A DNA stretch of 38,942 nucleotides from Pirellulales bacterium (GCA_028289525.1 JANQPJ010000093.1:1-38942); one strand, 5' to 3'. Shown: positions 1-38,942, counted from the stretch's first letter. Program-made: numbers and translations. Notes: generated from the letters alone by a model not told the origin.

Positions 1-1729
<1,729 letters not shown>

Positions 1730-2332
1730 ACATTAATCCAACACTCGACAAGACGCCCGGCAAGCGAACGACTCGAAAAGCGATGAATCTAGCAAGCTAA
1801 CTTGATCCGAATCTCCTGCCTTGCTCACGCAAGACAAACAGACCTAAATCTTTCGTAACGATTATCCAACTTCTGTCAAAAGCCGCATTTGCTAGAAATA
1901 GAAAACACGACCAATGACTGAGTAGTAAGATGCTACAAAGAGCCAATGAGCCCAATGTGCTTACCCAAACGGATAAGCTATGGGCTCCAAATATAGATGC
2001 CACATCGCAACAAACCAAATTGTCAAAGATCCAACTAAAGCAAAATCCCCAGGCGGGGATCAATGCTTTGCGGCCCAGTGGGCCGCCTGTCCTCAGTGAA
2101 CAGGGGCTGCGACGAATGTTGAATAAACCGTCGCGGCCTTTGCTCACATTGAACTGAAGGTGATGTCACTGCTGGCATCTGCCCTCAACTGCGAAACAAC
2201 GAATATAGCGAAGCCCTCGGTACCTGCCAAGGGCAGTTAATAACAAATTTTTTCCGATTTCTTAACGACCATGACCAGGGGGTGGTCGAGTCAATTGGCA
2301 GCCGGGCTACCTGCCAAAATTGCGAATAGCGG
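1730..2332 (-). other. 23S rRNA leader / non-coding spacer
   Basis: This stretch lies between the candidate promoter and the 23S 5' end and would be the transcribed precursor leader. On the minus strand it holds GGCTCTTTGTAG (1933-1944), which resembles the boxA antitermination element TGCTCTTTAA at most core positions; this match is weak. No tRNA or 16S sequence is visible. The two ORFs that overlap here on opposite strands (1797..2147 and 1930..2157) lack convincing ribosome binding sites and protein-like composition. Confidence 0.45.
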
Positions 2333-2361
2333 ATTATATCGGCATGATAGCGTTCGGCCAA
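2333..2361 (-). promoter_or_regulatory. Candidate promoter of the 23S rRNA unit
   Basis: On the minus strand, TTGGCC (2361-2356) is followed after 17 nt by a perfect TATAAT (2338-2333). It lies between the terminator of the diguanylate cyclase gene and the 23S leader, where an independent rRNA promoter is needed. The -35 box matches only four of six consensus positions. This is a consensus match by eye and not proof. Confidence 0.4.
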
Positions 2362-2372
2362 GAGCGCAAAAT

Positions 2373-2408
2373 AAAAGCGTCCCTGCCTTTGGAAGCAGGG
2401 ACGCTTTT
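2373..2408 (-). terminator. Rho-independent terminator after the diguanylate cyclase gene
   Basis: AAAAGCGTCCCTGC and GCAGGGACGCTTTT form a perfect 14-bp stem with an 8-nt loop. On the minus strand the stem ends in TTTTATTTT. It lies about 57 nt past the stop of the GGDEF gene and just upstream of the 23S promoter candidate, so it would insulate the rRNA unit. Confidence 0.85.
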
Positions 2409-2464
2409 CGTGTGGTTAGTGCCTGGTTTTTAGCGGGCTACGTGGCCCAGCGATCTTGCAAGGC

Positions 2465-4012
2465 CTAGGCGGTTGTGGGGCTGGCGTTTTCAAGCTCCGA
2501 GCAGTCTTCGCCATTGTGTAGGTAAACAGAGTTGGCTCCGCCTGCCTTGGCCTGGAAGAGGGCGGCATCGCCCCGGGCTAGGATTGTTTCGATGGCGTCG
2601 TCTTGCTTGATGGTGGCAATCCCCTGGCTCACTGCGAGCTGGAGTTGAGAGCCTTTGAGCGGGATGACGCAGGCACTGACCGAATCGCGAATTCGGCGGG
2701 CGACCGCGGCTGCTTCGTCCAATTGCGTGCCAGGCAGCATGATGCGGAATTCGCCGTCGTCGTATCGAGCCAGCAAGTCCATGTCGCGAAGCAAGATGTC
2801 CAGGTATTGGGCAACCGTGTCGAGAATCAAGTGGCCAATCGCAGCTCCGTATTTGGAGGTGATTTCGCCAAAGTCATGGACATGGATGGCGATCACCGAA
2901 AGTGGGACGTCGAAGCGCAGGGCTTCAGCAACCCGACGCTGTAGTTCGCTAGTGAATACAGTGCGGTCAGGAAGGCGGTCGAGTGTTTCGGTGGTGATGG
3001 CCGTTTCCTGCTGGGAGGGTTGGCTTGGTGAAGTAGCCTCGCTGATGGTCTTGGCATCGGTTGTGGCAACTTTTTCTTCGTGGCAAGTGATCGGCACATT
3101 GCGTTGGCCGTCATTGAAGTGTGCAAAGTTGCGGCCGGCCTCTTTGCTGGCATAGAGGCCCTCGTCGGCTCGACGGATAAACGAGTCGTTGTCTTCGCCA
3201 GGTTGGATTTCGGCTAAGCCAGCACTTACGGTAACGTTGAGATCCTTGCCTTCGAAGTGGAAAGTCGCGGCTTCGATTGCCTGGCGGACACATTCAGCGG
3301 CGTGTTGGCCAATGTCGCTGGTTGTCCCTGGCATGATAACAGCAAATTCTTCGCCACCATAACGGCAGGCCAGGTCTGTCGACCGGGTTGATTGTTTCAA
3401 GACATCGCCCACGCCTCGCAGCACCGCGTCGCCTGCTAGATGGCCGTGAACGTCGTTGAACTTTTTAAAGTGATCGACGTCGATCAAGAACATGCAATAC
3501 GGGGTTTGGTGTTGTTGCCAATGATCAAGACATTCGTCCAGAGTGCTGTCGAAAGCTCGGCGATTGGGCAGGTCGGTAAGGGCGTCTGTGTGGGCTTCGG
3601 CCACATGGCCTTCGATCTCCTGGGCTTGTTGCTGCAGGCGTTCTTCAGCGCTGGCGAGTTTCTGTTGCAGCTTTTCGTTGGCTTCCAGCATATTGGCCAC
3701 GGTTGCTAGGACTTCTCGGTCAACCGAATCGCTGCCATTGGCAGTTAGTTCGTGCAGCTCGTTCGAGGCCTCTTGCATCTTGCTTGAATGCTCGCCAACG
3801 TCGAGAGCGACAGACGTTGCCAAGCCTTGGATCTTGGCAAGTGCATCCCGGGCTTGCTCCAGGCCGCTGGGATTAGGGCGTTGATTTCGTTTGCTCAGGA
3901 ACCAGGCTAGCGTAAAGCCTGTGCCAAGCATGGCGAGGGCGAACACGATGTCGATGACCACGTTCTGGGGGGAGAGGATTGCTGCGAGCAACATAGTCAT
4001 GATCTCCGGCAA
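2465..4012 (-). CDS. Membrane-anchored protein with two GGDEF domains (diguanylate cyclase)
   Basis: Predicted to make cyclic di-GMP from two GTP. One membrane helix lies near residues 18-38 (FALAMLGTGFTLAWFLSK), followed by a helical coiled-coil linker to about residue 140. A first GGDEF domain has an intact RYGGEEF loop near residue 220 and the upstream metal-binding IDVDHFKKFND. A second GGDEF-like domain follows, with a degenerate RYDDGEF loop near residue 418. The first domain should be active. The second may be weakly active, regulatory or dead. The N-terminus offers ATGs at codons 1, 5 and 7; a GGAG lies inside codons 3-4, so translation may begin at codon 5 or 7. The gene is followed by a strong terminator and shares its orientation with the membrane-protein gene upstream. 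The domain assignment is firm; the signal sensed is unknown. Confidence 0.93.
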   Translation of the reverse strand: MPEIMTMLLAAILSPQNVVIDIVFALAMLGTGFTLAWFLSKRNQRPNPSGLEQARDALAKIQGLATSVALDVGEHSSKMQEASNELHELTANGSDSVDREVLATVANMLEANEKLQQKLASAEERLQQQAQEIEGHVAEAHTDALTDLPNRRAFDSTLDECLDHWQQHQTPYCMFLIDVDHFKKFNDVHGHLAGDAVLRGVGDVLKQSTRSTDLACRYGGEEFAVIMPGTTSDIGQHAAECVRQAIEAATFHFEGKDLNVTVSAGLAEIQPGEDNDSFIRRADEGLYASKEAGRNFAHFNDGQRNVPITCHEEKVATTDAKTISEATSPSQPSQQETAITTETLDRLPDRTVFTSELQRRVAEALRFDVPLSVIAIHVHDFGEITSKYGAAIGHLILDTVAQYLDILLRDMDLLARYDDGEFRIMLPGTQLDEAAAVARRIRDSVSACVIPLKGSQLQLAVSQGIATIKQDDAIETILARGDAALFQAKAGGANSVYLHNGEDCSELENASPTTA

Positions 4013-4156
4013 TGAGGGCGGGGGTGATTTTGGGAATAGCAGTTATATTGTCAAGAAAATAGATGTTTGGCCGGTGCGACCTGTGTCCGACCCATCATGT
4101 TTTGGGCTTAGCTGTAGGGGGGCTCGTTGGTTGGGCTGCCAGGGGAACGCTTGTGG

Positions 4157-4342
4157 CTAAGCACGCGGTGTTTCGGGCGGTAAGGCAGGTAGTGTGTGCT
4201 GCTTCGCACTTTTCAAGGCTAGGATGAAATAAAGGTTGGTCAAAGCAACCAGGGGCATTGCGAGAAAATACATCGTGTTGCGCAACGCTACAGGCAGCCC
4301 TTGCGCCCTAATCGCTACAACCGGTAGGGTAGTCGATGCCAA
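4157..4342 (-). CDS. Possible small single-pass membrane protein
   Basis: This 61-codon frame starts with TTG six nt after the stop of the membrane-protein gene 4349..5647. It has one hydrophobic segment (TMYFLAMPLVALTNLYFILAL) and a Pro-rich tail. An internal ATG would give 38 residues beginning MYFLAMPL. The close spacing suggests translational coupling, but there is no clear ribosome binding site and I do not recognise a family. It could be a non-coding remnant or a chance frame. Confidence 0.3.
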   Translation of the reverse strand: MASTTLPVVAIRAQGLPVALRNTMYFLAMPLVALTNLYFILALKSAKQHTLPALPPETPRA

Positions 4343-4348
4343 AATGGG

Positions 4349-5647
4349 CTAGAGAGAGTTTGCGCCGGAAGCCCGTTGCGTGCGGGGATGGGCATTTAGC
4401 CAGTGTTGTTGGGCTGCTTGTTGGATCGGCACAATTCCACGCAATTCGGTGCAGCGGCGGATTCCGCTGAAGCGAGCTGCTGGTCCAAAGGCGTAAGCCC
4501 GGATTGAGTAATCCAAGTGATATTGGCGGGCGACCGCCTTTGCGACGCCAAGCTGAAACCGAGCCTGAGGGTAGATCGGCACATGCAGTTCTTCTAGAGA
4601 CCAGCGGTCAATGTCCAATTGGAGCCAGGCTTCATCTGGGTTCGGGTCGACCAGATAAGTTGCTGCCGGTGGGGCAATGCGATCGGCTGCTTGCCGGTGG
4701 ATAAAAACGGATACCCGACCTGCGCTCGGGGAATAAAGCCCCCAGGCCGGCCAGTGGTCAAACCATTGCCATGGCGCCAGGAAAGGGCAGATTAAAACCA
4801 GCATAGCCAGGGCAATGCCAGGCGCAGTGCTGGTGTTCAAGGACGGCTTCAGGCCCTTGGCCTTGGTGGGAAAAAAGCGACGACAGTTCCAAAACAGCAG
4901 TAGGTTCAGCAGCATGAAGCCAGCATTCCAGAGCAACACTGGCGTCTGATGGTCGAGGCCCGTGGGGCCTAAAATAATCAATAACGTCGAGTGCATAATC
5001 AGTGAGCCAAGACAGGCCAAGCGACGTGTTGTCCGAAAGCAAAGCCCGCCGGCAATCGCAATTTCTCCCAGCGGAAAGCACGCAATGCCTAGGGTGGCAA
5101 GACGCGACTCTCGGCCAACCTGGAGGCCGAGCTGGTCGAGCAGTGTTGAAAAGAAGTCGTACCCTAGGGTCTGGAAGAACGTGATATCCGCCTTGGAAAG
5201 GGCAGAGTGGAAATAAATGCTGACTGTCAGTAGACGTAGTAATGGCAGAACCCGTTCGGCTGGCGCGAAGACCATGACCAGAACGATCAGCAGGAATTCG
5301 TAGGCCCATGGTTGAAGGCGATGTTGGTCGCCGATGAACTGCAGGATGAGGCAGGTGGCTAGGATAACAAACGCCTGCCATCTTCTTGGGGCATGGGGGG
5401 CATGTGCGCCCAAGAGCAGCAGCGAGGCCACGATTCCCAAAAGTGTAAGCCAGTCGACCCAGCCTGGAAGGTAGCAGGCTAACTGAAGTAGAGGGACTTG
5501 GGGGTAAAGGCTCTGGGGCGTCCAGAGCTGCCAAGTTGTGCTCCAAAGTAGAACGCCAAGGTAGCATAGCCCCCGGCAAAGCCATGTCAGTCTGCTGGCG
5601 TCACTCGGTTGCGATGGCGACGCCGTTCGGAGGCCGGAGCCCGCCAT
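4349..5647 (-). CDS. Polytopic membrane protein, HTTM/DoxX-like
   Basis: This 432-residue protein has about eight to ten hydrophobic segments through residue 310, then a soluble C-terminal part of roughly 120 residues. The motif YFHSALSKAD in a membrane segment resembles the YFxSGLSK region of HTTM (vitamin-K-dependent carboxylase-like) and DoxX/MauE-like membrane proteins, so I place it loosely in that group. The C-terminal domain (residues about 315-425) shows no catalytic motif I recognise. It lies between tRNA-Ala and the GGDEF gene, all on the minus strand. The ATG at 5647 has a weak ribosome binding site. The function is unassigned; inner-membrane location is inferred from hydropathy. 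Confidence 0.8.
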   Translation of the reverse strand: MAGSGLRTASPSQPSDASRLTWLCRGLCYLGVLLWSTTWQLWTPQSLYPQVPLLQLACYLPGWVDWLTLLGIVASLLLLGAHAPHAPRRWQAFVILATCLILQFIGDQHRLQPWAYEFLLIVLVMVFAPAERVLPLLRLLTVSIYFHSALSKADITFFQTLGYDFFSTLLDQLGLQVGRESRLATLGIACFPLGEIAIAGGLCFRTTRRLACLGSLIMHSTLLIILGPTGLDHQTPVLLWNAGFMLLNLLLFWNCRRFFPTKAKGLKPSLNTSTAPGIALAMLVLICPFLAPWQWFDHWPAWGLYSPSAGRVSVFIHRQAADRIAPPAATYLVDPNPDEAWLQLDIDRWSLEELHVPIYPQARFQLGVAKAVARQYHLDYSIRAYAFGPAARFSGIRRCTELRGIVPIQQAAQQHWLNAHPRTQRASGANSL

Positions 5648-5680
5648 GGTTTTGCAGATGGTTCAAGGTGACGTGAAAAG

Positions 5681-5753
5681 TGGAGGTAGACGGACTCGAA
5701 CCGACGACCCCTGCCTTGCAAAGGCAGTGCTCTCCCAACTGAGCTATACCCCC
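5681..5753 (-). tRNA. tRNA-Ala (anticodon TGC)
   Basis: The reverse complement folds as a cloverleaf. The acceptor GGGGGTA pairs with TACCTCC with one G-T pair, the D-arm region is TAGCTCAGTTGGGAGAGC, the anticodon arm is CTGCC-TTTGCAA-GGCAG with TGC, the T-arm carries GGTTCGAGTCC, and the discriminator is A. CCA is not encoded. With tRNA-Ile(GAT) at 27167 it is the pair normally found in the 16S-23S spacer. Confidence 0.96.
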
Positions 5754-5873
5754 GGGGAATTTGTAGCGATGCTTTTTATCTTGTCAGGTTCGACCAGGAA
5801 AGTCCATGCGTGAAGCAACGTCTGAATGGTATCAGACCGCCTGTTGCTTGGATGGTTTGTTTCGTTCCTCGAC

Positions 5874-6137
5874 TCAATTGTTCTCTGGGGTTTCGTCGGG
5901 GGCTGATTGTCCCGTAAGACGAAAATTGTCGACGGCCCGTTCGGCCGCATGGCCGAATGCTTCGGCAAATTCAAGGCCTTTGACCATGCTCTTGTGGTTC
6001 GTGATTAAGAGCATCTCTTGCTCTTCTTGTTCCATCCAGGTTGCTACGGCGCGAAGCCGGCCTGAGAGACGGTCGAGTCGCTGAATCAAACTCAGCAGCT
6101 TCTGGGGCGAATACGGCTCGATTGGTTTGGCTGGCAT
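5874..6137 (-). CDS. Hypothetical 87-aa helical protein, divergent from the phage operon
   Basis: I chose the internal ATG (MPAKPIEPYSPQ) because GGTGA lies about 9 nt upstream. The longer track ORF would extend into the AT-rich promoter region with an unlikely hydrophobic, Ile/Phe-rich extension. The product is mostly helical and charged, with a basic stretch (LDRLSGRLRAVATW), an acidic EQEEQE run and a second helix (MVKGLEFAEAFGHAAERAVDNF). There is no clear helix-turn-helix. Its place divergent from the head-gene operon would suit a regulator, but that is positional inference only. Confidence 0.6.
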   Translation of the reverse strand: MPAKPIEPYSPQKLLSLIQRLDRLSGRLRAVATWMEQEEQEMLLITNHKSMVKGLEFAEAFGHAAERAVDNFRLTGQSAPDETPENN

Positions 6138-6233
6138 AACGCTATCACCATGGGGCAAATAGAGGTGTTTGTCAATAATGATGCGAGAAGTGGATTGAAA
6201 TAAGATGAAAAATTTTAAAAAAATCATTTACGG

Positions 6234-6261
6234 TTGACTTTTGTATGTATTTATATATACT
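6234..6261 (+). promoter_or_regulatory. Candidate sigma70-type promoter of the phage operon
   Basis: TTGACT (6234-6239), a 16-nt spacer and TATACT (6256-6261) lie in the most AT-rich stretch of the window. The first gene of the long plus-strand run follows about 80 nt downstream. Both boxes match consensus at five of six positions. Confidence 0.6.
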
Positions 6262-6265
6262 TATT

Positions 6266-6275
6266 TTCAATTGAA
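6266..6275. promoter_or_regulatory. Candidate operator palindrome
   Basis: TTCAATTGAA is a perfect 10-bp palindrome starting 4 nt after the -10 box, over the expected transcription start. A repressor bound here would block the phage operon. No known operator consensus is claimed. Confidence 0.35.
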
Positions 6276-6341
6276 TTTAAAAGCGAGGTAAAGAGGGCGG
6301 TTCACGCGTGAACCTGGGGGCAGTGAAGCTGGGAGGAAGGC

Positions 6342-6710
6342 GTGACGATTTGCGGAATTGCTTCAGCGACAAACAGCCCGGATGACTGCCGTTGTCCCGA
6401 GGATCCTTTGGCGGAGCGATGCCTGATGGCAGGGCAAGGCGAACTGTTGCGACGGCTTCAAAATCTGCGTTGGGTAGATGGGAGTGAAGTGGCTGGCGGG
6501 GGGGAGATTCATGCCGAGTGGATTCGATTGGTTTTCGAGCTACAGGCCTCTCGGTTGGCTGCTGAGTGCATGGCGATGGCAGTGGCAATCTTGCGCGTCG
6601 TAACGATGGAGGTGGGCAAGTTGCCTGACACGTGGGAAGTGCAGGAATTGAAAGCGGTCGCAGAGCACGTAACGACAGTTGTCGAGGCAACGCGGGGAGA
6701 TCGGTTATGA
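6342..6710 (+). CDS. Hypothetical protein, first gene of the phage operon
   Basis: This 122-residue frame begins at GTG behind an excellent ribosome binding site (GGGAGGAAGGC). The protein has a Cys-containing N-terminus (CGIA, CRCPED) and then long amphipathic helices (EIHAEWIRLVFELQ, ECMAMAVAILRVV). No family is recognised. The stop overlaps the next start (ATGA), so the two are translationally coupled. It could be a small terminase-like or regulatory protein, but nothing in the sequence decides this. Confidence 0.7.
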   Translation: MTICGIASATNSPDDCRCPEDPLAERCLMAGQGELLRRLQNLRWVDGSEVAGGGEIHAEWIRLVFELQASRLAAECMAMAVAILRVVTMEVGKLPDTWEVQELKAVAEHVTTVVEATRGDRL

Positions 6711-7060
6711 ACCGCACCGATTGGTTTTTGGGTCAGCCTAGATTATCAGGCGTGCGAAACGGCAACCACTCCAATGCGTTCGAGCGCAAGAGGGCATGGG
6801 CTGGTGGCGGCTCATCGGTGGACTACTTGCGTGGAGTGCCTGGCTTGTCGACGGCGAAGGCTCGGCTGGCTGCCAGAAAGGATCTTACAGCTTCTCAGGA
6901 GCAGATGTTGACGCGAGAGATTCACGCGGTGTGTGAAATGATTCGTCAGGCTCGCCAGCGGGTTGAGGAGGGGCGGCAAGCGGAAGTCTGTGAGGGATTG
7001 CAAGACGTTGAAGATTGGGATTTGTTCGACCCGTATGTCTTGCTGGAGCAAGGCAACTAA
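6707..7060 (+). CDS. Hypothetical 117-aa phage protein
   Basis: The start is the ATG in the ATGA overlap with the previous stop (MNRTDWFLG); the longer track start lies deep inside the previous gene. Residues 1-45 are loop-like with Gly/Arg, followed by helical segments rich in Gln, Arg and Glu (LTASQEQMLTREIHAVCEMIRQARQRVEEGR). The end is acidic (DVEDWDLFDPYVLL). No family is recognised. Tight coupling to its neighbours supports a real gene. Confidence 0.65.
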   Translation: MNRTDWFLGQPRLSGVRNGNHSNAFERKRAWAGGGSSVDYLRGVPGLSTAKARLAARKDLTASQEQMLTREIHAVCEMIRQARQRVEEGRQAEVCEGLQDVEDWDLFDPYVLLEQGN

Positions 7061-7134
7061 TTACTGAGAAAGGGGAGCGGACGCCAGCGGTGTTCGCTAA
7101 CCGAGTCCAGCAGACTACGGAATTGAAACAAGTG

Positions 7135-7791
7135 ATGGCAATTGAGACTCCAGTTCGTTGGCAAGCAGGCGATGTGCTGGCGTTTTCTGGTCGAGGGGCC
7201 GTTTCAATGGGAATTAAGCTTGGCACTTGTTCGGCCATTTCGCATGTCGCGGTGGTGGGTTGGACGCCAGGATGGCAGCTACGCAATGTGGCCGCCAGCG
7301 GTGTGGTTCGGATTCCTGAAGACCGGCTTGCCGACTGGAAAAATCAGTACCTCCTTTATGAGAGTACGACCTTGGCGACAGCTCCTTGTGAGATCACCGG
7401 GCGTGTGATTACAGGCGTTCAGGCGCATGAGCCGAATTCGCGGGTGGCAAGATATCGTGGTCGGGTGTGGCTTTATCGGATGACGGCTGCTTGGCGGCGG
7501 GACTTCACGCCGGCTCGAGGAACACGCTTGACAGGCCATCTGTTAGCCCGCATCGGTCAGCAGTATGACGGCTCCGGCGCTATTTTGGCCGGGACGCGTG
7601 TTGTGAAGCATTTATGGGCATGGAGAAAGGTGGACCGCAGTAGTCTGTTTTGTAGTGAGTATCTCGCGGCAGTGTTACAGCACGTGGGGTTATTTCCGAT
7701 TTCCAATGCCAGCAAGGTAACGCCGGCGTCGTTGATTCGCGACCTAATCGCGGCCGAAGTTTACTCCCCAGGCGTCCAGTTGAAAGGTTAG
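7135..7791 (+). CDS. YiiX/YebB-like permuted papain-fold hydrolase
   Basis: Resembles the YiiX/YebB-like branch of the NlpC/P60 superfamily (circularly permuted papain fold, MEROPS C92-like). The start is WQAGDVLAFSG, the typical first strand. The putative catalytic His is in ISHVAVVGW near residue 40, and the Cys is in LFCSEYLAAVL near residue 180. Such enzymes cleave amide or thioester bonds in cell-wall or lipid substrates. In a phage operon an envelope role (entry or lysis) is likely but inferred. I chose ATG 7135; a GTG at 7090 lies about 12 nt past GGGGAG and would add 15 residues. No signal peptide is visible. Confidence 0.75.
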   Translation: MAIETPVRWQAGDVLAFSGRGAVSMGIKLGTCSAISHVAVVGWTPGWQLRNVAASGVVRIPEDRLADWKNQYLLYESTTLATAPCEITGRVITGVQAHEPNSRVARYRGRVWLYRMTAAWRRDFTPARGTRLTGHLLARIGQQYDGSGAILAGTRVVKHLWAWRKVDRSSLFCSEYLAAVLQHVGLFPISNASKVTPASLIRDLIAAEVYSPGVQLKG

Positions 7792-7795
7792 TCGT

Positions 7796-8371
7796 ATGCA
7801 AGGAATTCACCTGCCAATCTGCCGGGTGGTTTTGTTGTTTGCCTTGGCCGGCGGAGGTTGTGAGAGTGAGGCGGGGCCGCCTTGTGATGGTCCGGAATGT
7901 CCGTATCAACAAGCCGCAACTCCGGCAATTGATTTGCCGTTAGCGATGCGCGAAGCCAACTGGGACACCGGCTCTTGTGTGCATGCGTGTTTGGTCCATG
8001 TGCTGCGCTGGCAAGGACAGTATTCTCTGGCTAACTGGTGGCGGCAACATCACTCTGGCGGCGAGTATGCCGAGCGGTTGAATGCTCGCATGGAAGCCGC
8101 AGGCTTGCGTTATGCCTATACCGATCGTGGAGATGAGAAATTTCTGGAGTGGGCGATGCGGACTCGGCGCGGAGCAGGAGTCACCTTCTGGCCACAGCAT
8201 GCGGTGAATCTTGTGCATCTCGATGAAACGCAGGCCGCGCTGCTGGACAACAACCGCATCGAAACCATTGTTTGGTTGTCGCGCGAGGAATTCATTCGCC
8301 GTTGGCGAGGCTATGGTGGTTGGGCGTGGACGTTGGTCTACGAGCCGCCGCCGCCCCGGCCCTACTACTAA
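7796..8371 (+). CDS. Lipoprotein with C39/papain-like cysteine peptidase domain
   Basis: The first 23 residues form a lipoprotein signal: a hydrophobic core VVLLFALAGG then lipobox LAGGGC, predicting membrane anchoring of the mature Cys. Residues about 55-185 look like a papain-fold peptidase. DTGSCVHACLVHVL supplies the putative nucleophile Cys at the start of a helix, and AVNLVHLDE supplies the His, followed by LLDNN in the position where papain-like C39 folds carry the Asn/Asp. The tail is Pro/Tyr-rich. It starts four nt after the YiiX-like gene, so two thiol hydrolases stand side by side. Substrate unknown; peptidoglycan or envelope protein is plausible. Confidence 0.7.
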   Translation: MQGIHLPICRVVLLFALAGGGCESEAGPPCDGPECPYQQAATPAIDLPLAMREANWDTGSCVHACLVHVLRWQGQYSLANWWRQHHSGGEYAERLNARMEAAGLRYAYTDRGDEKFLEWAMRTRRGAGVTFWPQHAVNLVHLDETQAALLDNNRIETIVWLSREEFIRRWRGYGGWAWTLVYEPPPPRPYY

Positions 8372-8462
8372 TGCTCAATTTCGTTGGCCAGCGATAGGAT
8401 CGCTATCAAAAGATTCCAGGCAAATTGAAGCCCTGAATTGATTTTGTAAAGGGAGGGGTGTA

Positions 8463-9092
8463 ATGCGTTGCGCTATGCTTGTTCTCGGTTTGTTCGGCCT
8501 TGGGGGTGTTTGCTGGGGCGGTAATTCAGCGGCTTTGGCGGAAGGCCTACAGGACCAGCCCCATCGCGAACGGGTAATCCATTTGCCGGAAGATGGAGGC
8601 ACCTGGTGGGTAACGCTCTGTTTGCCTGTCAACCACCACGCTGATTCCGCCAGTCGCCGGCTGCTGGTTGCCATGTCGACCGAGCCACGTTTGGTGTCGC
8701 TCAAGGCACAATGCAAACAGCATGTCTTTGCAGCCAATGATCCGCTGTTTCGCGCACGTTGGGCAGCTCATGTAGGACGCTTGCCAGCGATTCTGGTGCA
8801 ACAACCAGATGGCAGGACATGCTACAAGGCCAGTGCCGAAAACATTCCGCCAAACGCAGCGGCTTTAGCCGATGAAATTTCCGCCGCAATCGAGAACTGT
8901 CGGCCAAGGCCCCAGCCGACTCCGGCGCCGGCTCCCGTAACCCCAGCACCAACAGTGCGGCCGATTCCCGACATTCGGCCGACGCCGAGCCAGACGAACT
9001 CCGATGGTGGGCTGCTATTGGCGTTGTTGGCCGGCCTGGGAGGGGCTGCTGGAGGGTTGGCGTCGGAATGGAAAAAGTCAGAGGCGGTGTAA
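8463..9092 (+). CDS. Secreted protein with thioredoxin-like core, Pro-rich linker and C-terminal membrane helix
   Basis: A good ribosome binding site (GGGAGGGGTGTA) precedes the ATG. Residues 1-25 form a signal peptide (MLVLGLFGLGGVCWGG). Residues 40-140 hold two-Cys segments (VTLCLPVNHH, AQCKQHV) and LPAILVQQPDG, which resembles the cis-Pro strand of thioredoxin-like folds, though no CxxC is present. A Pro/Thr-rich linker (residues about 145-180) leads to a Gly/Ala/Leu-rich hydrophobic segment (LLLALLAGLGGAAGGLA) and a short charged tail. The thioredoxin-like reading is tentative. The placement inside the lysis-like gene set suggests an envelope protein. Confidence 0.6.
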   Translation: MRCAMLVLGLFGLGGVCWGGNSAALAEGLQDQPHRERVIHLPEDGGTWWVTLCLPVNHHADSASRRLLVAMSTEPRLVSLKAQCKQHVFAANDPLFRARWAAHVGRLPAILVQQPDGRTCYKASAENIPPNAAALADEISAAIENCRPRPQPTPAPAPVTPAPTVRPIPDIRPTPSQTNSDGGLLLALLAGLGGAAGGLASEWKKSEAV

Positions 9093-9095
9093 GGG

Positions 9096-9164
9096 ATGTT
9101 TAGCCGCAACTTAATCGAGCAGTGGGTATCGCAAGAAAAAGACACGTTGACGACGGAGGATTAA
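9096..9164 (+). CDS. Possible 22-aa leader peptide
   Basis: ATG TTT AGC opens a 22-codon frame (ending LTTED) whose stop TAA shares its last A with the ATG of the next gene, a classic coupling arrangement. GAGG lies about 11 nt upstream. It also contains the GGAGG that serves the next gene. The frame is too short for the ORF track. It may be a translational coupler rather than a functional peptide. Confidence 0.35.
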   Translation: MFSRNLIEQWVSQEKDTLTTED

Positions 9165-9589
9165 TGATGTTGACGCCTTTATTGGGAGCAATCGCGGGGA
9201 TTGCAACAAAGGATCTGGTCATCGCTGGTTTGGCGGGGATTTCTGCCGCCCTGGGGGCCAAGACCCTTTTTCGACGCGATGAAGCAGTCGAAGACCGACG
9301 TCGGAATGCAATCAAGATGGCCGCCGAATTAAAAACGATGGGGCTGGGGCGATTCTCGCCAATTCTCGAAGATTTTGCCGTGGGCGATCTGAGCAGCATG
9401 GTGCATCGCGTGCGAGCATTTCGCGACATGTTGGCCAGCGACGAAGACCGCTTGGCGTTTGTCGACGATGTGTTTGCCAAACAACTATTGCCGCGGCTTC
9501 GCGATCCTCAACGAGGTCAAGCGATCATTCAGGCGGTCGACGAATTTCGCCAAGGAGTCTCAGCATCTAGCAAGGAGCAGGCATCATGA
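9164..9589 (+). CDS. Small membrane-associated phage protein (holin-like position)
   Basis: The start is ATGATG behind GGAGG (spacing 5-8); the track start at 9122 has no site. The N-terminal 38 residues are hydrophobic with a hairpin look (LTPLLGAIAGIATKDLVIAGLAGISAALGA), then a charged soluble region to the end with no familiar motif (DLSSMVHRVRAFRDMLAS). It overlaps the next gene by ATGA. The position between hydrolases and a coiled-coil membrane protein would suit a holin or its partner, but the long soluble tail is not typical of one. Confidence 0.6.
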   Translation: MMLTPLLGAIAGIATKDLVIAGLAGISAALGAKTLFRRDEAVEDRRRNAIKMAAELKTMGLGRFSPILEDFAVGDLSSMVHRVRAFRDMLASDEDRLAFVDDVFAKQLLPRLRDPQRGQAIIQAVDEFRQGVSASSKEQAS

Positions 9590-9894
9590 ACCACGTGGCG
9601 ATTGCGGTCATTGGCTGGGGCTTGGTGATTGGCGTGGGCGAAGTGGTTGCCGGCTTGCCAGCGGTGCCCAGCCCGTCGGCGGTCTGCCAAGACGGAATGT
9701 GTCGCGCCGGGCAGCCAGAGAAACAGGCGGTAACACAGCGTCGCACGCCATTACCGCCTGCGTGGCCTGAGCGGGGGTATGTTGCTGGACAGCCGGTACG
9801 AAATGTTTGGCGGTTTTTGTTTCCGATCCGACGCCAGAGAGCAGGGCAAGGGCTGGAAGTCAACGCAGGAGAAATCCCGTGGCTGACGAATTAA
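9586..9894 (+). CDS. Small exported protein of the lysis-like set
   Basis: The 102-residue product starts at ATGA overlap. Residues 1-23 form a signal peptide or membrane anchor (VAIAVIGWGLVIGVGEVVAGLPA). The mature part has two Cys close together (VCQDGMCRAG) and is Pro/Arg-rich. No family is recognised. Its end overlaps the start of the next gene in another frame by 16 nt, an arrangement reminiscent of nested spanin pairs, though no lipobox is seen. Confidence 0.55.
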   Translation: MNHVAIAVIGWGLVIGVGEVVAGLPAVPSPSAVCQDGMCRAGQPEKQAVTQRRTPLPPAWPERGYVAGQPVRNVWRFLFPIRRQRAGQGLEVNAGEIPWLTN

Positions 9895-10283
9895 ACGCCG
9901 CCAGGCTCGATGCTCGCATTGATGATTTGGCCGAACGGACCGATCGCACGGATGAACGTCATGAAAAAACCAGTCGAATGGTGTTTCAAAAATTGGCCGT
10001 GATTGAGCGTCAGGTCGGAAAGGTCGAGCGTCAGTTGGTACGTGTGTCGGCGCAACTCGACTCGGAACAGCGGAGCATCAGGCACCGCTTAGAGAAAATC
10101 GACAGAGAGCAAGCCACGCACGAAGCGATCTTTACCGGTCGCAACGGAGTGGCGGGGTTGTTAGTTCGAACCGATCGGATTGAGCAACACGTGGCCTCCA
10201 GCCGTTGGCTCTTGAGGGCGGTGATTGTCACAGTGATTACCTTGTGTGCTACTTCGGTGGCTCGCGTGTTGTTAACAAGCTAG
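9879..10283 (+). CDS. Coiled-coil membrane protein, XhlA-like
   Basis: I chose GTG 9879 (VADELNAARLD) because GCAGGAG lies about 7 nt upstream; the longer track frame has no site. Residues 5-95 are a long coiled coil (RIDDLAERTDRTDE, QVGKVERQLVRVSAQLD), and residues about 112-132 form a membrane helix (LLRAVIVTVITLCATSVARVLL). The layout resembles XhlA/hemolysin-type proteins found beside phage holins and endolysins. Function as a lysis accessory is inferred from layout and position. Confidence 0.6.
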   Translation: MADELNAARLDARIDDLAERTDRTDERHEKTSRMVFQKLAVIERQVGKVERQLVRVSAQLDSEQRSIRHRLEKIDREQATHEAIFTGRNGVAGLLVRTDRIEQHVASSRWLLRAVIVTVITLCATSVARVLLTS

Positions 10284-10299
10284 AGCGAGTTTTGGTTTG

Positions 10300-10845
10300 A
10301 TGATTCGAGATCGAATCCGCGAGCTGCGTCGCGTGCCGGCTTCTGAGCTGGTTCCACATCCTCGCAACTGGCGAACCCATCCCGACGGTCAGCGCAAAGC
10401 CCTTCAGGCGGTCTTGGCCGAGGTTGGATTCGCTGACGCCTTGTTGGTGCGGGAGTTGGCCGATGGCAGGTTGGGCCTCATTGATGGCCATCTGCGGGCG
10501 GAAACAATTCCTGACATGCAAGTGCCGGTGTTGGTGTTGGACGTTGATGATCGAGAGGCTGAAAAAATACTCGCGACCTACGATCCATTGGCCGCCATGG
10601 CCGAAGCGGATCGTGAGCGTGCGACTGCCTTGCTTGCTGACATCGAGTTTGAGGACGAGAAGCTTGGGCCGCTGTTGGAATCCCAGTTGGCGGCAGAACA
10701 CAGCCAGCCGCCAATGTCGGCAGAGCATGGAAGATTGGATGAAGTATTTCAAGTGCTGGTGGAGTGTGAGGATGAGGCACAGCAGCGGGAGCTATTCGAA
10801 CGACTTGCTGCGGAAGGCCATGTCTGTCGCGTGCTCACACTTTAG
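10300..10845 (+). CDS. ParB-like nuclease-domain protein
   Basis: Residues 5-95 are a ParB/Spo0J N-terminal-like domain. ASELVPHPRNWRTHP is the first conserved strand and loop, VGFADALLVREL the second, and LIDGHLRAE corresponds to the box-II GxRRxxA region of the family. The chain continues with DREAEKILATYDPLAAMAEAD, usual in phage ParB-like proteins, then an acidic helical tail. There is no helix-turn-helix, so this is not a chromosome-partition ParB. This fold binds and hydrolyses CTP in partition ParBs and appears as a nuclease or accessory protein in phages. It lies 25 nt before the ABC-GNAT fusion. The true start is the second codon of the track ORF (ATG after TTG). Confidence 0.85.
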   Translation: MIRDRIRELRRVPASELVPHPRNWRTHPDGQRKALQAVLAEVGFADALLVRELADGRLGLIDGHLRAETIPDMQVPVLVLDVDDREAEKILATYDPLAAMAEADRERATALLADIEFEDEKLGPLLESQLAAEHSQPPMSAEHGRLDEVFQVLVECEDEAQQRELFERLAAEGHVCRVLTL

Positions 10846-10870
10846 CCAGGTTCCTGTCTAGGACGATTCG

Positions 10871-11977
10871 ATGCCAACGATTGAAGCAACTGTGCAATGT
10901 GAAGTGCACAATTCGTTTCGGGTGCAGCAGGTAGCCGGAATGTTTGGGCTAAAAGTAGATGGGCAAAACAAAGAGACGTTTGTGGTCGACGTGCCTGATG
11001 TTCAGGAATCGTGGCGGATCGGGGCCATTGTGGGGCCGTCTGGTAGTGGCAAGTCGACCGTTGCACGTTGTGCTTTTGGCGAGGCGGTCTTCGATCGGCA
11101 TGCTTGGCCTGCCGAGCGGGCGATGATCGACTGCCTGGGAGAGCGGCCGGTAAAAGAGGTCACTCAGACGTTAACAGCCGTGGGATTTGGCAGTCCGCCA
11201 GCGTGGCTGCGTCCGTATCACGTGCTGAGCAATGGAGAACAATTTCGTGCTGATCTGGCCAGAGCCTTGCTTGCCGAGACGCCACTGTTGGTTTTTGACG
11301 AGTTCACCAGCGTAGTCGACCGGACCGTGGCGAAAACAGGGTCGGCCGCATTGGCTAGGGCATTGCGGCGAGGGCAGCTCGACAAACGTTTTGTGGCGGT
11401 AACCTGTCACTACGACGTACTGGAGTGGTTGGAACCAGATTGGGTGGTCGACATGGCGCAGCTTGAGCTGCAACGGAGGCGTCTTCGGCGACCAGAAATC
11501 CGGCTCCGCATTGTTCCTTGCCATCACTCGGCGTGGCGTTTGTTTCGAAGACATCATTATTTAAGCCATTCAGTGAATAAAGCTTCGCATTGCTATCTGG
11601 CGCTTTGGGGGCAACGGCCAGTTGCATTTTGTGCCGTGCTGGCGATGCCAGGGCGACGTGGACGTTGGCGTATCTCGCGGATCGTGGTGCTGCCGGACTT
11701 TCAAGGCATTGGAATCGCAACGAGGTTTTTGGATGCGATTGCCGAGCAATATGCGAGCGAGTCGAAACGGGTAAATATCACGACATCGCATCCGGCCATG
11801 ATCGCCAGCTTGCGGCGCTCAGGACGCTGGCGTCAGGTCGGCGTCAAAAAAACAGGACACTGCGTCCAACGCGGTGCGCGAACTGGCGTGTTGAATTCGT
11901 ATGTGAAAAGTGTCTCCCAAGGGCGAGCCGTCGTGTCGCTGGAATATCTGAAGGCAGCCGCCTGTGGAGGTCGGTGA
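10871..11977 (+). CDS. ABC-type ATPase fused to a GNAT (Mom-like) acyltransferase domain
   Basis: Residues 1-200 are an ABC ATPase. Walker A is GPSGSGKST near 54, the signature-like helix LSNGEQFRADLARAL lies near 118, Walker B with D-loop is LLVFDEFTSVVDRT near 137, and the H-loop His is in VAVTCHYD near 175. Residues about 210-330 are a GNAT fold: RRHHYLSHS at the start, a substrate strand (PVAFCAVLAMPG), the acetyl-CoA loop IVVLPDFQGIGIATRFL, then TSHPAMIASLRRSGRW. No membrane segments exist, so it is not a transporter. A short HHYLS-type entry resembles Mom of phage Mu, a GNAT-fold enzyme that makes N6-carbamoylmethyl-adenine. With the adjacent ParB-like gene it suggests DNA base modification coupled to ATP hydrolysis. 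The domains are firm, the modification role is inferred. Confidence 0.85.
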   Translation: MPTIEATVQCEVHNSFRVQQVAGMFGLKVDGQNKETFVVDVPDVQESWRIGAIVGPSGSGKSTVARCAFGEAVFDRHAWPAERAMIDCLGERPVKEVTQTLTAVGFGSPPAWLRPYHVLSNGEQFRADLARALLAETPLLVFDEFTSVVDRTVAKTGSAALARALRRGQLDKRFVAVTCHYDVLEWLEPDWVVDMAQLELQRRRLRRPEIRLRIVPCHHSAWRLFRRHHYLSHSVNKASHCYLALWGQRPVAFCAVLAMPGRRGRWRISRIVVLPDFQGIGIATRFLDAIAEQYASESKRVNITTSHPAMIASLRRSGRWRQVGVKKTGHCVQRGARTGVLNSYVKSVSQGRAVVSLEYLKAAACGGR

Positions 11978-12059
11978 TGCAGATATGGGGCAACATGCGT
12001 CTGGTGGAAAGCAATGATCGACAACCCCGTAGACCGGTTTTGAGTTGGCAGACAATGAA

Positions 12060-12479
12060 ATGCTCGCAGGTGATTCAGCAGGCAGCCACTCCCAGCCCGA
12101 GCGAGCATCGGGCGAGAGGGCGAGTGCGCCACTCGACTCACAGCAATCGTGTTGGGTTATTCCTGAAGGCGCTAGAACGGTCGTCCCAGCCAGCTTGGTG
12201 CGCATCGTGGTCGAACGCCGCGAAGAGGTGTGTCCGAAAACCGGTGTCAAAACGGAAGTTTATGCCTACGACGCTCGGACGAGAATTTCGGCTGCCCAGG
12301 CGTTGGTCGCCATGCACCGGCAAATTCAAACCGAACAGACCAATGGACAGCGAGATGAGTCACCCTCGATCGCCGATTCTAAGCAACGCCAACGCCGACT
12401 TCTTGCTCTCGCTGAACAACTGCGAACTGCAGGCATGGATGGCGACATTGACTCCCTGGGAGCGGACTCTGGTGCTTGA
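12060..12479 (+). CDS. Hypothetical protein before terminase (possible small terminase subunit)
   Basis: The frame opens only at 12033; TTG 12045 and ATG 12060 are the possible starts, neither with a ribosome binding site. Residues 1-40 are low complexity (Ser/Ala/Gln). The body has a strand-like VPASLVRIVVERREEV, KTGVKTEVYAYDARTRISAAQALVAMH and a basic helical end (SKQRQRRLLALAEQLRTAG). Composition supports a real protein. Position just before the large terminase gene, which it overlaps by 125 nt in another frame, fits a small subunit, but no DNA-binding motif is clear. A strong ribosome binding site at 11977 serves another frame (see findings). Confidence 0.6.
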   Translation: MLAGDSAGSHSQPERASGERASAPLDSQQSCWVIPEGARTVVPASLVRIVVERREEVCPKTGVKTEVYAYDARTRISAAQALVAMHRQIQTEQTNGQRDESPSIADSKQRQRRLLALAEQLRTAGMDGDIDSLGADSGA

Positions 12480-13896
12480 AGACCTGTGTCAATTGGCCAG
12501 TCAATCGGATTGCCCAAGCAGTCCGGCAGAGTTGGGAGCCCGGGCTTGGGGACGTGTGTGGCGGATGGCCAGGCATCTGACGTTGCTGAACCGAACGCTG
12601 GTCGACTTGGCGCAACGGCGAATCAAACGTTTGTTGATCATGATGCCGCCTCGCCACGGAAAGTCGGTGCTGGCCAGCCAGTTTTTTCCCGTTTGGTATT
12701 TAGGAATGCACCCCGACCATCGTGTGTTGCTGGCAAGCTACGAAGCCACTTTTGCCGCCAGCTGGGGCCGCAAGGCCCGGGACTTGATGGAACAGTGGGG
12801 GCCTGAATTGTTCGGAGTCCGGGTGCGGGCAGATTCCTCGGCCGCTAATTCTTGGAATTTACGAAATCATTTTGGGGGGATGAGCACGGCGGGTGTTGGT
12901 GGGCCGATCACAGGGCAGGGGGCTGATTTGCTAATTGTCGACGACCCCGTCAAAAACGCCGAGCAGGCTTTGAGCGAAACCTATCGTGAAAAAGCTTGGG
13001 ATTGGTGGACATCGACCGCCTTTACCCGACTCGAGCCGAATGCCGTAGCGATTGTCGTACAAACTCGCTGGCATCAGGACGATTTGGCCGGACGTATTCG
13101 TGCCGAACAACAGGACGAAGCCTGGCGCGAAATTCGTTTTCCTGCGATCGCCGAACAGCACGATTGCTTAGGACGCAAGCCGGGCGAGGCGCTTTGGCCT
13201 GAACGCTTTTCGGTTGAGAAGCTGCGCCAGGTTGAACGGTCGATGCCTGTCCATTGGTGGCGATCGCTCTACCAACAGCAGCCAGGAAAGCACGAAAGTG
13301 TTTTGTGGCCGCTGGAATATTTTCAAGGCGACGATCTCTGGTTCGATGAGTGGCCCAGCGACTTGCAGCTGCGGGTGATGACGCTTGATCCTTCCAAAGG
13401 GCAGGGGACACGCCGGTCCGATTACTCGGCCTATGTGTTGTTAGCAGTTCAGGCGGGAGGGCTGGTTTGGGTCGAAGCAGACTTGTCAAACAGCCGGCCG
13501 CCGACCCAATTGGTCGACGACGGAGTTGCACTCTACAAGCGGTTTCGTCCTGAAGTGTTTCAAATTGAAGGCAATGCCTGGCAAGACCTGTTGGGCGGTA
13601 TGTTTGCCGAGGAGTTCCGAAAGCAAGGGCTGCTGCATGTGCGTGTCGGGGCCATGCACAACACGATTCGCAAGGAGCTAAGAATCGAAACTCTAGATGG
13701 CTTGCTCCGTGCCCGGCAAATCCGGTTTCGGCGAACGCCAGGCACAGAGCTTTTGGTCTCACAACTGCGCGATTTCCCGGCCGCACGTCATGACGACGGA
13801 CCGGACGCTCTCGAGATGGCTGTGCGAACCGCGAGAGATTGGTGGGATCAAGAGCCAAGCGAGGCGACGTCGCAGTTGCCGCACTTCGGATTTTAG
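12355..13896 (+). CDS. Phage terminase large subunit
   Basis: Packages DNA into the capsid with an ATPase motor and a nuclease that cuts concatemers. I chose ATG 12355 (MSHPRSPILS), 95 residues before Walker A; the track ORF is open back to 11590 only because the frame lacks stops across upstream genes. The ATPase part has LLIMMPPRHGKS (Walker A) and LLIVDDPVK (Walker B). The RNase-H-like nuclease part has LDPSKGQG (first Asp), FQIEGNAW (Glu) and DDGPDALEMA (last Asp). All catalytic groups are intact and the length (514 aa) is normal. The start could be ATG 12343, four codons earlier. Confidence 0.93.
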   Translation: MSHPRSPILSNANADFLLSLNNCELQAWMATLTPWERTLVLEDLCQLASQSDCPSSPAELGARAWGRVWRMARHLTLLNRTLVDLAQRRIKRLLIMMPPRHGKSVLASQFFPVWYLGMHPDHRVLLASYEATFAASWGRKARDLMEQWGPELFGVRVRADSSAANSWNLRNHFGGMSTAGVGGPITGQGADLLIVDDPVKNAEQALSETYREKAWDWWTSTAFTRLEPNAVAIVVQTRWHQDDLAGRIRAEQQDEAWREIRFPAIAEQHDCLGRKPGEALWPERFSVEKLRQVERSMPVHWWRSLYQQQPGKHESVLWPLEYFQGDDLWFDEWPSDLQLRVMTLDPSKGQGTRRSDYSAYVLLAVQAGGLVWVEADLSNSRPPTQLVDDGVALYKRFRPEVFQIEGNAWQDLLGGMFAEEFRKQGLLHVRVGAMHNTIRKELRIETLDGLLRARQIRFRRTPGTELLVSQLRDFPAARHDDGPDALEMAVRTARDWWDQEPSEATSQLPHFGF

Positions 13897-13948
13897 CTGC
13901 TCCGGACGATCAGGTGTTAGCAAACGCGGGATGAAAGGCATTTCGAGC

Positions 13949-15346
13949 ATGGGCAATCTGGAAACGGCATTAGCAGAGAACGAGCAGTTGCGCGAACAAC
14001 TTTTGCATGCGGAGAACGAGATGCTGCGCGAGTCGTTGGAATGTTATACACGCTATGTCGATCCAACCGACGCCTTGCGTGGGCCCGACGGACTCTGGTG
14101 GTCGCCGATCGGAAGTTCAAACGGGAGTGTGCCTGAGCAGACCTTCTGTTGGAGCGAAGCTCAGTTGCTCGAAGCCCGTCGGGTAGGCCGGCAGTTGGAA
14201 CGCTCGAATCCATTCGCGATCAACGGCCATGAAAACCGCATCAACTACATTGTCGCAACCGGCCACACTTACAAAGCCGTGCGAAAGCCGGGAAGTCAAG
14301 TGAGCGACGAACTGTTACGCACGGTTCAGGAGACATTAGACGACTTCGTGTGTGAGAACCGATGGCAGCAACGGCAGCAAGAGATTGTGCGCCGCCGTGA
14401 TCGAGATGGTGAAGCGTTTCTGCGGCTGTTTCTAGCGCCGGATGGCAAGGTGCGCGTCCGTTTTGTCGAGCCGGATCAGATCAACTGTCCTCCGGAGCTT
14501 ACTGGAAACCAAGCGGCAACGTTTGGCATTGAGACCGATCCAGACGACGTAGAAACGGTCGAGCGGTACTGGGTGGATGGTCGGCCCGTTTCGGCGGCGG
14601 AAATTCAACATCGAAAGCACGGGGTCGACGGCAATGTCAAGCGTGGCGTCCCGCTGTTTTATCCCGTTCGCAATAACCTTTGGCGAGCCGAGAAGTTGCT
14701 GGCCAACATGTCGACGGTGGCCGATGTTCAGACGGCGATTGCCATGATTCGGCGACACGATCGGGCAACACGCTCGGCGGCCGAAACCTTTCGGCAAGCG
14801 ACGGCCGACACGACACAAAACGCTTCGTCCGGCGATCCTTCGTTTCTACGGCGCTACTCGCCGGGAACAATTCTCGATTCGCCGAAGTCGATTGAATACG
14901 AATTTCCCGCGGCTGGGCTTGATGCCAGTCGTTATGTCCTGGTGTTGCAGGCAATGTTGCGGGCTGTGGCCTCGCGCCTGGTGATTCCAGAGTTCATGCT
15001 GACTAGCGATGCCAGTAACGCCAGTTACTCCAGCACGCTAGTGGCCGAGGGGCCAGCGGTGAAGATGTTTCAGCGTTGGCAGGCCGACATGCGCACAGAC
15101 GACTTGGCCATCATGCAGATGGTCGTCGACGCTGCGGAAAGGGCAGGGCGGTTGCCTCACGGGGTTAGCCGGCTAGTAGCGATTCAGGTTGGCCTGCCGC
15201 GTGTTGCTACGCGAGATGAAGTTGCCGAGGCCAGGGTTAATCGAATCTATCACCGGTTGGGCGTGAAATCAAAGCAGACGATCGCGGCCGAACTGGGGCT
15301 GGATTACGACCAGGAACGTCGCAATTTGGACGTCGGTGCTGTGTGA
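13949..15346 (+). CDS. Phage portal protein
   Basis: Forms the ring through which DNA enters the head. I chose MGNLETALAEN because AAAGG lies about 10 nt upstream; ATG 13931 is the alternative, and the track start lies inside terminase. After an N-terminal coiled coil (ENEQLREQLLHAENEMLRE) the protein has the usual portal layout: NPFAINGHENRINYIVATGHTY, the helix region DDFVCENRWQ, RRRDRDGEAFLRLF (wing strand), RVRFVEPDQI, then GVPLFYPV, LLANMSTVADVQ and SNASYSSTLVAEGP in the clip and stem region. The length (465 aa) is normal. It sits directly after terminase. Confidence 0.87.
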   Translation: MGNLETALAENEQLREQLLHAENEMLRESLECYTRYVDPTDALRGPDGLWWSPIGSSNGSVPEQTFCWSEAQLLEARRVGRQLERSNPFAINGHENRINYIVATGHTYKAVRKPGSQVSDELLRTVQETLDDFVCENRWQQRQQEIVRRRDRDGEAFLRLFLAPDGKVRVRFVEPDQINCPPELTGNQAATFGIETDPDDVETVERYWVDGRPVSAAEIQHRKHGVDGNVKRGVPLFYPVRNNLWRAEKLLANMSTVADVQTAIAMIRRHDRATRSAAETFRQATADTTQNASSGDPSFLRRYSPGTILDSPKSIEYEFPAAGLDASRYVLVLQAMLRAVASRLVIPEFMLTSDASNASYSSTLVAEGPAVKMFQRWQADMRTDDLAIMQMVVDAAERAGRLPHGVSRLVAIQVGLPRVATRDEVAEARVNRIYHRLGVKSKQTIAAELGLDYDQERRNLDVGAV

Positions 15347-15426
15347 ACGCTGTAGGGCATGATCGTTAAGTCTTCAAAGGTCGTGCAGGCAATTTGCCTG
15401 GGATTTGGACGAGGGAGGATAGTAAT

Positions 15427-16449
15427 TTGGATACATTGAATCCATTCGACGAGAAAATAGTCGAATACGTTAGCTCGCGTGGCGCGAAGATCGGGGTCGA
15501 CCGCGAAACCGGCGTCATTCGTGGTGTAAAAATCTTAGGACTGCACAGCAAGAATGACCGTGTCTATCCAGGGGCCACACTCGAGCGGGCCATCGGCTTG
15601 TACGAAGGAGTGCGGGTTAACGTCAACCATCCAGATGGTCCTCCTCACGCGCCAAGAAACTATCAGGATCGGCTTGGCGTGATCCGCAACGTCACTCGAA
15701 AAGAAGACGGTCTGTATGGCGATTTCTATTTCAACCCCCGGCATCTGCTGGCGGAACAGCTTATTTGGGATGCAGAGAACGCCCCTGGGCAGGTCGGCTT
15801 TTCGCATAACGTGACTGCCCGAACCTCGCGAAGCAAAGGGCAGACCGTGATTGATGAGATCGTGCAGGTGCGATCGGTCGATCTCGTGGCCGATCCGGCA
15901 ACGACGCGAGGTTTGTTCGAGCACCAGGCGTGTGGCGAACACAGCCCACGTGCAGAAATTTGGGACAACGTGCGCCATAGCTGGGTTCCTTTTACCCCAT
16001 TATCAACAGCGAAGGAGGAGGCGATGTCGTTAACTTTGGAAACGCTCAAGCAAGAGCACCTTGAACTTGTTGAAGCGATCAAGCAAGAAGCGTTGCGCGA
16101 GCACGAGCAGTCGGAGGCCGTATGTCAACGGGCCGCGCACTATGCACAACTGCGTGAAGAAAATCAGCAACTCAAACAACAGCAGCAGCGAGTCGAGTGG
16201 CTGGCCGCTGTGGAGCAAGCAATTCAAGAGGCTCATTTGCCTGAGATGCTCTGCACCGAGACATTTCGGCGCCAATGTGAAGCTGCCGAGAATCGAGCTG
16301 TGCTGAGCCAGTTGATTGAAGCACGGCAAGAAGACGCTCGGTTGTGGGCCGGTTCAGCGAAACCAGTGGCGGTTGCCCAACATCGCGACCGCGGGCTGGA
16401 CTCGGAAGAGGCCTTTGATCCGGCTCGTTTTGCCGTAGCAATTCGTTAG
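15427..16449 (+). CDS. Head maturation protease with C-terminal scaffold domain
   Basis: The start is TTG 15427, eight nt after a strong GGGAGG; the track start at 15394 has no site. Residues about 20-170 look like a phage prohead protease: VNVNHPDGP gives a candidate His, GQVGFSHNVT a candidate Ser, and IVQVRSVDLVADPATTRGLFE is the typical closing strand. From about residue 200 on the chain is coiled coil, with long Glu/Gln-rich helices (EQSEAVCQRAAHYAQLREEN, QLKQQQQRVEWLAAVEQA), as in scaffold proteins fused to or following the protease. The protein would assemble and then be cleaved inside the procapsid. Catalytic residues are inferred from position. Confidence 0.78.
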   Translation: MDTLNPFDEKIVEYVSSRGAKIGVDRETGVIRGVKILGLHSKNDRVYPGATLERAIGLYEGVRVNVNHPDGPPHAPRNYQDRLGVIRNVTRKEDGLYGDFYFNPRHLLAEQLIWDAENAPGQVGFSHNVTARTSRSKGQTVIDEIVQVRSVDLVADPATTRGLFEHQACGEHSPRAEIWDNVRHSWVPFTPLSTAKEEAMSLTLETLKQEHLELVEAIKQEALREHEQSEAVCQRAAHYAQLREENQQLKQQQQRVEWLAAVEQAIQEAHLPEMLCTETFRRQCEAAENRAVLSQLIEARQEDARLWAGSAKPVAVAQHRDRGLDSEEAFDPARFAVAIR

Positions 16450-16519
16450 TCCGAACACACCATCATCAGAACGACACCTATCTGTCTGAAAGTCTGACCA
16501 CGAAGAGGAGATTGAGAGA

Positions 16520-17002
16520 ATGGCAAATCAAATGCGATGGCGCTACGGAGACACCAAGCCAATTCAGCTGGCCGTTGATTCAGGAACGGTCATTGAGATT
16601 GGGGATCTTGTCTTTCTAGATGCCGACGATGGTAAGCCGGCGGCCGACTTGGCCTATGGCGCCTCGTTGGATGCGACTCAAGAGTCGCTGCACGATGTTT
16701 TTGCTGGCGTTGCCATGCAGGCCTCGTCGGCTGGCGACACGAGCGATATTCGAATCGCCACCAATGGGATTTTCGAGTTCGACCAAGCTCAGGCGAGCGT
16801 GCAAGTCGGAGATCGGGTAGGCGTCGATGACAATGCGGCGGGCGACACGCTGTTGAATCAACAGGTAATTGGCGTGCCCAGTTCGGCTCCTGAGCGGTCG
16901 ATCGGAACTTGCGCCAAGGCGGCCACCAACGCCACCAAGATCTTAATCGCGATCAACAGCACAGTGATGAACGATGGTCCCCAGGCGATCGCGACCTCGT
17001 AG
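16520..17002 (+). CDS. Head decoration or stabilisation protein (DUF2190-like)
   Basis: An AGGAGATTGAGAG ribosome binding site precedes the ATG. The 160-residue protein is strand-rich without membrane segments. The pattern of IEIGDLVFLD early, DVFAGVAMQASSAGDT in the middle and VQVGDRVGVDD late resembles capsid cement proteins that bind the shell surface. It lies between the protease/scaffold and the major capsid gene, the standard place for such a protein. Confidence 0.75.
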   Translation: MANQMRWRYGDTKPIQLAVDSGTVIEIGDLVFLDADDGKPAADLAYGASLDATQESLHDVFAGVAMQASSAGDTSDIRIATNGIFEFDQAQASVQVGDRVGVDDNAAGDTLLNQQVIGVPSSAPERSIGTCAKAATNATKILIAINSTVMNDGPQAIATS

Positions 17003-17038
17003 ACGTACTGCCAAGCAAGTTAATTGAGGAGAAGCAAC

Positions 17039-18190
17039 GTGAGTATTAATGCCAGAGAACTGAAACGACGATACGATTTGGACGGACCGCAAAAAACGGT
17101 GCGCCATCTTTCCGAGGCCATGCGCGAAGGGCACTTGCGTCCAGACGATTTTAGCATTCGCGACTTGGCCGAAGCGCTGATCCCCGACGGACGTGAATGG
17201 GTGTCGGGGCTCGATCCGCGACATGGCGGGACCAGTGTGTTGGAAGCGAGTGATGGAGTCGATGTGACTGCGTTTTCCAACATCGCCGGCCAAGTCGTGC
17301 ACTCAAAGATTCTAGAAGCGTTTCAAAGGGAAGAGCTGATCGGTTCTAAGCTGGTTGAGACGGTTCCTACCAAGCTTGACGGCGAGCGGATTCCAGGCGT
17401 CGGCCGATTGGGCGATCAGGCGGAAGAGGTGGGTGCCGGCATGCCCTATCCTCACGTTGGGTTAAGCGAAGATTGGATCGAGACCCCATCGACGACCAAA
17501 CGTGGGTTTATCGTGCCGGTGACCAAGGAAGCGCTCTTCTTCGACCGAACCAACCTGATTCTGCGTAATGCTGCCCAGGTTGGCGAAGCGCTGGCGCTGA
17601 ACAAGGAAAAGCGTATCTTGGATGTGATCATTGGGGCGACCAATAACTTCAATTGGCGCGGTACGGCTCATGATACCTATCAAACCACCAGCCCTTGGGT
17701 AAACATTGCGGCCGGCAACCCGTTGACCGACTGGTCGAGCCTCGATCAGGTCGAGCAGGTGTTTGCCGACATCACCGACCCGAACACCGGTGAGCCGGTA
17801 TTGGTGCGAGCTGATCGTCTGTTGGTGGCGCCAGAACTAAGGGCCACTGCCTTGCGAGTCGTGACTGCTACTGAGGTGCGCACTGGTGATATCACCACGG
17901 GAACAGGCACGCAAACGTTGACCGCTAATCCGGTGAGCAGCTATCAGGTCAATTCGAGCCGTCTCCTGAAGGCCAGGCTGGCTGCTGCTGGGATGGCAAC
18001 CTCGACTTGGTTCATGGGCGACTTCAAGCGAGCGTTTGCTTACATGGAGAACTGGCCGGTGGTGGTTACTCAGTCGCCGCTGAACAGCGAAGCCGATTTC
18101 AACCAAGACGTCGTGCTTCGGTTCAAGGCCAGTGAACGAGGCGCCGCGGCGGTGCTTGAGCCCCGAGCAGTGGTCAAGAGCACTGCTTAA
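17039..18190 (+). CDS. Major capsid protein, HK97 fold
   Basis: The start is GTG 17039 after GAGGAG (spacing 7); the track start at 17024 is not used. The 383-residue protein has a short helical N-terminal arm (ELKRRYDLDGPQKTVRHLSEAM) and then a capsid-like body: VDVTAFSNIAGQVVHSKILEAF, GFIVPVTKEALFFDR, RLLVAPELRATALRVV and a C-terminal TWFMGDFKRAFAYMENWPVVV ending in VVLRFKASERGAAAVLEPRAVV. This resembles Mu-like and other HK97-type major heads. It is followed by a hairpin that may lower downstream expression. Confidence 0.85.
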   Translation: MSINARELKRRYDLDGPQKTVRHLSEAMREGHLRPDDFSIRDLAEALIPDGREWVSGLDPRHGGTSVLEASDGVDVTAFSNIAGQVVHSKILEAFQREELIGSKLVETVPTKLDGERIPGVGRLGDQAEEVGAGMPYPHVGLSEDWIETPSTTKRGFIVPVTKEALFFDRTNLILRNAAQVGEALALNKEKRILDVIIGATNNFNWRGTAHDTYQTTSPWVNIAAGNPLTDWSSLDQVEQVFADITDPNTGEPVLVRADRLLVAPELRATALRVVTATEVRTGDITTGTGTQTLTANPVSSYQVNSSRLLKARLAAAGMATSTWFMGDFKRAFAYMENWPVVVTQSPLNSEADFNQDVVLRFKASERGAAAVLEPRAVVKSTA

Positions 18191-18214
18191 GTTGCCGCGC
18201 GCACTTCAAGAGTT

Positions 18215-18251
18215 GCCCGCCGGGTGGTCCATCGCGGCTGCCCGGCGAGGC
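18215..18251 (+). terminator. Possible attenuating hairpin after the capsid gene
   Basis: GCCCGCCGGG and CCCGGCGAGGC pair with one bulge around a 16-nt loop, 25 nt past the capsid stop. There is no T run, so if it works it would be a partial terminator or an mRNA 3'-end stabiliser, common after major capsid genes. Confidence 0.35.
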
Positions 18252-18261
18252 GCTCCAGGCC

Positions 18262-18351
18262 GCGAATTTGGGGCTTCCGATTTGGAATTTAGGATTTGAC
18301 GGACGCGCTCTCACGTACCACTAGCCAAACAAGCACTCACTACCAACCATC
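18262..18351 (+). repeat. Intergenic repeat family R, copy 1
   Basis: Contains CCGATTTGGAATTTAGGATTTG, then ACGCGCTCTCACGTACC, then an ACTCACTACCAACC run. It shares the module order of copies R2 and R3. It abuts the start codon of the next gene, leaving it with no visible ribosome binding site. Confidence 0.8.
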
Positions 18352-19155
18352 ATGCAATCTACTCAATTCACGTTACACAACCTGCGGCGCGTGCTAGCCG
18401 GAGAGCACCCGGTTACCGGACAATACAGCACCGACGCGGCCACCGCGCGCGACCAGATCAACGCAGCCAATATCCCGGTCACCAAGCCGATCAGCTCCGC
18501 CGAACTGCTTTCCTGGTCGGCTCTGAACGGCCGCAAACGCAACATCGAAGCCGCCGCCGCGGGCACCGTCCCGAATGTCGGAAGCTTGCCGCCTGGCGTG
18601 ACGGTCGAATTAGTGCAGGACGTGGCCTCGGCCGCTTCGCTGTTGATTCGACGTGACTCCACCGAACTCGACTTGAGCCTACCTGATCGACAGAACATGT
18701 TGGGCCTGCTGGTCGCTGGAGGCGTGTTGACTCAAGCCGATTCTGACAGCCTGATCCCCCTGGCCGCCGATGAGCCGATCAGCCATGCCACGCAACTCAC
18801 CTGGCCCCGGGTGCCGATCAGCCTGATCCGCCAAGCGATGGGTGATGCGCCAATCAACCAGAAGACGTTGCCCCCCGGGCATGTAGCTCAGGTGCGGCTG
18901 ATAACGGAAGAGGGCGTGCAGCCGATCGAGCACTACGGGGCTGTCACTGCCACTGATCCTGCGGTGCCAAATCTACTTGGTGCGTGGGATGATCTTCTTG
19001 AGCTACTGGCAATGCTCAATGAGATGGATGGCTATTTGGTAATTTTCGAGCCACTGGCCAACTTCGACCCTGGGCAGCCGAATCAGCCGTCGTTGGTCGC
19101 CGATAATCGCGAAGCGCAATGGGCAGAATTTGATGACGAGGCTTTGAATTTCTGA
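18352..19155 (+). CDS. Hypothetical phage structural-region protein
   Basis: The 267-residue product has a start right after repeat R1. Residues 1-60 look like DARDQINAANIPV and SSAELLSWSALNGRKRNI segments, residues 100-150 have LPDRQNMLGLLVAGGVLTQADSDSL, a pattern I have seen in phage proteins of unknown function, and the C-terminal half ends in DDEALNF. The last residues and the stop codon are supplied by repeat R2, so the original C-terminus may be lost. Codon use looks more GC-rich than in the capsid genes, which fits a separately acquired cassette. No function is assigned. Confidence 0.65.
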   Translation: MQSTQFTLHNLRRVLAGEHPVTGQYSTDAATARDQINAANIPVTKPISSAELLSWSALNGRKRNIEAAAAGTVPNVGSLPPGVTVELVQDVASAASLLIRRDSTELDLSLPDRQNMLGLLVAGGVLTQADSDSLIPLAADEPISHATQLTWPRVPISLIRQAMGDAPINQKTLPPGHVAQVRLITEEGVQPIEHYGAVTATDPAVPNLLGAWDDLLELLAMLNEMDGYLVIFEPLANFDPGQPNQPSLVADNREAQWAEFDDEALNF

Positions 19156-19240
19156 TTTCTGATTTGGAATTTAGGATTTGACGGACGCGCTCACGCGTAC
19201 CACTCACCACTCAACACTCACTAACAACCAACGAAAAACG
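19143..19240 (+). repeat. Intergenic repeat family R, copy 2
   Basis: Runs from CTTTGAATTTCTGATTTC through GGAATTTAGGATTTGACGG, ACGCGCTCACGCGTACC and a CACTCACCACTCAACACTC run. It overlaps the last four codons and stop of the gene at 18352. A further partial copy (GAATTTCTGATTTG plus TTCGGATTTCGGATTTAG) follows at about 19286-19326. Confidence 0.85.
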
Positions 19241-19337
19241 AATGACCAAAACGCGAACGCGCGTTGTTTGGAAAATTTAGACATTCGAATTTCTGATTTG
19301 TTTCGGATTTCGGATTTAGAATTTCGTGCTTGAAACC

Positions 19338-21161
19338 ATGCCAGAAGCTACCAACCAATTCGACAACGCCACTGGCCTGACCCTGGAGCAATCCGAGGTT
19401 GCCGCCGGCGTGCTGCGCAACGCGGAGATCGTGGCCGGCCAGTTCCAGGCGATTGGCCGGACGACCAGCGGTGACGTGCTCAGTGGCCTAGACGTTGAGT
19501 CGGTGTCTAGCCTCGACGGCGTGATTGCCAGCAAGCCGGCCGGATCAACCATCCGAATCCAGGTGAGCAGCGACGGCGTCACATTCACCAACGCTTTCGG
19601 CGAAGACTGCACGAACACCGGGGCGTTTACTCTTGATGGCGTGAACGACTATCTCGGCATCGACGCGCCATTTCGGACCGCCGACCAATCTGGGGCGGTG
19701 TCAATGTGGGTGCGGTATACGCCAGGCGGCGGAAGCTGGATCTGGATGAACGGGGCGTGGACAAACAACGGCAATCGAGTCGAGACCTGGATTGTCGGTG
19801 CCGCTGGGTCGCGATCAATTGACCTGCGGGTAACCAACAGCACGACGATCAATATTGGAAATCGGGTCAGGACACCCCCTGGCTCGATCGTCGCCGGGCG
19901 CTGGCATCACGTCATCTGGATTTCGACAGGCTCCAGCTACGTAATCTTGATTGATGGCGTCCTTCAGCCGCTGTCGGTCATCAGTGGCAGCAACAACGGC
20001 TCTTGGTTTAGCGATTGCGTGAACCTAGACCGCTGGACGATCGGGGCGCAGCGCAAAAACTTCAAGACACAGTTTTATTTCGGTGGCGACATCGACGATG
20101 TGCGAGTGTTTAGTCAGGCTCCGACGACCGAGCAAGCCAAGGACTTCTTCTTTCGCCACAAGACGCCCCCGGGCCAGGTAAATCGCTGGCGATTCGATGA
20201 GATCGACACGCCGGCCGTGGGGCAAACACCTGACGCGGTCGGTACGGCACACCTTACGATCGTGGGCGCTCAGCACGAGACGGACTGGCGAGAGTTGCCA
20301 GTGTTCGGCGAAGCGGTTGGCACGCTCGACACCCTCGCGCTTGATGGCGTGAACGACTACGTCGACATATCACATTCCTCGCTAAATATCGTTGGCGATC
20401 TGACCGTCTCGGCGTGGATCAATCCACGGAGATTTCCGACCTCAGGCCATGCCATGGCCGTCAACCAATGGTCTGCGTCGACCGGCACCAATTTTTACAT
20501 TGCGTTCTTGGAGACGTTTGGTTGGGATTTATGCGTTCGATCTGGCAACGGAGGAAGCGGCGGTTCGACGATTTTGCATACTCCGATCCCGCTGAACGCT
20601 TGGACCCACGTCGTTTTGCGCCGCGAAGGCACGACACTTACTTTGTTTGTCGACGGCCAGTTGATCGACTCGACGGACATCACTGGCTTCCTGGGCGGGA
20701 GCGCGAGCGCTACTTGGATAGGCCGGTTTAGCAGTGGTACCTATCACTTCGATGGCCTGCTGGCGAACGTGTCCGTGTGGGCGAGCGGTCTCAGTGATAG
20801 CCAAGTACAAACGCTGTCTAGCCAGGGCCACCGAGGTGGCTTGCCAACGCCTTTGGGCGAGTGGAGAGCCGATGAAGGCGCCGGCACGATACTCAATAAC
20901 CACGGCACGGCCAGCAACCAGGGCTCGATTGTCGGCGCAACCTGGACCCAGCGGATCGACCGACCGGCACCGAGCGCCGAGAGCTGGTCGATCGACGTCA
21001 GCGGGGCAGGGCTGACCAATAGCGCGTTTTGGCGTGTGCTGATGATGGCCGTCGCCGACGATCGCACGGCCGCGCTCGATGAACTGAGCGTGGTCTGCGA
21101 GACTTCAGTTGGTTTGCCGCTATCGGTGCTGGTGAGCGGGCATTACGCGGGGGCAGTCTGA
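19338..21161 (+). CDS. Twin LamG-like jelly-roll protein of the phage module
   Basis: The start ATG (MPEATNQFDNATG) lies four codons inside the track ORF, whose GTG is part of the repeat. Residues about 97-275 form a first LamG/concanavalin-like jelly roll (FTLDGVNDYLGI, WHHVIWISTG, ILIDGVLQ, DDVRVFSQAP). Residues about 333-500 form a second one (LALDGVNDYVDIS, VSAWINP, WTHVVLRREGTTLTLFVDGQ, ANVSVWASGLS), and a third start-like piece is near LGEWRADEGAG. Such domains bind glycans or act in adhesion, so a role in host or surface recognition on the particle is likely but inferred. The stop is provided by repeat R3. Confidence 0.8.
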   Translation: MPEATNQFDNATGLTLEQSEVAAGVLRNAEIVAGQFQAIGRTTSGDVLSGLDVESVSSLDGVIASKPAGSTIRIQVSSDGVTFTNAFGEDCTNTGAFTLDGVNDYLGIDAPFRTADQSGAVSMWVRYTPGGGSWIWMNGAWTNNGNRVETWIVGAAGSRSIDLRVTNSTTINIGNRVRTPPGSIVAGRWHHVIWISTGSSYVILIDGVLQPLSVISGSNNGSWFSDCVNLDRWTIGAQRKNFKTQFYFGGDIDDVRVFSQAPTTEQAKDFFFRHKTPPGQVNRWRFDEIDTPAVGQTPDAVGTAHLTIVGAQHETDWRELPVFGEAVGTLDTLALDGVNDYVDISHSSLNIVGDLTVSAWINPRRFPTSGHAMAVNQWSASTGTNFYIAFLETFGWDLCVRSGNGGSGGSTILHTPIPLNAWTHVVLRREGTTLTLFVDGQLIDSTDITGFLGGSASATWIGRFSSGTYHFDGLLANVSVWASGLSDSQVQTLSSQGHRGGLPTPLGEWRADEGAGTILNNHGTASNQGSIVGATWTQRIDRPAPSAESWSIDVSGAGLTNSAFWRVLMMAVADDRTAALDELSVVCETSVGLPLSVLVSGHYAGAV

Positions 21162-21299
21162 ATTTCTGATTCCTGATTTGGAATTTGAGCCACGGATTAA
21201 CACGGAGAAAAAGTTTTTGGTCATTAGTGGTTGGTTGTTAGTACGCGCTAGCGCGTTCGTCAAATCCTAAATTCCAAATCAGAAATCAGAAATTCAAAG
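21160..21299 (+). repeat. Intergenic repeat family R, copy 3 with inverted ends
   Basis: The left end GAATTTCTGATTCCTGATTT overlaps the LamG stop codon. The right end (21259-21299) is the reverse complement of the same module, AAATCAGAAATCAGAAATTC. Between them lie the CACGGATTAACACGG motif and the palindrome ACGCGCTAGCGCGT. The whole looks like a short inverted-repeat element. Confidence 0.85.
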
Positions 21300-21411
21300 G
21301 CCCTCCACCCTTCACCCTAAACCGCGTCCCACCACTCACTAACTACCAACAACTAACAACTAACGACCTTCTGTCGCGTTCCCTAAACCCTAAACCCTAA
21401 GCCGATTCAAA
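21300..21411 (+). repeat. Low-complexity tail of repeat family R, with CCCTAAA triplet
   Basis: The region holds CCCTCCACCCTTCACCCTAAA, ACTCACTAACTACC-type heptamers and three telomere-like CCCTAAA units (21381-21401), ending 10 nt before the ATG at 21412. Its first part is the reverse complement of the beginning of copy R4 at 32356. No ribosome binding site for the next gene is visible in it. Confidence 0.75.
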
Positions 21412-22149
21412 ATGGCAATCCGAAGTCAGCAAATTACGATTACCTACACGTCGTGGGATACGCAGGCGAATGTGCCTAAGTCCAGTGATGGTGTGAACCA
21501 TACGCTGAGATGGGTCAAAGATGGCGTGGAATCGGTCCCTGTCAATGAACCTGTTGAAAAGAGCAATGGCGAATATGCGCTCACGCTCACCTCGACGGAG
21601 ACGGATTGCGACGTAGGGACGTTGAGTGGTTCGAGCTCGACGGCCGGTGTTGTGATCGTTCCGGTCAAGGTCGATTTTGTGCGTCTCCCTGTCGTGGCGC
21701 CTGGTGACAATGGTGGGCTGCCAACCGTGGATGCTGGTAATTTTGTGGCTGGAATTCAAGGGGCGAAGAACACGCTAGACCAGCTCAGCGACTTGACGGC
21801 CGTAGAGGTTGCCAGCGCCGTATGGGATGAATTGCAAGTTGGGCACACCACGGCAGGAACTTTTGGAGCCTATCTGGATGCCGCCATTAGTTCTCTATCG
21901 TCAGGTAGCTCGGGCAGCACTAGCACTAGCACCGGCAACTATCTGCAGGATTTAGTGGCTGCCAGAGACAACGTGGCGCTCCAGTTAGCTGACCTGACGG
22001 CAAATCCGAAGCCAACGTATGACGTCGATGGCCAAAAAGTTGATTGGGATACTCATTTCAAGGCTCTGAGTGCACAGCTCGAATCGCTGACCTTGGCGAT
22101 TCAGGGAGCCGAGCCGTTTGAGGTTCAGACGACAGGATACACACAATGA
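21412..22149 (+). CDS. Phage structural protein with fibre-like motif
   Basis: The 245-residue protein has a beta-rich N-terminal domain (QQITITYTSWDTQ, GVNHTLRWVKDGVE, NGEYALTLTSTETD, VKVDFVRLP) like those in phage fibre or neck proteins. A loop motif VASAVWDELQVGHTTAGTFG, known from phage tail proteins, follows. Then come a Ser/Gly-rich linker (SSGSSGSTSTSTG) and a coiled tail. The next gene overlaps by ATGA. The start codon is 10 nt from a repeat and has no evident ribosome binding site. Confidence 0.7.
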   Translation: MAIRSQQITITYTSWDTQANVPKSSDGVNHTLRWVKDGVESVPVNEPVEKSNGEYALTLTSTETDCDVGTLSGSSSTAGVVIVPVKVDFVRLPVVAPGDNGGLPTVDAGNFVAGIQGAKNTLDQLSDLTAVEVASAVWDELQVGHTTAGTFGAYLDAAISSLSSGSSGSTSTSTGNYLQDLVAARDNVALQLADLTANPKPTYDVDGQKVDWDTHFKALSAQLESLTLAIQGAEPFEVQTTGYTQ

Positions 22150-22808
22150 GTATGGCGTTTGACCCTGCCAATGATTTTGAGACGGTGGTCGATCAACTCG
22201 AGCCGGTCATGCTGACATGGCCTGATGCGACCGTGACGTCAATCGAGCGGGCTCTGCGGAGAACTGGCTTTACTGGCGAAGGACGAGCGGTTGGGCGTCG
22301 TGTGGTCGAAGCTGGAGTCATCCAAGGTGATGTTATCTGGCATTTGCCGGCCTCCGAGGTTCCCTGCCAGCCGCCCTTGGGCAGTGTGATTACCGACTCG
22401 CAGGATGTTGCCTGGACGGTGCTGATGGTTGAGCATCAGGCCGCTGGTCGTCGTTGGCGATGCCATGCCCGGAATTTAACGATTGCACATGGTCTTGACC
22501 GGTTGATTCAAGTTCAGGTGATGCGTAGCAAAAAGGGGCCGCACGGAGAGTCGAAGCGCGACTGGCAAACCAGCTACTCTCGTCTTGCCGCACGCATCCA
22601 GCCAGAGTCGGTGCAGCCTGAGGTGCGAAACGACGCGCTGGGGGCCGAGGTTTCGCACATCGTCTACTTGGCCGAAGATCTGGAACTCGGACCACGGCAT
22701 CGAATCGTTGATTTGGCTGGCACAAGCTATGTCGTGCTCAAGACGATTCGCTCCGAACGCATTGGGGAATTAATGCAAGTGTGGGTGCGAGAACAGGCTG
22801 AAGGATAA
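22146..22808 (+). CDS. Putative head-tail connector protein
   Basis: The 220-residue product overlaps the previous stop (ATGA). It is beta-rich with charged helices: DVIWHLPASEVPCQPPLGSVITDSQD, AWTVLMVEHQAAGRRWRCHARNL, then RLAARIQPESVQPEV and RIVDLAGTSYVVLKTIRSERIGELMQVWVRE. The last part resembles head-closure proteins, where a GTSY-type strand and loop precede the end. Position after the capsid cassette and before small tail genes supports a connector role. The family match is by pattern only. Confidence 0.65.
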   Translation: MSMAFDPANDFETVVDQLEPVMLTWPDATVTSIERALRRTGFTGEGRAVGRRVVEAGVIQGDVIWHLPASEVPCQPPLGSVITDSQDVAWTVLMVEHQAAGRRWRCHARNLTIAHGLDRLIQVQVMRSKKGPHGESKRDWQTSYSRLAARIQPESVQPEVRNDALGAEVSHIVYLAEDLELGPRHRIVDLAGTSYVVLKTIRSERIGELMQVWVREQAEG

Positions 22809-22863
22809 AGCTTCGGGCTGGTCTAGATAGAGCAGGTTATCGGTGAGAGAAAGGTGAGGAATC

Positions 22864-23265
22864 ATGAGTTTAGAGCGTGCGATTCACCGGCATTGGACTG
22901 CTTGGCGTCCGTTAACCTCGCTTGTGCCAGCCGATCGGGTGCGTACTGGTTGGATTCTGGCGACTGAAAGCGGAGAAGCGCCTTTCCCTTATGTAACTAT
23001 CGAGCGCGCCGGGCGTTTGCAAACCCAGTATTTGGCCGAAGGAGTGCAGCTGCAAACAATCACGATACGTTTTAACCTCTGGACGCGTGAATTGGTCGAG
23101 GGCAAACGAATTGCTGCCGAGATCGAATGTCGCTTTGGCCGGCAAGAGTTTAGCGATGGTTGTGTGCGCGTGCTCGACATGCAGCTTAGCGGGCATAACG
23201 AGACGTTTCAGGAAGACGGAATATGGCATTTGGAACTTGAGTATTTAACCCGTAGTGAATCCTGA
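22864..23265 (+). CDS. Tail completion/terminator-like protein (DUF3168-like)
   Basis: A GAGAAAGGTGAGG site precedes the ATG. The 133-residue protein has RAIHRHWTAWRPLTSLVPADRV, then PFPYVTIERAG, a strand-rich middle (TITIRFNLWTRE) and a closing strand near GIWHLELEYLTR. This is the layout of tail-terminator or DUF3168-type proteins that cap the connector or tail. The fit rests on layout and position. Confidence 0.65.
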   Translation: MSLERAIHRHWTAWRPLTSLVPADRVRTGWILATESGEAPFPYVTIERAGRLQTQYLAEGVQLQTITIRFNLWTRELVEGKRIAAEIECRFGRQEFSDGCVRVLDMQLSGHNETFQEDGIWHLELEYLTRSES

Positions 23266-23273
23266 GGAATACT

Positions 23274-23792
23274 ATGAGCGACACCCTATCCCTGGACATC
23301 CAAGCCAGCATTCAATGGTTGTTTGAAGAAACGCTTGACCTTTCCACGGTTTCCGATCATTCGAAAGTGGACTTTCTGCGCAGTGTGTCAGATGGCACTG
23401 CCGACGGACAGGCAGACAAAATTTGGCACGATATTCGAACCGTTGCATCCGGGGCAAACGATGACCTCGATTTGACCAGCCTGTCGCAAACGATTCATAG
23501 CAGTGTGATCACAATCAATTTGGCCAAGGTCAAGGCGCTGTTTATCGTCAACACGGCGACCGCAGCCGGAGAACGCCTTTATCTCGATTCGTCGGTCGCA
23601 GGGGCGCTGTTGGGGCCATTCAACGGAAATGCGACGAGTCGGATCGAGGTGCCGGCCGATAGTCCATTGTTGTTGACCAATTTAATTGCTGGCTGGGCAG
23701 TTGCTAATGGCACAAGCGATGTGCTACGGGTTACCAACGATGGGACCGGTAACATCGACTACAAAATTGTGATTGTGGGCACCTCGGCGTAA
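23274..23792 (+). CDS. Hypothetical phage structural protein
   Basis: The 172-residue product starts 8 nt after the previous stop. It is strand-rich (IHSSVITINLAKVKALFIVN, RIEVPADSPLLLTN, DVLRVTNDGTGNIDYKIVIVGTSA), with a C-terminal strand pattern like that of phage beta-sandwich decoration or tail proteins. No catalytic motif is seen. The family is not recognised; co-transcription with connector genes makes a structural role likely. Confidence 0.65.
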   Translation: MSDTLSLDIQASIQWLFEETLDLSTVSDHSKVDFLRSVSDGTADGQADKIWHDIRTVASGANDDLDLTSLSQTIHSSVITINLAKVKALFIVNTATAAGERLYLDSSVAGALLGPFNGNATSRIEVPADSPLLLTNLIAGWAVANGTSDVLRVTNDGTGNIDYKIVIVGTSA

Positions 23793-23822
23793 TTCACGCG
23801 AATTCAATATGAGAAACATGGC

Positions 23823-24212
23823 ATGGCGACCAAGAGTGGCAAAGACGGCAGAGTGGAGATCGGGCCGACGGCTGTGGCTTCGATCACGGCTTGGCAGTTG
23901 ACGATTCAGGCAAGCAGTTTGGCCTATACCAGTTCGGCCACCGGTGGCGCGGTAGCTCGCTTGCCTGGGGCCAAGGATGCCAGGGGCAGCATCGTCTTTC
24001 AACTTGATTTCACCAGCCCGATTACCGAATCGCTCGAGGAAGGAACACTCGTCACGCTGAAATTATATTTGGATCGCACACGGTTCTATACAGTTCCTGC
24101 GGTCATCGACGCAATCGAGTTCGAGCCGATCGACGTCGTCATGGGGGATCCCATCGGCGGCAAGATTATCTTTTCCGGAGCCGGGCCGATTACCAGTCCG
24201 GTGTTCGCGTAA
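23823..24212 (+). CDS. Tail-tube-like protein
   Basis: The 129-residue protein has MATKSGKDGRVEIGPTAVASITAWQLTI at the start and DGRVEIG-type, ARGSIVFQLDF and EEGTLVTLKLYL strands, ending in GDPIGGKIIFSGAGPI. The pattern of an N-terminal GK-rich arm, beta-sandwich strands and a closing GxxFxGxG segment is that of small phage tail-tube or neck proteins. It is preceded by GAGAAACATGGC with weak spacing. Confidence 0.65.
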   Translation: MATKSGKDGRVEIGPTAVASITAWQLTIQASSLAYTSSATGGAVARLPGAKDARGSIVFQLDFTSPITESLEEGTLVTLKLYLDRTRFYTVPAVIDAIEFEPIDVVMGDPIGGKIIFSGAGPITSPVFA

Positions 24213-24275
24213 GGCAGCGGCAAGGTAAGGGCGTTGCGATTAATTAAGTAGAATTCATGACGGAAGGTGGCTCAG

Positions 24276-25097
24276 GTGGCGATCGATTTTGAAGAATTAC
24301 AAGGATCGCCCAGGCTTCGGATTGGACAAGGCGAGAGCATCGCACAGCGTGTCTTTCGGGTTGCCTGGGACGACTGGCAGGCGTTTAGTGAGTCACTGGT
24401 CGGTGGCTGGCGAGAAACCGGTGGTGCCTATACTTATCTGTCGCCGATTGCTTTTCCAGGGCTTTCGCAATTTTATGTCGACGACCTGGAGATCGATCCA
24501 TTCGATCCCGGCAACCCTGTTGGCGATCAGGTAGAGTCCGTGGCTCGCGGCACCAATATCTATCCAGCAGCCGGCGCACGTGTCACGGCAACCTATCGCG
24601 CTCGGGGCACTGCCCGACTCAGGGATCAGCCACCCATCCAGGAAGGCACGTTTCTGACCTATCAAGCCCATGTCGGGGTCGATCAGTCCGTGGCGCCAGG
24701 CAGAGATTGGGTATGGGAAAGTGATACGGCAAAATTGCCTGGCGACATGAATCTTAGTCTGTTGGTGCCGATCGGCACCTTTTCGCTCACGTGGCACATG
24801 GTGGCCCGCCCTCCCTGGCAAGCAATACGTCAGCTACGAGGCCAGATCAACAACACGCCATTTCTGGATGTTGCAGCGGAACGGGTGCTCTTTCTCGGCG
24901 CGCGTGTGCGAAGAGAGTTCGAGTTTCTCGACCAGTTGAGTCGATGGGTCGTTACTTATGAGTTTGCTGAGCATGTGAGTTCGTGGAACCAACTCCGGCG
25001 TCCCGGCGTCGGGTTTGCCAGGATTGAAGACGCGGTGAGTGGGGCGACTCCCTACGAAAGCGGTAACTTCGAGGCGCTCTTTCAGTTTGGTTCGTAA
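24276..25097 (+). CDS. Hypothetical phage structural protein
   Basis: I chose GTG 24276 (MAIDFEELQG) because GGAAGG lies 8 nt upstream; the GTG at 24267 overlaps that site. The 273-residue protein is Trp- and Arg-rich and strand-rich: RVFRVAWDDWQAFSESL, GGAYTYLSP, ARVTATYRARGTARLRDQP, FSLTWHMVARPPWQAIRQLRGQINN and a late RREFEFLDQLSRWVVTYEF. No family is recognised. It lies just before the last gene of the run and might be a baseplate- or neck-like protein. Confidence 0.65.
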   Translation: MAIDFEELQGSPRLRIGQGESIAQRVFRVAWDDWQAFSESLVGGWRETGGAYTYLSPIAFPGLSQFYVDDLEIDPFDPGNPVGDQVESVARGTNIYPAAGARVTATYRARGTARLRDQPPIQEGTFLTYQAHVGVDQSVAPGRDWVWESDTAKLPGDMNLSLLVPIGTFSLTWHMVARPPWQAIRQLRGQINNTPFLDVAAERVLFLGARVRREFEFLDQLSRWVVTYEFAEHVSSWNQLRRPGVGFARIEDAVSGATPYESGNFEALFQFGS

Positions 25098-25110
25098 GGA
25101 GGCATTCAAA

Positions 25111-26460
25111 ATGCCAGTTTCTAGAGATCGCAACCAGCGAACGCTGGATGAGCATGACACGATCCAGCCTTTGGAGATCAATGCTGTTCCACCAGTTGAA
25201 CTGCAGCAGACGCCACTAGGAATGAGCGTACGGCTTGCTCATGCCCCTGGCTTGAAGCACGTGGTGCTCAAAGAAGATGTTCCGGCAAGCGCCGCCGACA
25301 AGACCTCGGCCGTGTTAGGCTATGATCCTGTTGCTGGTCAGTTTGTCGACACGGTCGATAGTCCGGCCTTTAGCAACCAAGTGTGCGCCAAAACGGCCGA
25401 TCCACAAGATGCCGGGCTTTATCTCAAACATGAGCGGCATGTTTGCTATTACGATCCCCAAAGCGACCAATACCTTCCTGTGGCGGGGCCGGCATGGCAC
25501 CTCGGGAAGACCGACGTGGCCATCGCGGCAGGGGGGGCGGGAACGGTTTCGATTTGGAAAGCCGATCTCGACGACGAGGATGTCGACAGCGACACCAGCG
25601 AGGCGATTGATTCAGGATGGGATGTCACGGCCACCGACTTCTTCGGACGCGGACTGCCAGGCGACACCCTGGTGATGGTCTTTTTTCATCATCAGTCTCG
25701 CTCATGGTATGTCTTGCGAGCAGCCAGCGACGTGATTCGATTCAAACTGATAGGCAGCCTGCAGGCAAACGGGACGGCGCTTGGCCAGCAAGTGACTTGG
25801 AACGGCTCCGCCTATGTGACTGTTGGCGCTGAGATTGGCCTGGTCGATCCAACTGGGTTGTTAGGGCCGGCCGCTCTAGGGGCCGTGGGCTGGGCAGTGC
25901 GCAGCCCAGACCGTGGCAAGGTCACCCTGAATCTGCCCGATCCGCCTGGAGACGCAGTGGAGTATGATTGTTACGAAATGGTGTCACTGGAAGGACAGGC
26001 ACGGTGGATTCGGGCTACGCTTGTCGAAGATCTCGGGCAAACCACCGTAGGCATGGCAGCCGCCACGGTCGTTGAGCATTGGGGACATCCAGCCATGGGC
26101 GATGCGCCTGACATGAGTCCCGGAGGAGTTACAGTAGTCGATGCCACGGGATTGTTCGCGCGGGCTCTGGCAGGCGCAGACTGTCAGGCAGTCCTCTACG
26201 AGCAGGACAATCAATATCACTTGGTGCACTGTGAACAACAGACCACGATGTATTTGGGGCAGATCGACCAAGCCGGCGGACTTGCTCATACCGACTTGAC
26301 GGTCCCGGTTGATGGCCTCACGGCTGTGAATGGACAGGCTCAGGTTGCCACGACACTTACGGCCAGCAACACGTTCTCTCTGGCTGCCAACGACAATGCA
26401 AAGTGTTTGGTCATTTGGAACGATTCCGAGCAGACTTGGGAGTTAGTCCAAGTCGCCTAA
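25111..26460 (+). CDS. Large hypothetical phage protein, last of the operon
   Basis: The start is ATG 25111 (MPVSRDRNQ) after a perfect AAGGAGG; the track start is inside the previous gene. The 449-residue protein is made of several beta-rich segments, such as VLGYDPVAGQFVDT, HVCYYDPQSDQYLPV, AASDVIRFKLIGSLQANG and TTMYLGQIDQAGG, with a C-terminal AKCLVIWNDSEQTWELVQVA. Strand repeats of the YDP..QF kind suggest a multi-domain fibre- or spike-like protein. No membrane or catalytic motif is seen. It is directly followed by repeat element E copy A. Confidence 0.65.
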   Translation: MPVSRDRNQRTLDEHDTIQPLEINAVPPVELQQTPLGMSVRLAHAPGLKHVVLKEDVPASAADKTSAVLGYDPVAGQFVDTVDSPAFSNQVCAKTADPQDAGLYLKHERHVCYYDPQSDQYLPVAGPAWHLGKTDVAIAAGGAGTVSIWKADLDDEDVDSDTSEAIDSGWDVTATDFFGRGLPGDTLVMVFFHHQSRSWYVLRAASDVIRFKLIGSLQANGTALGQQVTWNGSAYVTVGAEIGLVDPTGLLGPAALGAVGWAVRSPDRGKVTLNLPDPPGDAVEYDCYEMVSLEGQARWIRATLVEDLGQTTVGMAAATVVEHWGHPAMGDAPDMSPGGVTVVDATGLFARALAGADCQAVLYEQDNQYHLVHCEQQTTMYLGQIDQAGGLAHTDLTVPVDGLTAVNGQAQVATTLTASNTFSLAANDNAKCLVIWNDSEQTWELVQVA

Positions 26461-26553
26461 AGCAAGTTGCTTTTTACCGTAGCGGACGTGACCAGCGTTT
26501 TCGCCGAGGTTTTCCGACGAAACGTCAATGCGCATTTTGGTAGTTTGCTCTAA
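26458..26553 (+). repeat. Stop-codon-adjacent repeat E, copy A
   Basis: Begins at the TAA stop of the previous gene (TAAAGCAAGTTGC), contains AGCGTTTTCGCCGAGG and TTTTCCGACGAAAC, and ends TTTGCTCTAA. The ends are near-inverted repeats. Confidence 0.8.
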
Positions 26554-26727
26554 ACCTGGAAACGGATAAGAAATCAGGTGTCCTAGCGATTCGAAAGAGC
26601 CATGACAGACAGGTGTCACTCGGTCGACCTAGGAATGGGTTAGAGCAAAATAACTTGCTCGCATTGGGTGTCGAAATGCACGCCTTTGGGGGGTGATTTC
26701 TGGATGGTGGAAGAGGTTAATAACGAA

Positions 26728-26955
26728 ATGAGTGAGCAAACACACGTTGTCCATTGGGTCCATTTTTTTTCAGGAACACGTTTCTTGGGATCGCTCCCTC
26801 ATGTGCTCAGCAAACAGACAGCGCAGGCGTTTGTTGAAAGCTATAACCGCATCAACGGTCAAACAGGCCGGCGGGCTGAAATTGAGCAGCAAGAGATCCC
26901 GGTTCCGAAGCGACCATATCGGCTGCCTCACGCCTTCCAGCGGCCTGGCCATTAG
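26728..26955 (+). CDS. Hypothetical 75-aa protein
   Basis: I chose ATG 26728 (MSEQTHVVHWVHFF), which follows an AGAGG about 11 nt upstream; ATG 26704 would add eight residues and has a GGGGGGT upstream. The product has an amphipathic start (HVVHWVHFFSGTRFLGSLPHVL), a helix (SKQTAQAFVESYNRIN) and a basic, Pro-containing end (PVPKRPYRLPHAFQRPGH). No family is recognised. It lies between two copies of repeat E, so it could be a short accessory gene or a remnant. Confidence 0.45.
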   Translation: MSEQTHVVHWVHFFSGTRFLGSLPHVLSKQTAQAFVESYNRINGQTGRRAEIEQQEIPVPKRPYRLPHAFQRPGH

Positions 26956-27050
26956 AGCGAGGCGTTCTTTACCATCGCGCACGTAACAAGCGTTTTCGCC
27001 AAGGTTTTCCGACGAAACATGGCTACGAAATGATTCGAAATTGCTCGAAT
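26952..27050 (+). repeat. Stop-codon-adjacent repeat E, copy B
   Basis: Begins TTAGAGCGAGG at the stop of the small gene, shares CGTTTTCGCCAAGG and TTTTCCGACGAAAC with copy A and ends imperfectly (TTGCTCGAA). Confidence 0.8.
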
Positions 27051-27166
27051 GCGTGGGGAAGAGTTTGCCAGGGATGCGATGCCATCATCCAGGCGAGGGC
27101 GATGCCTCGATAGGTGGAGGGCGAGAATGTCTTAGCTTCTGCTTTCAGAGGAGCCAGCAGAAGAAG

Positions 27167-27240
27167 TGGGTGTGCGAGGATTCGAACCTCGGACCTCGGC
27201 CTTATCAGGGCCGCGCTCTAACCAACTGAGCTACACACCC
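27167..27240 (-). tRNA. tRNA-Ile (anticodon GAT)
   Basis: The reverse complement gives acceptor GGGTGTG paired with CACACCC, D-arm TAGCTCAGTTGGTTAGAGC, anticodon arm CGGCC-CTGATAA-GGCCG with GAT, T-arm GAGGTTCGAATCCTC and discriminator A; CCA is not encoded. It reads on the minus strand toward tRNA-Ala and 23S. Confidence 0.96.
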
Positions 27241-27622
27241 GGTGGCGGCAGTCGTTGTCGCTGCCAAAGCGTGCCATTTTAGGCGATCTTTCTAGACTGT
27301 CAAACGTACTTGGTATGGCCACGAAACGACTGCAAAGTTCAGGCAAAGTTCAGGGACTGGTTCAATTTTCGGCCATTTGGCTTTGAATTCACCAAGAAAC
27401 GTTGGCCGAAAACTTGGGCCTGAACCTCTTTTGTCTCGCAGATTTGCCATCGCAACAGCCCGTCTACCCCGTAATCGTTCTAGATGGAAAAACCGGCATG
27501 ATTCGGTGATGTCCTGCTGGTTCTTTGTCCGATCGTAGAACTATGCGCTTCTGACGCGCCTGTCAGAGAGGTCGCCATTGAGGTTATGTGAGTTGAATTC
27601 TGCCCCATCGAGGATCAAACCG
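27241..27622. other. Intergenic region between tRNA-Ile and the thioredoxin-like gene
   Basis: About 380 nt without a gene. Two CAAAGTTCAG-type repeats (27330-27350) are visible. It must hold the promoters of tRNA-Ile (minus) and of the thioredoxin-like gene (plus), but I see no convincing consensus pair. Confidence 0.4.
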
Positions 27623-29527
27623 ATGCATTTGGCATGCTGTCGTTGGTTTTTTTATTCCGCTCTGGTCGCGTTTGGGGGGCTTGCCGATTCAACGGTCTAC
27701 GGAGCTTCGCCTACCGCCCAGCAGGCACTCCGTTTAACCCCCATCCAAGATGGGGTTCCCTACGACCAGGCAGGCGATGTTGATGTAAAAACTTGCACGA
27801 TTCGCGCCGAGAAGGTCGATGGCCAAACAGGCTGGATTGTGCGTACCGCCGACGGCCAAATCTTGCGACGGTTCGCTGACACCAATGGCGACAACGTGGT
27901 CGATAGTTGGAGTTATTACCAGAGCGGTCTAGAGACGTATCGCGATATTGATGCGAACTTCAACGGCAAGGCCGACCAGTATCGGTGGTTTCATACCGCT
28001 GGTGCTCGTTGGGGCCTCGACCAAAATGAAGATGGGCGGATTGATCGCTGGCGATTCATCTCGGCCGAAGAAGTAGCGGCCGAAGTGATCGAGGCACTCA
28101 AGAAACGCGACACTCAGCGGTTTACCTCGCTGATATTGACCTCAAAAGAACTTCAATCACTCGGCCTAGGGGCTAATCGCGAAAAAGATCTGGCGGCTCA
28201 GATCAAGGCGGCCCCGCAAGCCTTCAAGACACTCATCGCCCAGCAAAAACAAATCTCCTCGGCGACCAAGTTTTTAAGCTTTGGTGGTGCTCAGCCTGGG
28301 CTGGTGCCTGCGGGGACCGCCGGTTCGAGCAAAGATCTGGTGGTCTATGAAAACGTGGCGGCATTGGCCGAGACGCAAGGGAAGTCCCACCAAGTGAATA
28401 TCGGCACACTGGTATCGGTTGGTCAGGTGTGGCGGCTGATCGGCGTACCGCAAGTCGCCAGTCACGACGAGTTGGCTGCCAGTGGATATTTTTTCCAGAC
28501 TTCGCTGCGCCGGACCGCGGGGCTTGAGCCACAACAGCCGAGCGGACCGACTGAAAAAGTTCAGCAAATGATGAACGAACTAGAGCAGCTTGATCGCAAA
28601 GTTACGGCGGCTACGCCTAGCGAACAGCAGAAGTTCAATGCTCAGCGGTGCGACTTGCTAGAGCGTTTGGCCGAGGCCTCCAAAGGAACTCCCGAGCGTG
28701 CCCAGTGGGTACGCCAAATGGCCGATATGGCGAGTGCGGCGGCTCAGTCGGGCAACTTTCCGCAAGGGGTCGAGCGTCTGAAAGACTTAGAGACGCAGCT
28801 TAACAAGTCCAGGGAAGACAAGCCGTTGTTGGCCTATGTCAAGTTTCGGCGGCTATCGGCCGACTACGGCTTGGCGCTTCAGGCTCCGAAGGCGGACTAT
28901 GCCAAGATTCAGGAGCAATGGCTCGGCGACCTGGAAGGGTTTGTCGATGCCCATCCTCGCAGTCCTGATTCGGCCGAGGCAATGTTGCAATTGGCCATCA
29001 CCCACGAGTTTGCCGGCGACGACGACCAGTCCAAATCGTGGTACAGCCGAATTCTCAAAGAGTTTCCGACCGCGACTCCCGCCAAGAAAGCGGCCGGCGC
29101 CAAACGCCGTCTGGAGTCCGTTGGCAAAGCAATCCCGTTGCGCGGGCGAACCATTCGGGGCAAAACCCTCGACCTAGCCCGTCTGCGTGGCAAAACGGTT
29201 TTGATTCAATACTGGGCCACCTGGTGCGAGCCATGCAAGGCCGACATGGTCGAACTGAAAAAACTTCAGGCACGCTATGCCAAGAAAGGCTTTATTGTCC
29301 TGGGAGTTAATCTGGACAATGAGCCGCGTGACTTGGTGACGTTTCTGAAAAAGAATCCACTGCCTTGGCACCAACTCTACGAGCCAGGCGGGCTGGAAAG
29401 CCGCTTTGCCAACGAGATGGGGATTCTAACCTTGCCGACGATGTTTCTCGTCGATGCCAAAGGCCGAGTGGTCAACCGCAACATCCATGTGGGTGAGCTA
29501 GAGACCGAACTGCGGAAGCTTCGCTAG
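27623..29527 (+). CDS. Exported TlpA/ResA-like thioredoxin with DxDxD repeats
   Basis: The start is ATG 27623 after GAGGA (spacing 8), 15 codons inside the track ORF. Residues 1-28 form a signal peptide. Residues about 65-135 contain three calcium-loop-like repeats (DTNGDNVVDSW, DANFNGKADQYRW, DQNEDGRIDRWRF). The middle is helical with tetratricopeptide-like pieces (VDAHPRSPDSAEAMLQLAITHEFAGDD). The last 135 residues are a TlpA/AhpC-type thioredoxin: TVLIQYWATWCEPCKADM with CxxC active site, then VLGVNLDNE and a cis-Pro LTLPTMFLVDAKGRV. Likely a periplasmic disulfide reductase or oxidase; the target is unknown. Length 634 aa, well above the bare family, because of the N-terminal extension. 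Confidence 0.88.
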   Translation: MHLACCRWFFYSALVAFGGLADSTVYGASPTAQQALRLTPIQDGVPYDQAGDVDVKTCTIRAEKVDGQTGWIVRTADGQILRRFADTNGDNVVDSWSYYQSGLETYRDIDANFNGKADQYRWFHTAGARWGLDQNEDGRIDRWRFISAEEVAAEVIEALKKRDTQRFTSLILTSKELQSLGLGANREKDLAAQIKAAPQAFKTLIAQQKQISSATKFLSFGGAQPGLVPAGTAGSSKDLVVYENVAALAETQGKSHQVNIGTLVSVGQVWRLIGVPQVASHDELAASGYFFQTSLRRTAGLEPQQPSGPTEKVQQMMNELEQLDRKVTAATPSEQQKFNAQRCDLLERLAEASKGTPERAQWVRQMADMASAAAQSGNFPQGVERLKDLETQLNKSREDKPLLAYVKFRRLSADYGLALQAPKADYAKIQEQWLGDLEGFVDAHPRSPDSAEAMLQLAITHEFAGDDDQSKSWYSRILKEFPTATPAKKAAGAKRRLESVGKAIPLRGRTIRGKTLDLARLRGKTVLIQYWATWCEPCKADMVELKKLQARYAKKGFIVLGVNLDNEPRDLVTFLKKNPLPWHQLYEPGGLESRFANEMGILTLPTMFLVDAKGRVVNRNIHVGELETELRKLR

Positions 29528-29618
29528 AGCGAGCCGTTCTTGGCCATCGCGGACGCGACCTAGTCTTTGCCGAGATTTTCCGACGAAACACGACTACGAA
29601 TGCTCGGAAATCGCTCTA
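29525..29618 (+). repeat. Stop-codon-adjacent repeat E, copy C
   Basis: Begins with TAGAGCGA, of which TAG is the stop of the thioredoxin-like gene, and ends TCGCTCTA, a perfect 8-bp terminal inverted repeat over 94 bp. The core is TTTTCCGACGAAAC. Confidence 0.85.
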
Positions 29619-29673
29619 AGGCAAAACTTCGCTACATGAGGGCGGGAACCCCCCGCCCATTGGTTTGCAGAGC

Positions 29674-29856
29674 CTACCAGCTCCAGCGTCGATTGCGGCG
29701 CTGACGAATCCCGCCAGGGGCATTTTTGACTTTGCGTGAGCGTTGGCGGCCTGCCGAAGGGCTACCAGTACGCTGAAATTGCGCTCGGGTTGAGGTCCGA
29801 GGGCTTTTGTGGACGAAGAACTCTTCCTCTGCCTTTTCAACGTCGTAGCACACCAT
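29674..29856 (-). CDS. Small basic protein, 60 aa
   Basis: AGAGGA lies 8 nt before the ATG on the minus strand. The product begins MVCYDVEKAEEEFFVHKSPR, an acidic segment followed by an Arg/Lys-rich tail (RQRSRKVKNAPGGIRQRRNR). The overlapping 74-codon frame (29616..29840) is its shadow. The basic tail suggests nucleic-acid binding or ribosome association, but no family is recognised. Confidence 0.5.
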   Translation of the reverse strand: MVCYDVEKAEEEFFVHKSPRTSTRAQFQRTGSPSAGRQRSRKVKNAPGGIRQRRNRRWSW

Positions 29857-30908
29857 TAGTCCATTCCTCTCGTTGCTAGGGGAGATAAAAGCTGCCTGCC
29901 GATTCAGGTGACCACCAGGGCATTTCCCTGATAGCTGAGGCAGTAAAAAGCAACGGGTGTGCCAAACCCTCGAACGTTGACTGTCTACACGGTTGATATG
30001 CCAGTAGGTGCTAAAAAGCCACCGATTTTCAGCCGAAAAAAATCTTGATGGACCAGCAAACTCTTCTGCTGGTCTCTAAACGCGTTTTTCGCCTCTCCCT
30101 GTTTCGAGGATGCTTGCGTGCTCTCGATGAAAACGCTTTCTAGATCAAGACTTACGGCCGATGTCGACTCAAGCCCTGAGCGATTGGCTCTGGAAAGAGT
30201 TTGTATGCGAAGTCCGTAAGTCATTTCTGTAAAATGGCTTAGCGCAGTAGTCACCATTCTGGTGAGGCCGATTCACAAAAATAGTGAATCACCGTCTCGG
30301 CGGTGCCGGCGGGAGGAGAGTTAAGACTGAGCATGAGGAGCGCGCGAATTTCCCTTACAGCAGATGCATGAGAAGCCGGGCGAGGTGGTTAACACGGTCC
30401 AATCCCATCAGTCGTTTTAGCCAGATGGCGGGGCATTTTCAGCCTACGAAAAAGCCGTATATGCCCTAGAAACCAAGGCAATCGGGCATCAGCATCTAGC
30501 CAAGAAACGCACCGCGACACGATGTGCCCGGTTTAGGTAGACCGCAGGGAAGTTGCGATTAGCGTTTCCTCAGAATCTGGCTGGCGTGTTGGCCACGTGG
30601 GGTGAAATGGGCCAGGCGAGCCGCTCTGCTAGCGGATTGCCTGATCGTGTGTTTGTAATTTATGCAAACTCCGTGCCAAAAAATACGCTTCCAATTCGTT
30701 GCCAAGTTCTTGGAAAGATTTTTTAAAGTTCTTTTAAGTGCTTTTTGAGCAATGGTTTATCGTCGATTCTTGGGGTCGGTATTTAAAGGGCGGGAAGAGT
30801 TTGGCATGTAAATCGCTTTTCATTTTGTATAGATTGTCGACCCCGCCCGGCAAGGATGTCGAGGGCTTGCTCGACCGGAAATGGAATTCCTTCTTGGAGC
30901 ACATCATC
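29857..30908. other. Long non-coding stretch with small hairpins
   Basis: About 1 kb with no supported gene; the ORFs 29985..30257 and 30284..30469 have no ribosome binding site or protein-like composition. Visible structure: stem GACCAGCA/TGCTGGTC (30051-30074), inverted GACTTACGG/CCGTAAGTC (30149-30222), and three small hairpins in a row at 30251-30300 (TCACC-GGTGA, GATTCAC-GTGAATC, ACCG-CGGT). A GGAGGAGAG-like purine run follows. It may hold a structured RNA or only regulatory DNA. Confidence 0.4.
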
Positions 30909-31193
30909 GTGGATTTCTCGCAGTGTTTGGAGTGGATGCCTACGGTTTGGACGCTAATTCTTGTACAGACATTAGGGCTAGGCAGTGCGCTGCTGGCGCG
31001 AATTAGCGAAGGATCTTCCCGGCAAACACCTTGCCAATGTGTGTTCATGCTGGCCATGGCGGTGGTGGGGCTAGCCACGATTTTCTCTTTTTGGCTCAAT
31101 GTCGGCGGTTGGTTTCTCTCTGGGATCACGCTTTCGATCATGGTCGTAGCCGCGACCTGGGATTCTCGTCACGGGGCGACCGTGACTGTCTAG
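30909..31193 (+). CDS. Small membrane protein
   Basis: I chose GTG 30909 (VDFSQCLEWMPTVW). The protein has three hydrophobic segments, TVWTLILVQTLGLGSALLA, CVFMLAMAVVGLATIFSFW and WFLSGITLSIMVVAATW, with short loops. The track ORF's N-terminal extension is unlikely to be real. ATG 30935 is another start (MPTVWTLIL) with GGAG close by. No family is recognised; repeat E copy D follows the stop. Confidence 0.5.
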   Translation: MDFSQCLEWMPTVWTLILVQTLGLGSALLARISEGSSRQTPCQCVFMLAMAVVGLATIFSFWLNVGGWFLSGITLSIMVVAATWDSRHGATVTV

Positions 31194-31286
31194 TTCGGGT
31201 CGAACTGAACTGTAGCGTCTCTCGCGCTTTGATTTCCAACGTTTTACGACGAAACAACGCTACACTTACGCTCGCATCTGCTCTAA
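31191..31286 (+). repeat. Stop-codon-adjacent repeat E, copy D (diverged)
   Basis: Begins at the TAG stop, with GTTTTACGACGAAAC in place of the core, then CGCTACACTTACGCTC and an end CTGCTCTAA. Similar to A-C in core and end only. A partial inverted copy of the core (TTTTCGTCGGAA) lies at about 31374. Confidence 0.55.
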
Positions 31287-31545
31287 AGGGCAAACCGTCT
31301 TATAAAGCCCCAGCTCCCGTTGTGCTGGCAGTGCTGTCGCGGTTGTGGCCGTTCGCTACACGTTTTCGCGCCTTTTCGTCGGAAGATCGGCAAAATCGAA
31401 AAAAAGTTCCTATTCGGTACAACCAGTAACCGAATACGTTCTTAGAGCCGATTTTCAAAGCAAGGCAGATCAGACACCGGTGTGATGCGAGTGTCAGGCT
31501 GCCGCGCTTCCGATGCGAAAAATCGTTTTTCAGGAGGGTAACAGG

Positions 31546-32343
31546 ATGCGTGGCCTTTTGCTTGGCATGACAATTGTTTTAAGCGGGACGGGAATGTCCG
31601 ACTTCCTCCATGCAGGAGAGAAGGAGGATCGAGCGTTGGCCAACAAGGTTGCCCAAAACCTGAAGACCGGCGGCCAACTCAAGTCCTACGAGATTGGCGT
31701 GATGTGTCGCGAAGGGACCGCCTGGCTCAAGGGCACGGTCACTTCGCAGCGTCAGGCCAGCTTGGCGATTCAGCAGGCTCGTCAGACCGAAGGCGTGAAG
31801 TTCGTCGTGGATCTCATCGAGATCAAGCCGCCAGCGGCCAAGCAGGTAGCCCATCATCAGCCGCCGCAACGGCCAACAACGTCTGCGAAACAACAAGCGG
31901 TTCAAGAGCAAGCGGCCTCGGCGATCGCCAGCAAGCGGCTACAGGTTAGCGAACCGATTCCTGCGACCAGCAACCAGCAAGCGGACTTGCGTCAGGTGGC
32001 CCATCAAGCTCTGGCTGCCCGTCGCACCAATACTCCGTTGCCCTATGGAAGAACGGCCAATCAAGTCACACCAGTCGGTTATGGTCAGCCGCTGCCGGCC
32101 CACGTCCCTGGTCCCGGTCGGGCTCGACCAATCCGACACGATAGCCCCCAACTGCCTGGCTATGCATGGCCCAGCTATTCACCCTATCCCAACTACGGCG
32201 CGTTGTCCTATCCCAAACAGTACTCGCCGACTGCCTGGCCGTATATTGGTCCATTCTATCCGTACCCTCAGGTACCGCTTGGGTGGCGTAAGGTCACGCT
32301 CGAATGGGACGATGGCTGGTGGATGCTCGACTTCAGAGACTAG
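31546..32343 (+). CDS. Exported BON-domain protein with Pro/Tyr-rich C-terminus
   Basis: The start is ATG 31546 behind AGGAGGGTAACAG; the track start lies upstream. Residues 1-25 form a signal peptide (LLLGMTIVLSGTGM...HAG). Residues 27-85 are a BON domain (DRALANKVAQNLKTGGQLKSYEIGV, EGTAWLKGTVTSQRQ, VKFVVDLIEI), usually lipid- or surface-binding. The middle is Gln/Ala/Pro-rich and low complexity, then Pro/Tyr-rich (SYSPYPNYGALSYP). The end WRKVTLEWDDGWWMLDF is a Trp-rich tail that I associate with planctomycete cell-surface proteins. A strong terminator follows. Likely periplasmic or outer-envelope. Confidence 0.85.
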   Translation: MRGLLLGMTIVLSGTGMSDFLHAGEKEDRALANKVAQNLKTGGQLKSYEIGVMCREGTAWLKGTVTSQRQASLAIQQARQTEGVKFVVDLIEIKPPAAKQVAHHQPPQRPTTSAKQQAVQEQAASAIASKRLQVSEPIPATSNQQADLRQVAHQALAARRTNTPLPYGRTANQVTPVGYGQPLPAHVPGPGRARPIRHDSPQLPGYAWPSYSPYPNYGALSYPKQYSPTAWPYIGPFYPYPQVPLGWRKVTLEWDDGWWMLDFRD

Positions 32344-32444
32344 AAGCGGTGGAGAGTTTAGGGTGGAGGGTGGAGGGAACGCGCTCGCGCGTACCACTCA
32401 CCACTCACCACTCACCACCTACCACCTACCACTCACCACCTACC
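32344..32444 (+). repeat. Intergenic repeat family R, copy 4, with heptamer array
   Basis: Starts GAGAGTTTAGGGTGGAGGG (reverse complement of the CCCTCCACCCTTCACCCTAA part at 21300), then ACGCGCTCGCGCGTACC, then about eight CCACTCA/CCACCTA heptamers. It lies between the BON stop and its terminator. Confidence 0.8.
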
Positions 32445-32481
32445 AAAAACCCTTGCACGAAAAGATCGTGTGAGGGTTTTT
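32445..32481 (+). terminator. Rho-independent terminator after the BON gene
   Basis: AAAAACCCTTGCACGA pairs with TCGTGTGAGGGTTTTT (16 bp with two G-T) around the loop AAAGA; the run of T serves as the tail. On the minus strand AAAAACC would also give a U tail, so it may work both ways. Confidence 0.88.
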
Positions 32482-32830
32482 GCATTTCAGACAGTTTGGT
32501 TTGCTTGCCAAGGAGAAAAACTTTTATTTGTCAAACTGGAGAAATTGGGTCGCGAATTCCGATATCTACTTAGGCACGGATGTCACAGCCGCTGACGGTT
32601 TGCCTGGTGGTGCTTACGGCCATCCATGGCATAGCGGGATACGAAAGTCAGTAGTTCCAAAAAACAGGGCCGATAAAACTACCTGTTTCGCGATTCGGCC
32701 ACCGGCCGCTGCTACGAATCACATGCCAAGTTTGGAACGACTGAAGTTAACATTTTCATCGACCAAGCTGGAAAACAAGATTTTCTAGACTGGTTCTGTC
32801 GCATTCGAACCCTGGACGAGCATTCTCCCC
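32482..32830. other. Non-coding region before the RNase H homologue
   Basis: No supported gene; the ORF 32480..32788 lacks a ribosome binding site and begins in the terminator tail. No clear promoter pair is seen, though it should drive the downstream pair of genes. Confidence 0.4.
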
Positions 32831-33322
32831 ATGATCTCTTCCGCTCCTCATTATTTGTTGTTGGCCGACGCCGAAGCTGATGCAGACACAGGTCGTTGGC
32901 ATTTTGAGCTTCAGGAAGACAACGGGCATCGCCGGTTGAGCGCTGCCGACAGTGAACCTGACATGACCGGCGAGCGGCTCGAGCTGTTGTCGGTGGTTCG
33001 CGGCCTGGAAGCCATCGACCAGCCATCCCGAGTGACGTTGCTTACTCAGAGCCGCTATGTTCGCCGGGTGCTCAGCGTCGGGTTGGACGAATGGCGCGAA
33101 AATGACTGGTGTTGGGAGCACTATGGCAGTTGGGTACCGGTAAAACACCGTGATCTTTGGCAACGGGTCGATACGGCGATGAAATATCATCAAGTCGAGT
33201 GCCGTACATGGAGGGTAGACCGGCCACATGGTGGGGCAGAGGGCGAAAACCGCCTGAATAACGAGCATTCCCCTCGACTAACCGCAGCTGGCCGACGGCG
33301 GCGAACCTTCTTCCAGCGTTGA
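32831..33322 (+). CDS. RNase H-like protein, probably catalytically inactive
   Basis: A 163-residue RNase HI-type fold: LLADAEADADTGRWHFELQ corresponds to the first strand with a metal Asp, ERLELLSVVRGLEAI to the helix with the second Glu, and VTLLTQSRYVRRVL to the strand and helix that normally read TDSxYV. The Asp in that third motif is Gln here. WVPVKHRDLWQRVDTAM is the typical substrate-contact helix. The closing His/Asp segment is not found. A catalytic Asp and the last motif are missing, so a binding or regulatory role is more likely than cleavage. The ribosome binding site is weak. It lies 36 nt before glgB and may be co-transcribed. Confidence 0.75.
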   Translation: MISSAPHYLLLADAEADADTGRWHFELQEDNGHRRLSAADSEPDMTGERLELLSVVRGLEAIDQPSRVTLLTQSRYVRRVLSVGLDEWRENDWCWEHYGSWVPVKHRDLWQRVDTAMKYHQVECRTWRVDRPHGGAEGENRLNNEHSPRLTAAGRRRRTFFQR

Positions 33323-33358
33323 ACCCAAGCGTGTGGTTCGTGTGGATTTCCCGACGAA

Positions 33359-35590
33359 ATGGAGTTTGGCACCTTGCGAACACAGATTTCTCTCGGTAGT
33401 GTTGGACCGTTGGTTGACGGATACCATGACAACCCTTTTGAAATTTTAGGCCCGCACACGATCGAATCCGGAGGCCACCAGTTGGTGGCGGTCCGGGCCT
33501 ACCTACCCGATTCAGAGCAGGCCTGGGTGGTGGAGCCCAACCAGGGCCCAAGTCGCGCAATGCGGCGTATTCATCCGTCTGGCCTATATGAAGCGATCCT
33601 TCCCCGAGATACCCAGGTTTCGGGACAGCATTATCAACTCCGAGTGAGCGACGCCCGAGGCAACCAGAAGATCATGCACGACCCTTATGCATTCCCGCCG
33701 CTGCTCAGCGATTACGATTTGCACCTGATCGGCGAAGGCCGCCACTGGCAGAGCTACGACCTGTTGGGAGCCCATCACCGAGAGATCGACGGAGTGAAAG
33801 GGGTGAATTTCGCCGTTTGGGCCCCCAATGGCACGGCCGTAAGCATCGTAGGCGATTTTAACGACTGGGATGGTCGCCGGCACCCGATGCGCAAACTGAT
33901 CCCCAGCGGCGTTTGGGAACTCTTTGTACCCGACTTGCCGGAGGGGACGCTTTACAAATATCAGATCAAGCACCATGGCCATGTGAGCGAGCGTTCCGAT
34001 CCTTGTGGATTTGCCGCTGAGCTGCCCCCGCGCACGGCGTCAATTGTCACCGATCTCTCGCGTCACCAGTGGCAAGACGACGAGTGGATGGCGCGTCGGG
34101 CAGAGCAGCACAACGGCCTGGACTGCCCGATTTCGGTGTACGAAGTCCACCTAGGCAGCTGGCAACGCGATCCGAACCACGAACACGGCTGGTACAACTA
34201 CCGCGAGCTGGCCCATCAGTTGGTCAAGTATTGCCACGAGATGGGCTACACGCATCTCGAGCTGATGCCGATTAGCGAGCACCCGTTCACCGGCAGTTGG
34301 GGCTATCAAACGGTCGGCTATTTTGCCGCCACTAGCCGCTATGGCACGCCGGAAGACTTGATGTATTTTGTTGACTATTGTCATCAAAACGGCATTGGAG
34401 TGATTATTGATTGGGTACCGGCCCACTTCCCGCGCGATGGCCACGGACTGCGACAGTTCGACGGCACCGCGCTCTATGAACATTGCGATCCCCGGCAGGG
34501 CGAACACCCCGACTGGGGCACGCTGATCTTCAACTACGACCGCAACGAAGTGCGCAACTTCTTGCTTTCGAACGCGCTGTTTTGGCTCGACAAATACCAC
34601 ATTGACGGTTTGCGCGTCGACGCGGTCGCTTCGATGCTCTATTTGGACTACAGCCGTAAAGAAGGCGAATGGATTCCCAACGAGTTTGGCGGTCGCGAGA
34701 ACCTGGGCGCGATCTCGATGCTCAAGGAGTTTAACGAGCAGACCCATCTGCAATACCCTGGCGTGTTGACCATTGCCGAAGAGTCGACCGCGTTTACCGG
34801 CGTGTCGAAGCCTACGTACCTAGGCGGCCTGGGCTTCAGTCTGAAGTGGAACATGGGCTGGATGAACGACACGCTCGACTACATGTCGAAAGAGCCGATC
34901 CATCGCCAGTACCACCACGACGAGTTGACCTTCTCGTTGATTTACGCCTTTACCGAAAACTTTACGTTGCCGCTCTCGCACGACGAAGTGGTGCATGGCA
35001 AGCGTTCGCTGCTGGACCAGATGCCTGGCGACCTGTGGCAAAAGTTTGCCAACCTGCGCTTGCTCTACTGCTATATGTGGTGCCATCCCGGCAAAAAGCT
35101 CCTCTTCATGGGCGGAGACATTGCCCAATGGAACGAGTGGAACTGCGATGAGGATTTGCAATGGGATCTGCTCGAGTGGGATACCCATCAAGGCATCAAA
35201 AAACTGGTGGCCGACTTGAACCACTTGTATCGCAGAGAGCCGTCGCTGTATGAAGTCGACTTCGACCCGGCCGGTTTTGAATGGGTCGATTGCCACAACT
35301 ACCAAGACAGCACACTGGCCTTCCTGCGTCGGGCCAAAGACCCGTCGGACTATGTCATTTCTGCCTGCAACTTCACGCCGGTCCCCCGGCAAGGCTTCCG
35401 CCTAGGCGTGCCGGAACTAGGCCAGTACGACGAGGTGCTCAACAGCGATTCGAGCTTCTACGGCGGCTCGAACCTAGGGAACGGCACCGGCCTGGTGGCC
35501 GAGGAATTCCCCGCCCACGGGCGACCCTATTCGGTCGAGCTGAACCTCCCGCCACTGGCGATGGTGGTGCTCAAGCCAGCTCGGGGTTGA
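33359..35590 (+). CDS. glgB: 1,4-alpha-glucan branching enzyme
   Basis: Makes alpha-1,6 branches in glycogen (EC 2.4.1.18), cytoplasmic. An N-terminal carbohydrate-binding module is followed by a CBM48-like domain ([21 protein letters not shown] at about 157) and the GH13 barrel. The catalytic Asp is in [12 protein letters not shown] (near 420), the acid Glu in [11 protein letters not shown] (near 475), and the transition-state Asp in [10 protein letters not shown] (near 543). Substrate-contact motif [18 protein letters not shown] is intact. The length, 743 aa, is normal for GlgB with two N-terminal modules. It converges on the chaperone gene with a gap of only 31 nt. The start ATG lies 36 nt after the RNase H-like gene. 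Confidence 0.95.
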
Positions 35591-35621
35591 GCCAAGGATT
35601 TGCTCTGCAGAAGTTGTCCTG

Positions 35622-37886
35622 CTACTCTTCCCGCTCATCCGGCGTTCGCAGCCAGTCGAGCCGGGCTTCTTGGCTGACCGATTCGGCCAGCGAGGTGAGC
35701 ACCTCGGCCTGCAGGCTTTGCAAGGCCATCTGTTGGGCAGGGCCTGACTCTTGCAGTCGCAAGAAACGCGCACGCAAGGTTTCCAATGGCACGTCGTGCT
35801 CGGCCACTCGAACCACGTAGGCGACCGATTCTGCATGGTTCACCGCCACGCCAACCTGAGCGTCTTCGAGTTCAAAAATTGCCTGCATGAACTCCGGGCC
35901 AGCGCCTTCGACCCCGTCGACCACGCTCAACCGTGGCCGCCGACCCTGACCGCCGCCAGGCACCGGACCATAAGTAAGCCAAGTGAATGGCTCGGTCGTA
36001 AACGCTTTCTCTTCGCCCAGGGCTTCTGAAAGCGGCTTGCCTGACTTCTCGGCCTGTTCGGCTAACTGCTTGGCATGAGCCTGAGCAAGTGGGCGAGCTT
36101 TGGCCGTCTTCCAAGCGGCCACCACCTGATCGCGGATTTCGTCCAGCTTGGGTACCTCTTCGGCTGCCTCTTCGGTCTTCCAAACCACATAGGCATTGCC
36201 ATCTCTGTCGACGGTCAGCATCGGTTTGAAAGGGCTCATTCGGCCGCCAAAGGCATAGTTGGAAAAGAGCTCGCTGCGTTGACCCTCGACCAAGACTAAG
36301 GCTTGCCCCAGCGACATGTCACGTAGTTGAAAGTAGGTAACGATTTTCGTTGCGTTCAACTCCAAGCCATGAGGATCAGTCAACGGTTTCAGGTCCGGGC
36401 GTTCCGGTTCGGGAAGATCGGCGGCATCTTCTGGTTGGTCTTCTTGCGCGGTGCGCCATTTTGCACGACGAATCGCATAACCGCTCATCACCTCGGCAAT
36501 CGGCCCCAGCAACGCTTCGCGCCGCTGTTCCAGGCGATCATTCTGGCTGGCAAGTAAGCTACGAATCTCGTCGGCAACATTTTCCAACGGCTCATATTCG
36601 AGCCCTTCACTGGTTTCTGCCGCATCAGGTGCTTCGGTTTCGGAAGCTTCGGGCTCGGCCGTTTCCACTTCCGAAGCTTCTGTTTCTTCAGGCGTCTCGT
36701 CCGCAGGTTGGGGCTCGGTCGCCGTTTCCGAATCAGCAACGTTGAATTGGCCTTCGGTCGGGGCGGCCTTGGTCTCTGCTGGTACGGCGGTATCCGTCGC
36801 GGCTTCCTCGGCTGTGGTTGGAGTCTCGGCCGGCTCTTCCGTTGTGGGAGCTTCGGTGGCCGGTTGTTCGTCGGCCGGCTCTGCGGTTGGTGCCTCTTCC
36901 TGAGCGGATTCTTGAGATTCAGCTTCCGGTTCGGTTTCAGTTGCCGGCGCCGATTCGTCCTCCACCGGCTCGTCGTCAGGCAGCAGGCTGGCTTTGATAA
37001 AACGCTCTCGATTATCCTGGTAATAATCAGCGATTTCTTGCTCGGTGACCTCGGCCTCGTTCAGCTTGGCCACAAGTTCAGCAGGAGCTTTGGCATAGGC
37101 AAACGCCGCTCGGCGCGGTTTGAGGAACCCAGGGTCAGGCCCTTCCATTTCAACATCGAAGACCCGATAGCGGAGCTTTTCGGTGTCCTTAAAGCGGTCG
37201 TAAAACTTTTGCAACTCAGCGTCCGACGGATCGGGGGTTTGGTCTACAAAGTCGGCCACTGGTACTGGATACAACTCGGCCTGAATCACATCGTTCAGCC
37301 GGCGATAGTAATCCCAGGCTTCGCCCGGGGGCACGGCATAGGGAAAACCAAAACTGGCAATCAACTTGCTCACCAGCAGATCGTTACGCAAGCCTTCAAA
37401 CACCATGGCCATGGTCACACGCTGGCCGTCGAGTGCATAGCCGGAAAGAATTTCATGAAATTTTTCCGGCCGCAAGCTGTTGCCTGTGATCTGCTTCAGA
37501 TAGTCGTTGACCATGCGGTCGCTAATTACCATGCCGAGTTCTTCGGCCTTTTTCGTCAATAGGTAGTGCTCGACCACGCCTTGTTCGGTATCCGCGAAAC
37601 GGATCGGCCGCCGTTCATACCGTCCGCCAGCCTGATAGCCCAACCGCCAGGCGGAGTCCAAAAACTCGTTGAGGATACGGCGTTTCATCACCATGCGAAA
37701 CAATTGATGATCGCGAATCGTTCCATAGGTGGTCGTGGCCACCGGTGCGTCTTGGCTGGCCGCCGCATTGCCCTGAATGATGTTGGTCAGCGGATCGACA
37801 AACACGAACGCAAAAATTGCCATCAAGCCAGCAGCGGCAATGAACCAACGTTGATGTTTACGAAAAATACGAAACGGATTAGCCAT
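35622..37886 (-). CDS. SurA/PpiD-like periplasmic folding factor with an acidic low-complexity insertion
   Basis: The N-terminal helix (residues about 13-33, WFIAAAGLMAIFAFVFVDPL) anchors it. Residues about 60-260 are a SurA-N-like helical domain (LNEFLDSAWRLGYQAGGR, YLKQITGNSLRPEKFHEIL, SKLIASFGFPY, EAWDYYRRLNDVIQAE). Residues about 305-430 are a highly acidic Pro/Thr/Ala/Glu-rich insertion of low complexity. The C-terminal half has a rotamase-like module (FKPMLTVDRDGNAYVVWKTEEAAEEVPKLDEIRDQV and GPEFMQAIFELEDAQVGVAVN). PpiC-type catalytic residues are not clear by eye, so it may be only a chaperone. It converges with glgB and is divergent from topA. The insertion resembles those seen in other planctomycete surface proteins. 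Confidence 0.82.
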   Translation of the reverse strand: MANPFRIFRKHQRWFIAAAGLMAIFAFVFVDPLTNIIQGNAAASQDAPVATTTYGTIRDHQLFRMVMKRRILNEFLDSAWRLGYQAGGRYERRPIRFADTEQGVVEHYLLTKKAEELGMVISDRMVNDYLKQITGNSLRPEKFHEILSGYALDGQRVTMAMVFEGLRNDLLVSKLIASFGFPYAVPPGEAWDYYRRLNDVIQAELYPVPVADFVDQTPDPSDAELQKFYDRFKDTEKLRYRVFDVEMEGPDPGFLKPRRAAFAYAKAPAELVAKLNEAEVTEQEIADYYQDNRERFIKASLLPDDEPVEDESAPATETEPEAESQESAQEEAPTAEPADEQPATEAPTTEEPAETPTTAEEAATDTAVPAETKAAPTEGQFNVADSETATEPQPADETPEETEASEVETAEPEASETEAPDAAETSEGLEYEPLENVADEIRSLLASQNDRLEQRREALLGPIAEVMSGYAIRRAKWRTAQEDQPEDAADLPEPERPDLKPLTDPHGLELNATKIVTYFQLRDMSLGQALVLVEGQRSELFSNYAFGGRMSPFKPMLTVDRDGNAYVVWKTEEAAEEVPKLDEIRDQVVAAWKTAKARPLAQAHAKQLAEQAEKSGKPLSEALGEEKAFTTEPFTWLTYGPVPGGGQGRRPRLSVVDGVEGAGPEFMQAIFELEDAQVGVAVNHAESVAYVVRVAEHDVPLETLRARFLRLQESGPAQQMALQSLQAEVLTSLAESVSQEARLDWLRTPDEREE

Positions 37887-38357
37887 GAATACATCCCTGT
37901 CGCGTACAAAACCAAAAGATCAAATCGAGGGCCACCCTTGACAGCAACGTCGTATGAGGATTATTGATTCTCTGTGACTTCGCTTTGCCAAAAGGCCAAA
38001 TGTAGAAGTTGCTGATTTTAGGAAGAATTGACGTAAACGCAATCTCAAAAAAGGATTAGAGCACTCGTCGCAAACTTGGCGGCTGTCCCTTTAGGCAGTA
38101 GCTTGCGAAAAAACAGCTAGACGATTGCCAACGGTTTTCTCGATAGCTGGCGATTCTCTAGTTTTGAGAGCGATTTTGCGTCGTTCAGCGTTCCTTTTCA
38201 TAACACGTTTTTCCGATTTGCGTCGAGCCGAAAATACCGATCCTGCCGAGTTGACGATTCTGGTTCAGGTTGCATCGCGTGAAAAGCTGATATGTAAGTG
38301 ACGCGGTCTGTTTGTTTTGCCTAATTTGACTCGCGACAACGATAACCTCAGGTTAGC
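37887..38357. other. Divergent regulatory region between the chaperone gene and topA
   Basis: About 470 nt between the two start codons must hold promoters in both directions. I see no strong consensus pair. An ATTGACG near 38029 is a possible -35 box for topA, but no matching -10 is evident. Confidence 0.4.
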
Positions 38358-38942
38358 ATGGCCAAAAAGAAAGCATCTGCCGGCGTGAATAAGTCCTTGG
38401 TGATTGTGGAATCGCCGGCCAAGGCTCGGACGATCAGCAAGTTTTTGGGCCGAGGGTATACGGTCGAGGCCAGCATTGGGCATGTGCGTGATTTGCCTCA
38501 GGGGGCCAAGCAGATTCCGGCCAAGTATAAAGGTGAACCGTGGGCTCACCTAGGGGTGAACGTCGAGAATGACTTCGACCCGATCTACGTCATCTCGCCA
38601 GGCAAGTCGAAACAGGTCAAAAAACTTAAAGACGCGCTGAAAGAGTCGAACTGCCTGTACCTGGCGACGGACGAAGACCGTGAAGGCGAGGCGATTAGCT
38701 GGCATTTGGTCAATGTGCTTAATCCCAAGGTGCCGGTTCGCCGACTGGTGTTTCACGAGATCACTAAGGAAGCGATTCAGGAAGCCCTGGCCGAGCCGCG
38801 GGAGATCGACGATGGGCTAGTGCGAGCCCAAGAGACACGTCGGATTCTTGATCGGCTTTATGGCTATGAGGTTTCGCCGTTGTTGTGGCGCAAGGTGCGG
38901 CCGCGCCTGTCGGCCGGTCGAGTGCAGAGCGTGGCGGTGCGG
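38358..38942 (+). CDS. topA: DNA topoisomerase I, N-terminal part (cut by the window edge)
   Basis: Type IA topoisomerase that relaxes negative supercoils. Not in the ORF track because it has no stop in the window. The ATG ([19 protein letters not shown]) opens a toprim domain: [19 protein letters not shown] (first acidic loop), [30 protein letters not shown] and [17 protein letters not shown] (DxD of the toprim metal site). [20 protein letters not shown] and [12 protein letters not shown] belong to the next domains. The catalytic Tyr lies beyond the edge. The chain fits TopA through about residue 195. Divergent from the chaperone gene. Confidence 0.96.

Follow-up and report, generated by a model that had tools for sequence, protein, structure and literature searches.

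A family of probable IS630-related miniature elements located at stop codons and 3' gene ends in a Pirellulales bacterium

The window analyzed here, the whole 38,942-nucleotide stretch of DNA from a Pirellulales bacterium (GCA_028289525.1, JANQPJ010000093.1:1-38942), carries four related copies of a short repeat, all on the plus strand, and each copy opens at the T of the TAA or TAG that closes an open reading frame (ORF). Copy A (26458..26552, 95 bp, flanked as C-TA...TA-A) belongs to subfamily A (TAAAGCAA...TTGCTCTA), and its first three bases are the TAA stop codon of ORF 25039-26460. Copy B (26953..27048, about 96 bp) starts on the TAG stop of ORF 26668-26955 and has a decayed right end (GCTCGA), copy C (29525..29618, 94 bp) starts on the TAG stop of ORF 27578-29527 (649 aa), and copy D (31191..31285, 95 bp), a member of a diverged subfamily (TAGTTCGGGTCGAACT...GCTCTA), starts on the TAG stop of ORF 30738-31193. 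The ORF ended by copy C has a redoxin/TlpA-like domain (Pfam E value, 4.5e-19); the ORFs ended by copies A (473 aa), B (95 aa), and D (151 aa) had no Pfam match and are thus less certain genes. The first-pass annotation had reported the four copies and their starts at stop codons, and both observations held, with three of the starts as it gave them but copy B at 26953 rather than 26952. The shared core that it described, TTTTCCGACGAAAC (29576..29589 in copy C, plus strand), is exact in three of the four copies, but copy D has TTTTACGACGAAAC, a single change; at up to two mismatches, the window holds six core matches compared to 0.41 expected. A longer motif, GTTTTCGCC followed by GG, had been assigned to all four copies and is present only in A and B; copy C has GTCTTTGCCGAGA, and the diverged copy D is without the motif. 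The last A of the reported TCGCTCTAA falls outside the element, which ends CTCTA; this A is target flank, and A or G is found there at other copies. The perfect 8-bp terminal inverted repeat of copy C (TAGAGCGA...TCGCTCTA) was confirmed. Two possible decayed remnants were also observed, one palindromic and left-end-like at 26640-26665 (TTAGAGCAAAATAACTTGCTCG) and the other a minus-strand sequence at 31345-31390 (TCTTCCGACGAAAA) that adjoins copy D. Elsewhere in the window lie the 5' portion of a bacterial 23S rRNA gene (1-1729, minus strand), cut by the contig end, and a pair of 87-nt inverted repeats (19142-19228 and 21213-21299, 83% complementary) that flank a 611-aa ORF (19326-21161) and belong to a larger repeat set with more copies at 18257 and 32343-32450.

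The core is a genuine repeat, with 107 exact matches (57 forward and 50 reverse) across the 4.04-Mb genome of this bacterium (425 contigs, 95.5% complete) compared to 0 for a reversed-pattern control. An unbiased 219-kb sample contained 10 copies, which corresponds to about 180 per genome, and a model search of the same genome recovered at least 151. Within an alignment of 100 core copies taken from fetched loci, the unit was 94 bp long in 68 of 79 complete copies (range, 93 to 101), with the start TA(A/G)AGC(A/G)A and the usual ends TTGCTCTA or CTGCTCTA. Terminal inverted repeats of 6 to 8 bp (TAGAGCRA/TYGCTCTA) occur in most copies, with one mismatch in subfamily A and only weak repeats in subfamilies T and D. 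The left end varies by subfamily (TAGAGC, TAAAGC, TAGTGC, or TAGTTC), and the right end is constantly GCTCTA. The element contains no gene, and the earlier suggestion of a miniature element was right. The unit is sharply bounded and recently mobile, with groups of 21, 9, 7, and 3 identical copies. Contigs often end inside the element or at its edge, as is expected of a repeat.

The target of insertion is YTAR, mostly CTAG. A pyrimidine precedes and a purine follows the TA pair in 106 of 106 junctions, distributed as C..G (65), C..A (25), T..G (10), and T..A (6). The purine at the left is constant within a subfamily and the one at the right differs by site, which argues that only the TA is duplicated; on the same grounds, a 4-bp (YTAR) duplication was rejected. 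Empty paralogous sites read YTAR with a single TA, and the TA is thus duplicated on insertion. The host repeat of one copy (L029) has more than 20 empty copies that read CGCGGCTAGGGGCAAACAG or nearly so, and another copy (L008) has an empty counterpart at L044:5063 (94.6% over 92 bp). The empty site of copy C was probably CTAA, in which case insertion turned a TAA stop into TAG. The flanks are asymmetric, with 25 C..A junctions compared to 10 T..G (p = 0.017), and this counts against a fully symmetric reaction, which would not give such a difference. Separately, a host repeat, CCCCGGCGACGCGTCGCGTCGCGGCTAGGGGCAAACAGAAGCTTGCAACC, is dispersed in more than 20 copies in this genome (e.g., L075:1589-1676 and L101:4442-4527) and hosts some of the insertions.

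Among 147 genomes of the order, matches at E <= 1e-6 occurred only in G000, in G001 of the same family, and in G111 of another family. The G001 form (TAGTTCGAGTCGAACT...) is close to copy D of the window, and the G111 form (TAGAGCATCTTGCTCT...) has the same architecture, with intact copies between Y-TA and TA-R. A search of open-licence literature returned no planctomycete description of this element family. We found no IS630 transposase (DDE_3) and no DUF4096 (IS5-type) match in the 95.5% complete genome of this bacterium. The DDE_3 result counts against the IS630 reading; a mobilizing transposase would normally accompany an active family, but membership does not depend on one, and a multicopy IS may be missing from an assembly of 425 contigs, or it may have been lost. 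One partial DDE_Tnp_1 match has unrelated ends and surroundings, the IS630 elements of G111 and G139 were rejected as partners because their ends differ (TAGTGCTTTGTCACA and TAAATCACCGTG), and a pattern scan of named genomes gave no match. A search of relatives with the left-end pattern picked out a set of repeated contig ends in G103, which code for a transposase C terminus adjoining TAGAGCAACTTACTTTTTT, and a query with the G103 peptide led to complete copies in Adhaeretor mobilis HG15A2 (G107), also of the Pirellulales. The copy at L206 593-1616 is a 1024-bp IS630 element (DDE_3, E = 1e-24; NF033545, E = 7.4e-32) whose transposase probably lies in two frames joined by a frameshift, and its ends are TAGAGCAACTTACC.../...GTAAGTTGCTCTA, flanked as C-TA...TA-G. 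The right end of the miniature element agrees with this IS630 at 13 of 18 non-TA positions (0 of 20,000 shuffles), and the left end of the G111 form agrees at 14 of 18; the left end of subfamily D does not match (4 to 5 of 18). Given that the G103 lead came from an end-sequence search, we retested IS630 relatives found by protein only. TAGAGC was present at the left end of 25 of these 35 relatives, GC(T/A)CTA was present at the right end of 29, and 23 had both, which is the pattern CTAGAGC...GCTCTA. ISY100, another member of the IS630 family, was shown in vitro to insert at TA and to duplicate it (PMC2170065). Since the termini, the target, and the TA duplication all match IS630 (Tc1/mariner), we conclude that the element is very probably a non-autonomous MITE family of the IS630/Tc1-mariner type. 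The same genome also contains a second MITE family flanked by TA (L028, L014, L079, and L111), with terminal repeats of about 20 bp (TAGAGCGTATTTCAAAACC...GGTTTTGAAATACGCTCTA) and ends that resemble alphaproteobacterial IS630 copies (TAGAGCGTTTTCCG).

The first-pass annotation had also considered a 3' RNA structure formed by pairing of the partner strands. Covarying hairpins do exist, but they are not a pairing of the two ends of the element, which we rejected as a conserved structure because, within the main family, the ends do not covary. In an alignment of 20 diverse copies from three genomes, the left hairpin (columns 2-7/11-16) has double-sided changes in 4 of 6 pairs with 95% of cells paired; in copy C, it occupies 29526..29540 on the plus strand (AGAGCG-AGC-CGTTCT, columns 2-16). 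A second stem (columns 21-28/68-75) has double-sided changes in 4 of 8 pairs with 86% of cells paired. Double-change cells overall numbered 46 compared to 20.8 +/- 3.9 after shuffling, and covariation was 0.345 compared to at most 0.093 for slid versions, figures that overstate the independent evidence because the rows are related and the second stem was picked after inspection of the alignment. RNAalifold, unaided, recovered only the left hairpin. The core forms part of a third helix, which is conserved with zero double changes, and the 3' part of the core (CGAAAC) could pair weakly with an upstream GTTTTCG-type sequence. A palindrome bound by a protein could give the same covariation as a hairpin; the right end stays of the TAGAGC type as the left palindrome changes, and this favors a fold over a protein site. 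A tentative reading, which we regard as possible though on the unlikely side, is that both covarying hairpins are functional and that the left end is recognized or protected in a folded, single-stranded form instead of serving as a plain terminal repeat. The fold might act in DNA during transposition or replication or in RNA after read-through, with the left-end sequence drifting while the hairpin stays. A covarying hairpin at the end is unusual for a DDE-type element and open to testing.

The copies do not lie at random positions, the outcome that the first-pass annotation had named as refuting its reading, but the cause is other than stop targeting. We rebuilt the empty site for 70 copies and applied the same ORF caller to all YTAR sites in 258 kb, a crude caller (at least 100 codons, no coding model) that makes all fractions approximate. 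The rebuilt sites comprised 44 non-coding, 18 stop, and 8 coding positions, compared to 416, 66, and 772 in the background. Insertions were depleted inside ORFs (8/70 compared to 63% of YTAR sites; p = 4e-18). When gaps were split by orientation, with a caller version whose background held 62 stops and 790 coding sites, the ratio of convergent to divergent gaps was 16:2 compared to 43:77 in the background (p = 4e-5). Together, the depletion of copies from divergent gaps and that from ORFs suggest that selection acts as the sorter. The copies at stops lie in the same orientation as the gene in 10 cases and in the opposite orientation in 6, and the other 2 (L062 and L082) each occupy a TA common to two convergent ORFs and terminate both. 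Read in the TAR frame, YTAR always gives a stop, and the element opens with TAA or TAG (TAG when inverted), so insertion at a stop preserves the stop. Target shape plus purifying selection explains the location at stops, and targeting is unneeded. Elements on stop codons can thus be understood without a special mechanism, given that a YTAR transposon with TAR ends regenerates the stop.

We weighed three other explanations against this one. The first-pass annotation had proposed a miniature element that targets stop codons, and a transposase or partner that actively seeks stops or 3' gene ends would account for the 2.1-fold excess of stops over non-coding sites (18/62 non-coding-or-stop copies at stops compared to 13.7% of such YTAR sites; p = 0.004). 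This excess vanishes only against 3' intergenic sites: the ratio of stops to convergent gaps was 18:16 compared to 62:43 in the background (p = 0.55), meaning that insertions do not favor stops above convergent intergenic YTAR sites, and the scarcity of copies in divergent gaps indicates that selection does the sorting. With YTAR at all 106 junctions, stop targeting is unsupported, and we consider it very improbable. A 3' RNA element that the host retains at the ends of genes, whether a terminator, stabilizer, or processing site whose mobility is merely historical, is improbable as well. It would fit the common 3'-end positions and the finding that the left hairpin and the inner stem covary between subfamilies and between the three genomes. 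However, 21 identical copies lie at unrelated sites, 44 of the 70 copies are non-coding and away from stops, and the hairpin is not followed by a conserved U-run (in subfamily T, the sequence there is GGGAC). Rfam, which in the window gave only the 23S rRNA and two tRNAs, has no match for the element. The occurrence of stop copies in both orientations, two of them serving convergent genes, makes the element ill suited to the role of terminator or 3' stabilizer that had been suggested for it.

Hairpins that are kept by structure rather than by sequence, unequal ends, and some asymmetry of the flanks would also be at home in a single-stranded-DNA HUH element of the IS200/IS605 or RAYT/REP type, with a left hairpin beside the cleavage site, an internal hairpin, a fixed right end, and insertion after YTA without a true duplication. 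Five Y1_Tnp genes are present in the genome, and one copy of the element overlaps the start of a short Y1_Tnp locus (C42). None of the five Y1_Tnp/RAYT loci is bordered by element ends, however, and they were rejected as partners; the ends match IS630 elements instead. Moreover, the 3' flank is a purine in 106 of 106 junctions; the target is thus fixed on either side of the TA, whereas in IS200/IS605 elements only the 5' side is read. We therefore think it unlikely that the element is of the HUH type, even though GTAG REPs likewise give flanking ORFs their TAG stops (PMC3733652).

The family is new within a well-known kind of element, the IS630-related MITEs, and has about 180 copies in this planctomycete and named IS630 relatives. 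Under the IS630 reading, a transposase acting in trans would have moved the copies by excising an element of about 92 bp at its TA-flanked ends (TA plus hairpin at the left, GCTCTA at the right) and reinserting it into the TA of YTAR, with CTAG preferred and the TA duplicated. An insertion at a stop codon would leave the protein unchanged, selection would purge those in promoter gaps or in other parts of genes, and copies would build up at stop codons and in the intergenic gaps 3' of genes. The unequal ends, variable at the left and GCTCTA at the right, are odd if one transposase must bind both.

The nearest counterpart in the literature is RUP of Streptococcus pneumoniae, an IS630-Spn1-related MITE of about 107 bp in about 108 copies (PMC2229807). 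RUP is likewise a non-coding repeat with a short terminal inverted repeat, a TA target, well-conserved recent copies, and ends that also occur on an IS630 element (PMC2229807), but it differs in sequence and phylum, and the YTAR target, the covarying left hairpin, and the absence of the partner IS from the assembly are particular to the element described here. The Adhaeretor IS630 with CTAGAGC...GCTCTA (L206) shares the terminal TAGAGCAA(n)TTACC, the YTA...TAR junctions, and the order, and differs in being 1024 bp long with a DDE transposase, whereas our element is geneless. Correia/NEMIS and ERIC are also small, structured, and mostly intergenic with TA termini, but their sequence is unrelated, the Correia terminal inverted repeat is 24 bp, and the portion of the source consulted mentions no YTAR/CTAG preference (PMC2229807). 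The GTAG REP/RAYT system is similar in its palindromic, high-copy repeats, whose termini often supply the TAG stop of a neighboring ORF, but a REP is 20 to 40 bp with a GTAG tag and a tyrosine transposase (PMC3733652), and no RAYT is bounded by the element here. In the same genome, two palindromic repeats of about 80 bp (L092, 1247-1325 and 1961-2044; AAAAGCAGCGGCCG...CGTTTCGCGAG...GCTGCTTTT) flank a Y1_Tnp-like ORF and possibly form a REP/RAYT unit.
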